Part shown: positions 1 to 37,206 of the stretch, in pieces | How positions within the stretch are numbered: the stretch's first letter is position 1 | Layout of the letters: every line of letters starts with the position of its first letter | NCBI GenBank assembly: GCA_003567775.1 | Contig: PWYR01000048.1 | Span: 1 to 37,206 of the forward strand | Reading direction: 5' to 3' | DNA length: 37,206 bases | Source: Ignavibacteriales bacterium | GTDB lineage: Bacteria; Bacteroidota; Ignavibacteria; T3Sed10-11 | Translations under genes and position numbers: made by a program | The notes under the pieces: generated by a model | What the model saw: only the letters and a program-made list of their open reading frames with translations | What the model was told of the DNA's origin: nothing | Database searches by the model: none

Positions 1-58
1 GGGTCGAACGATTTCCACGTACGAATAACCATAGATAACAACGATAAATTTTAGAAAA

Positions 59-93
59 GAACCATTAACCAATAACAATGAACCATTAACCAA
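59..93. repeat. 14-bp direct repeat before rdgB
   Basis: GAACCATTAACCAA occurs twice, at 59-72 and 80-93, a period of 21 bases, directly before the rdgB start codon. The composition is A/C-rich on this strand and low in complexity. No function is evident. Confidence 0.6.
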
Positions 94-98
94 ACCCA

Positions 99-701
99 AT
101 GCCAACATTAGTCCTCGCAACAGCAAACGAACACAAAGTTAGAGAAATAAAAGAAATATTAAACGATCCGTCGGTTGAAATTATAACAGCGAAGGATCTT
201 GGAGTCGAAGATAAGCTTCGCGAAGACGGGAAAACATTCGAAGAGAACGCGTTGCAAAAAGCACGCGCAATTTATAAAGCGACGGGTGAACCGGCGCTTG
301 CAGACGATTCGGGACTTGAAGTGTATTTTTTAAACCATCGGCCCGGTGTGAGGTCGGCGCGTTATGCCGGCGAAAATGCAACCGATGAAGAAAACAACAA
401 AAAGTTACTCAAGGAATTGGGGCCGTTATCGTTCCGTCGGAGAACTGCGCGATTCCGTTGTGTGATTGCGTTTGCAGCCGATGGCATTGAAGAGGTGGTA
501 TCCGGCGGGTGCCGCGGTATTATTCTCGAACAGCCGCGCGGAACGAACGGGTTCGGTTACGATCCGCTTTTTAAACCCGATGGGCATGAAAAAACATTCG
601 GTGAAATGGAATCCGGGGAAAAACACAAAATCAGTCATCGCTCGCGGGCATTGCAAAAAATGATGCCGGTGCTGAAGGAGTATTTTACGAGTGCAGGATG
701 A
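99..701 (+). CDS. rdgB: XTP/dITP pyrophosphatase (HAM1/RdgB family)
   Basis: This cytoplasmic enzyme hydrolyses non-canonical purine nucleoside triphosphates (dITP, XTP) to the monophosphate and pyrophosphate, cleaning the nucleotide pool. The 200-residue length is normal for the family. The N-terminal substrate motif TANEHK lies at residues 8-13, the catalytic/metal motif DDSGLEV at about 69-75, the GTNGFGYDPLF motif near 146-156, and the closing SHRSRAL motif near 180. The ATG start places the conserved LATANEHK at the usual distance from the N-terminus, although there is no clear Shine-Dalgarno sequence and a 14-bp direct repeat sits immediately upstream. It converges on gltB with under 30 bases between the stops. 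The 98 bases before it belong to no gene I can name. Confidence 0.95.
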   Translation: MPTLVLATANEHKVREIKEILNDPSVEIITAKDLGVEDKLREDGKTFEENALQKARAIYKATGEPALADDSGLEVYFLNHRPGVRSARYAGENATDEENNKKLLKELGPLSFRRRTARFRCVIAFAADGIEEVVSGGCRGIILEQPRGTNGFGYDPLFKPDGHEKTFGEMESGEKHKISHRSRALQKMMPVLKEYFTSAG

Positions 702-720
702 GTGTGCAACGCACTTTTCT
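701..720 (+). terminator. weak hairpin plus T-rich tract between rdgB and gltB
   Basis: AGTGT and GCACT form a 5-bp stem (one G-U pair) around GCAAC, followed by TTTCT, right at the rdgB stop codon. It may terminate rdgB transcription, but the stem is short. Confidence 0.3.
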
Positions 721-728
721 CACCCCAA

Positions 729-3700
729 TCATGCTGCGCTGTGCTTTTCTTCTGCCAATAGCTCTTGTGCTTCTTTAACCGGTACATATTTTACAAACTC
801 GCTGTGTTTTTGATGCCACGCATCGAGTATTCTCTTTCCGAGCGGGCTCTCCGTTTCCTTGACGTAATCCATCAATAAATCGTATAGTTCCTGTTTATCC
901 TGTTCGGTTAGGTGAACCGATGTAATGTACTTCTCATTTACGCGATCCGACTGATTACCGAGAATAAATAGCTTTCCACCCGTCATTCCCGCACCGAGAT
1001 TATAATGAACGGAGCCGAGGATAACGACACGTCCGTTTGTCATATACTCGCATGCATGTAACCCTGCACCTTCAACAACTGCCGTTGCTCCACTGTTTCG
1101 AACGGCGAACCGGTCGCCCGCTCTGCCGTTGATATAAACAATTCCAGCCGTGGCGCCGTACAGCGCACAATTGCCGATGATGGTGTTATCCCCGTTATTA
1201 AATCGGGTCCCGCGGGGCGGACAAACGACAACTTTACCTCCCGACATCGATTTGCAAACCGAATCGTTCGCTTCACCGAACAATCGCACCGATACTCCCT
1301 CGACCAGATAGGCGCCGAAACCCTGTCCGGCGCTTCCGGTGAACTCGAGCGAGACGGTACCGGAATAATCCTCAATCGATTCGTGTAATTCCTGTACCCG
1401 TTTAAGATGATTTAAGTGTTTACGCACCGCGAGATTTCCACATACCGTCGCCATCGTTGCGCGATCGGTATTATGAATTACGTATGAAAGCTGAACGTCG
1501 CGATTGTTTTCGATTGCTTCATTTGTGTCGTCAACAATTTGTTGGTTGAGCGTACTCAACCCTTCGTTAAACAGGTCGGTGCTTTGGCTATCGTCGATCA
1601 ACATCTTATCGAAGAAATAACTGAGATCCAGCTTCCGGTTCTTTATTACATCGGCATGTACCGGATTCGGCGCGAGCATATCTGTCCGTCCGATCAAGTC
1701 ACGAAGTGTCGGCGCTCCAAGTTTCGATAGATGCCCGCGTATCTCGCCTGCGAGATGGTGCATAATTGATATGACATGATCCTTTGACCCTTTGTATTTC
1801 TTTTTGAATTTCGGATCGTGCGTAGCAATGCCTGTCGGACAAGTATTTTTCTCACATATCCGCGCCATTACACATCCTTCGGCAACGAGTAATAATTTAC
1901 CGAAATCAAATTCTTCGCCGCCGAGTATTGCCGCAATGATAATATCCAATCCTGAACTCAAACCACCGTCGACCGACAGTACAACGTTTTTTCGAAGATT
2001 ATTTTCGATAAGTGCTTTGTGTACTTCAACCAACCCGATCTCCCAGGGCAGCCCGGCATGCTTCATGGAACTGAGCGATGCCGCACCGGTTCCACCGTCA
2101 CCGCCGCACACTTTGATGCTGTCTGCTCCTGCTTTGGCAACACCCACCGCAATAGTGCCGATATTCCAACCTGCAACAAGCTTCACGTTTACTTTTACAT
2201 CAGGTTTAAGCTGCTTGAATTCATAGATCATTTGTTTCAAATCTTCAATGCTGTAAATATCGTGTAGCGGTGGAGGTGAAATAAGATCGACACCCGGGTT
2301 GGAATGCCGTGCTCGTGCGATATCGGGTGTGACCTTGACACCCATAAGTTGTCCGCCTTCACCCGGTTTCGCCCCCTGCGCAATCTTGATTTGAATTTCA
2401 TTTCCTGAAACAAGATATTGCGCCGTTACTCCAAAGCGGCCGGATGCCACCTGCTTTACCGCTGCGGTGATACCCTCGGTAAAGTAATATGGATTCTCAC
2501 CGCCTTCACCGCTATTGCTTTTGGCGCCGATTTCTTTCATCGCAAGAAAAATATCGCGTTGTGATTCCGCACTTATCGCACCAAACGACATTGCACCTGA
2601 GCCGAATGTTTTAAAGATATCCTTTTCCTTTTGCACTGAATCGATGCTTATCGGTTGATCAATGTATTGTAAGGCAAATAAATGACGAATGTTTACCGGT
2701 TCATCATTTGCACCAAGGTTAAGATAGTCCCGATATAATGTTCCTGCCTCTTCCCGAGTTTGCGATTCACGGACAAGTTTATGAATAATCTTCGACCGGA
2801 TGTTGGTCATTGAGTGGCGCTCACCTCGTTCGACTTTATTGTGTTCTTTGTACTGGAATGTTTTGAGCAAATTTTCACCCGAACAGTTGTCAACTCTGTT
2901 GAGAATGTCGGATACCAATTCATCGAATCCGATCCCTCCGATTGCACTTCTGTTATTATGGTAAAACATCGAAAGTATTTCTTCGCCAAGTCCTACCGGT
3001 GTGAACAATTTCGAACTTTGATAACTCTTTGCGACAGCTATGCCGCATTTCGACATAATTTTCATTAATCCGGTTTCAAACGAAGTGAGTAAATTGCGTT
3101 CGTTTTCATCCGCGGTACCCTCCTTATGTTGGCGGGCAATCGAAAGCGAGAGATACGGACACACTGCAGATGCGCCAAACCCGATGAGAGCAGCAACGTG
3201 ATGTGTTTCACGAATTTCACCCGAGTGAACTATAACCGATATATTCAACCGGAACCCTATTGCATTCAGTGCGTTGACGACTGTCCGTAATGCGATAAGA
3301 CTGGGGATCGGCGGATGTTCGGGTGATGCGTTCTTATCGGTTATGATGATGTTGGTCGCACCATTATGAGCTGCAGTCCGAGTTTGTTGTTCAAGGTTCC
3401 GTAGGGCAAGACGAAAACCGACCGCCCCATGGCGCCGATTGAAAGTTGCATCAAATTCTTTATAAAGTATGCCGTATTTGTTGTTTTCATTTTTGCCTGC
3501 CTCTTTGATAAACCGCATCTGACCGAGACTGAGAACCGGACTATCAAGTTCAATACCATGGACCGGCGGTATAAGTTCTTTTGGGGCAAAGATGTTCGGT
3601 TTTTTGCCAAGATGAATCGTCAGGTCGGTAACAAACTCCTCGCGTAGATAATCCAGCGGGGGATTGGTTACCTGTGCAAAATTCTGATAGAAGTAATCGA

Positions 3701-5102
3701 AGAATGATCGAGGTTCCTTCGAGAATACGGCAAGCCGCGCGGTATCGCCCATCGATCCAATAGGTTCTTTTCCATTTGTTACCATCGGGATTAATATTCT
3801 CGACATATCTTCCTGTGTGTAGCCGAAAATACCCAAACGTTCTGTTGAAGGGAGCGGCTCATCGGTATGTATATACCCGGGTTTGTACAAACGCGCATCA
3901 AACCGAGCTTCATAGTTCTCCTTCGATTTTCCCGGATCTCTGAAATGAACTTTCCCTTTTACAAGATCTACCTTAACACCGGCGCCACCATGTAATGATC
4001 CTTTTTTAAAGATTTTAGACTCATTGATCTTAAACGAACCGGCTTCCGACGAAAGGTAAAAATGGTCGCGGGTCATTGCCCACCGACAGGGTCGGAAACC
4101 GCTTCGGTCAAGGCGTGCTCCGATGGTGCGGCCGTCGGAATATGTTATGAATGCCGGTCCGTCCCATGGCTCCATTGCCCGGCTCCAGAATTTATAAAAA
4201 TCGCTTTCCCGTGCTGCCGGAGGAATCATTATTGCAAGAATATCTTCGAGATGCGGGTTGCTTGAGCGGTACATGAGTGCTTCAACCATTTCATTCAAGC
4301 TACCCGAATCGCTTATCCCCTCGTTCGTCAATAACTCACCAGGTTGTAAACCGAGATAACGCTCGCGTACTTTTGCCCAGGAACGGTTTCCGGTTATTGT
4401 ATTTATTTCCCCGTTGTGACCGATTATTCGAAAAGGTTGTACTTTATCCCACGATGTTCGCGTATTAGTGCTGAACCGGCGGTGAAAAAGATTGAAACGG
4501 GTTTTGTATTCCGGGTTTTGCAAGTCGGGATAGAAACGGTCAAGTGCATCGGCACGTACGAGTGCTTTATAAACGATGGTTGTCGCCGAAAGCGAAACAA
4601 AATAAAACTCTTCTTTAATACCTGCATCAGCAAGCTTCACGCGTGCATGTTGTTTTGCAGTATAGAGCAGTTTATCAAAAGAAGCATCGGTACGAGAATG
4701 TGCCGGTCTTTTGATTACCGCGTGTACTATAGACGGCAGTGTGTTACGTGCAACGGCGCCGAGAATATCCATATTGATCGGGACGTCACGGTATTCAAGG
4801 ATGGATAAACCCATAAATTCAAAGACGTCCTTGAAAATGCCAAGACTCTTACGTTTTCCTTCTGCATTTCGAGAAATAAAGAGCGTAGCGATTGCGACCG
4901 AATTTCTATCGTATCCAAATAATTCGAACGGTATATCGGTCATAATGCCTGCGCCGTCACCGGTTACCCGGTCTGCACCGCAAGCGCCACGGTGTTCAAC
5001 GCACATAAGCGCTTCTAATCCTTCACGCAGATGATGATATGAATAATTACCACGCATACTTGCGATGAATCCTACCCCGCAGCTTCCTTTTTCTTGTAGC
5101 AT
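729..5102 (-). CDS. gltB: glutamate synthase large (alpha) subunit
   Basis: GltB makes two glutamates from glutamine and 2-oxoglutarate in the cytoplasm, with electrons from a partner such as GltD or ferredoxin; no gltD is in this window. I start it at the ATG at 5102 rather than at the track start 5180. GGAG lies 9 bases upstream, and the short propeptide MLQEKGS then leads to Cys8, the expected N-terminal nucleophile of the class II amidotransferase domain (CGVGFIA). The central and FMN/TIM-barrel synthase domains follow. Three cysteines at about 1077, 1083 and 1088 (GCVMARICEKNTCPTG) match the [3Fe-4S] site, and a C-terminal GXGXG beta-helix region contains GQGFGAYLVEG. About 1457 residues is normal for the bacterial enzyme. 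It is divergent from the 5211 gene. Confidence 0.96.
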   Translation of the reverse strand: MLQEKGSCGVGFIASMRGNYSYHHLREGLEALMCVEHRGACGADRVTGDGAGIMTDIPFELFGYDRNSVAIATLFISRNAEGKRKSLGIFKDVFEFMGLSILEYRDVPINMDILGAVARNTLPSIVHAVIKRPAHSRTDASFDKLLYTAKQHARVKLADAGIKEEFYFVSLSATTIVYKALVRADALDRFYPDLQNPEYKTRFNLFHRRFSTNTRTSWDKVQPFRIIGHNGEINTITGNRSWAKVRERYLGLQPGELLTNEGISDSGSLNEMVEALMYRSSNPHLEDILAIMIPPAARESDFYKFWSRAMEPWDGPAFITYSDGRTIGARLDRSGFRPCRWAMTRDHFYLSSEAGSFKINESKIFKKGSLHGGAGVKVDLVKGKVHFRDPGKSKENYEARFDARLYKPGYIHTDEPLPSTERLGIFGYTQEDMSRILIPMVTNGKEPIGSMGDTARLAVFSKEPRSFFDYFYQNFAQVTNPPLDYLREEFVTDLTIHLGKKPNIFAPKELIPPVHGIELDSPVLSLGQMRFIKEAGKNENNKYGILYKEFDATFNRRHGAVGFRLALRNLEQQTRTAAHNGATNIIITDKNASPEHPPIPSLIALRTVVNALNAIGFRLNISVIVHSGEIRETHHVAALIGFGASAVCPYLSLSIARQHKEGTADENERNLLTSFETGLMKIMSKCGIAVAKSYQSSKLFTPVGLGEEILSMFYHNNRSAIGGIGFDELVSDILNRVDNCSGENLLKTFQYKEHNKVERGERHSMTNIRSKIIHKLVRESQTREEAGTLYRDYLNLGANDEPVNIRHLFALQYIDQPISIDSVQKEKDIFKTFGSGAMSFGAISAESQRDIFLAMKEIGAKSNSGEGGENPYYFTEGITAAVKQVASGRFGVTAQYLVSGNEIQIKIAQGAKPGEGGQLMGVKVTPDIARARHSNPGVDLISPPPLHDIYSIEDLKQMIYEFKQLKPDVKVNVKLVAGWNIGTIAVGVAKAGADSIKVCGGDGGTGAASLSSMKHAGLPWEIGLVEVHKALIENNLRKNVVLSVDGGLSSGLDIIIAAILGGEEFDFGKLLLVAEGCVMARICEKNTCPTGIATHDPKFKKKYKGSKDHVISIMHHLAGEIRGHLSKLGAPTLRDLIGRTDMLAPNPVHADVIKNRKLDLSYFFDKMLIDDSQSTDLFNEGLSTLNQQIVDDTNEAIENNRDVQLSYVIHNTDRATMATVCGNLAVRKHLNHLKRVQELHESIEDYSGTVSLEFTGSAGQGFGAYLVEGVSVRLFGEANDSVCKSMSGGKVVVCPPRGTRFNNGDNTIIGNCALYGATAGIVYINGRAGDRFAVRNSGATAVVEGAGLHACEYMTNGRVVILGSVHYNLGAGMTGGKLFILGNQSDRVNEKYITSVHLTEQDKQELYDLLMDYVKETESPLGKRILDAWHQKHSEFVKYVPVKEAQELLAEEKHSAA

Positions 5103-5142
5103 CAAATGGTACTCCTCACCGGTTAAGTATAGTAAAACTTCT

Positions 5143-5170
5143 AATTTATCATAATATTGACTAATGTCAA
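5143..5170 (-). promoter_or_regulatory. putative sigma-70-type promoter for gltB
   Basis: On the minus strand a perfect TTGACA (5170-5165) is followed after 16 bases by TAAATT (5148-5143). The predicted transcript would start about 34 bases before the gltB ATG and include its GGAG ribosome binding site. The -10 match is only 4 of 6, so an alternative TATACT further downstream remains possible. Confidence 0.4.
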
Positions 5171-5174
5171 GGGG

Positions 5175-5203
5175 TTGCACTTTCTTTTTCTATTGACTAT
5201 AAT
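5175..5203 (+). promoter_or_regulatory. sigma-70-type promoter for the 5211 gene, predicting a leaderless mRNA
   Basis: TTGCAC (5175-5180), a 17-base spacer and a perfect TATAAT (5198-5203) form a good housekeeping promoter. The expected transcription start at about 5210 coincides with the ATG at 5211, so the message would have essentially no 5' leader. The -35 box lies only 4 bases from the divergent gltB -35 box. Confidence 0.6.
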
Positions 5204-5210
5204 AATATCT

Positions 5211-6083
5211 ATGAAACTTTTCTCATTATTTAAATCCCAACACTATAGGCCGACGTGGGTATACAAAGTCGACGGACGACTCTGGCGTATTCTCTTTTCG
5301 CACGGGCGCCTTGTTGCGGGAGAGCACCGGAAGAATGAGGAAAAAGAGGTCACCTTTTTCTGTATCGACAGTCGAAGCGGGGAAGAGATATGGAGTATGA
5401 GCAAAAAAGGAGAAGGATGGTGGACAACTACCGAAGGAGTGCACGGCAATAATCTCTATCTCCACGCATTTGCAAAACCCGATCTTCCGCATCCAAAGCA
5501 TATTACATCGATCGATATGGAAACCGGCCGCGTGCTCTGGGATCACCCCGAATTGACTTTTTTATACGTACGCGGCGATGCGGTTGTTGCTGAAAAACGC
5601 GAATTCGAACAAACTCTATGCCATCGCCTTGATCCAATGAGCGGTGAAATTCGGGATACAATATATGATCGTGAAACAATTGAAACTGAGCGGCTCGAAG
5701 CGAGAGCAAATGATCCGCACGTTGAGTTGAAATTTCCCGAAATCTATAATCCCGAGTATGCCGACCATAGATTGTTCACTCAATGTATAAGTGCTATTCG
5801 GCGTAAAGAGCGGCTTGTCGATCCGTTGGAAGTATTACCGTTTGGAAATCACCTTATCATGTGCTATCATAAACTAAACAGCTCGCAGTCGAACGGTAAC
5901 ACGCCGCTCACCCATGAGCTTATTATCTACGATAGAAACGATTTAAAAGAATTGTACCGTGATGTACTTTTAGACAATGCCTCGGCGCCGGCGCCCGATG
6001 GGTTTTTTATTAGAGAAAACATGTTATATTACATCAGAAACAGAAACGAATTGGTAGCAGTATCCCTCCAGGAATCACCATGA
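5211..6083 (+). CDS. uncharacterised PQQ-repeat-like protein (possibly DUF4905)
   Basis: A 290-residue soluble protein of unknown function. The early part carries repeated strand-rich units such as VTFFCIDSRSGEEIW and TSIDMETGRVLWDH, which resemble PQQ/quinoprotein beta-propeller blades. From memory it resembles the DUF4905 family of Bacteroidetes and Ignavibacteria; that is not confirmed. There is no signal peptide at the chosen start. The track starts at 5157, but that codon lies upstream of the TTGCAC/TATAAT promoter. The ATG at 5211 lies exactly at the predicted transcription start and is preferred. Its stop overlaps the start of the next gene by 4 bases (ATGA), so the two are translationally coupled. 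Confidence 0.75.
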   Translation: MKLFSLFKSQHYRPTWVYKVDGRLWRILFSHGRLVAGEHRKNEEKEVTFFCIDSRSGEEIWSMSKKGEGWWTTTEGVHGNNLYLHAFAKPDLPHPKHITSIDMETGRVLWDHPELTFLYVRGDAVVAEKREFEQTLCHRLDPMSGEIRDTIYDRETIETERLEARANDPHVELKFPEIYNPEYADHRLFTQCISAIRRKERLVDPLEVLPFGNHLIMCYHKLNSSQSNGNTPLTHELIIYDRNDLKELYRDVLLDNASAPAPDGFFIRENMLYYIRNRNELVAVSLQESP

Positions 6084-6505
6084 TTATAAAGACAGATACC
6101 ATACGCCTTAAAACAAAAGGCAATACAGACATAATCGATATTACCGACAAGGTACAGAAAATAATTGATAAGCACTTAATTCCGACCGGTCAGGTGCTCA
6201 TTTTCGTCCCCGGTTCGACCGGCGGTTTGACTACCGTCGAATACGAACCCGGTCTCATTCAAGATCTTCCCGAGGCATATGAACGCATTGCCCCGACCGG
6301 GAGAACGTATCACCACGATGCGACGTGGGGCGACGGAAACGGTTACGCACATGTACGTGCATCGCTAACCGGACCCTCGCTCACCGTACCGGTGGAGAAC
6401 GGTAAAATGACGCTCGGTACGTGGCAACAGATCATTTTTCTCGATTTTGATAATCGTTCGCGGAGCAGAGAGATTGTCGTACAGGTCTCAGGCGTGTCGG
6501 AATAA
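6080..6505 (+). CDS. YjbQ/UPF0047 family protein (secondary thiamine-phosphate synthase type)
   Basis: A 141-residue member of the YjbQ/UPF0047 family, small trimeric cytoplasmic proteins. Some members have weak thiamine-phosphate synthase activity, but the true role is uncertain. Family motifs seen are FVPGSTGGLTT near residues 43-53, HHD at 78-80 followed by GDGNGYAHVRASL, and LGTWQQIIFLDFD near the C-terminus. Conserved histidine and aspartate residues form the presumed metal/active site. The start codon overlaps the preceding stop (ATGA), indicating an operon with the DUF4905-like gene. There are no other thiamine genes nearby, so an independent function is likely. Confidence 0.88.
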   Translation: MIIKTDTIRLKTKGNTDIIDITDKVQKIIDKHLIPTGQVLIFVPGSTGGLTTVEYEPGLIQDLPEAYERIAPTGRTYHHDATWGDGNGYAHVRASLTGPSLTVPVENGKMTLGTWQQIIFLDFDNRSRSREIVVQVSGVSE

Positions 6506-6547
6506 TAGTCGTTACCTTGCCCGTTAAACATTTTAAGGAGATATTAT

Positions 6548-8581
6548 ATGCTCACCGATACTGAAAAAATCATTTTTATACTGCTTGCAGCAACGTCTTT
6601 ATATATAGCATATATCCATTTTAATAGAATGTTTCGCATCATTGATCGCGGCGCCGGTGAATTACGATATCGCGAACTTCCGGGGCGGATATTGACAGGT
6701 ATTGCAGCGCTTTTTAATCAAGGAAATATCCTGCGCGACCGACCGGCAACATCGCTCTTTCATTATGCTGTTGCGTGGGGATTTATATTATATGTACTTG
6801 TCAATATCGTCGATGTATTTGAGGGGTACATAGCCGGTTTCCATTTTTTAGGCGATACGATTGCACACAATATTTACCTGCTGATTGCGGATATACTAAC
6901 ACTGGGCGTACTGATCGGAATTATTTATCTGATCGTTAGGAGATTTATTGCGAAAGCGCCTGCATTACAAATACGAGAGAACGTAAAAATTATGCCGGAG
7001 GCGATAAAAGGTATTCCGAAGGATTCTCTCATTGTCGGTGGATTTATTTTTGTGCACGTCGGATTTCGGCTATGCGGGGTTTCGTTTCTGGCGGCGCAGG
7101 AGGGAGGAGATGTCTGGCAGCCGGTGGCGAGTAGTGTTGCGCATGTATGGTATGCATTTTCTTTTTCTCAGGAAGCGCTCGTTGCCGGATGGCATGTGAG
7201 CTGGTGGATCGCTCTTGGATCGATACTCGCCTTTATTCCATATTTTCCGTATAGCAAACATGCTCATCTTTTCATGGGACCGCTCAATTTCATGGTGAAA
7301 GAAAGAGGGAAAGACAGAGCGGCATTAAAACCTATCGACTTTGAGGATGAATCGGTCGAGCAATACGGCGTTGCCCGTTTATCGGATCTTGAACAGCATC
7401 ATATTCTCGATGCTTATGCGTGTATTATGTGCAACCGTTGCCAGGATGCATGCCCTGCATACGTGACCGGGAAAGAGCTGTCACCCTCGGCTCTTGAAAT
7501 CAACAAACGATACTATGTCCGATCCAATGCAAAGAAACTTACGACCGGTGAAAATGGAGATGATCTCCCGCTTCTCGAGTATGCGATCAGTGAAGACGCC
7601 GTCTGGGCATGTACGACATGCGGCGCTTGTGTGGATATATGTCCGGTGGCAAACGAACCCATGGTTGATATAGTTCATATGCGGCGCAATCAGGTTATGA
7701 TGGAAAGTGCGTTTCCGGCAGAATTTAAAAATACATTCCAGAATCTCGAACGAAACTATACCCCGTGGGCATTCAGTCATGCCGATCGGGCGAAATGGGC
7801 GGAAGGTCTCGACATACCGACCGTTAAGGATAATCCCGATTTCGAATATCTCTACTGGGTCGGATGCGCCGGTTCCTACGATAACCGGTATAAAAAAGTA
7901 TCGCGCGCGTTTACTGCATTGTTGAAAATGGCGGGCGTCAACTTCGCAATTTTGGGTGACGAGGAAAAATGCAATGGAGACACTGCACGGCGGCTCGGCA
8001 ATGAATATCTTGCCAATATGATGATGTTGGAAAATGTTGAAATATTAAACGGTTATAATGTTAAGAAAATTATTACAACATGTCCGCATTGCTTTAATAT
8101 CTTCGGCAAAGAATATCCTGATTTTAACGGAAAATATGAGGTTATCCATCATTCCGATTTTCTTATGGAATTAATCAAAGCCGGGAAGCTGCGGGTTTCG
8201 AAAGAACAACAAAAAAAGATTACCTATCACGACTCGTGTTATCTCGGAAGGTATAATTCCGTCTATGATTCACCGCGTGATGTAATCAAGTCGATCGGGG
8301 GTGTGAACTATGCCGAGATGAATAGAATACGAGACAAGGGATTTTGCTGCGGCGCCGGAGGTGGCAGAATGTGGATGGAGGAAACGGTCGGTAAACGGGT
8401 TAATGTAGACAGAACCGAAGAGGCGCTTTCGCTGAAACCGGACGTGATCGGAACCGCATGTCCTTTTTGCATGACTATGATGACCGACGGCGTGAAATCC
8501 AAAGAAAAAGACGAAGATGTTGCAGTGAAAGATATTGCCGAATTGCTTCTTGAAGCTATGGAGGATGATGGACAAACGTAA
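6548..8581 (+). CDS. membrane HdrD-like Fe-S oxidoreductase (EMO/DUF224 type)
   Basis: A 677-residue membrane-bound electron-transfer protein. Residues 1 to about 240 contain about six hydrophobic helices resembling NarI-type cytochrome b subunits. A two-cluster ferredoxin domain follows, with CIMCNRCQDACP from Cys292 and CTTCGACVDICP from Cys355. The C-terminal half has two CCG domains: the first is degenerate (EKCNGD, then CPHC), the second classical (FCCGAGGG around Cys600-601, then CPFC). This layout matches proteins proposed as electron-transfer-flavoprotein:menaquinone oxidoreductases and relatives of HdrD, GlpC and DsrK. No etfAB or substrate dehydrogenase is adjacent, so the electron donor is unknown. 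AAGGAG lies 7 bases before the ATG. It follows the YjbQ gene after 42 bases, probably in the same operon. Confidence 0.85.
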   Translation: MLTDTEKIIFILLAATSLYIAYIHFNRMFRIIDRGAGELRYRELPGRILTGIAALFNQGNILRDRPATSLFHYAVAWGFILYVLVNIVDVFEGYIAGFHFLGDTIAHNIYLLIADILTLGVLIGIIYLIVRRFIAKAPALQIRENVKIMPEAIKGIPKDSLIVGGFIFVHVGFRLCGVSFLAAQEGGDVWQPVASSVAHVWYAFSFSQEALVAGWHVSWWIALGSILAFIPYFPYSKHAHLFMGPLNFMVKERGKDRAALKPIDFEDESVEQYGVARLSDLEQHHILDAYACIMCNRCQDACPAYVTGKELSPSALEINKRYYVRSNAKKLTTGENGDDLPLLEYAISEDAVWACTTCGACVDICPVANEPMVDIVHMRRNQVMMESAFPAEFKNTFQNLERNYTPWAFSHADRAKWAEGLDIPTVKDNPDFEYLYWVGCAGSYDNRYKKVSRAFTALLKMAGVNFAILGDEEKCNGDTARRLGNEYLANMMMLENVEILNGYNVKKIITTCPHCFNIFGKEYPDFNGKYEVIHHSDFLMELIKAGKLRVSKEQQKKITYHDSCYLGRYNSVYDSPRDVIKSIGGVNYAEMNRIRDKGFCCGAGGGRMWMEETVGKRVNVDRTEEALSLKPDVIGTACPFCMTMMTDGVKSKEKDEDVAVKDIAELLLEAMEDDGQT

Positions 8582-8602
8582 CAATACAGGATTTCTAATA
8601 GA

Positions 8603-9751
8603 CTATTCCACTGTCGGGTCAATATCCTCAACAATCTGCTGTATTGGATCCACATCGACATCCGGCGTCGGCTCGAATGTGTTGAGGAGCGCTTGTACCT
8701 GTAGGACCAATTTCTTCTTTTCATATCGCGGTGCAAATATCGAACCGTCCAGCATATAAATTCTTTCGGTCTCTTCGTCATAAAATGTATAGTTAATGAA
8801 CGGTCCGCCGCCGCTAAAATCGCTAAACCGCCATAAACCTCTTACTTTAATGCCGTATCGATCTTTAAAATTGGTCTCTTGTATTTCATGATATTCCGGC
8901 GCGATGCGTACGTATGCTTTATCATCCATCGTCCGGTAAAATTGTTGCGTCAGGTTATCGCGCGTTTCTCGAATAAATTGCGGAGTAATCTGATGCGGCC
9001 CGCCATTTTCAATCCAGTGCACAAATATCCATCGTTCCATATCGGGAGGGGTGGCGCGCCGGAGCCATACGAAATTTTGTTCGGGACTATTGATAGCAAG
9101 ATAATAGTCGTGCTGAACGAACATTGTCCAATGATAATCCTCGAGAAATTTTTCACTTAGTTCGGCTTTTGCGTACCGACGTTCACGGGTTACATTTTCA
9201 ATCTCGCGGCGGAGTGTAAAATTATGGAAATGATAAAATAGCCGGTCGGCGTGATGCATAATGTTGTTATATATGCTTTCTAATGTGGGACCGGTCAGAT
9301 ACATAATCATTTGACCGCGTGCATTGCTATGATATCTGTTTATCATAAATTCCTCTTCCGTCATCACAATCTCCTGGACTCTTTCACTGAGCGCCGCGTT
9401 CATATATTGAGCGGTTGTGCCCGTACCATCGAGTGGAGCAACTATTAATACATTCTTTTGTCGCCGGTAGCGCGAGAAATTTTGTATATCTTCACGATAT
9501 AACGTGAATAGAGGTTCCGGCTGCGGGGTAGTGATTTCACGACCGAGCGCTTCACGTAGCACCGGTTCGAGAACGACATAATCGCTTGAGTCTGCAAACA
9601 CTATGATTTCATACATATCTCCTTCGGCGCGCAACTGAACATCGCCCCAATTGATCATCCTGACGGCGACATACGCGACTATCGCAACGACTATTATAAA
9701 TATTAACGGTGTAAACCGGTTTTGTTCACTTTTCATTTTTCTTTGTCTCAT
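8603..9751 (-). CDS. DUF4837-type membrane-anchored protein
   Basis: A 382-residue protein of unknown function that resembles DUF4837, a family of envelope proteins known mainly from Bacteroidetes. Residues 14-31 form a single N-terminal transmembrane anchor after a basic stretch, so the bulk is probably extracytoplasmic. Family-like features include an early strand EIIVFADSSDY, a PQPEPLF segment, and a middle block with WLRRATPPDMERWIFVHW. The start is ATG 9751 rather than the track start at 9793, because GGAGGAGG lies 7 bases upstream of it. It is the last gene of the tilS-hpt-ftsH-kinase run, 73 bases after its neighbour. It converges on the HdrD-like gene with only about 20 bases between stops. 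The tail is acidic (PTPDVDVDP). Confidence 0.75.
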   Translation of the reverse strand: MRQRKMKSEQNRFTPLIFIIVVAIVAYVAVRMINWGDVQLRAEGDMYEIIVFADSSDYVVLEPVLREALGREITTPQPEPLFTLYREDIQNFSRYRRQKNVLIVAPLDGTGTTAQYMNAALSERVQEIVMTEEEFMINRYHSNARGQMIMYLTGPTLESIYNNIMHHADRLFYHFHNFTLRREIENVTRERRYAKAELSEKFLEDYHWTMFVQHDYYLAINSPEQNFVWLRRATPPDMERWIFVHWIENGGPHQITPQFIRETRDNLTQQFYRTMDDKAYVRIAPEYHEIQETNFKDRYGIKVRGLWRFSDFSGGGPFINYTFYDEETERIYMLDGSIFAPRYEKKKLVLQVQALLNTFEPTPDVDVDPIQQIVEDIDPTVE

Positions 9752-9824
9752 CGCCAAACCTCCTCCGGCAATCGGTTCATTTTTTTGATCCATTAAAATT
9801 ATAACAATTATTTTTATCTAAAGG

Positions 9825-10472
9825 TTACCGAATCATATAGATGTCGATATGCGGCAGAAATAGCGTATATCCTATCCAGAGTACGGTCGCAACGCTTACC
9901 GGGATTGCAATATTGTCAAGAAAACCGGACGCTGCTTCCGCAACGGCGCCGATCGCCGCCGCTATAAATCCGATCAGGTACTCTGATATTTCGTAATTAT
10001 ATTTCGGTGTTACCAGTACCACAATACAAGCTGCAATAAAAAAAGCAAGACTTCCTTCGAATGATTTATCGAAAAATTTGCGTTTTCCGTATAATTTCCC
10101 AAAGATAGCCGCGGCGCCGTCTGCGAATGTCAATGTCACCAATCCAATTATCGCTAACAATTTTGGAAAGATGACGATGCATATCGCGGCGGATATTAAT
10201 ACGAAAGTTGCTCCGTTAAGTCTCAGATTGTTTTGATCGCGCTCACTGTTGCGGAGCAGAAAGCCGAAAAATGTATTAAATAATCTTGCAGTCGGTTGAT
10301 GATAATACCGTAGTATATCGACAATAATGAATGCCGCGGTGAGTGGAATTAAAATTGTTAGCGCAGTCGATTTCGGTATAAAATAATATATTACCGGAAT
10401 TGCAAGATTTGTTAAATGAAAAAGTTTTCGCGGAATCTCCGCTCTGAATGAGGGGTTATGAACATCCTGCAT
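9825..10472 (-). CDS. SEC59/DGK1/VTE5-type CTP-dependent lipid kinase-like membrane protein
   Basis: A 215-residue polytopic membrane protein of the dolichol kinase/diacylglycerol kinase/phytol kinase superfamily, related to CDP-diacylglycerol synthases. Seen in the sequence are an early RKLFH motif, NGATFVL in the middle, DGAAAIFGKLYGKRKF followed by KSFEGSLAFF, and DNIAIPV near the C-terminus, all typical of this superfamily. The physiological lipid substrate cannot be deduced. The ATG lies 3 bases after the ftsH stop, so the two are translationally coupled. Six or seven hydrophobic helices are visible. Placement after ftsH suggests a housekeeping membrane-lipid role. Confidence 0.82.
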   Translation of the reverse strand: MQDVHNPSFRAEIPRKLFHLTNLAIPVIYYFIPKSTALTILIPLTAAFIIVDILRYYHQPTARLFNTFFGFLLRNSERDQNNLRLNGATFVLISAAICIVIFPKLLAIIGLVTLTFADGAAAIFGKLYGKRKFFDKSFEGSLAFFIAACIVVLVTPKYNYEISEYLIGFIAAAIGAVAEAASGFLDNIAIPVSVATVLWIGYTLFLPHIDIYMIR

Positions 10473-10475
10473 ATC

Positions 10476-12728
10476 TTATTTTCTATTACTTCGTTTATTT
10501 TTTTTCCTATTGTTTGTTGTCTTCCCCTCACTGTTTTCAACTTTTTCATCGTCCTCTATTTGCCGATCCGACTGTGCGGAAGTCTTCCGGCTATCTCCAT
10601 CGGAATCGGCGGCAGTCTCTTTTGTATTATCTTGTGTCTTTTTCTTGGAATGCTTACGAAGTTTTTCGACTGCCGCCTCGAGCGCTTCTTTTTCCGCTTC
10701 CTCACCGTTCTTTTTGGATTTGACCGGCGGCAACTCTTCACCCCGTATGATCATATCGATCTCAGTGGCGTCAAGTATCTCACGTTCAAGCAATACAATT
10801 GATAGCCGGTGCAATATATCGATGTTTTCGCGGAGTATTTTCTCTGCGCGTTTCTCGGCTTTGATGATAATCGATCTGACCTCTTTATCGATTTCTATGG
10901 CTGTTTGTTCGCTGAAGCTTCGTCCTTGCGCCATCTGTCTTCCGATAAATATCTCTTCGCTGTTCTGACCGTAATTTAAAGGACCGAGCTTCTCACTCAT
11001 TCCCCATTCACACACCATCTTACGCGCAAGCTGCGTCGATCGTTCAATGTCGTTCGATGCACCGGTCGTAAATTTATCAAACACGATTTTCTCTGCCACG
11101 CGACCGCCGAGTGCATAGGTAATCATCGCTTCGAGATATTCACGGGGGTATGTATGTTTCTCGTCAATCGGTAAATAGGTGGTGACGCCGAGCGCCCGTC
11201 CGCGTGGAATAATAGTGACCTTATGAACAGGATCGGCTTCAGGAATCATACGTGCAACGAGCACATGACCTATTTCGTGATATGCGGTTGTCTTTTTTTC
11301 GGCATCCGATATAATCATACTTTTTCGCTCCGTACCCATCATCACCTTGTCTTTCGCATCTTCGAAGTCGAGCATAGTAACAACGTTGCTGTTTCTGCGT
11401 GCAGCAAGGAGTGCTGCCTCGTTAACAAGGTTTGCCAGATCGGCGCCTGCAAGTCCTGGTGTTCCTTTCGCAAGCGTTTCAAGATCGACATCTTCAGACA
11501 ATGGTATATTACGGGTATGAACCCGGAGTATACCCTCCCGACCTTTCACATCTGGTCGATCGACAACAACCTGACGATCGAATCTACCGGGTCTCAGGAG
11601 CGCCGGATCGAGTACGTCCGGCCGGTTTGTTGCTGCGATGATAATGACGCCGAGATTTTGCTCGAATCCGTCCATTTCAACGAGAAGCTGGTTAAGCGTT
11701 TGTTCGCGCTCATCGTGCCCGCCGCCGAGTCCTGCACCGCGTTGTCTGCCAACAGCATCGATCTCATCGATAAATACTATACAGGGTGCGCTCTTTTTGG
11801 CATTTTCAAACAGGTCGCGCACACGGCTCGCTCCGACGCCGACAAACATCTCGACGAAATCCGCTCCACTGATAGAGAAAAATGGTACGCCGGCTTCGCC
11901 TGCAACCGCGCGTGCAAGAAGCGTCTTTCCGGTTCCCGGAGGACCAAGTAAAAGTACACCGCGGGGTATTTTACCGCCAAGCCGCTGAAATTTTCCCGGA
12001 TCGCGAAGGAAATCGATTATTTCATATAATTCAACCTTTGCCTCTTCGGCGCCGGCAACATCGTTAAAGTTGAGTTTAGGCGCTCCCTCATTCAACATCT
12101 TAGCGTTGCTTTTACCGAATGAGAATAGTCCACGAGGTCCCCCCGCACCGCCGCTCTGCATACGTCTCATTATAATAATCCAGATGGCGATCAACAAAAT
12201 CCAGGGTAATGCCGAAAGCAGTGCGGTAAGCCAGGCGCGGTCTTCTTTCACTATGCTAAAATCGATGTTGCGTCTCACCCATTCATCGATAATGGAATCG
12301 TCTATGTTGGTGTAGGGGAGTGTCACTACGAATTTTTCACCGACCACCCGGGTGCCGGCCGGTGTTGTCATTTCTTCTGACGAGCGTAATGTGCCGTGAA
12401 AATCAAAGTCGTTCGAACCGGTCTTTTTTATCGTAGCGCTCTTAATTTTATTTTCGTTTAATAGAGTGAGATATTGGTTAAACGTAACTTTGTGCCGGCC
12501 GGCGTCGTCATCACGGAATAAAGACATTATCACGAACACGGCGATAATGATCAACGACCAGCTTAATACGACGCGCAGAACCCGTTTCCAATTGAATTCT
12601 TCAGGTTCTTTTTTATCCTTGTCGTCTCGTTTATCTTTATTTTGTTTATCTTTATTAAACGGTGAATTGAAGAAATTCTTTGATCCGTCGTTTTTATTGA
12701 AAAATTTATTGTGCAATTGATTGTTCAA
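10476..12728 (-). CDS. ftsH: ATP-dependent zinc metalloprotease FtsH
   Basis: FtsH is a membrane-anchored hexameric AAA+ protease that degrades misfolded membrane and regulatory proteins. I start it at TTG 12728 (750 residues): AAAGGAG lies 7 bases upstream, and the track start at 12794 would run deep into hpt. Two transmembrane helices flank a roughly 80-residue periplasmic segment. The Walker A GPPGTGKT is at 262-269, Walker B ([10 protein letters not shown]) and the second region of homology follow, and the zinc site HEIGH is at 484-488. The C-terminus extends into an unusually long, highly charged tail, rich in Lys, Asp, Glu and Ser, ending KKNKRSNRK. The gene begins 13 bases after the hpt stop and is followed by the lipid kinase gene after 3 bases. 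Confidence 0.97.
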
Positions 12729-12741
12729 TGTGTTTCTCCTT

Positions 12742-13326
12742 TCAGTCCTCTCCGGTAGTAGAAGCATTCCCGTCCGATGACGGGTCAAGTACATAAATAG
12801 ATCTTAAGTTACGCCACTTTTGAGCATAATCGAGTCCGTAACCGATAACAAATTCTGTCGGAATTTCAAAGCCGACATACTCAAGCGGGAAATCTACCTT
12901 TGCCGCCGCTTTTTTGTATAACAGAGTAACAACGCTGAATGAACGAGGGTTCTGTTGTATTATAAGATCGCGAATGTATGCAATTGAAAGACCCGAATCC
13001 ACAACGTCTTCAACGATAATGATATCACGACCTTTCACTTCACAGTTTAAATCTTTTAACATTGTTACATTACCGCTGCTTATTTTTGCATCGCCATAGC
13101 TGCTGAGTTTGAAAAAGTCGATTTCGCAGTCAATTGTAATCTCGCGTATCAAATCCGACATAAAAATAAACGATCCGTTCAATATACCTATAAAAATGGG
13201 TACGCGGTCCTGAAAATCCCGATTCAGCTTATCTGCAAGTTCGGAGATTCGTTTCCGGATCTCCTGCTCGGTTATAAAGATTTTGAAAACTTCTTCGTTA
13301 TTAACGACGATGTTATCTTTTTGCAT
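12742..13326 (-). CDS. hpt: hypoxanthine phosphoribosyltransferase
   Basis: Converts hypoxanthine (and probably guanine) plus PRPP to IMP (GMP) in purine salvage. The PRPP-binding loop EDVVDSG lies at about residues 106-112, preceded by the strand DIIIV. GILNGSFIFMSDL supplies the family's first loop, and the C-terminal region contains VIGYGLDYAQKWRNL, typical of bacterial Hpt. Two starts are possible: TTG at 13341 (track) and ATG at 13326. I prefer the ATG, since neither has a Shine-Dalgarno sequence and the resulting 194 residues fit the family. Either way it overlaps the end of tilS, implying coupled translation. The tilS-hpt-ftsH order is a widely conserved bacterial arrangement. Confidence 0.94.
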   Translation of the reverse strand: MQKDNIVVNNEEVFKIFITEQEIRKRISELADKLNRDFQDRVPIFIGILNGSFIFMSDLIREITIDCEIDFFKLSSYGDAKISSGNVTMLKDLNCEVKGRDIIIVEDVVDSGLSIAYIRDLIIQQNPRSFSVVTLLYKKAAAKVDFPLEYVGFEIPTEFVIGYGLDYAQKWRNLRSIYVLDPSSDGNASTTGED

Positions 13327-14704
13327 GTGGAATATATTCAATTTTTAATATGAGCTGTGTTTTTTCTGTAACTTTGAATCTGTCATCGAGTTGTACTCCG
13401 CACACCCACACTATATCATCCTGTGTAGTAAGCAATGGAATACGGTGTTTATACGATCGCGGTACTTTCATGTCGATAAAAATGTCGCTTACCTTTTTCA
13501 ATGTTTGCATTCCCAGCGGCTGCATCCGGTCGCCTTCCTTCCAGAAGCGCAGTATAAGCGGTTTCGTTATCTTACCGGCATCGATGTATTCGACATATTT
13601 ATTTTTATCGAACAATACCTGTTCGGGTGATATAAACAAACTCCTGACAGTAAAATGCTTAAAACTATATTCTTCGTTTAATTCTATTGATGTTATAAAT
13701 TTTTCGGGATCCGTATTTTCAAGAAATCTGACACCCGATGATTCGCTTTCCACTCTGTAATCCGGCGTTAGCATAACCGAAGCGCCTGCGGGTGATTCGA
13801 CCAGGCGTTGGATCCTTTCTGTTATTTCAAACGATACGGGATAACCGGTGACCCTGCTTGCCGTATCACGAATCACATAGTTTGCAAGTACAGGATGAAG
13901 CGATTTCAGTGCTTTCTTTTCAATGAAATATTCCTCTTCGCCGGTTTTTTTTACCATACCGGCGCTTTGTTTTTTCGCTTCCTGACGAACGTAGTCATCG
14001 ATTGTGCGAACTATTTCACTTGTTCGATTAATTGAAGATGCTACGTTTTCCCGTAATTTCTTATGTATTAACGGAAACACCTCGTTTCTGACTATGTTTC
14101 TTGCATACCGGTCGGATAGATTTGATGAATCTATCCGGAAGGGTATACCTTCGATCCGAGCAAAGTTTTCGATCTCCTTTCGAGGAATATCGATAAGCGG
14201 TCTGATTATCGAATCCCGTTTCGGAGGAATTCCACCGAGACCTTCCGGCCCGGCGCCGCGCAATAAGTTAAGAAATACAGTCTCGGCATTATCGTCGGCT
14301 GTATGACCTGTTGCGATCAGATCGAATCCGTGTATTTGCCGCATTTTCTCAAAAAAAGAGTAGCGTATATTTCGCGCCCGTTCCTGGAACGAACCCGTTG
14401 TATCTTCCACCGGATCGTCCGGTTTAATATTTTTTACATATACCGGTAATCCTTTTTCCGCTGCAATGGTGCGTACCAATTGTTCGTCACCGTCCGAATC
14501 CGCACCCCGTAAACCGTAATTCACGTGCGCCATCCCCAGGGATAAATCGAATTCTTCTTTCAATGCAAGGAGGATTTCGATCAATGCCATTGAGTCGGCG
14601 CCGCCGCTAACGGCTGCAATTATTTTTGCATTTTTTCCGAAAAGCTTTTCCCGGGCGATACACTCTTTAACTACCTGGAAAATGTCATAGTTCTCTTTGT
14701 GCAT
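13313..14704 (-). CDS. tilS: tRNA(Ile)-lysidine synthase
   Basis: TilS attaches lysine to C34 of tRNA-Ile(CAU), converting it to read AUA and switching its charging from Met to Ile. The PP-loop ATPase motif SGGADS is at residues 33-38, followed by HVNYGLRGADSDGDEQLV and GHTADDNAETVFLNLLRG, which are characteristic. At 463 residues it has the full TilS layout: the N-terminal ATPase, a helical middle domain, and a C-terminal domain containing RFWKEGDRMQPLGM. It is the first gene of the minus-strand run and overlaps hpt. A TTGAAT-17-TATATT promoter lies just upstream. A tRNA with a CAU anticodon is encoded about 1.5 kb away but looks like an elongator Met. Confidence 0.95.
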   Translation of the reverse strand: MHKENYDIFQVVKECIAREKLFGKNAKIIAAVSGGADSMALIEILLALKEEFDLSLGMAHVNYGLRGADSDGDEQLVRTIAAEKGLPVYVKNIKPDDPVEDTTGSFQERARNIRYSFFEKMRQIHGFDLIATGHTADDNAETVFLNLLRGAGPEGLGGIPPKRDSIIRPLIDIPRKEIENFARIEGIPFRIDSSNLSDRYARNIVRNEVFPLIHKKLRENVASSINRTSEIVRTIDDYVRQEAKKQSAGMVKKTGEEEYFIEKKALKSLHPVLANYVIRDTASRVTGYPVSFEITERIQRLVESPAGASVMLTPDYRVESESSGVRFLENTDPEKFITSIELNEEYSFKHFTVRSLFISPEQVLFDKNKYVEYIDAGKITKPLILRFWKEGDRMQPLGMQTLKKVSDIFIDMKVPRSYKHRIPLLTTQDDIVWVCGVQLDDRFKVTEKTQLILKIEYIPHAKR

Positions 14705-14731
14705 GCGACGGTTAAATAATTATATCCTAAT

Positions 14732-14760
14732 AATATAGAGAATAATGGGTAGATATTCAA
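14732..14760 (-). promoter_or_regulatory. sigma-70-type promoter for tilS-hpt-ftsH
   Basis: On the minus strand TTGAAT (14760-14755) and TATATT (14737-14732) are separated by 17 bases, about 28 bases before the tilS ATG. This would drive the five-gene run tilS to the DUF4837 gene. Confidence 0.5.
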
Positions 14761-14795
14761 TAAATAGAAATTTAATCCGGCTTTTTTTATTGAAA

Positions 14796-14824
14796 TTGCA
14801 TGGAAATCCATATTTTTGTATATT
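14796..14824 (+). promoter_or_regulatory. putative promoter for speD-speE with an internal dyad
   Basis: TTGCAT (14796-14801) and TATATT (14819-14824) are 17 bases apart; the -35 match is weak. The dyad ATGGAAATCCAT (14800-14811) overlaps the -35 and spacer and could be a repressor operator. The predicted leader is about 125 bases long. Confidence 0.4.
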
Positions 14825-14871
14825 AGATATCTTTAGTTTGTTATTTTATGGGCAGGTGTCCAATCCAAAAA

Positions 14872-14955
14872 TAGCAGGGGTCCCGCAGTCATAACCACGT
14901 CATGGTTGCGGGGTGTTTCTATAGGTAATGTCACAATTGTGGAGGGCAGAGATCA
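14872..14955 (+). other. structured 5' leader of speD
   Basis: CCCGCA (14882-14887) can pair with TGCGGG (14907-14912), and ACCA with TGGT inside it, giving an 11-bp hairpin (with one flanking T-G pair) interrupted by a 6-base bulge. No T-run follows, so it is not an ordinary terminator. I do not recognise a known riboswitch. An 8-codon reading frame (14848-14874, ATG...TAG) precedes it. Confidence 0.4.
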
Positions 14956-15342
14956 TTGAACGCTCTTGGTATACAGTTAGCAGTCGAACTCTTCGATTGT
15001 GATGAGAATATTCTGAATGATCACAGACTTCTCGAACAATCTCTTGTTGAAGCGGCTACAAATGCCGGCGCTACGGTTGTAAATAGCGTATTCCATCAAT
15101 TTAATCCATACGGTATAAGCGGTGCAGTCATTATTGCTGAATCACACATTGCCATACATACATGGCCTGAGTACCGCTATGCTGCGCTGGATATTTTTAC
15201 CTGCGGGACCGACATAGATCCCAACGGCATAGCCGAAGAGGTGCAATATGTTTTGAGCGCCGACCGGATGCATGTTTCACGCATCCTGCGCGGCGTTACC
15301 GTTGGAGAACAGGAACGGAGCTATGCACAAACGCCGACGTAA
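14956..15342 (+). CDS. speD: S-adenosylmethionine decarboxylase proenzyme
   Basis: SpeD decarboxylates S-adenosylmethionine to supply aminopropyl groups for spermidine. The 128-residue form is the short prokaryotic class that self-cleaves to make a pyruvoyl cofactor. The cleavage-site motif ESHIAIHTWPE places the pyruvoyl-forming serine at residue 63, with His68 and Cys83 (FTCG) as the catalytic partners. The start is TTG, with GGAGG 10 bases upstream and MNALGIQLAVELFDC matching the family N-terminus. speE follows after 5 bases in the same operon. The roughly 125-base leader is unusually structured for so small a gene, which suggests post-transcriptional control, possibly by polyamines or S-adenosylmethionine (inference). 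Confidence 0.95.
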   Translation: MNALGIQLAVELFDCDENILNDHRLLEQSLVEAATNAGATVVNSVFHQFNPYGISGAVIIAESHIAIHTWPEYRYAALDIFTCGTDIDPNGIAEEVQYVLSADRMHVSRILRGVTVGEQERSYAQTPT

Positions 15343-15347
15343 CTGAC

Positions 15348-16229
15348 ATGCAAGGATCAATCAGATATGAGGGTGGCTCCATTTATCTTGAAGAGGTTGG
15401 CCCGGAACATACGATCGTTCGATACGAATTAAAAAAGCTGCTGTACAGTAGGCAAACTCCATATCAGCGTGTAGAGATAGCCGATTCGTACGATTACGGC
15501 AGAATGTTGATTCTCGACGGCTGCGTAAACGTAAGCGAGCGGGATGAAGCAAATTATCATGAAATGATAGCGCATGTGCCGGCGCTGCTGTACCCTCACC
15601 CCGAATCGGTTCTCGTAGTCGGAGGCGGCGACGGCGGGACGGTGCGCGAATTGTTAAAACACGACGGCATGCGGCGCATCGATGTTGTAGAGATAGACGC
15701 CGAGGTGGTTGCCGCTTGTAAACGGTTTTTCCCGTCGCTCGCTTCAAGTTTTGACGATCCGCGGGTGCATGTGTATAATGAAGACGGCACGGAATTCGTG
15801 CAACGAGCTCAATCCTCGAAGTATTCGGTGGTAATTGTCGATTCATCCGACCCGATCGGACCTGCCGAGGGACTCTTTACCCGCGATTTTTATCAATCCT
15901 GCCATCGTATCCTCGATGATAACGGAATCGTTGTTGCGCAATCCGAATCGCCGTATGTGTATCCCGGTATTCTTAAACAGGTATACGATTTGTTCAATGA
16001 AATTTTTAATGCTGTTTATCCTTATCACATTTCCGTCCCGACGTATCCTTCCGGACAGATTTATATGATGATGGGATTAAAGGATGCAGGGGACACTGAG
16101 CAATTTGTGGACTCGCAGGTTCAAAATTTCTTTTCAAACCACAAAGCTGGGTTGAAGTACCTGACTCCAGATATCCTAAAAGGAATATTTCAGCTTCCGG
16201 GAGATGTAAGGAAGGTTTTGCGGGGTTGA
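15348..16229 (+). CDS. speE: spermidine synthase
   Basis: Transfers the aminopropyl group from decarboxylated S-adenosylmethionine to putrescine, forming spermidine. The enzyme has a Rossmann-like methyltransferase fold. The motif VVGGGDGGTVREL at about residues 90-102 binds the nucleoside, VVEIDAEVV supplies the acidic residue at the end of strand 2, and VVDSSDPIGPAEGLF carries the catalytic aspartate and polyamine-binding loop. At 293 residues it has normal length, with the usual N-terminal beta-strand tetramerisation domain ending LILDGCVNVSERDEANYHEM. It lies 5 bases downstream of speD, so decarboxylated substrate and enzyme are co-produced. No speA/speC or agmatinase genes are in the window, so putrescine comes from elsewhere. 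Confidence 0.96.
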   Translation: MQGSIRYEGGSIYLEEVGPEHTIVRYELKKLLYSRQTPYQRVEIADSYDYGRMLILDGCVNVSERDEANYHEMIAHVPALLYPHPESVLVVGGGDGGTVRELLKHDGMRRIDVVEIDAEVVAACKRFFPSLASSFDDPRVHVYNEDGTEFVQRAQSSKYSVVIVDSSDPIGPAEGLFTRDFYQSCHRILDDNGIVVAQSESPYVYPGILKQVYDLFNEIFNAVYPYHISVPTYPSGQIYMMMGLKDAGDTEQFVDSQVQNFFSNHKAGLKYLTPDILKGIFQLPGDVRKVLRG

Positions 16230-16256
16230 GATAGATTATTGACGAGCATTTGATTG

Positions 16257-16330
16257 TACCGGAGGAGGGACTTGAACCCCCGACACGTGGATTATGATTC
16301 CACTGCTCTAACCACCTGAGCTACTCCGGC
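16257..16330 (-). tRNA. tRNA-Met (anticodon CAU), elongator type
   Basis: The minus strand folds into a full cloverleaf. The acceptor is GCCGGAG paired with CTCCGGT (closing pair G1-U72), the D stem GCTC/GAGC, the anticodon stem GTGGA/TCCAC with loop ATCATAA, and the T arm GGGGG-TTCAAGT-CCCTC. Discriminator A73 is present and CCA is not encoded. The anticodon is CAU. The anticodon stem lacks the three G-C pairs of initiator tRNA. The acceptor (G4-C69, G5-C68) differs from the C4-G69 and C5-G68 signature known for E. coli tRNA-Ile2, so elongator Met is more likely than the TilS substrate. Position 32 is A rather than the usual C. Confidence 0.9.
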
Positions 16331-16347
16331 ATTTGTTAAGAAACAAC

Positions 16348-16376
16348 AATATACGCGTAAATTCCATTAAAATCAA
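16348..16376 (-). promoter_or_regulatory. sigma-70-type promoter for the tRNA
   Basis: On the minus strand TTGATT (16376-16371) and TATATT (16353-16348) are 17 bases apart, with a transcription start predicted about 11 bases before the tRNA. Confidence 0.5.
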
Positions 16377-16387
16377 TAATAACGGAT

Positions 16388-16416
16388 TTGAAGTTGTCAT
16401 ACGGTTTTGCTATTAT
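16388..16416 (+). promoter_or_regulatory. sigma-70-type promoter for hpnC-hpnD-hpnE
   Basis: TTGAAG (16388-16393) and TATTAT (16411-16416) are separated by 17 bases, leaving a leader of about 43 bases before the hpnC ATG. Confidence 0.5.
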
Positions 16417-16465
16417 GTAACTTCATAATCTTTATATCACTTTATGTATTGGAATAATTAAACGC

Positions 16466-17359
16466 ATGCCGGTTGCCGTAAAACCTGAACAATGGGTGTT
16501 GAACCCGCCGAAAGTTGGATCGTTGGATGAATCTTTCAGACGGTGCAAGCATATAGCGAGGAAGCATTATGAGAACTTTCCTGTCGGATCGATTCTTATC
16601 CCGCGTCATTTGCAGCCGTATGTGTTTGCAGTGTATGCGTTTGCCCGTACCGCCGACGATTTTGCCGATGAACCCGGCTACTCCGACGCAGAACGCATAC
16701 TTTATCTGAACGAGTGGGAAGAGCTTTTCCTCCGGTCGCTTGAGAGCCGTACGCGACATCCGATTATGTGGGCGGTGGCGGAAACCATCCGTTCGAAGGA
16801 TCTTCCCGTGCAGTTATTTCAGGATTTGCTTTCGGCCTTTCGCCAGGATGTAACGGTCAAACGGTATAATACATTTAACGAAGTAATGGATTATTGCCGT
16901 CGTTCGGCTAATCCGATCGGCCGTTTGATGTTGATGATCTTCGGTTATCGTGATTCGAAGTTGTTTCGCTATTCTGATGCAATTTGCACGGGATTACAGC
17001 TCACTAATTTCTGGCAGGATGTTTCAATCGATATCAAAAAGAACAGGATTTATTTTCCGGATGACGATATGTTCTCATACGGGGTAAGTGAACTCGAACT
17101 AACCCGGAATAGAAGCAGCCGATCGCTCAGGAACCTTGTCCGATTTGAGGTGGAACGGACCGATGCGCTGTTCAAAATGGGGAAGCCGCTGCTTAAATAT
17201 CTTCGAGGACGATTTAAGTATGAAATCAAATGTGTGCTTATCGGAGGTAAAGCTATTCTCCGAAAAATCGAGAAGAATGATTACGACGTCCTGAAGACAC
17301 GTCCGAAATTGGCATTCCGGGATGCTCCATCGTTGCTATATAAATTTTTACTAAAGTGA
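16466..17359 (+). CDS. hpnC: squalene synthase HpnC (hydroxysqualene synthase)
   Basis: HpnC converts presqualene diphosphate to hydroxysqualene, the second step of the bacterial three-enzyme squalene pathway. It belongs to the trans-isoprenyl diphosphate synthase (head-to-head) family. The first aspartate motif DDFAD is at residues 64-68, after YAFARTA, and the second, DVSID, is at 185-189 in a FWQDVSIDIKKNRIYFP block. At 297 residues it has normal length. It starts at ATG 16466. Its stop is followed within 14 bases by the likely hpnD start, and a GTG alternative start overlaps it, so the genes are an operon. The order hpnC-hpnD-hpnE strongly supports the assignment over a phytoene synthase. 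Confidence 0.9.
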   Translation: MPVAVKPEQWVLNPPKVGSLDESFRRCKHIARKHYENFPVGSILIPRHLQPYVFAVYAFARTADDFADEPGYSDAERILYLNEWEELFLRSLESRTRHPIMWAVAETIRSKDLPVQLFQDLLSAFRQDVTVKRYNTFNEVMDYCRRSANPIGRLMLMIFGYRDSKLFRYSDAICTGLQLTNFWQDVSIDIKKNRIYFPDDDMFSYGVSELELTRNRSSRSLRNLVRFEVERTDALFKMGKPLLKYLRGRFKYEIKCVLIGGKAILRKIEKNDYDVLKTRPKLAFRDAPSLLYKFLLK

Positions 17360-17373
17360 TCATCGAAGGTCCT

Positions 17374-18225
17374 ATGTCCGCCGAAACTGCAAGCGTAATA
17401 ACAAAAAAAAGCCGTTCAAGTTTTTACTATTCTTTTAATCTTCTTCCCAGAGAACAGCGGGATGCCATTTATACCGTGTATGCATTTTGCAAGATGACGG
17501 ACGACATTGTCGATGAAAACGACGGAAGCATAGAGGTTAAGGAATTGCAGCTAACGAAGTGGCGCCGGGAACTGGAAAGATCTGTAAACGGGGGTTCGTC
17601 TTATCCGCTGCTCAATCAATTGAGCCGTACGGCTAAAAATTTTCAGATACCTGTCGAGCATTTCTCCGAACTGATTAAAGGCGTCGAAATGGATTTGAAT
17701 AAAAACCGGTATTCTACCTTTGACGAATTATATACCTATTGCTATCGCGTTGCTTCTACGGTCGGTTTAATGTGCGCCGAGATTTTCAGCTACACTAAAG
17801 AACATACTAAACAATATGCGGTCGATCTCGGTATTGCACTGCAGCTTACCAACATTATGCGGGATGTGAAGTCGGATCTTAAACTCGACCGTATTTATAT
17901 TCCACAGGAAGATATGAAGCGTTTCGATTACTCCGAAAAAGATTTACGGGAGCATATTTATGATGAACGTTTTATCGGTCTTATGCGGCGCCAGGCGGAG
18001 CGGGCACGATCGTTTTATTCGTCTGCCAACGATCATCTTGCCCGCGAAGATAGGAAACACTTTTTTGCCGCGCGCATTATGGAAAAGATTTACTATTCGA
18101 CCCTCCGGAAAATCGAACAAAATAATTTCAATGTATTCGGGAATAAAATCCGTATCAATCGCGCCCGCCAGCTTCTCATTGCATTACAGATATGGTTCAG
18201 TCACAGGGTATTGTCCGTTCGATGA
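17374..18225 (+). CDS. hpnD: presqualene diphosphate synthase HpnD
   Basis: HpnD condenses two farnesyl diphosphates to presqualene diphosphate. Typical sequence features are SRSSFYYSFNLLPREQRDAI, which resembles HpnD rather than HpnC, then YAFCKMTDDIVDE with the first aspartate motif DDIVD at 43-47. The second motif, DVKSD, is at 164-168, in TNIMRDVKSDLKLDRIYIP. I prefer ATG 17374, which has AAGG close upstream. The track start is a GTG at 17356 that overlaps the hpnC stop (GTGA) and cannot be excluded. The stop overlaps the hpnE ATG by 4 bases. The 283 residues are of family length. Confidence 0.9.
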   Translation: MSAETASVITKKSRSSFYYSFNLLPREQRDAIYTVYAFCKMTDDIVDENDGSIEVKELQLTKWRRELERSVNGGSSYPLLNQLSRTAKNFQIPVEHFSELIKGVEMDLNKNRYSTFDELYTYCYRVASTVGLMCAEIFSYTKEHTKQYAVDLGIALQLTNIMRDVKSDLKLDRIYIPQEDMKRFDYSEKDLREHIYDERFIGLMRRQAERARSFYSSANDHLAREDRKHFFAARIMEKIYYSTLRKIEQNNFNVFGNKIRINRARQLLIALQIWFSHRVLSVR

Positions 18226-19559
18226 AAAAAATTATCATCGTTGGCAGCGGATTTAGCGGACTTGCCGCTGCGGTTAAGCTCTCATCCGCCGGTTACGAAG
18301 TAACGGTTCTCGAACAGCGGTCCCGACCCGGTGGAAGAACGTACTCTTTCCGCGAAAATCAATCCGGCGATATTCTTGATAACGGCCAGCACATACTGCT
18401 TGATTGTTATACACATACTCTTACGTTTACAGCTATTATCGGGTCACAAGAGAATATTCATACGGAACCGGATTTGAATCTTACATTCGCCCATCCGAAG
18501 TGGGGCACGGCGAACCTGCACGTCTCGCGAAAAGTAAACCCACGCGCGGCATTGATCGGGGGACTTGCCGGGTATTCTTTTCTATCTTTCACCGACAGAC
18601 TCAAATTGCTGAAAATCGGGCATCAGCTTTATAACGCCGATGAAATGTATCTGAAAAAGATATCCCGCTTGACCGTAGAAGAATGGCTTCGCGAAACAAA
18701 ACAAAGTGAGAAGTTGAAAAAGTGTTTCTGGTATCCGCTTGCTATATCGGTTATGAATGAATCGACCACATTTGCATCGGCAGAGGTGTTCGTACGGACA
18801 ATGAAGATCGGCGTGTTCGGTGCGAAGGGACCTGCAAATATTATGACACCGCTTCGCGGATTGAGCGATGTATTTATTAATCCTGCGGTTAAATTTATTT
18901 TGAATAATGGAGGGCAAATCGATTTTCACAACCGGGTTGTGGGTTTACAGCAGGAGGGGAATGTTGTAAAAAGATTGTGGTTGCATGGGGGAGATGAAGT
19001 TACGGGCGATGCGTATATTCTTACGGGACAGCCGGTACACATCAATGCACTGCTCGAAGACGCCGGAATCCATTTTCCGAATAATACATCGTACGTTCCC
19101 ATCATTACCTCCAATATATGGTTCGATAAGGAGGTCGATATTCCTCTGCGTACTGGAATGATCGATACTGCATTTCACTGGGTTTTTAAAAAAGATCGTT
19201 CGTTTGCCGGTTCGGACGGGCCAGGTTATGTATCGCTTGTTATGAGCGGGGCGCGCGATTATGCCGGGATGGATCAGGAGAAGTTAACGAATCTCGCTTT
19301 GGAGGAACTTCGAGCTTGTTTTCCATCTCTGCGGGATGCGAATGTCAAATATTCGCGTGTTATAAAGGAACGACGGGCAACGGTATCGATAACACCCGAG
19401 TTTCAAAAACAACGTCCGGGAAACAAAACAATGTTTAAGAATTTATTAATAGCAGGCGACTGGACGCAAACACAATTGCCGGCAACAATCGAGGGAGCGA
19501 TAATGAGTGGATTTGCTGCAGCGGAGATGGTAATGGATGTGGTTACAAAAAAACATTGA
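18222..19559 (+). CDS. hpnE: hydroxysqualene dehydroxylase HpnE
   Basis: HpnE is an FAD-dependent amine-oxidase-fold enzyme that reduces hydroxysqualene to squalene, completing the HpnCDE pathway. The N-terminal dinucleotide motif VGSGFSGLAAA is at about residues 6-16, with RSRPGGRTYSF shortly after. DNGQHILLDCY is typical of HpnE and related carotenoid-type desaturases. The C-terminal FAD loop reads IAGDWTQTQLPATIEGAIMSG. I start it at ATG 18222, which overlaps the hpnD stop (ATGA), instead of the track ATG at 18192. It ends facing hypE, with an A/T-only inverted repeat at the stop. No squalene-hopene cyclase or sterol gene lies nearby. Confidence 0.92.
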   Translation: MKKIIIVGSGFSGLAAAVKLSSAGYEVTVLEQRSRPGGRTYSFRENQSGDILDNGQHILLDCYTHTLTFTAIIGSQENIHTEPDLNLTFAHPKWGTANLHVSRKVNPRAALIGGLAGYSFLSFTDRLKLLKIGHQLYNADEMYLKKISRLTVEEWLRETKQSEKLKKCFWYPLAISVMNESTTFASAEVFVRTMKIGVFGAKGPANIMTPLRGLSDVFINPAVKFILNNGGQIDFHNRVVGLQQEGNVVKRLWLHGGDEVTGDAYILTGQPVHINALLEDAGIHFPNNTSYVPIITSNIWFDKEVDIPLRTGMIDTAFHWVFKKDRSFAGSDGPGYVSLVMSGARDYAGMDQEKLTNLALEELRACFPSLRDANVKYSRVIKERRATVSITPEFQKQRPGNKTMFKNLLIAGDWTQTQLPATIEGAIMSGFAAAEMVMDVVTKKH

Positions 19560-19574
19560 GATTAGTTTTTTTTT
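19547..19574 (+). terminator. A/T-only inverted repeat with T-run after hpnE
   Basis: AAAAAAAC (19547-19554) and GTTTTTTTTT (19565-19574) can form an A/T stem with a 10-base loop, spanning the hpnE stop codon. It could terminate transcription weakly in both directions. Confidence 0.35.
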
Positions 19575-19628
19575 CTCCTGCTTTTTGTAATATATGTAGA
19601 TAAATTGAAATCATTTTTATATACAAAT

Positions 19629-19642
19629 GCTTTTTAAAAAGC
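19629..19642. repeat. 14-bp perfect palindrome GCTTTTTAAAAAGC
   Basis: A perfect palindrome immediately downstream of the hypE stop in the convergent 87-base gap. It could be part of a weak bidirectional terminator or a protein site; no known motif is matched. Confidence 0.4.
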
Positions 19643-19646
19643 TGTT

Positions 19647-20657
19647 TCAACAAATCCTCGGCAACTGCTCGCCCGCCAGCATATCCACTACTCGATTCCC
19701 GCCGATCGATGTTTTAAGCAACACGTATCCGTAATGGTCATCAACCACTTCACCGATAACGCGTGCTTCTTTTCCCTGTGGATTTTTGTGCATCGCTATT
19801 ACAATGTCTTCTGCTTCATCGGCGGGAACGACGGCTAATAATTTCCCTTCGTTTGCAACGTAAAGCGGATCGAGTCCGAGAATCTCGCACGCAGCTTTAA
19901 CGGTTTCTGAAACAGGTATGTCTGATTCGTTGAGTGCGATGCCTTTCTTTGATGTTTGCGCTAATTCATTGAGTGAGCTTGACAAACCGCCGCGGGTGGG
20001 ATCGCGCATCCAGCGGATGTTTTTACTGACGGTCAACATGTCCTGAACAAGATGATTTAACGGCGCCGTGTCGCTCGTTATTGCGGTTTCAAATTCTAAT
20101 CCTTCCCGGATTGACATGATGGCGATGCCGTGTTCACCGATTGGACCGTTAACGATAATTTTGTCTCCCGGTTGAACACGTCCCGGGTGCATCTCTATTC
20201 CTTCGTCGATTACACCGATCCCCGACGTGTTTATGAAAATTTTATCCCCTTTTCCTTTTTCAACGACTTTTGTGTCGCCGGTAACAAGCTGAACACCGGC
20301 GCGTTCACAGGCATTCTTCATATCCGAAACAACACGTTCGAGTTCATCCATCGGCATACCCTCTTCGAGGATGACGCCTGCGCTGATATATAAAGGGCGG
20401 GCGCCGCCGACGGCAAGGTCGTTCACAGTGCCGTGCACTGCAACATCGCCGATACTGCCTCCCGGAAAAAAAATAGGATTAACAACATACGAGTCGGTTG
20501 TAAATGCTATACGCGTCCCGTTAATATTCATAACCGCCTGGTCGCCAAGCGGCGCGAGAAATTCATTGGTAAATGCAGGTAAAAACATCTTGCTGATAAG
20601 TTCGGCTGAGAGCTTCCCTCCGCTGCCGTGACCGAGTAAAATTTTGGTTTTATTCAT
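19647..20657 (-). CDS. hypE: hydrogenase maturation protein HypE
   Basis: HypE receives a carbamoyl group from HypF on its C-terminal cysteine and dehydrates it with ATP to a thiocyanate. The cyanide ligand is then passed to the iron held by HypC-HypD. The protein is 336 residues and ends exactly in PRIC, with the essential Cys336 as the last residue. The N-terminal GHGSGGKLS and the AIR-synthase-like ATP-binding domain with RDPTRGG are visible. It is the last gene of the hypABFCDE run, 5 bases after the hypD stop. It converges on hpnE. Maturation genes only, with no structural gene on this strand. Confidence 0.96.
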   Translation of the reverse strand: MNKTKILLGHGSGGKLSAELISKMFLPAFTNEFLAPLGDQAVMNINGTRIAFTTDSYVVNPIFFPGGSIGDVAVHGTVNDLAVGGARPLYISAGVILEEGMPMDELERVVSDMKNACERAGVQLVTGDTKVVEKGKGDKIFINTSGIGVIDEGIEMHPGRVQPGDKIIVNGPIGEHGIAIMSIREGLEFETAITSDTAPLNHLVQDMLTVSKNIRWMRDPTRGGLSSSLNELAQTSKKGIALNESDIPVSETVKAACEILGLDPLYVANEGKLLAVVPADEAEDIVIAMHKNPQGKEARVIGEVVDDHYGYVLLKTSIGGNRVVDMLAGEQLPRIC

Positions 20658-20662
20658 ACGGG

Positions 20663-21766
20663 CTATCCAACTCCCTGACGATACCGTCCATAATTATAAT
20701 ACGCAGCACACGCTCCTTCGGACGAAACCATTGTTGCGCCGAGCGGCGTCATTGGAGTGCATTCTTTACCGAATGCCGGGCACTCGTGCGGTTTTTTTAC
20801 ACCTTGCAGTACAAGGCCGCTGATACAGATCTCGGATTCTTGTGAGTGAATGTTCGAAATCCCCGGGAATACTTCTTCTGCGTCATAGGCGGCGAATTCA
20901 TCTTTTAGCATGTACCCGCTGTTGGGAACGATCCCGATCCCGCGCCAGGCACGATCGCCTATTTTAAAGACTTTAAAAATAGTCTCCTGAGCGGGAATAT
21001 TTCCTTCCCGGGTTACCGCGCGGGTGTATTGGTTTTCCACTTCGTATCTGCCTTCTTCGAGCTGTTTGATCAGCATATAAATTCCCTGCAATAAGTCGAG
21101 CGGCTCGAAACCGGTGACTACCATCGGAACCTGGTATTGCTTCGCCATTGGCTCATAATCTTTGTATCCCATTACCGCACACACATGTCCGGCGGCAACG
21201 AATCCCTGTACGCTGTTAAACGGTGAGTCGAGCACCGCTTCCATTGCAGGAGGAACGAGGACGTGTGAAACCAATATTGAAAAGTTATTCAGCCCGAGTT
21301 GTTTTGCTTGCCAGACTGCCATTGCATTGGCGGGAGCTGTGGTTTCAAAACCGACCGCAAAGAAGACCACTTTTTTATCGGGATGTTTTTGTGCGAGTTT
21401 TACGGCATCGAGCGGAGAATAGACGATGCGGACATTACCACCGTCTGCTTTTACGGAGAATAGATCTTTATGTGAACCGGGAACCCGCAGCATATCGCCG
21501 AATGATGTAAAAATAACATCCGGTTGTGATGCAATCTCAAGCGCTTTATCGATCATTTCAAGCGGCGTCACACAAACAGGACAGCCCGGTCCGTGGATCA
21601 GGGTTATGTTTTCCGGCAGCAGTTGGTCGATGCCGGTTTTAACGATTGTGTGCGTTTGTCCGCCGCACACTTCCATAATCGCCCACTTTTTGGTCGTGAT
21701 TTTGTGGATTTTCCGGGCTTCTTTTTTGATCAAGTCGGCGTCGCGATATTCGTCTATATATTTCAT
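20663..21766 (-). CDS. hypD: hydrogenase maturation protein HypD
   Basis: HypD is the Fe-S scaffold that, with HypC, carries the Fe(CN)2CO unit during assembly of the NiFe site. The 367-residue protein has [10 protein letters not shown] with Cys34, [10 protein letters not shown] with Cys62 and Cys65, [22 protein letters not shown], and a C-terminal block [13 protein letters not shown]...[11 protein letters not shown], whose cysteines bind the [4Fe-4S] cluster. The track starts 53 residues upstream, but ATG 21766 overlaps the hypC stop (ATGA) and gives the conserved [10 protein letters not shown]-terminus; the extra residues are not HypD-like. It is tightly coupled to hypC. Confidence 0.96.
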
Positions 21767-22020
21767 TCCACATCCTCTCCGCCAAGTTCTTCGCCTAACG
21801 CTCCGATTTGTTTCAGATATGAGAGCGTTTCCATAGCTTCTTCCTCGTTGAGTTTGCTGATGCCAAAGCCGACATGAACCACCGTATAATCCCCGACCCG
21901 ACAATCGGGAATATATTCGAGACAAACCGATTTTACCACACCGCCAAAATCGACTTTCCCCATCTTTAGTCCGTTCTCTTCGTATGTTTCGGTTATTTTA
22001 CCTGGAATACCTAAGCACAT
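21763..22020 (-). CDS. hypC: hydrogenase maturation chaperone HypC
   Basis: HypC is a small chaperone that shuttles the iron centre between HypD and the hydrogenase large subunit. The true start must be ATG 22020: it gives MCLGIPGK with the invariant Cys2, exposed after removal of the initiator Met, and GGAG lies 5 bases upstream. The track start at 22071 adds 17 unrelated residues. The 85-residue length, the [14 protein letters not shown] core and the [15 protein letters not shown] motif fit the family. It overlaps hypD by 4 bases and follows a 141-base spacer of short repeats after hypF. Confidence 0.94.
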
Positions 22021-22112
22021 AGTTTCTCCGTTTTTTGTTATGTGTTTTGAGTTTGCAGCTTTCAGTTTCAAGCTTTAGCGTAATGTAATGTATATCTACA
22101 ACCGTACACTGC

Positions 22113-22136
22113 AAACAGTAAACAGTAAACTGTAAA
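22113..22136. repeat. 7-bp tandem repeat in the hypF-hypC spacer
   Basis: AAACAGT-AAACAGT-AAACTGT-AAA runs in direct order. The neighbouring bases TAATGTAATG and CACTAATTAACTATTAAC are similarly low in complexity. No gene or clear promoter is seen in this 141-base spacer. Confidence 0.5.
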
Positions 22137-22161
22137 TAAAAAACTATTGACCATTCACTAA

Positions 22162-24441
22162 TTAACTATTAACTGCTTTATTCATCGCAACAACCGCCTG
22201 TCCCAACGAAAGCCCGCCGTCATTCGGCGGTACACGGGAGTGTGTGTGTACATTCATACCGCGTTGCGACAACAGCGCAACTGATTTCTCGAGCAATAGT
22301 ACATTTTGAAAGACACCTCCGCTTAGTATAACATCTTGCAATCCTGTTTCTTTTCCGACTCGTTCCGACGTATCGGAAATAATCAAAGCCATCGTATTAT
22401 GGAATTTCTGAGAGATTGCTGATACCGGGATTTCCTGCTGAAGATCATCCACGATATTTTTTACTATTCCCTGCCATTTGATTTTCCAGGGAGTTGCGGC
22501 TGTATCAATGTCATAATCATAATACATTGATATATGCTCATCGGCAAGCATTTGTAACTCGATCGCTGCTTGCGCTTCGTAGTTTATAGTTTGTTTGATT
22601 CCACAAAGTGCGGCAATTCCATCAAACAACCTGCCGGCGGCAGAAGTAACCGGTGTATTCAGTTTCTGTCGGATCATTTTTTCAATAACCGGCAATGCAT
22701 TCATTGTCTGTAATGATCTAATAAAGGGAATATCAATATTTATATAGTCGTTTCCAAAAGTGTTATAGAGCAGGGAGAATGCGATTCGCCAGGGTTCTCT
22801 TATTGCTTGCTCTCCCCCTGCGAGCGGGATATGGTCGAAATGAGCAATGCGATTGTATCCGGCCGGAGTTGCTGTCATAATCTCGCCGCCCCAGATTGTT
22901 CCGTCTGGCCCGTATCCGGTTCCGTCAAATGATACTCCAATAACTTCACCGGATAAATTGTTTTCAGCCATACAACTTACAATGTGTGCGTGATGATGCT
23001 GTACCGGTATTTTTAGGGGGATATCGCTTTCGATAGCGTATTTTGTAGATAAGTACTCCGGGTGCATATCATATGCGAGAACTTCCGGAGTAATGTTAAA
23101 TAAATTTTTAAAGTGTTCGATGCCTTCGGTAAACGATCGTAGTGTTTCGTAATTTTCGAGATCGCCGATGTGATGACTTAGAAAAGCAAATTCATTCTTC
23201 ATATAACAGAACGTATTTTTTAGGTGTCCGCCGACGGCGATAACCGGTTGTTTTGTGTGAATATTCAATTTTACGGGATAAGGGACATAGCCGCGTGAAC
23301 GGCGCAGCATTGTTTGCCGGTTGTTCAGGACCGCACCGACGCTGTCGTCGCAGCGCATGTGAATGTCTCGATTATGAACGAGAAAATAGTCTGCTATCGT
23401 ACTCAGCCGTTCGAATGCATCCCGATCTTTATATGCTATCGGTTCTTCGCTGATGTTAGCGCTCGTCATAACTAATGGCATAGCCGCATCGTTGAGCAGA
23501 ATGTGATGAAGCGGCGTGTATGGAAGCATTACTCCTAAATATTTATTGTTTGGGGCAACTTCATTGCCTACCGGAGAATTATCTTTTCTACGAACAAGAA
23601 CGATGGGGCGATTGATCGATTGGATGAATGATATCTCCTGCCGATTTGGTTCGCATAGTCGATCGAGCCAGGTGATATCCGGTATCATTATGGCAAATGG
23701 TTTTTCGATGCGTCTTTTTCGTTTGCGTAATTGTCCAACCGCTTCATTGTTTGTTGCATCGCACGCAAGATGGTAGCCGCCGAGTCCTTTAAGGGCAATT
23801 ATCTTCCCGGCTTTGAGTAGTGTAGTTGTATGACGAACTACATCATCGGCAACGACTATGTTTTGATGGATGTCTGATAAAGTTACCGTCGGTCCGCACA
23901 CGGGACAGGCATTCGGTTGTGCGTGAAATCTGCGATTTGCCGGATCGTTATATTCCCGTTTGCAATCGGAGCACATCGGAAAGATCGACATCGTGGTATT
24001 CGGACGATCATAAGGGATATCCTGTATGATAGTAAATCGAGGTCCGCAGTTCGTACAATTAATAAAAGGATACCTATAGCGACGATCGTTCGGATCGAAT
24101 AACTCGTGTAGACAATCATCGCACACGGCTACGTCGGGGGAGATGAGGGTGAAGCGTTCATCGCTGCCGTTGCTCGCTTTAATGATAAAATCATTGAATC
24201 CTTTGTAATCGATCTCTTGCGATTCTACTTTATCTATCAGTGCAAGGGGAGGGGATGATCGGTTGATTGCATGAATGAATAATTGCATGGATGTGTGATC
24301 GCCTTCCGCTTCAATCTCTACGCCGTGTGCATTATTGCTGACCGTTCCCCTGAGTCCGTATTGTTGTGCTAACCGGTAAATAAACGGTCTGAATCCAACC
24401 CCCTGAACGATTCCCTTTACTATGATCTTTTTTGCAAGCAT
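22162..24441 (-). CDS. hypF: carbamoyltransferase HypF
   Basis: HypF uses carbamoyl phosphate and ATP to carbamoylate the C-terminal cysteine of HypE, the source of the cyanide ligands. The domain order is complete: an acylphosphatase domain (GIVQGVGFRPF at about 10-20), two zinc-finger-like blocks (CDDC...NCTNCGPR and CSDCKREY...CPVCGP), a YrdC/Sua5-like domain, and a Kae1-like carbamoyl-transfer domain with HHHAHIVSCMAENNL, SFDGTGYGPDGTIWGGE and SGGVFQN. I choose ATG 24441 because it gives the family N-terminus MLAKKIIVKGIVQG. ATG 24447 and GTG 24474 (track) are alternatives, and none has a strong ribosome binding site. It follows hypB closely. Confidence 0.95.
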   Translation of the reverse strand: MLAKKIIVKGIVQGVGFRPFIYRLAQQYGLRGTVSNNAHGVEIEAEGDHTSMQLFIHAINRSSPPLALIDKVESQEIDYKGFNDFIIKASNGSDERFTLISPDVAVCDDCLHELFDPNDRRYRYPFINCTNCGPRFTIIQDIPYDRPNTTMSIFPMCSDCKREYNDPANRRFHAQPNACPVCGPTVTLSDIHQNIVVADDVVRHTTTLLKAGKIIALKGLGGYHLACDATNNEAVGQLRKRKRRIEKPFAIMIPDITWLDRLCEPNRQEISFIQSINRPIVLVRRKDNSPVGNEVAPNNKYLGVMLPYTPLHHILLNDAAMPLVMTSANISEEPIAYKDRDAFERLSTIADYFLVHNRDIHMRCDDSVGAVLNNRQTMLRRSRGYVPYPVKLNIHTKQPVIAVGGHLKNTFCYMKNEFAFLSHHIGDLENYETLRSFTEGIEHFKNLFNITPEVLAYDMHPEYLSTKYAIESDIPLKIPVQHHHAHIVSCMAENNLSGEVIGVSFDGTGYGPDGTIWGGEIMTATPAGYNRIAHFDHIPLAGGEQAIREPWRIAFSLLYNTFGNDYINIDIPFIRSLQTMNALPVIEKMIRQKLNTPVTSAAGRLFDGIAALCGIKQTINYEAQAAIELQMLADEHISMYYDYDIDTAATPWKIKWQGIVKNIVDDLQQEIPVSAISQKFHNTMALIISDTSERVGKETGLQDVILSGGVFQNVLLLEKSVALLSQRGMNVHTHSRVPPNDGGLSLGQAVVAMNKAVNS

Positions 24442-24477
24442 TTTCATAAACTCAAAACTCAAAACACGCAACACATT

Positions 24478-25128
24478 TCATTTAACCACGTGCGACTCCA
24501 GCCACGAACACCACTCATCAATTCCTTCACCCGTTGTGCACGATGTCTCAAATATTTTGAGCGACGGATTGATCTGTAATGCATTCTTTTTTAGTGTCTC
24601 GACATTGCAATTCAAATACGGAACAAGATCAATCTTGTTAATTATTAAAACCGATGAGTTCCTGAACATATTCGGATACTTGACCGGTTTGTCGTCTCCT
24701 TCCGTAGTGCTGACAACGACCACTTTGTGTGCTTCTCCCAGATCGTAATTCGCCGGACAGACGAGGTTACCGACATTTTCAATTACGAGTAATTGTGTCT
24801 TATCGAGATCGACATTCTCAAGCGCATCACGGACGAGCCGCGCTTCGAGGTGGCACCCGCCGTTAGTAACGATCTGCACAGCGGGCACATCGAGAGCGGA
24901 TATACGGCGCGCGTCGTTATCGGTCTGAACGTCGCCCTCAATGACGGAGATAATCAGCTTTCCTTTTAAACGTTCGATTGTACGTTCGAGAATGCTTGTT
25001 TTTCCCGAACCGGGTGAACTGACCACATTGATGGTAAAAACTTTGTTGGCATCGAAATCATCGCGGTTTTTCTGTGCGATTTGATCGTTCTTCTCAAGAA
25101 CTTTTCGTTCGATAGTGATAACGCTCAT
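24478..25128 (-). CDS. hypB: hydrogenase nickel incorporation GTPase HypB
   Basis: HypB is a GTPase that, with HypA, delivers nickel to the hydrogenase large subunit after the iron centre is in place. The 216-residue protein lacks the His-rich N-terminal nickel store seen in some relatives. The Walker A motif SSPGSGKTS is at 37-45, EGDVQTDNDARR follows, the metal-binding loop GGCHLEARLV is present, and the NKIDLVPY guanine-specificity motif is near residue 165. AAGGAG lies upstream of the ATG, which overlaps the hypA stop by 4 bases. Confidence 0.96.
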   Translation of the reverse strand: MSVITIERKVLEKNDQIAQKNRDDFDANKVFTINVVSSPGSGKTSILERTIERLKGKLIISVIEGDVQTDNDARRISALDVPAVQIVTNGGCHLEARLVRDALENVDLDKTQLLVIENVGNLVCPANYDLGEAHKVVVVSTTEGDDKPVKYPNMFRNSSVLIINKIDLVPYLNCNVETLKKNALQINPSLKIFETSCTTGEGIDEWCSWLESHVVK

Positions 25129-25490
25129 AAATTCTCCTTTGGTGAATCATCAATTTCAATTTCGGTTACCTGCAACTCAGTCCCCGATAATATTTTTACA
25201 TTTGCATTGGTACATTCCGGACAAATAAAGAATGGATCGTCGATTTCGAAATCCTTTTTGCATTGGCCGCAGTGTATAACGAGCGATGTAAATTCCATTT
25301 GCAGGACAGCTTTTTCCATACCGGGCGTTTCGGCAGCGAGTACCTGAAAGCCGAATTCCAGGGAGTCAGGTACTATTCCAGCCATCTTACCGATTTTAAT
25401 TGCAACACTCTGTACAGAATGTGAATTCTCTTCCGGCAAATGCTGCGAAACAATGTCGATTATATTTTGTGCTACGGACATTTCGTGCAT
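25125..25490 (-). CDS. hypA: hydrogenase nickel metallochaperone HypA
   Basis: HypA binds Ni(II) through its N-terminal Met-His-Glu motif, with His2 as the key ligand, and hands it on with HypB. At 121 residues it is of normal size. It has a zinc finger of two CxxC pairs at Cys74/Cys77 and Cys90/Cys93, and the family start MHEMSVAQNI. It is the first gene of the hyp arm. A leader of about 180 bases lies between the predicted sigma-54 start and the ATG, including a TCCCGAC-TT-GTCGGGA hairpin just upstream of a GGAG. Confidence 0.95.
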   Translation of the reverse strand: MHEMSVAQNIIDIVSQHLPEENSHSVQSVAIKIGKMAGIVPDSLEFGFQVLAAETPGMEKAVLQMEFTSLVIHCGQCKKDFEIDDPFFICPECTNANVKILSGTELQVTEIEIDDSPKENL

Positions 25491-25516
25491 AACGACTTTT
25501 TACTCCTCATTTTCTT

Positions 25517-25532
25517 TCCCGACTTGTCGGGA
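25517..25532 (-). repeat. TCCCGAC-GTCGGGA inverted repeat in the hypA leader
   Basis: TCCCGAC and GTCGGGA, 7-bp perfect arms with a 2-base centre, sit shortly before the hypA ribosome binding site (GGAG). It could be an operator or a short RNA hairpin. Confidence 0.55.
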
Positions 25533-25547
25533 CAGAATTTACTATAA

Positions 25548-25617
25548 AGACACTATTTCTAAGTTAACAAGAAAGTACTAATTATGCGAAGAAATTATGA
25601 ATGTCATTATAGTGTCT
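25548..25617. repeat. 9-bp inverted repeat AGACACTAT / ATAGTGTCT
   Basis: Arms at 25548-25556 and 25609-25617 are perfect, with 52 bases between them, inside the hypA leader. They may fold the leader RNA or be paired binding sites. Confidence 0.45.
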
Positions 25618-25680
25618 GTACCCACCACACGGGCAAGTCGTTGATAGTTCCTCAAATCATTAGAGTGCAATTTAATTCAC

Positions 25681-25696
25681 CGCAATAAATGAGCCA
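25681..25696 (-). promoter_or_regulatory. putative sigma-54 (-24/-12) promoter for the hypABFCDE operon
   Basis: The minus strand reads TGGCTC-ATTTA-TTGC. It carries the diagnostic GG and GC doublets 10 bases apart and nearly the full TGGCAC-N5-TTGC consensus, with one mismatch. The transcript would start near 25670, about 180 bases before hypA. A similar exact site precedes the structural genes at 31700. Confidence 0.5.
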
Positions 25697-25731
25697 AATT
25701 TGTGATAAAGGAAAACAGTCAAATTAGTCCG

Positions 25732-25817
25732 ATATTCTCGCATTTAATAAATTAAAATCAAGGAAAATTCTCACTTTTGCAAAGATAATAACATAAATCA
25801 TGAAGATTTGAGAATAT
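25732..25817. repeat. ATTCTC/GAGAAT elements upstream of the hyp promoter
   Basis: ATATTCTC (25732-25739), AAATTCTC (about 25766-25772) and the inverted GAGAATAT (25810-25817) lie about 36-120 bases upstream of the predicted -24 element, the range where sigma-54 activators bind. Assignment as activator sites is speculative. The remainder of the 400-base gap from 25491 to 25889 holds no gene. Confidence 0.3.
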
Positions 25818-25889
25818 ATTTTTCGAATAAATAAAAATGGGTATTTTTATAATGAACCAATAAACACTACTGGAGGGGGCTATTCTATT

Positions 25890-27863
25890 TCACTCATCTC
25901 CATTTAACACCTGAATCGCCTTATCAACCGACTTATGATCGCCGACAAGAACATACGTATCGTGGGCGGTGATCTTCTCGGATGGAGACGGACTTGTGAT
26001 GGTGTTGCCATTCCGTACAATAGCAATAATGGTTGCGTCCGTACGGGCGCGGAGGTTTAGTTCACTAAGCGTTTGTCCGATATGCGGGTTGTCTTCCTCG
26101 ACATAATATTTCTCCGTTATGCCTGCTGCAAGAATCTCATCAATATGCGTGAGCGAGCTTATCCCCGAACCCTCCTTGACCATCATCTGATACGATTCGC
26201 TCCGTAGGATTGCCATCTGCTGCATAATGACGTTGACCGGTATGTGATAGTTTTCGAGCACTTTGCGGAATATCTGTAATGATGTTTCAAACTCCTCGGG
26301 GATCACTACATTTGCACCGAGCCGTTTTAATTCTTCTATATTGCTTATATCTCTGGTGCGGACTATCGTAAATATATTCGGATTGATGCGGTTGGCAAGC
26401 CGAAGTCCCATTGCAGTTGCACCCGGATCTGAAATCGCAAATACTATACAGCGGGCGCTTTCAATGTGAGCCAGTTCAAGCGTCTCGCGTCTCGTGACAT
26501 CCCCGAATATTACATTCTCCTTTTTTCCGATAAGCCGGTTCACCATCTCGGGATTGAGTTCGATGATGAAATACGGTATTCCTGTCTCTTTCAGCACGCG
26601 GGTTATGTTTTGACCATTCAACCCGTATCCGACGACAATAACATGATGTTTCAATTTCTTGTCGGTTGTGTCGCTCCGTGTGGCGACGGATGCAATTTGC
26701 ATTCTGCTCACTTTTGTTGCGAGCACCGGTGCTACATGCATAAGAAACGGAGTTAACATCATCGTAAAGATAGATGAAGCAAGAAAGGCGTGATAGTATT
26801 CGGTTGTCAGTACATTGTTTACGAGACCGACCGATGCAAGGACAAACGAGAACTCTCCGATCTGCGCCAGACTTAATCCGGTAATGAGAGCAGTACGCAT
26901 CGGAAATTTCATAAACCGTATGACCGCTACTACGATGCCGCACTTTATAATGACAATCCCGATAATCAACGAAATAATCTCTACCGGAACATCAAGCATA
27001 AGCTGAACGTTGAGCAACAAACCTATTGAGACAAAGAAAACACTGATAAATGCATCTTTCAGCGGGATAATATCCGCAAACACCTGATGGCTGTATTCGG
27101 ATTCGGATATCATTAATCCGGCTATAAATGCGCCGAGTGCGAATGAAAGACCCATTGATTCGGTAAGATATGCCGTACCTAAAATCAACAAAAATGTTCC
27201 GATGGTGAAAACTTCCCGAATACGCAGCCGGTCCATAAAATAGATAATTTTTGGAATGAAATAGCGGGCAAGTATGACTATCACGGTAACGGCGAATAGG
27301 GCTACAATTATCTGCAAGCCAATCATTTCTATACGTACTTCATCGGCAATGCCGAGGAGTGGAACAAATAATATCATCGGGACGATCGCAATGTCTTGAA
27401 AAATCAGCATACCGACTGCAATTCTGCCGTGCGGCGCTTCGGCTTCTTTTTTCTCATCGAGGAGTTTGAGAACGATTGCTGTACTTGATAAGCTCAGGAG
27501 CATCCCGAAGAATATGCTCTGATTAAGAGGTATCCCGATGAGATAAAAGAATAACCCGGTAATAAGAATTGTCAACCCTACTTGCAGTCCCCCGGCAATG
27601 ATCAACATGCGTTTCATCTGGATTAATCTCTGAAGCGATATTTCGAGACCGATCGTAAAAAGCAGCAGGACTACCCCGATCTCGGCAAGGATTTCTATAT
27701 GTTCCAATTCGGTGATTAACCTGAAACCGAACGGACCGATGAGAACACCGGCGAGCAGAAATCCCGCAATGCTGGGTATCTTGAATTTATTTAAAATATA
27801 TACGATCGGGACGGATACAAGTAGAATTATGACAACGTCCCTGATTATCGGATATTCCTGCAA
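25890..27863 (-). CDS. Kef-type cation/proton antiporter with RCK domains (downstream paralogue)
   Basis: A 657-residue CPA2-family monovalent cation:proton antiporter with an N-terminal membrane domain of about 12-13 helices, up to about residue 385. A cytoplasmic TrkA-N/RCK domain follows, whose Rossmann motif VGYGLNGQ lies at about 411-418. A C-terminal TrkA-C (RCK_C) domain ends in EKITAHDTYVLVGDHKSVDKA. The protein probably exports K+ or Na+ against H+, gated by a nucleotide on the RCK domain; ion and ligand are not deducible. The start is TTG 27863 with AAGGTG 5 bases upstream. It lies 9 bases after the first paralogue's stop and is clearly homologous to it over the full length. Confidence 0.9.
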   Translation of the reverse strand: MQEYPIIRDVVIILLVSVPIVYILNKFKIPSIAGFLLAGVLIGPFGFRLITELEHIEILAEIGVVLLLFTIGLEISLQRLIQMKRMLIIAGGLQVGLTILITGLFFYLIGIPLNQSIFFGMLLSLSSTAIVLKLLDEKKEAEAPHGRIAVGMLIFQDIAIVPMILFVPLLGIADEVRIEMIGLQIIVALFAVTVIVILARYFIPKIIYFMDRLRIREVFTIGTFLLILGTAYLTESMGLSFALGAFIAGLMISESEYSHQVFADIIPLKDAFISVFFVSIGLLLNVQLMLDVPVEIISLIIGIVIIKCGIVVAVIRFMKFPMRTALITGLSLAQIGEFSFVLASVGLVNNVLTTEYYHAFLASSIFTMMLTPFLMHVAPVLATKVSRMQIASVATRSDTTDKKLKHHVIVVGYGLNGQNITRVLKETGIPYFIIELNPEMVNRLIGKKENVIFGDVTRRETLELAHIESARCIVFAISDPGATAMGLRLANRINPNIFTIVRTRDISNIEELKRLGANVVIPEEFETSLQIFRKVLENYHIPVNVIMQQMAILRSESYQMMVKEGSGISSLTHIDEILAAGITEKYYVEEDNPHIGQTLSELNLRARTDATIIAIVRNGNTITSPSPSEKITAHDTYVLVGDHKSVDKAIQVLNGDE

Positions 27864-27872
27864 TGAATCACC

Positions 27873-29861
27873 TTATTGTGCTAATTGTATTTCACCGTTT
27901 AAAAATTGTATAGCTTCATCGACTGATTTATGATCGCCGACAAGGACTAACGTGTCATGTCCCCGGATTTTTTCATTCGGAGACGGATTGGGTATTGCTT
28001 TACCGTTCCGCACGATGGCAATTATGGTTGCGCCGGTTTTTGCACGTATATCCAGTTCGCTTATTGTTTCTCCAACGTGCGGGTTATCATCGACGACGAA
28101 ATAGGTTTCGGTTATACCCGCAGCAAGGATCTCATTCAGCCTCGAGAATTGCCGTTCGTGTGTTCCCTCTTTTCGCAATAACTGATACGCTTCGTTACGA
28201 ACGATCGCAATTTGCTTCATTATTACGTTGAGCGGAATATGATATGTCTCGAGAACTTTACTGAAAATCTGTAGTGATGTTTCAAATTCTTCGGGAATGA
28301 TCTCATCGGCGCCAAGCTTTCTGAATTCATCGACGTCGTCAAGTTCACGCAATCGAACAACAGCAAAAATGGACGGATTGCTTTTCTTTGCGAGGATAAG
28401 TCCCAGCTTAGTTGCATGGATATCAGCCATTGCAAAAACGATGCACTGTGCGGTCGCAATACTTGCCTGCTCTAAAATTTCCGGTTTGGTAACGTCTCCG
28501 AATATAACCAATTCATCCTTTTTTCTTAATTCGCTCACCATCTTGGGGTCCATATCTATTATCACGTACGGTATGCCCGTTTCCTTCAATACTCGGGCGA
28601 GGTTTTGTCCGTTCAGTCCGTAGCCGACGATGATAACGTGGTGCTTAATTACCGTATCGATGGGCCCGGTATGTTCCGTAACCGACTCCCTGAACGATAT
28701 GGTGAATTTGTCAATAATCAGAGGAACAAAATATGTAAGCACCGGTACAAGCACCAGAGTAAAAATAGAGGCAGCAAGAAATGCATTATATAATTCGGAA
28801 TCTATGATCCCATAATCCAATCCGACTAATGCAAGAACAAATGAGAATTCGCCTATCTGTCCGAGTAGCAACCCTGCTATCAATCCTGTTCTGAATGGGT
28901 ATCTGAAGGCGAGAAGAGGTAAAATGATAATAGAACTTTTTATAACAATAACGGCTAATACGATTATTGTAAATAAACCGAAATTTGCAAAAACGATGTC
29001 GAGATTCAGTAGTAGCCCGATTGCTATAAAGAAAAGACTATTAAATATATCCCTGAGAGGAATTGCATCGGCAAATACCTGGCGGTTAAATTCCGATTCC
29101 GAGAGAATGATGCCGGTGATAAATGCGCCAAGCGCAAGCGAAACGCCTGCAAGATTAGTAAGGTATGCAGTTCCGAATAGTAGCAACATTATTCCAATCG
29201 TGAACCCTTCGCGTACACGGGCTGCTGCGAGGTAATAAACAATCTTTGGCATCAGATAACGGGCGACGACGACGATCACTCCAACACTACCAAATGATAT
29301 AATAATTCTTTGTATTACTTCTCCGGAAGTGACATCATCTCCGGTAGCTGCGAGCACCGGAATGAGAAGCATCATGGGAACGCCCGCCAGATCCTGAAAA
29401 ATCGTGACACCGGCAGCGAGCCGTCCATGCTGAGAATCGACTTCTTTATTATCGGATAGGAACTTAAGTACAACCGCCGTACTCGAACCGGCGCCGAGCA
29501 TACCGAAGAATAAACTCTGAATAATGGGTAAGCCCGCAAGATGCAATAATAGCATAAAAATAATGAGCGTAAATCCGACCTGAATGCTGCCGGTAATGAG
29601 CAGGATCCTTCCAATCTGCATCAGGCGCTCTATGGAAAGCTCCAGACCGATCGTGAACAGAAGTAGAACAACTCCGAAGGTGGCGAGCATCTCAATTGTT
29701 TCGATATCGGCAATCAATTTGAAGCCGGACGGACCGATAATCATTCCCGCGATGAGAAACCCGACTATACTGGGTATACGAATCCTGTTGAAAAGAAATA
29801 CAATAGGTATTGATACAATAAGGATTATGATGATTTCACGTATAAAACCGATATCAGTCAA
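27873..29861 (-). CDS. Kef-type cation/proton antiporter with RCK domains (upstream paralogue)
   Basis: A 662-residue CPA2 antiporter of the same architecture: membrane exchanger domain, TrkA-N domain with VGYGLNGQ at about 413-420, and TrkA-C domain ending in GHDTLVLVGDHKSVDEA. Shared blocks such as RVLKETGIPY, VIFGDVT, IPEEFETSLQIF and DDNPH/EDNPH show that the two genes arose by tandem duplication, although many membrane positions differ. The start is TTG 29861 with GGAG 6 bases upstream. It is first in a two-gene operon and is divergent from the SDR gene. Both lie between the hydrogenase arms, which may mean a role in pH or cation balance during H2 oxidation (inference). Confidence 0.9.
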   Translation of the reverse strand: MTDIGFIREIIIILIVSIPIVFLFNRIRIPSIVGFLIAGMIIGPSGFKLIADIETIEMLATFGVVLLLFTIGLELSIERLMQIGRILLITGSIQVGFTLIIFMLLLHLAGLPIIQSLFFGMLGAGSSTAVVLKFLSDNKEVDSQHGRLAAGVTIFQDLAGVPMMLLIPVLAATGDDVTSGEVIQRIIISFGSVGVIVVVARYLMPKIVYYLAAARVREGFTIGIMLLLFGTAYLTNLAGVSLALGAFITGIILSESEFNRQVFADAIPLRDIFNSLFFIAIGLLLNLDIVFANFGLFTIIVLAVIVIKSSIIILPLLAFRYPFRTGLIAGLLLGQIGEFSFVLALVGLDYGIIDSELYNAFLAASIFTLVLVPVLTYFVPLIIDKFTISFRESVTEHTGPIDTVIKHHVIIVGYGLNGQNLARVLKETGIPYVIIDMDPKMVSELRKKDELVIFGDVTKPEILEQASIATAQCIVFAMADIHATKLGLILAKKSNPSIFAVVRLRELDDVDEFRKLGADEIIPEEFETSLQIFSKVLETYHIPLNVIMKQIAIVRNEAYQLLRKEGTHERQFSRLNEILAAGITETYFVVDDNPHVGETISELDIRAKTGATIIAIVRNGKAIPNPSPNEKIRGHDTLVLVGDHKSVDEAIQFLNGEIQLAQ

Positions 29862-29892
29862 TGAAGCTCCCGGTGTCGTACTATTTCGGTTG

Positions 29893-29921
29893 ATTAAAAT
29901 TGTAATAATATATTACGGCAA
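29893..29921 (-). promoter_or_regulatory. putative promoter for the antiporter pair
   Basis: On the minus strand TTGCCG (29921-29916) and TTTAAT (29898-29893) are 17 bases apart, about 32 bases before the TTG start. Moderate consensus match. Confidence 0.4.
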
Positions 29922-30018
29922 GACGGGTTAAATAGCAAGCTGATAATTGTACAACAGAAATATTTCCTACTTGAATGGCATTTTAATTTTTTGGATATTG
30001 TGAGATGTAAAACCAAGA

Positions 30019-30024
30019 TATAAT
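30019..30024 (+). promoter_or_regulatory. possible -10 box for the SDR gene
   Basis: A perfect TATAAT lies 25 bases before the ATG at 30049, but no convincing -35 box is found at normal spacing. Confidence 0.3.
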
Positions 30025-30048
30025 GACACTTATCGAACAAGTAAAATT

Positions 30049-31611
30049 ATGACTTTTAAAACAGGCAGCCATCTCCCCTCAATACTTGTTACCGGAGCCT
30101 CGGGTTTTATAGGCCGTAATTTTCTTGAAGCTGCAAAAAATAATTTTAAAATCTACGCGCTGTCGCGGTCAATAACCGATCGGTCGTCAATTGTAAAGCA
30201 TCCGAACATCGAGTGGATCGATGCAGATATCGGCAATTTTTTTTACCTGCACAGTGCTCTCTCCGAGCTTCGCCTGCGAGGTGGCGTTGATTATATTCTC
30301 CATTTAGCAAGCTTTTATGATTTTAATTATGATGATAACCCGGAATATATTCGTACGAACCTTGTAGGTACGAAAAATATTCTGGAAGAAGCGCGCCGTC
30401 TCGATATCAAACGGTTTATATTTGCAAGCTCCCTTGCTGCATGCGAATTTACAAAGGGACACGTTATCAATGAAGAATCGCCGGCAAATGCAAATTTTTC
30501 GTATGCCCGAACGAAGCGCGAGGGTGAGGAAATGGTTAAATCGTATTCCGGTGAGTTTCACTGTGCAATCACCCGATTCGCCGCTGCTTTCAGTGATTGG
30601 TGTGAGTACGGTCCGTTATACGTTTTTTTAAACACATGGTTGACGCGCAACTGGAAATCAAGAATTCTCGGCGGCAAGGGGCAATCGGCTATTACTTATT
30701 TACACGTTAATTGTTTGGTTCGTTTTCTTCTACGGATCATATCAGTTACTCAATATTTACCTCGCGTCGGGACCTTCATTGCCAGTCCCAATAATCCGGT
30801 CAGCCATCTTGAGCTATTCGATCTTGCAACCCGTTATTATTTCGGAAAATCATTCAATCCTATCTTTATGCCAAAACCGGCGGCGGCAATGGGAGTTTAT
30901 GGAATGGACATTCTTGGTAAGATTACCGGTAAAAAGCCGTTCGAACGACCGTGGATGATGCGATACGTAGATAAGCAACTGCGTGTTGATAGTTGGCAAA
31001 CACGAAAAACCCTCGAATGGGAACCGATTGAGCGCTACAAAATCTCAAGGCGATTGTTATTTATTGTTGAACGTATGAAGAGTAATCCCTATGAATGGCA
31101 CAAACGCAACACGAGGATGTTAAAGACGCATCCGGTTAGATCGAATTTTCTCATATATGAAGCGCTCGATATGATCAGAGAAAATGCTGTTAATAAGGTG
31201 ATGGAATATCTATTAAGTGATGATAATAAAGATATGTTTTCGAATTATCGTTTGCTTCATCATTCTACATTGAGGAAAGATCTTACTGCTATTTATCAAT
31301 TTCTATCTTCGTCTATCCGCGGGCATGACAGGATTTCAATGCTTGCGTATGCACGACAGCTTGCGTATGTCCGTACCCGTCAGGGATTTCCGTTTGGAGA
31401 AGTACGCGATGCAATCTCTGCCCTGGGAAGAATCATACATGAAGAATTATTAACCGTACCGTTACTTGAAGGTATGGATCAATTTATTTACGATGAAGTC
31501 TCGCTTACTTTTCAATTAATGGTTGACGAGCTTGAAGACAGTTACGAGGATGCGGAAAAAGAACTCGAGATCGGCTCCTCCACGTTGTACGCATCCCGCG
31601 ACGAAGATTAA
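30049..31611 (+). CDS. NAD(P)-dependent SDR/epimerase-type protein with a helical C-terminal domain
   Basis: A 520-residue protein of unknown specific function. Residues 1 to about 340 are an extended short-chain dehydrogenase/epimerase. The NAD(P) motif TGASGFIG is at 15-22, DADIGNF follows, FASSLAA supplies the active-site serine region, and YARTK puts the catalytic Tyr152 and Lys156 in the usual YxxxK. From about 345 to 520 there is a separate, mostly helical, charged domain: SRRLLFIVERMKSNPYEW, then AYARQLAYVRTRQGFPFGEV and IIHEELLTVPLLEGMDQFI, ending in an acidic tail. From memory the second half resembles the RsbRD N-terminal helical sensor domain (low confidence). It points toward the hydrogenase operon, 178 bases before it, and is divergent from the antiporters. 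Confidence 0.78.
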   Translation: MTFKTGSHLPSILVTGASGFIGRNFLEAAKNNFKIYALSRSITDRSSIVKHPNIEWIDADIGNFFYLHSALSELRLRGGVDYILHLASFYDFNYDDNPEYIRTNLVGTKNILEEARRLDIKRFIFASSLAACEFTKGHVINEESPANANFSYARTKREGEEMVKSYSGEFHCAITRFAAAFSDWCEYGPLYVFLNTWLTRNWKSRILGGKGQSAITYLHVNCLVRFLLRIISVTQYLPRVGTFIASPNNPVSHLELFDLATRYYFGKSFNPIFMPKPAAAMGVYGMDILGKITGKKPFERPWMMRYVDKQLRVDSWQTRKTLEWEPIERYKISRRLLFIVERMKSNPYEWHKRNTRMLKTHPVRSNFLIYEALDMIRENAVNKVMEYLLSDDNKDMFSNYRLLHHSTLRKDLTAIYQFLSSSIRGHDRISMLAYARQLAYVRTRQGFPFGEVRDAISALGRIIHEELLTVPLLEGMDQFIYDEVSLTFQLMVDELEDSYEDAEKELEIGSSTLYASRDED

Positions 31612-31613
31612 TC

Positions 31614-31627
31614 TGCGGAAATCCGCA
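31614..31627. promoter_or_regulatory. dyad TGCGGA-AA-TCCGCA upstream of the sigma-54 site
   Basis: A 6-bp dyad with a 2-base centre lies just past the SDR stop, about 75-85 bases upstream of the hydrogenase -24 element. It may be an activator site, or a short terminator for the SDR gene, although no T-run follows. The core GGAAATCC also occurs in the speD promoter dyad. Confidence 0.3.
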
Positions 31628-31699
31628 CCTCTAATAACGGATTTTCGTATTTACTTACTCTCTCCGGTTCTGAAAATGCCTAAAATTGCCTCTTTTTTA

Positions 31700-31715
31700 T
31701 GGCACAATGCTTGCC
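31700..31715 (+). promoter_or_regulatory. putative sigma-54 (-24/-12) promoter for the hydrogenase operon
   Basis: TGGCAC-AATGC-TTGC matches the full sigma-54 core consensus (TGGCAC-N5-TTGC), with GG and GC exactly 10 bases apart. Transcription would begin near 31726, about 64 bases before the large-subunit ATG, whose ribosome binding site is GGAGG. Sigma-54 control of hydrogenases is known in several proteobacteria, and always needs an NtrC-type activator; none is encoded in the window. Confidence 0.65.
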
Positions 31716-31789
31716 ATAAACGAATGTATTAAATAACTACACAAAATTCGATAAATTCAACAGTCCTTATTATTCCTTCTGGAGGCATT

Positions 31790-33349
31790 ATGGCTAAAAT
31801 CACCGTTGATCCTTTAAACAGGGTTGAGGGTCATCTAAAAATTGAAGCTGTTGTGGAAAACGGCGTCGTCAAGGAGGCGCGAAGCGCCGGAACAATGTGG
31901 CGCGGGTTCGAAAATATTTTGAAGAACCGTAATCCGCTTGATGCACAGCGTATAACTCAGCGAATATGCGGTGTGTGTCCGATTGCTCATACAATGGCAT
32001 CGACCTTAAATCTTGATGAGGCGTTTGGTATTGCGAATCGCATCCCTGAAAACGGTCGGATCATCCGCAATTTAATATTGGGTTCAAATTTTCTGCAATC
32101 CCACATTCTTCATTTCTATGCACTCGCAGCTCTCGATTTTGTAGATGTAACCGCAGCGGCGGACTATGCCGGTAGTGATAGACATCTTCAACAAGTACAG
32201 TCCTTCATCAAACGCGGATCACTCTATCCGTTTTTCCCGAGATATGAAGGAGATTATCGTTTAAGAAAAAATGAGAACGTACAGGCAGTAAAACATTATG
32301 CAGGGTCGCTCGATATCCGCCGTTTAGCACACGAAATGCTCGCAATTTGGGGAGGCAACATGCCGCAAAGTGTTGCAATCGTACCCGGCGGCGTGACGGA
32401 AAATCCGACGGTTTCGAAAATTGCAGATTTTCGCTTCCGGTTAAAAAAGATAAGTCACTTTATAGAAAATTCCTATATCCCGGATGTGTTAATGGTCGCA
32501 TCGCGTTATCCGGATTATTTCGAGATCGGCGATGGATTAAAAGAATATTTATCATACGGATGTTTCGAGCTTGACAGCGAACCCGATCTTATTAAACGGA
32601 AAAGATTATTCTCAAGCGGAAGAATTACGCTCCGTGATCTGAATAAATTGCCGCTTGATCCGCAAAAAATAACTGAAGATGTGACGCACTCATGGTATAA
32701 ACAAAACGGTGCATTGCATCCGTCGGTTGGAGTCACGGATCCGGATCACAAGAAGGAGGGAGCGTATACCTGGCTGAAAGCACCGCGTTATGACGGAAAA
32801 CCGTATGAGGTTGGTCCGCTCGCACGGCAGGTTATAGCATACGTTGACGGTTACGAGCCGACAGTATCTATGGTCAACGCGGTGCTTGGTCAATTCAATG
32901 CTTCACCTGCGGTTCTGGGATCGACGCTCGGCAGGCACGCTGCACGTGCTATTGAGACAAAGATCGTTGCCGATCGTATGGCTGAGTGGGTGCTTGAATT
33001 GAAACCGGGTGAACCTGTTCATACTCATTTTGAGATTCCTGAATCGGCAACGGGTTACGGTATAACCGAAGCTCCCCGCGGAGGTGTCGGTCACTGGATA
33101 TCGATTAAGAATTATAAAACCGATAATTATCAGGCGGTGGTGCCGACCACATGGAACGGTTCACCGAGAGACGAAAACAATGTGCCGGGACCAATCGAAC
33201 AGGCGCTTGAAGGGACACCGGTGCGTGATGAGAAAAATCCGTTTGAGTTAGTGCGTATCGTCCGCTCGTTCGATCCGTGCCTTGCCTGTGCAGTCCACGT
33301 GGTGACGCCGAAAGGTAACGAGATAACACGATTCGTGGTCGAGGGATAA
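31790..33349 (+). CDS. NiFe-hydrogenase large (catalytic) subunit, HybC-like
   Basis: Catalytic subunit of a group 1 membrane-associated uptake NiFe hydrogenase, which oxidises H2. The N-terminal L1 motif RICGVCPIAHT carries nickel ligands Cys60 and Cys63. The C-terminal L2 motif DPCLACAVH carries Cys497 and Cys500, and His503 marks the end of the mature chain. A 16-residue tail after His503 (ending RFVVEG) is the expected substrate of the maturation protease encoded next. The 519-residue length is normal for the family. GGAGG lies 4 bases before the ATG. It is the first gene of the structural operon, behind the sigma-54-like site. Gene order large-protease-small differs from E. coli hyb. Confidence 0.95.
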   Translation: MAKITVDPLNRVEGHLKIEAVVENGVVKEARSAGTMWRGFENILKNRNPLDAQRITQRICGVCPIAHTMASTLNLDEAFGIANRIPENGRIIRNLILGSNFLQSHILHFYALAALDFVDVTAAADYAGSDRHLQQVQSFIKRGSLYPFFPRYEGDYRLRKNENVQAVKHYAGSLDIRRLAHEMLAIWGGNMPQSVAIVPGGVTENPTVSKIADFRFRLKKISHFIENSYIPDVLMVASRYPDYFEIGDGLKEYLSYGCFELDSEPDLIKRKRLFSSGRITLRDLNKLPLDPQKITEDVTHSWYKQNGALHPSVGVTDPDHKKEGAYTWLKAPRYDGKPYEVGPLARQVIAYVDGYEPTVSMVNAVLGQFNASPAVLGSTLGRHAARAIETKIVADRMAEWVLELKPGEPVHTHFEIPESATGYGITEAPRGGVGHWISIKNYKTDNYQAVVPTTWNGSPRDENNVPGPIEQALEGTPVRDEKNPFELVRIVRSFDPCLACAVHVVTPKGNEITRFVVEG

Positions 33350-33350
33350 T

Positions 33351-33854
33351 ATGTGGGCAGATTTATATAATAAAAAACCAATTCTCGTCGTCGGTGTCGG
33401 TAATCTCATACAGCGTGATGATGGTTTCGGCGTTCATGCCGTTCGAGCATTAGCCGGTCAAGTTTTGCCCGATAATGTGGATCTGTTCGACGGGGGCTCG
33501 CTCGGTCCGGAAATGCTTCCGTGGTTGGAAGGACGGAGAAAGATCGTGTTTATAGATGCAGTCAACGCCGGTATGGCGCCGGGGACGCTATTCCGGTTTG
33601 AACCGCAGGATTTACAATACCACATGGAAGAGAAGACGTCGATTCATCAAATAGGGTTGATCGATACTCTGTCGATGGCGGAACTGATGGGTGACATACC
33701 GGATGAGGTTGTGATCATCGGAGTACAGCCGAAGGTAATCGACTGGGGAGAGGATTTATCCCCCGAATTAGAAAACGTTGTTCCAAAAGCGATTAATCTT
33801 GTGAAAAAAGAAATTCTTAAAAATACTACCATATTGGAGGAACAAAATGAGTGA
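33351..33854 (+). CDS. hydrogenase maturation endopeptidase, HybD/HyaD-like
   Basis: A nickel-dependent protease that removes the C-terminal tail of the large subunit once nickel is installed. The 167-residue protein has the family start VVGVGNLIQRDDGFGVHAV, containing the first nickel-binding acidic residue (Asp/Glu in the QRDDGFG loop). FDGGSLGPEMLPWLEG, FIDAVNAG and a later SIHQIG histidine complete the metal site. The ATG lies 1 base after the large-subunit stop, so they are translationally coupled. The end overlaps the small-subunit start by 8 bases. Positioning between large and small subunit suits its specificity for the adjacent large subunit. Confidence 0.94.
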   Translation: MWADLYNKKPILVVGVGNLIQRDDGFGVHAVRALAGQVLPDNVDLFDGGSLGPEMLPWLEGRRKIVFIDAVNAGMAPGTLFRFEPQDLQYHMEEKTSIHQIGLIDTLSMAELMGDIPDEVVIIGVQPKVIDWGEDLSPELENVVPKAINLVKKEILKNTTILEEQNE

Positions 33855-34977
33855 ACAAAAACAATGGTCTCGCAGACAAATACTCTCCTTGTTTGCGAAA
33901 GGTTCCGGTATACTTATGGGAGCAAGCTTGTTTCAGATACCCGGTTTCACGAAACTCTTTGCAGAGGCGGTTGATGAAATACCGGTGCTGTTCTTACAGG
34001 GCGGTAGTTGCACCGGGTGTTCGGTTTCGCTGCTGAATTCGGTCAGCCCGACCATTCAGGATGTACTGCTCGGACAGATACTTCCCGGAACATCGTTGAG
34101 TGTCTTATGGCATTCAAATGTCTCGGCTGCACAGGGACATCAGGTTATGGAAATACTGGACGACGTGAAAAGTCGCCCGAAAGGTAGTTTCGTTCTTGTG
34201 ATGGAAGGAACGATACAAACGAAAGACGACGGAATCTACTGCGAGTTCGGTGAGCGCGACGGTAAACATTATACTATGTACGAGCACCTGCTCGAACTTG
34301 CACCGAATGCGATGGCAATTATTTCGATGGGTACTTGCGCCGCATTTGGCGGTATTCCGGCAGCCCCGCCTAACCCGACCGGAAGTAAGTCGGTGAAAGC
34401 CGTACTCGATGAGCACGGAATCGATACACCTGTTGTCAACGTACCCGGCTGTCCGCCGCATCCCGATTGGGTTGTCGGTACGATCGCAACGGTATTAATC
34501 GGTGGACTCGGCGCCGTTGATGTCGATCAACACGGGCGACCGAAAGCATTTTACGGTACGTTAATTCATGACAATTGTCCGTTACGAGGACATTTCGATG
34601 CAGGCAAATTTGCGCGGGATTTCGGTGAAAAAGGTTGCCTGTATGAACTCGGCTGTAAAGGACCGGTAACACATAGTGATTGTCCCACCCGAAAATGGAA
34701 CAACGGCGTGAACTGGATTATTGGCGCCGGGCATCCATGTATGGGATGCGTCGAACCGTTCTTCCCCCACGGCGATAATATTTTTGAGCGTGTTCCGATT
34801 CATTTCGCAACTGCGCCCGCAACGTATCCGCCAATTGTGACGGATCGTCCATCGAAGGTCGATCCTGTAGTAACCGGTATACTGGGCGCTGCCGCCGGCG
34901 CCGCAGCAGGCGCAGCGGCTATGTCGAAAAAGAAAAAGAAACCGGATGAATCCACGGTAAAAGAAAAGGAGGAATAG
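33847..34977 (+). CDS. NiFe-hydrogenase small subunit with Tat signal, HybO-like
   Basis: The electron-transfer subunit carrying three Fe-S clusters between the active site and the membrane partner. A twin-arginine signal is present: SRRQILSL with Arg9-Arg10, then a hydrophobic stretch and a processing region before residue 40. The proximal cluster starts with SCTGCSVSLLN at Cys55 and Cys58, followed by GTCAAFGG and VPGCPPHP. The distal site lies in HDNCPLRGHFDAG, with later cysteines GCLYELGCKGP. The medial site reads DCPTRKWNNGVNW, then HPCMGCVEP, whose Pro-for-Cys position fits a [3Fe-4S] cluster. The C-terminal tail GILGAAAGAAAGAAAM then KKKKK is a short Ala/Gly-rich hydrophobic segment, perhaps an anchor. 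GGAGG precedes the ATG. Confidence 0.94.
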   Translation: MSEQKQWSRRQILSLFAKGSGILMGASLFQIPGFTKLFAEAVDEIPVLFLQGGSCTGCSVSLLNSVSPTIQDVLLGQILPGTSLSVLWHSNVSAAQGHQVMEILDDVKSRPKGSFVLVMEGTIQTKDDGIYCEFGERDGKHYTMYEHLLELAPNAMAIISMGTCAAFGGIPAAPPNPTGSKSVKAVLDEHGIDTPVVNVPGCPPHPDWVVGTIATVLIGGLGAVDVDQHGRPKAFYGTLIHDNCPLRGHFDAGKFARDFGEKGCLYELGCKGPVTHSDCPTRKWNNGVNWIIGAGHPCMGCVEPFFPHGDNIFERVPIHFATAPATYPPIVTDRPSKVDPVVTGILGAAAGAAAGAAAMSKKKKKPDESTVKEKEE

Positions 34978-34980
34978 TCT

Positions 34981-35874
34981 ATGTCAGTCAACAGACGAAC
35001 ATTCCTCAAAACCACCGCAGCCGGCATTGGCGGCGGAGTGCTCGCAACGCAGCAAACGAAAGCCGCGAGACCGAGAAAAGCGCTTGATACCGACATCGCG
35101 ATGCTGAACGATTGCACAAAGTGCATCGGTTGCCGGGCGTGTCAATCCAGATGTAAAGAGACTCACGGACTTGAACGCGACGGAACAGATCTGCGCTATG
35201 ATATGCCGCTCGACCTCAGCGGCCGCAGTTTAACATTGATAAAAATGTATAAGAATGACGATTTCTTTACATTTGTGAAGAAACAATGTCTGCATTGCGG
35301 CGATCCTTCATGTGTATCTGTGTGTCCGGTATCGGCTTTCGAAAAATTAGATAACGGGATCGTGGCGTATAATAAGGATGCATGTATCGGATGCCGTTAC
35401 TGTATGATCGCCTGTCCGTGGGATGCACCGACATTTGAGTACGATAAAGCATTGCCGGTTATACAGAAATGCGACTTTTGCAAAGATGCACGGTTGGCAC
35501 ACGGGTTGGATCCGGCATGTGCCGATGCATGTCCGACCGGTGCGATTAAATACGGAAAACGCGGCGATCTTATACAAGAAGCCCACGAACTGATAAAAAA
35601 TAACCCCGAAAAATATAACGACCATGTATACGGAGAACACGAATTGGGCGGCACCTCAGTATTAGTGCTTGCGCCGAAAGAGGTTCGCTTTGAAGAGTTG
35701 GGATATAAGTTGTACGGGGACATTCCGCCGTTCAGGTTACAGGAAGATATTCAACACGGTATCTTTAAGTATTTCATACCGCCGGTGGCTTTGTATGCCG
35801 TTCTTGGAATGATTGCTTATGCAACCCGTCGTAAAGATAATGAGTCAACAAAAAACGATGATAAGAAAGGATAA
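34981..35874 (+). CDS. HybA-like Tat-exported ferredoxin subunit
   Basis: A periplasmic four-cluster ferredoxin that passes electrons from the small subunit to the membrane quinone reductase. The Tat motif NRRTFLK is at residues 4-10. Four [4Fe-4S] blocks are present: CTKCIGCRACQSRC, CLHCGDPSCVSVC, CIGCRYCMIAC and CDFCKD...CADAC. The C-terminus contains one transmembrane helix (YFIPPVALYAVLGMIAYA), a feature also typical of HybA. The 297 residues are slightly shorter than E. coli HybA. It starts 3 bases after the small-subunit stop and precedes the HybB-like gene by 3 bases, in one operon. Confidence 0.93.
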   Translation: MSVNRRTFLKTTAAGIGGGVLATQQTKAARPRKALDTDIAMLNDCTKCIGCRACQSRCKETHGLERDGTDLRYDMPLDLSGRSLTLIKMYKNDDFFTFVKKQCLHCGDPSCVSVCPVSAFEKLDNGIVAYNKDACIGCRYCMIACPWDAPTFEYDKALPVIQKCDFCKDARLAHGLDPACADACPTGAIKYGKRGDLIQEAHELIKNNPEKYNDHVYGEHELGGTSVLVLAPKEVRFEELGYKLYGDIPPFRLQEDIQHGIFKYFIPPVALYAVLGMIAYATRRKDNESTKNDDKKG

Positions 35875-35877
35875 ACC

Positions 35878-37050
35878 ATGGAACATAAATGTGCTCCTAT
35901 GAATCAGCGATTGTGGACGCCATGGTTTACTGCCGGTGTCGCAATCATTGCTATTGGCGCTGCTATTCTTATATACCGTTTTATTGCAGGTTTGGGTGCT
36001 GTTACAAATCTCAACGATGGTTTTCCGTGGGGTCTGTGGATAGCATTCGATGTTGTGACTGGTGTCGCACTTGCAGCAGGAGGATTCACTATAGCTGCCC
36101 TTGTATATATATTTAATAAGTGGGAATATTCACCGCTTGTGCGTCCTGCTCTTTTAACGGCGCTTTTAGGATACGCGATCGCGGCTATTGCTATTGTTAT
36201 CGACGTCGGTCGATGGTGGCAAATTTATAATCCCGTATTGCCGCAATACTGGCAGGGGAACTCACCGTTGTTTGAAGTGGCGATTTGTGTGAAGATATAC
36301 CTTACCGTGATGATAATTGAATTCATACCGGCAGTTTCCGAGAAGTATAAAGACAGTCACAAACCGTTTTTCCGATCGTTAGCCAATAAACTCGGACCAT
36401 TTGTAAATAAATATTTAATTATTTTCATATTATTGGGCGTGGTTGTTTCGACGCTTCACCAATCATCGTTGGGTGCGGTGATGATCGCGGCAGTCGATAG
36501 AATACATCACTTATGGTGGAGTCCGTGGATGCCGTTAATGTTCTTGATTTCGGCTATCGCTGCCGGCTTTGCGGTAGTAACTGTTGAATCTTACATTGCC
36601 GCAAAGAGCTTTAAACGCAAACCTGAAAAAGATATGCTTGCCCGGCTTGCGGGTATTATTCCCTATGTTTTAGGCGCCTATTTGCTTCTGAAGTTGTACG
36701 ATCTTATTGCATACGGCAAGCTGCCGCTATTAATAGCAGATTGGTGGGGACTTATTTATATCGTAGAACTGTCAATCTTTGCTTTGATACCAATCTATAT
36801 GTTACGGAAAAAATCGGTGCGCTTTGACATCGGTAAACTGCTTAGCGTATCCGTATTGATGATTGCCGGCATTATACTGAATAGATTGAATACGTATTTG
36901 TTTACGTATCAGCCGAGGCCGGGGAGGACGTATTTCCCGACTCTTGAGGAAATAATCGTAACGGCGGCATTGATATCGTTATTGTTTGTCGGCTATAAGA
37001 TATTGGCGAATTTCTTCCCGGTGATACATGTAAGTACGGAAGAAAACTGA
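35878..37050 (+). CDS. HybB-like NrfD-family membrane quinone reductase subunit
   Basis: An integral membrane protein of about ten helices (390 residues) that takes electrons from the HybA-like subunit to reduce menaquinone or ubiquinone. The HybB/NrfD motif NDGFPWGLWIAFDVVTG is near residues 46-62, and HQSSLGA, HHLWWSPWMP and RLNTYLFTYQP further support HybB rather than a cytochrome b type anchor such as HyaC. AAAGGA lies 6 bases before the ATG. It is the last gene of the structural operon and is followed by a 15-bp inverted-repeat hairpin. Confidence 0.94.
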   Translation: MEHKCAPMNQRLWTPWFTAGVAIIAIGAAILIYRFIAGLGAVTNLNDGFPWGLWIAFDVVTGVALAAGGFTIAALVYIFNKWEYSPLVRPALLTALLGYAIAAIAIVIDVGRWWQIYNPVLPQYWQGNSPLFEVAICVKIYLTVMIIEFIPAVSEKYKDSHKPFFRSLANKLGPFVNKYLIIFILLGVVVSTLHQSSLGAVMIAAVDRIHHLWWSPWMPLMFLISAIAAGFAVVTVESYIAAKSFKRKPEKDMLARLAGIIPYVLGAYLLLKLYDLIAYGKLPLLIADWWGLIYIVELSIFALIPIYMLRKKSVRFDIGKLLSVSVLMIAGIILNRLNTYLFTYQPRPGRTYFPTLEEIIVTAALISLLFVGYKILANFFPVIHVSTEEN

Positions 37051-37060
37051 GAACTTACTT

Positions 37061-37107
37061 TTCGATTCCGCTCGGGTTGCCAGAAATGTCAGACTGAGCG
37101 GAGTCGA
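37061..37107. repeat. 15-bp REP-like inverted repeat after the hydrogenase operon
   Basis: TTCGATTCCGCTCGG (37061-37075) and its partner CTGAGCGGAGTCGAA (37093-37107) pair over 15 bp with two G-U wobbles and a 17-base loop. The half GAGCGGAGTCGAA resembles a palindromic intergenic repeat I recall from several bacterial genomes. No T-run follows, so any terminator role is uncertain. Confidence 0.55.
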
Positions 37108-37134
37108 AGTCTGATATTATTCACTGAGGACCGG

Positions 37135-37206
37135 TCAATTATCCTTCGCTCCCTCTTCGATCCACACGCGGATCATCTCAGTTTCGCGGTTTGATACTCT
37201 TCTGAA
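37135..37206 (-). CDS. partial gene, C-terminus of a probable c-type cytochrome-domain protein
   Basis: On the minus strand an open frame runs from the window edge to a TGA at 37137-37135. It encodes 23 residues ending ...EMIRVWIEEGAKDN. The IRxWIEEGA-Dx ending is typical of cytochrome c domains found in PSCyt1-like and other multidomain proteins. The gene continues outside the window, so it cannot be identified. It converges on the hydrogenase operon and is separated from it by the hairpin. Confidence 0.4.
   Translation of the reverse strand, partial: FRRVSNRETEMIRVWIEEGAKDN

Follow-up and report, generated by a model that had tools for sequence, protein, structure and literature searches.

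The DNA upstream of the hydrogenase maturation gene hypA carries a minus-strand sequence, TGGCTCATTTATTGC, that is very probably (we put it at about 0.85, judging from its sequence) the −24/−12 element of a sigma-54 (RpoN) promoter transcribing the hypABFCDE maturation operon. The window, i.e. the whole stretch of 37 206 nucleotides analysed, is contig C35 of an Ignavibacteriales assembly of 2.28 Mb that is 68% complete. Its minus-strand arm runs in the order hypA-hypB-hypF-hypC-hypD-hypE, and its plus-strand arm encodes the hydrogenase itself (large subunit, maturation protease, small subunit, HybA-like Fe–S protein and NrfD/HybB-like membrane protein); the arms are separated by an epimerase-like gene and two antiporter genes of the Na+/H+ exchanger-TrkA type (Table 1). 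The named relatives that bear this hydrogenase are Bacteroidetes/Ignavibacteriae metagenome assemblies, the closest two (91% and 97% identical) having CSSed isolate names and a 74% relative being labelled fen. The original prediction placed two sigma-54-like sites so that they point into two divergent arms about 6 kb apart. Both sites proved to be conserved, lying 6.0 kb apart and in opposite directions, in a genome that encodes one RpoN (domains AID, CBD and DBD) together with some nine enhancer-binding proteins (EBPs), none of whose genes was found in the window.

Table 1. Positions of the predicted regulatory elements and genes in the window.
Feature	Position	Strand	Basis or remark
Sigma-54-type −24/−12 promoter core TGGCTCATTTATTGC, facing hypA	25682..25696	-	Motif match, rarity, conservation
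Conserved block TTTGCAAAAGTGAGAATT	25766..25783	-	Four-species alignment; about 70-87 bp upstream of the −24 element
Extra leader DNA, about 150 bp, between promoter and hypA ATG	25491..25642	.	Alignment with congeners
Sigma-54-type promoter core TGGCACAATGCTTGC, facing structural operon	31700..31714	+	Motif scan, conservation, matrix rank
Tandem dyad TGCGGAAATCCGCA-N-ACGGATTTTCG	31614..31647	.	Occurrence search across genomes
hypA, nickel metallochaperone	25125..25490	-	
hypB	24478..25128	-	
hypF	22162..24474	-	
hypC	21763..22071	-	
hypD	20663..21925	-	Start codon uncertain; listed ORF overlaps hypC
hypE	19647..20657	-	
[NiFe] hydrogenase large subunit, group-1 type	31790..33349	+	
Hydrogenase maturation protease, HycI/HybD type	33351..33854	+	
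[NiFe] hydrogenase small subunit	33847..34977	+	
HybA-like Fe–S subunit	34981..35874	+	
NrfD/HybB-like membrane subunit	35878..37050	+	

Sigma-54 (−24/−12) promoters are recognised by a GG and a GC 10 bp apart in TGGCAC-N5-TTGC. The hypA-facing site, read from 25696 to 25682 (base 25681 adds a G), has this geometry in the form TGGCTC-N5-TTGC, and the description of TGGCTC-ATTTA-TTGC as a GG-10-GC element with one core mismatch was correct, the mismatch to the E. coli genomic-SELEX consensus TGGCACnnTTnTTGC being an A to T change at position 5 (PMC8743547). Bare GG-N10-GC was discarded as uninformative (99 matches on the plus and 110 on the minus strand of the window). Across the 2.28 Mb genome we counted 10 strict cores (TGGCNC-N5-TTGC) and 18 copies of a reversed control pattern, and equal matches do not abound before unrelated genes: gene-facing upstream DNA holds just four of the 10, namely those before hypA and the large subunit gene and a pair on contig C133, as assigned by simple ORF rules rather than by a gene finder. 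The remaining six are inside predicted coding sequence, although one of them, on contig C126, overlaps the last bases of its ORF, 85 nt ahead of a UvrD-like gene, and may be genuine as well. In dinucleotide shuffles, strict cores facing the gene arose with P = 0.00025 for the 399-bp hypA spacer and P = 0.00095 for the 178-bp structural spacer. Scanning gene-upstream positions with an approximate sigma-54 matrix, in a 361-kb sample partly enriched for contigs with motif matches, ranked the structural site first and the hypA site fifth. Chance similarity in AT-rich spacer DNA is a very improbable explanation of the hypA match: in its loose forms the motif is no more frequent in the window than expected (14 found versus 16.4 expected for the 16-mer with two mismatches allowed), but the strict form is rare, well placed and shared by three congeners and a distant species.

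The C133 pair (positions 4135-4149 and 7664-7678, minus strand, of locus L123, C133:20000-33000) precedes HlyD-like and MacB/FtsX permease export genes and adjoins a response-regulator EBP, and looks like a clean EBP circuit within this genome. Near-core sites were also seen 40-51 nt before genes at five further loci of the window genome (L172, L181, L182, L130 and L193), the targets being two cytochrome c assembly genes, HSP20, a flavin reductase and one unnamed gene; TTGA or TTGT stands at −12 in several of them, a hint that the lineage tolerates variation in this element.

The predicted hypA site is supported most strongly by its conservation. Three of the four congeners having hypA carry a strict core 36-45 nt before the gene, with GG, C and TTGC invariant (TGGCGCAATTATTGC at 45 nt in G002; TGGCTCAGTTATTGC at 36 nt in G005; and TGGCTCGTTTCTTGC at 39 nt in G003), giving an invariant core and a variable spacer in four congeners once the window genome is included. 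In the four-species alignment, 11 of the 15 columns of TGGC.C..TT.TTGC are invariant, other windows of that width averaging 2.4. Against the sigma-54 reading stand the fourth congener (G004), which has no strict core upstream of hypA and has lost the site, and the more distant hypA genes of the class, 24 of 25 of which have no strict core nearby; the exception is a member of a different family (G108), with TGGCTCACTTCTTGC 18 nt before the hypA ATG. For it stand the ChIP-supported Salmonella hypA and hycA sites, which are of the same form (PMC3844500). The 15-mer TGGCTCAGTTATTGC of G005 recurs in that genome on contig C148 (locus L127, 3824-3838, minus strand), immediately preceding a PorX-like response regulator/PglZ gene.

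The window genome differs from its congeners in the distance between site and start codon, 191 nt as against 36-45 nt, owing to extra leader DNA that is missing in the congeners and is bounded by an 8-bp inverted repeat (AACGACTT / AAGTCGTT). This DNA also holds a TCCCGACAAGTCGGGA palindrome. A repeat search of the assembly returned nothing of it elsewhere beyond a single 25-bp partial match, and its assignment to a mobile-element family was dropped as unsupported. With this insertion the leader would be expected to reach about 180 nt; the promoter should be retained, and the extra DNA may contribute one of its own. That a primary-sigma promoter accounts for most hypA transcription, whether from within the extra leader or at the TTTG block upstream, with the sigma-54 site minor or dormant, seems unlikely to us. 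Such a promoter could be accommodated by a sigma-70-like match (9/12) at 25570-25541 within the extra leader, by a site-to-ATG distance that is unusual for the genus, and by a TTTG followed by an AT-rich stretch, which we take to resemble Bacteroidota promoters; however, sigma-70-like matches occur only at chance level (two found versus 1.8 expected), the core is still strict in the window genome despite the insertion, and constraint at the site is limited to the sigma-54 positions. The only other 15-column block as conserved as the site (11 columns) in the four-species alignment is TTTGCAAAAGTGAGAATT (the TTTGCAAAAnTnAGAA or TTTGCAAAA block), which is not a clear dyad and is a candidate EBP enhancer site or, alternatively, a primary-sigma promoter element.

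The structural-arm site is unchanged in G002; G001 has TGGCATAATACTTGTC in its place. Upstream of it, the tandem dyad GCGGAAATCCGC...ACGGATTTTCG occurs once per genome, only before this hydrogenase, in G001, G002 and the window genome, and G130 has a related but diverged pair at a greater distance upstream of its gene. We consider the GCGGAAATCCGC dyads a candidate enhancer of the structural arm. The dyad folds as a hairpin directly after the stop codon of the epimerase-like gene, making a terminator role possible; no T-run follows it in G001 or G002. The structural site itself can be written as TTATGGCA-N7-TGCCATAA, a perfect 8-bp inverted repeat in the window genome with a fold z-score of −3, and might be an operator for a repressor or activator, or an RNA hairpin, instead of a sigma-54 site. 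The G001 sequence, which alters the C at −12 while keeping most of the palindrome, would suit this, but G002 breaks the palindrome and keeps the sigma-54 core exactly, and TTGT is present among ChIP-supported Salmonella sigma-54 sites, e.g. that of pspA (PMC3844500), making an operator or hairpin improbable here.

The core, its placement, its conservation and the genes for RpoN and EBPs can be read directly from the DNA, and from these we infer RpoN binding, the start of transcription, a single hyp transcript and the identity of the activator. Closed RpoN holoenzyme would rest on TGGCTC-N5-TTGC until activated, and an AAA+ EBP, probably bound at the conserved TTTGCAAAAnTnAGAA block about 70-90 bp upstream, would open the complex with ATP. 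The second sigma-54 promoter would serve the structural operon, where the candidate enhancer is a different one, namely the GCGGAAATCCGC dyads.

The original prediction also joined the two arms in one regulon; sigma-54-type promoters on both arms are supported, and a single coordinating activator is not, the candidate enhancers being different. Comparing the 120 bp upstream of the hypA and structural sites, the best shared stretch had 18 of 30 bases in common, and 20 of 40 bases were shared against a mean of 20.8 after shuffling; no shared enhancer above chance was found between the arms in either orientation. The C133 pair, by comparison, has in common 27 of the 30 bases of CTGTCCGNNNCCGAACACCNGTGTCCGGTA, an upstream sequence near −90 that is presumably the enhancer bound by its EBP. 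No copy of the structural dyad pair precedes hypA. Furthermore, the hypA site is retained by G003 and G005 (assemblies 79% and 94% complete), in which we detected no group-1 large subunit; the [NiFe] hydrogenases that were detected there sit on contigs without a strict core. A sigma factor common to both arms is thus well supported and a common activator is not; what unites the arms may be the sigma factor and not membership of one regulon. As in an FhlA-like regulon, a sigma-54 site precedes both operons, but no activator site common to them was found. Activation of both promoters by one EBP, as by FhlA for E. coli hyc/hyp, is therefore somewhat doubtful, even with strict cores in both gene-facing spacers, the E. 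coli/Salmonella precedent, and the prospect that a short or diverged enhancer could escape the comparison. A further reading, to which we give a little under even odds, is that in this Ignavibacteria-like lineage maturation and structural genes are both RpoN-dependent and answer to different EBPs, cofactor assembly and enzyme synthesis being gated separately (AND-type) and not as one regulon.

HoxA/HupR-type NtrC-family control of uptake hydrogenases occurs in Proteobacteria, and the window resembles such systems in having uptake-type hydrogenase genes behind NtrC-family control. Unlike them, it has no adjacent EBP, and only one [NiFe] large subunit was detected in the genome (68% complete), no second (sensor) one being found, so that there is no obvious H2-sensing hydrogenase. 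The enterobacterial hyc and hyp operons are likewise divergent and both sigma-54/FhlA dependent (PMC3844500, PMC13298927), with Salmonella sigma-54 sites TGGCATGGAAAATGC for hycA and TGGCATAAATATTGC for hypA (PMC3844500), and the hycA-hypA spacer was selected by E. coli RpoN holoenzyme (PMC8743547). As there, the structural and hypA-led operons of the window diverge, each with its own sigma-54 promoter. The enterobacterial operons, however, have a single short spacer and a single activator (FhlA) in common, and their Hyc enzyme is hydrogenase 3, whereas in the window 6 kb separate the arms, the candidate enhancers are unrelated, no EBP gene was found nearby, and the enzyme belongs to group 1 (HybA/HybB-partnered). 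Sigma-54 control of hyc and hypA is thus already established in enterobacteria, and the present case extends a known type.

A literature search on Ignavibacteria, RpoN and hydrogenase found no report. Most documented cases of hydrogenase and hyp genes under sigma-54 control are proteobacterial, and a 2025 survey found such control enriched for hydrogenase maturation factors in Proteobacteria (PMC12316311). The conserved hypA and large-subunit sites would extend such control to a poorly studied Bacteroidota/Ignavibacteria lineage and offer concrete candidate enhancer motifs, a useful annotation more than a surprise.
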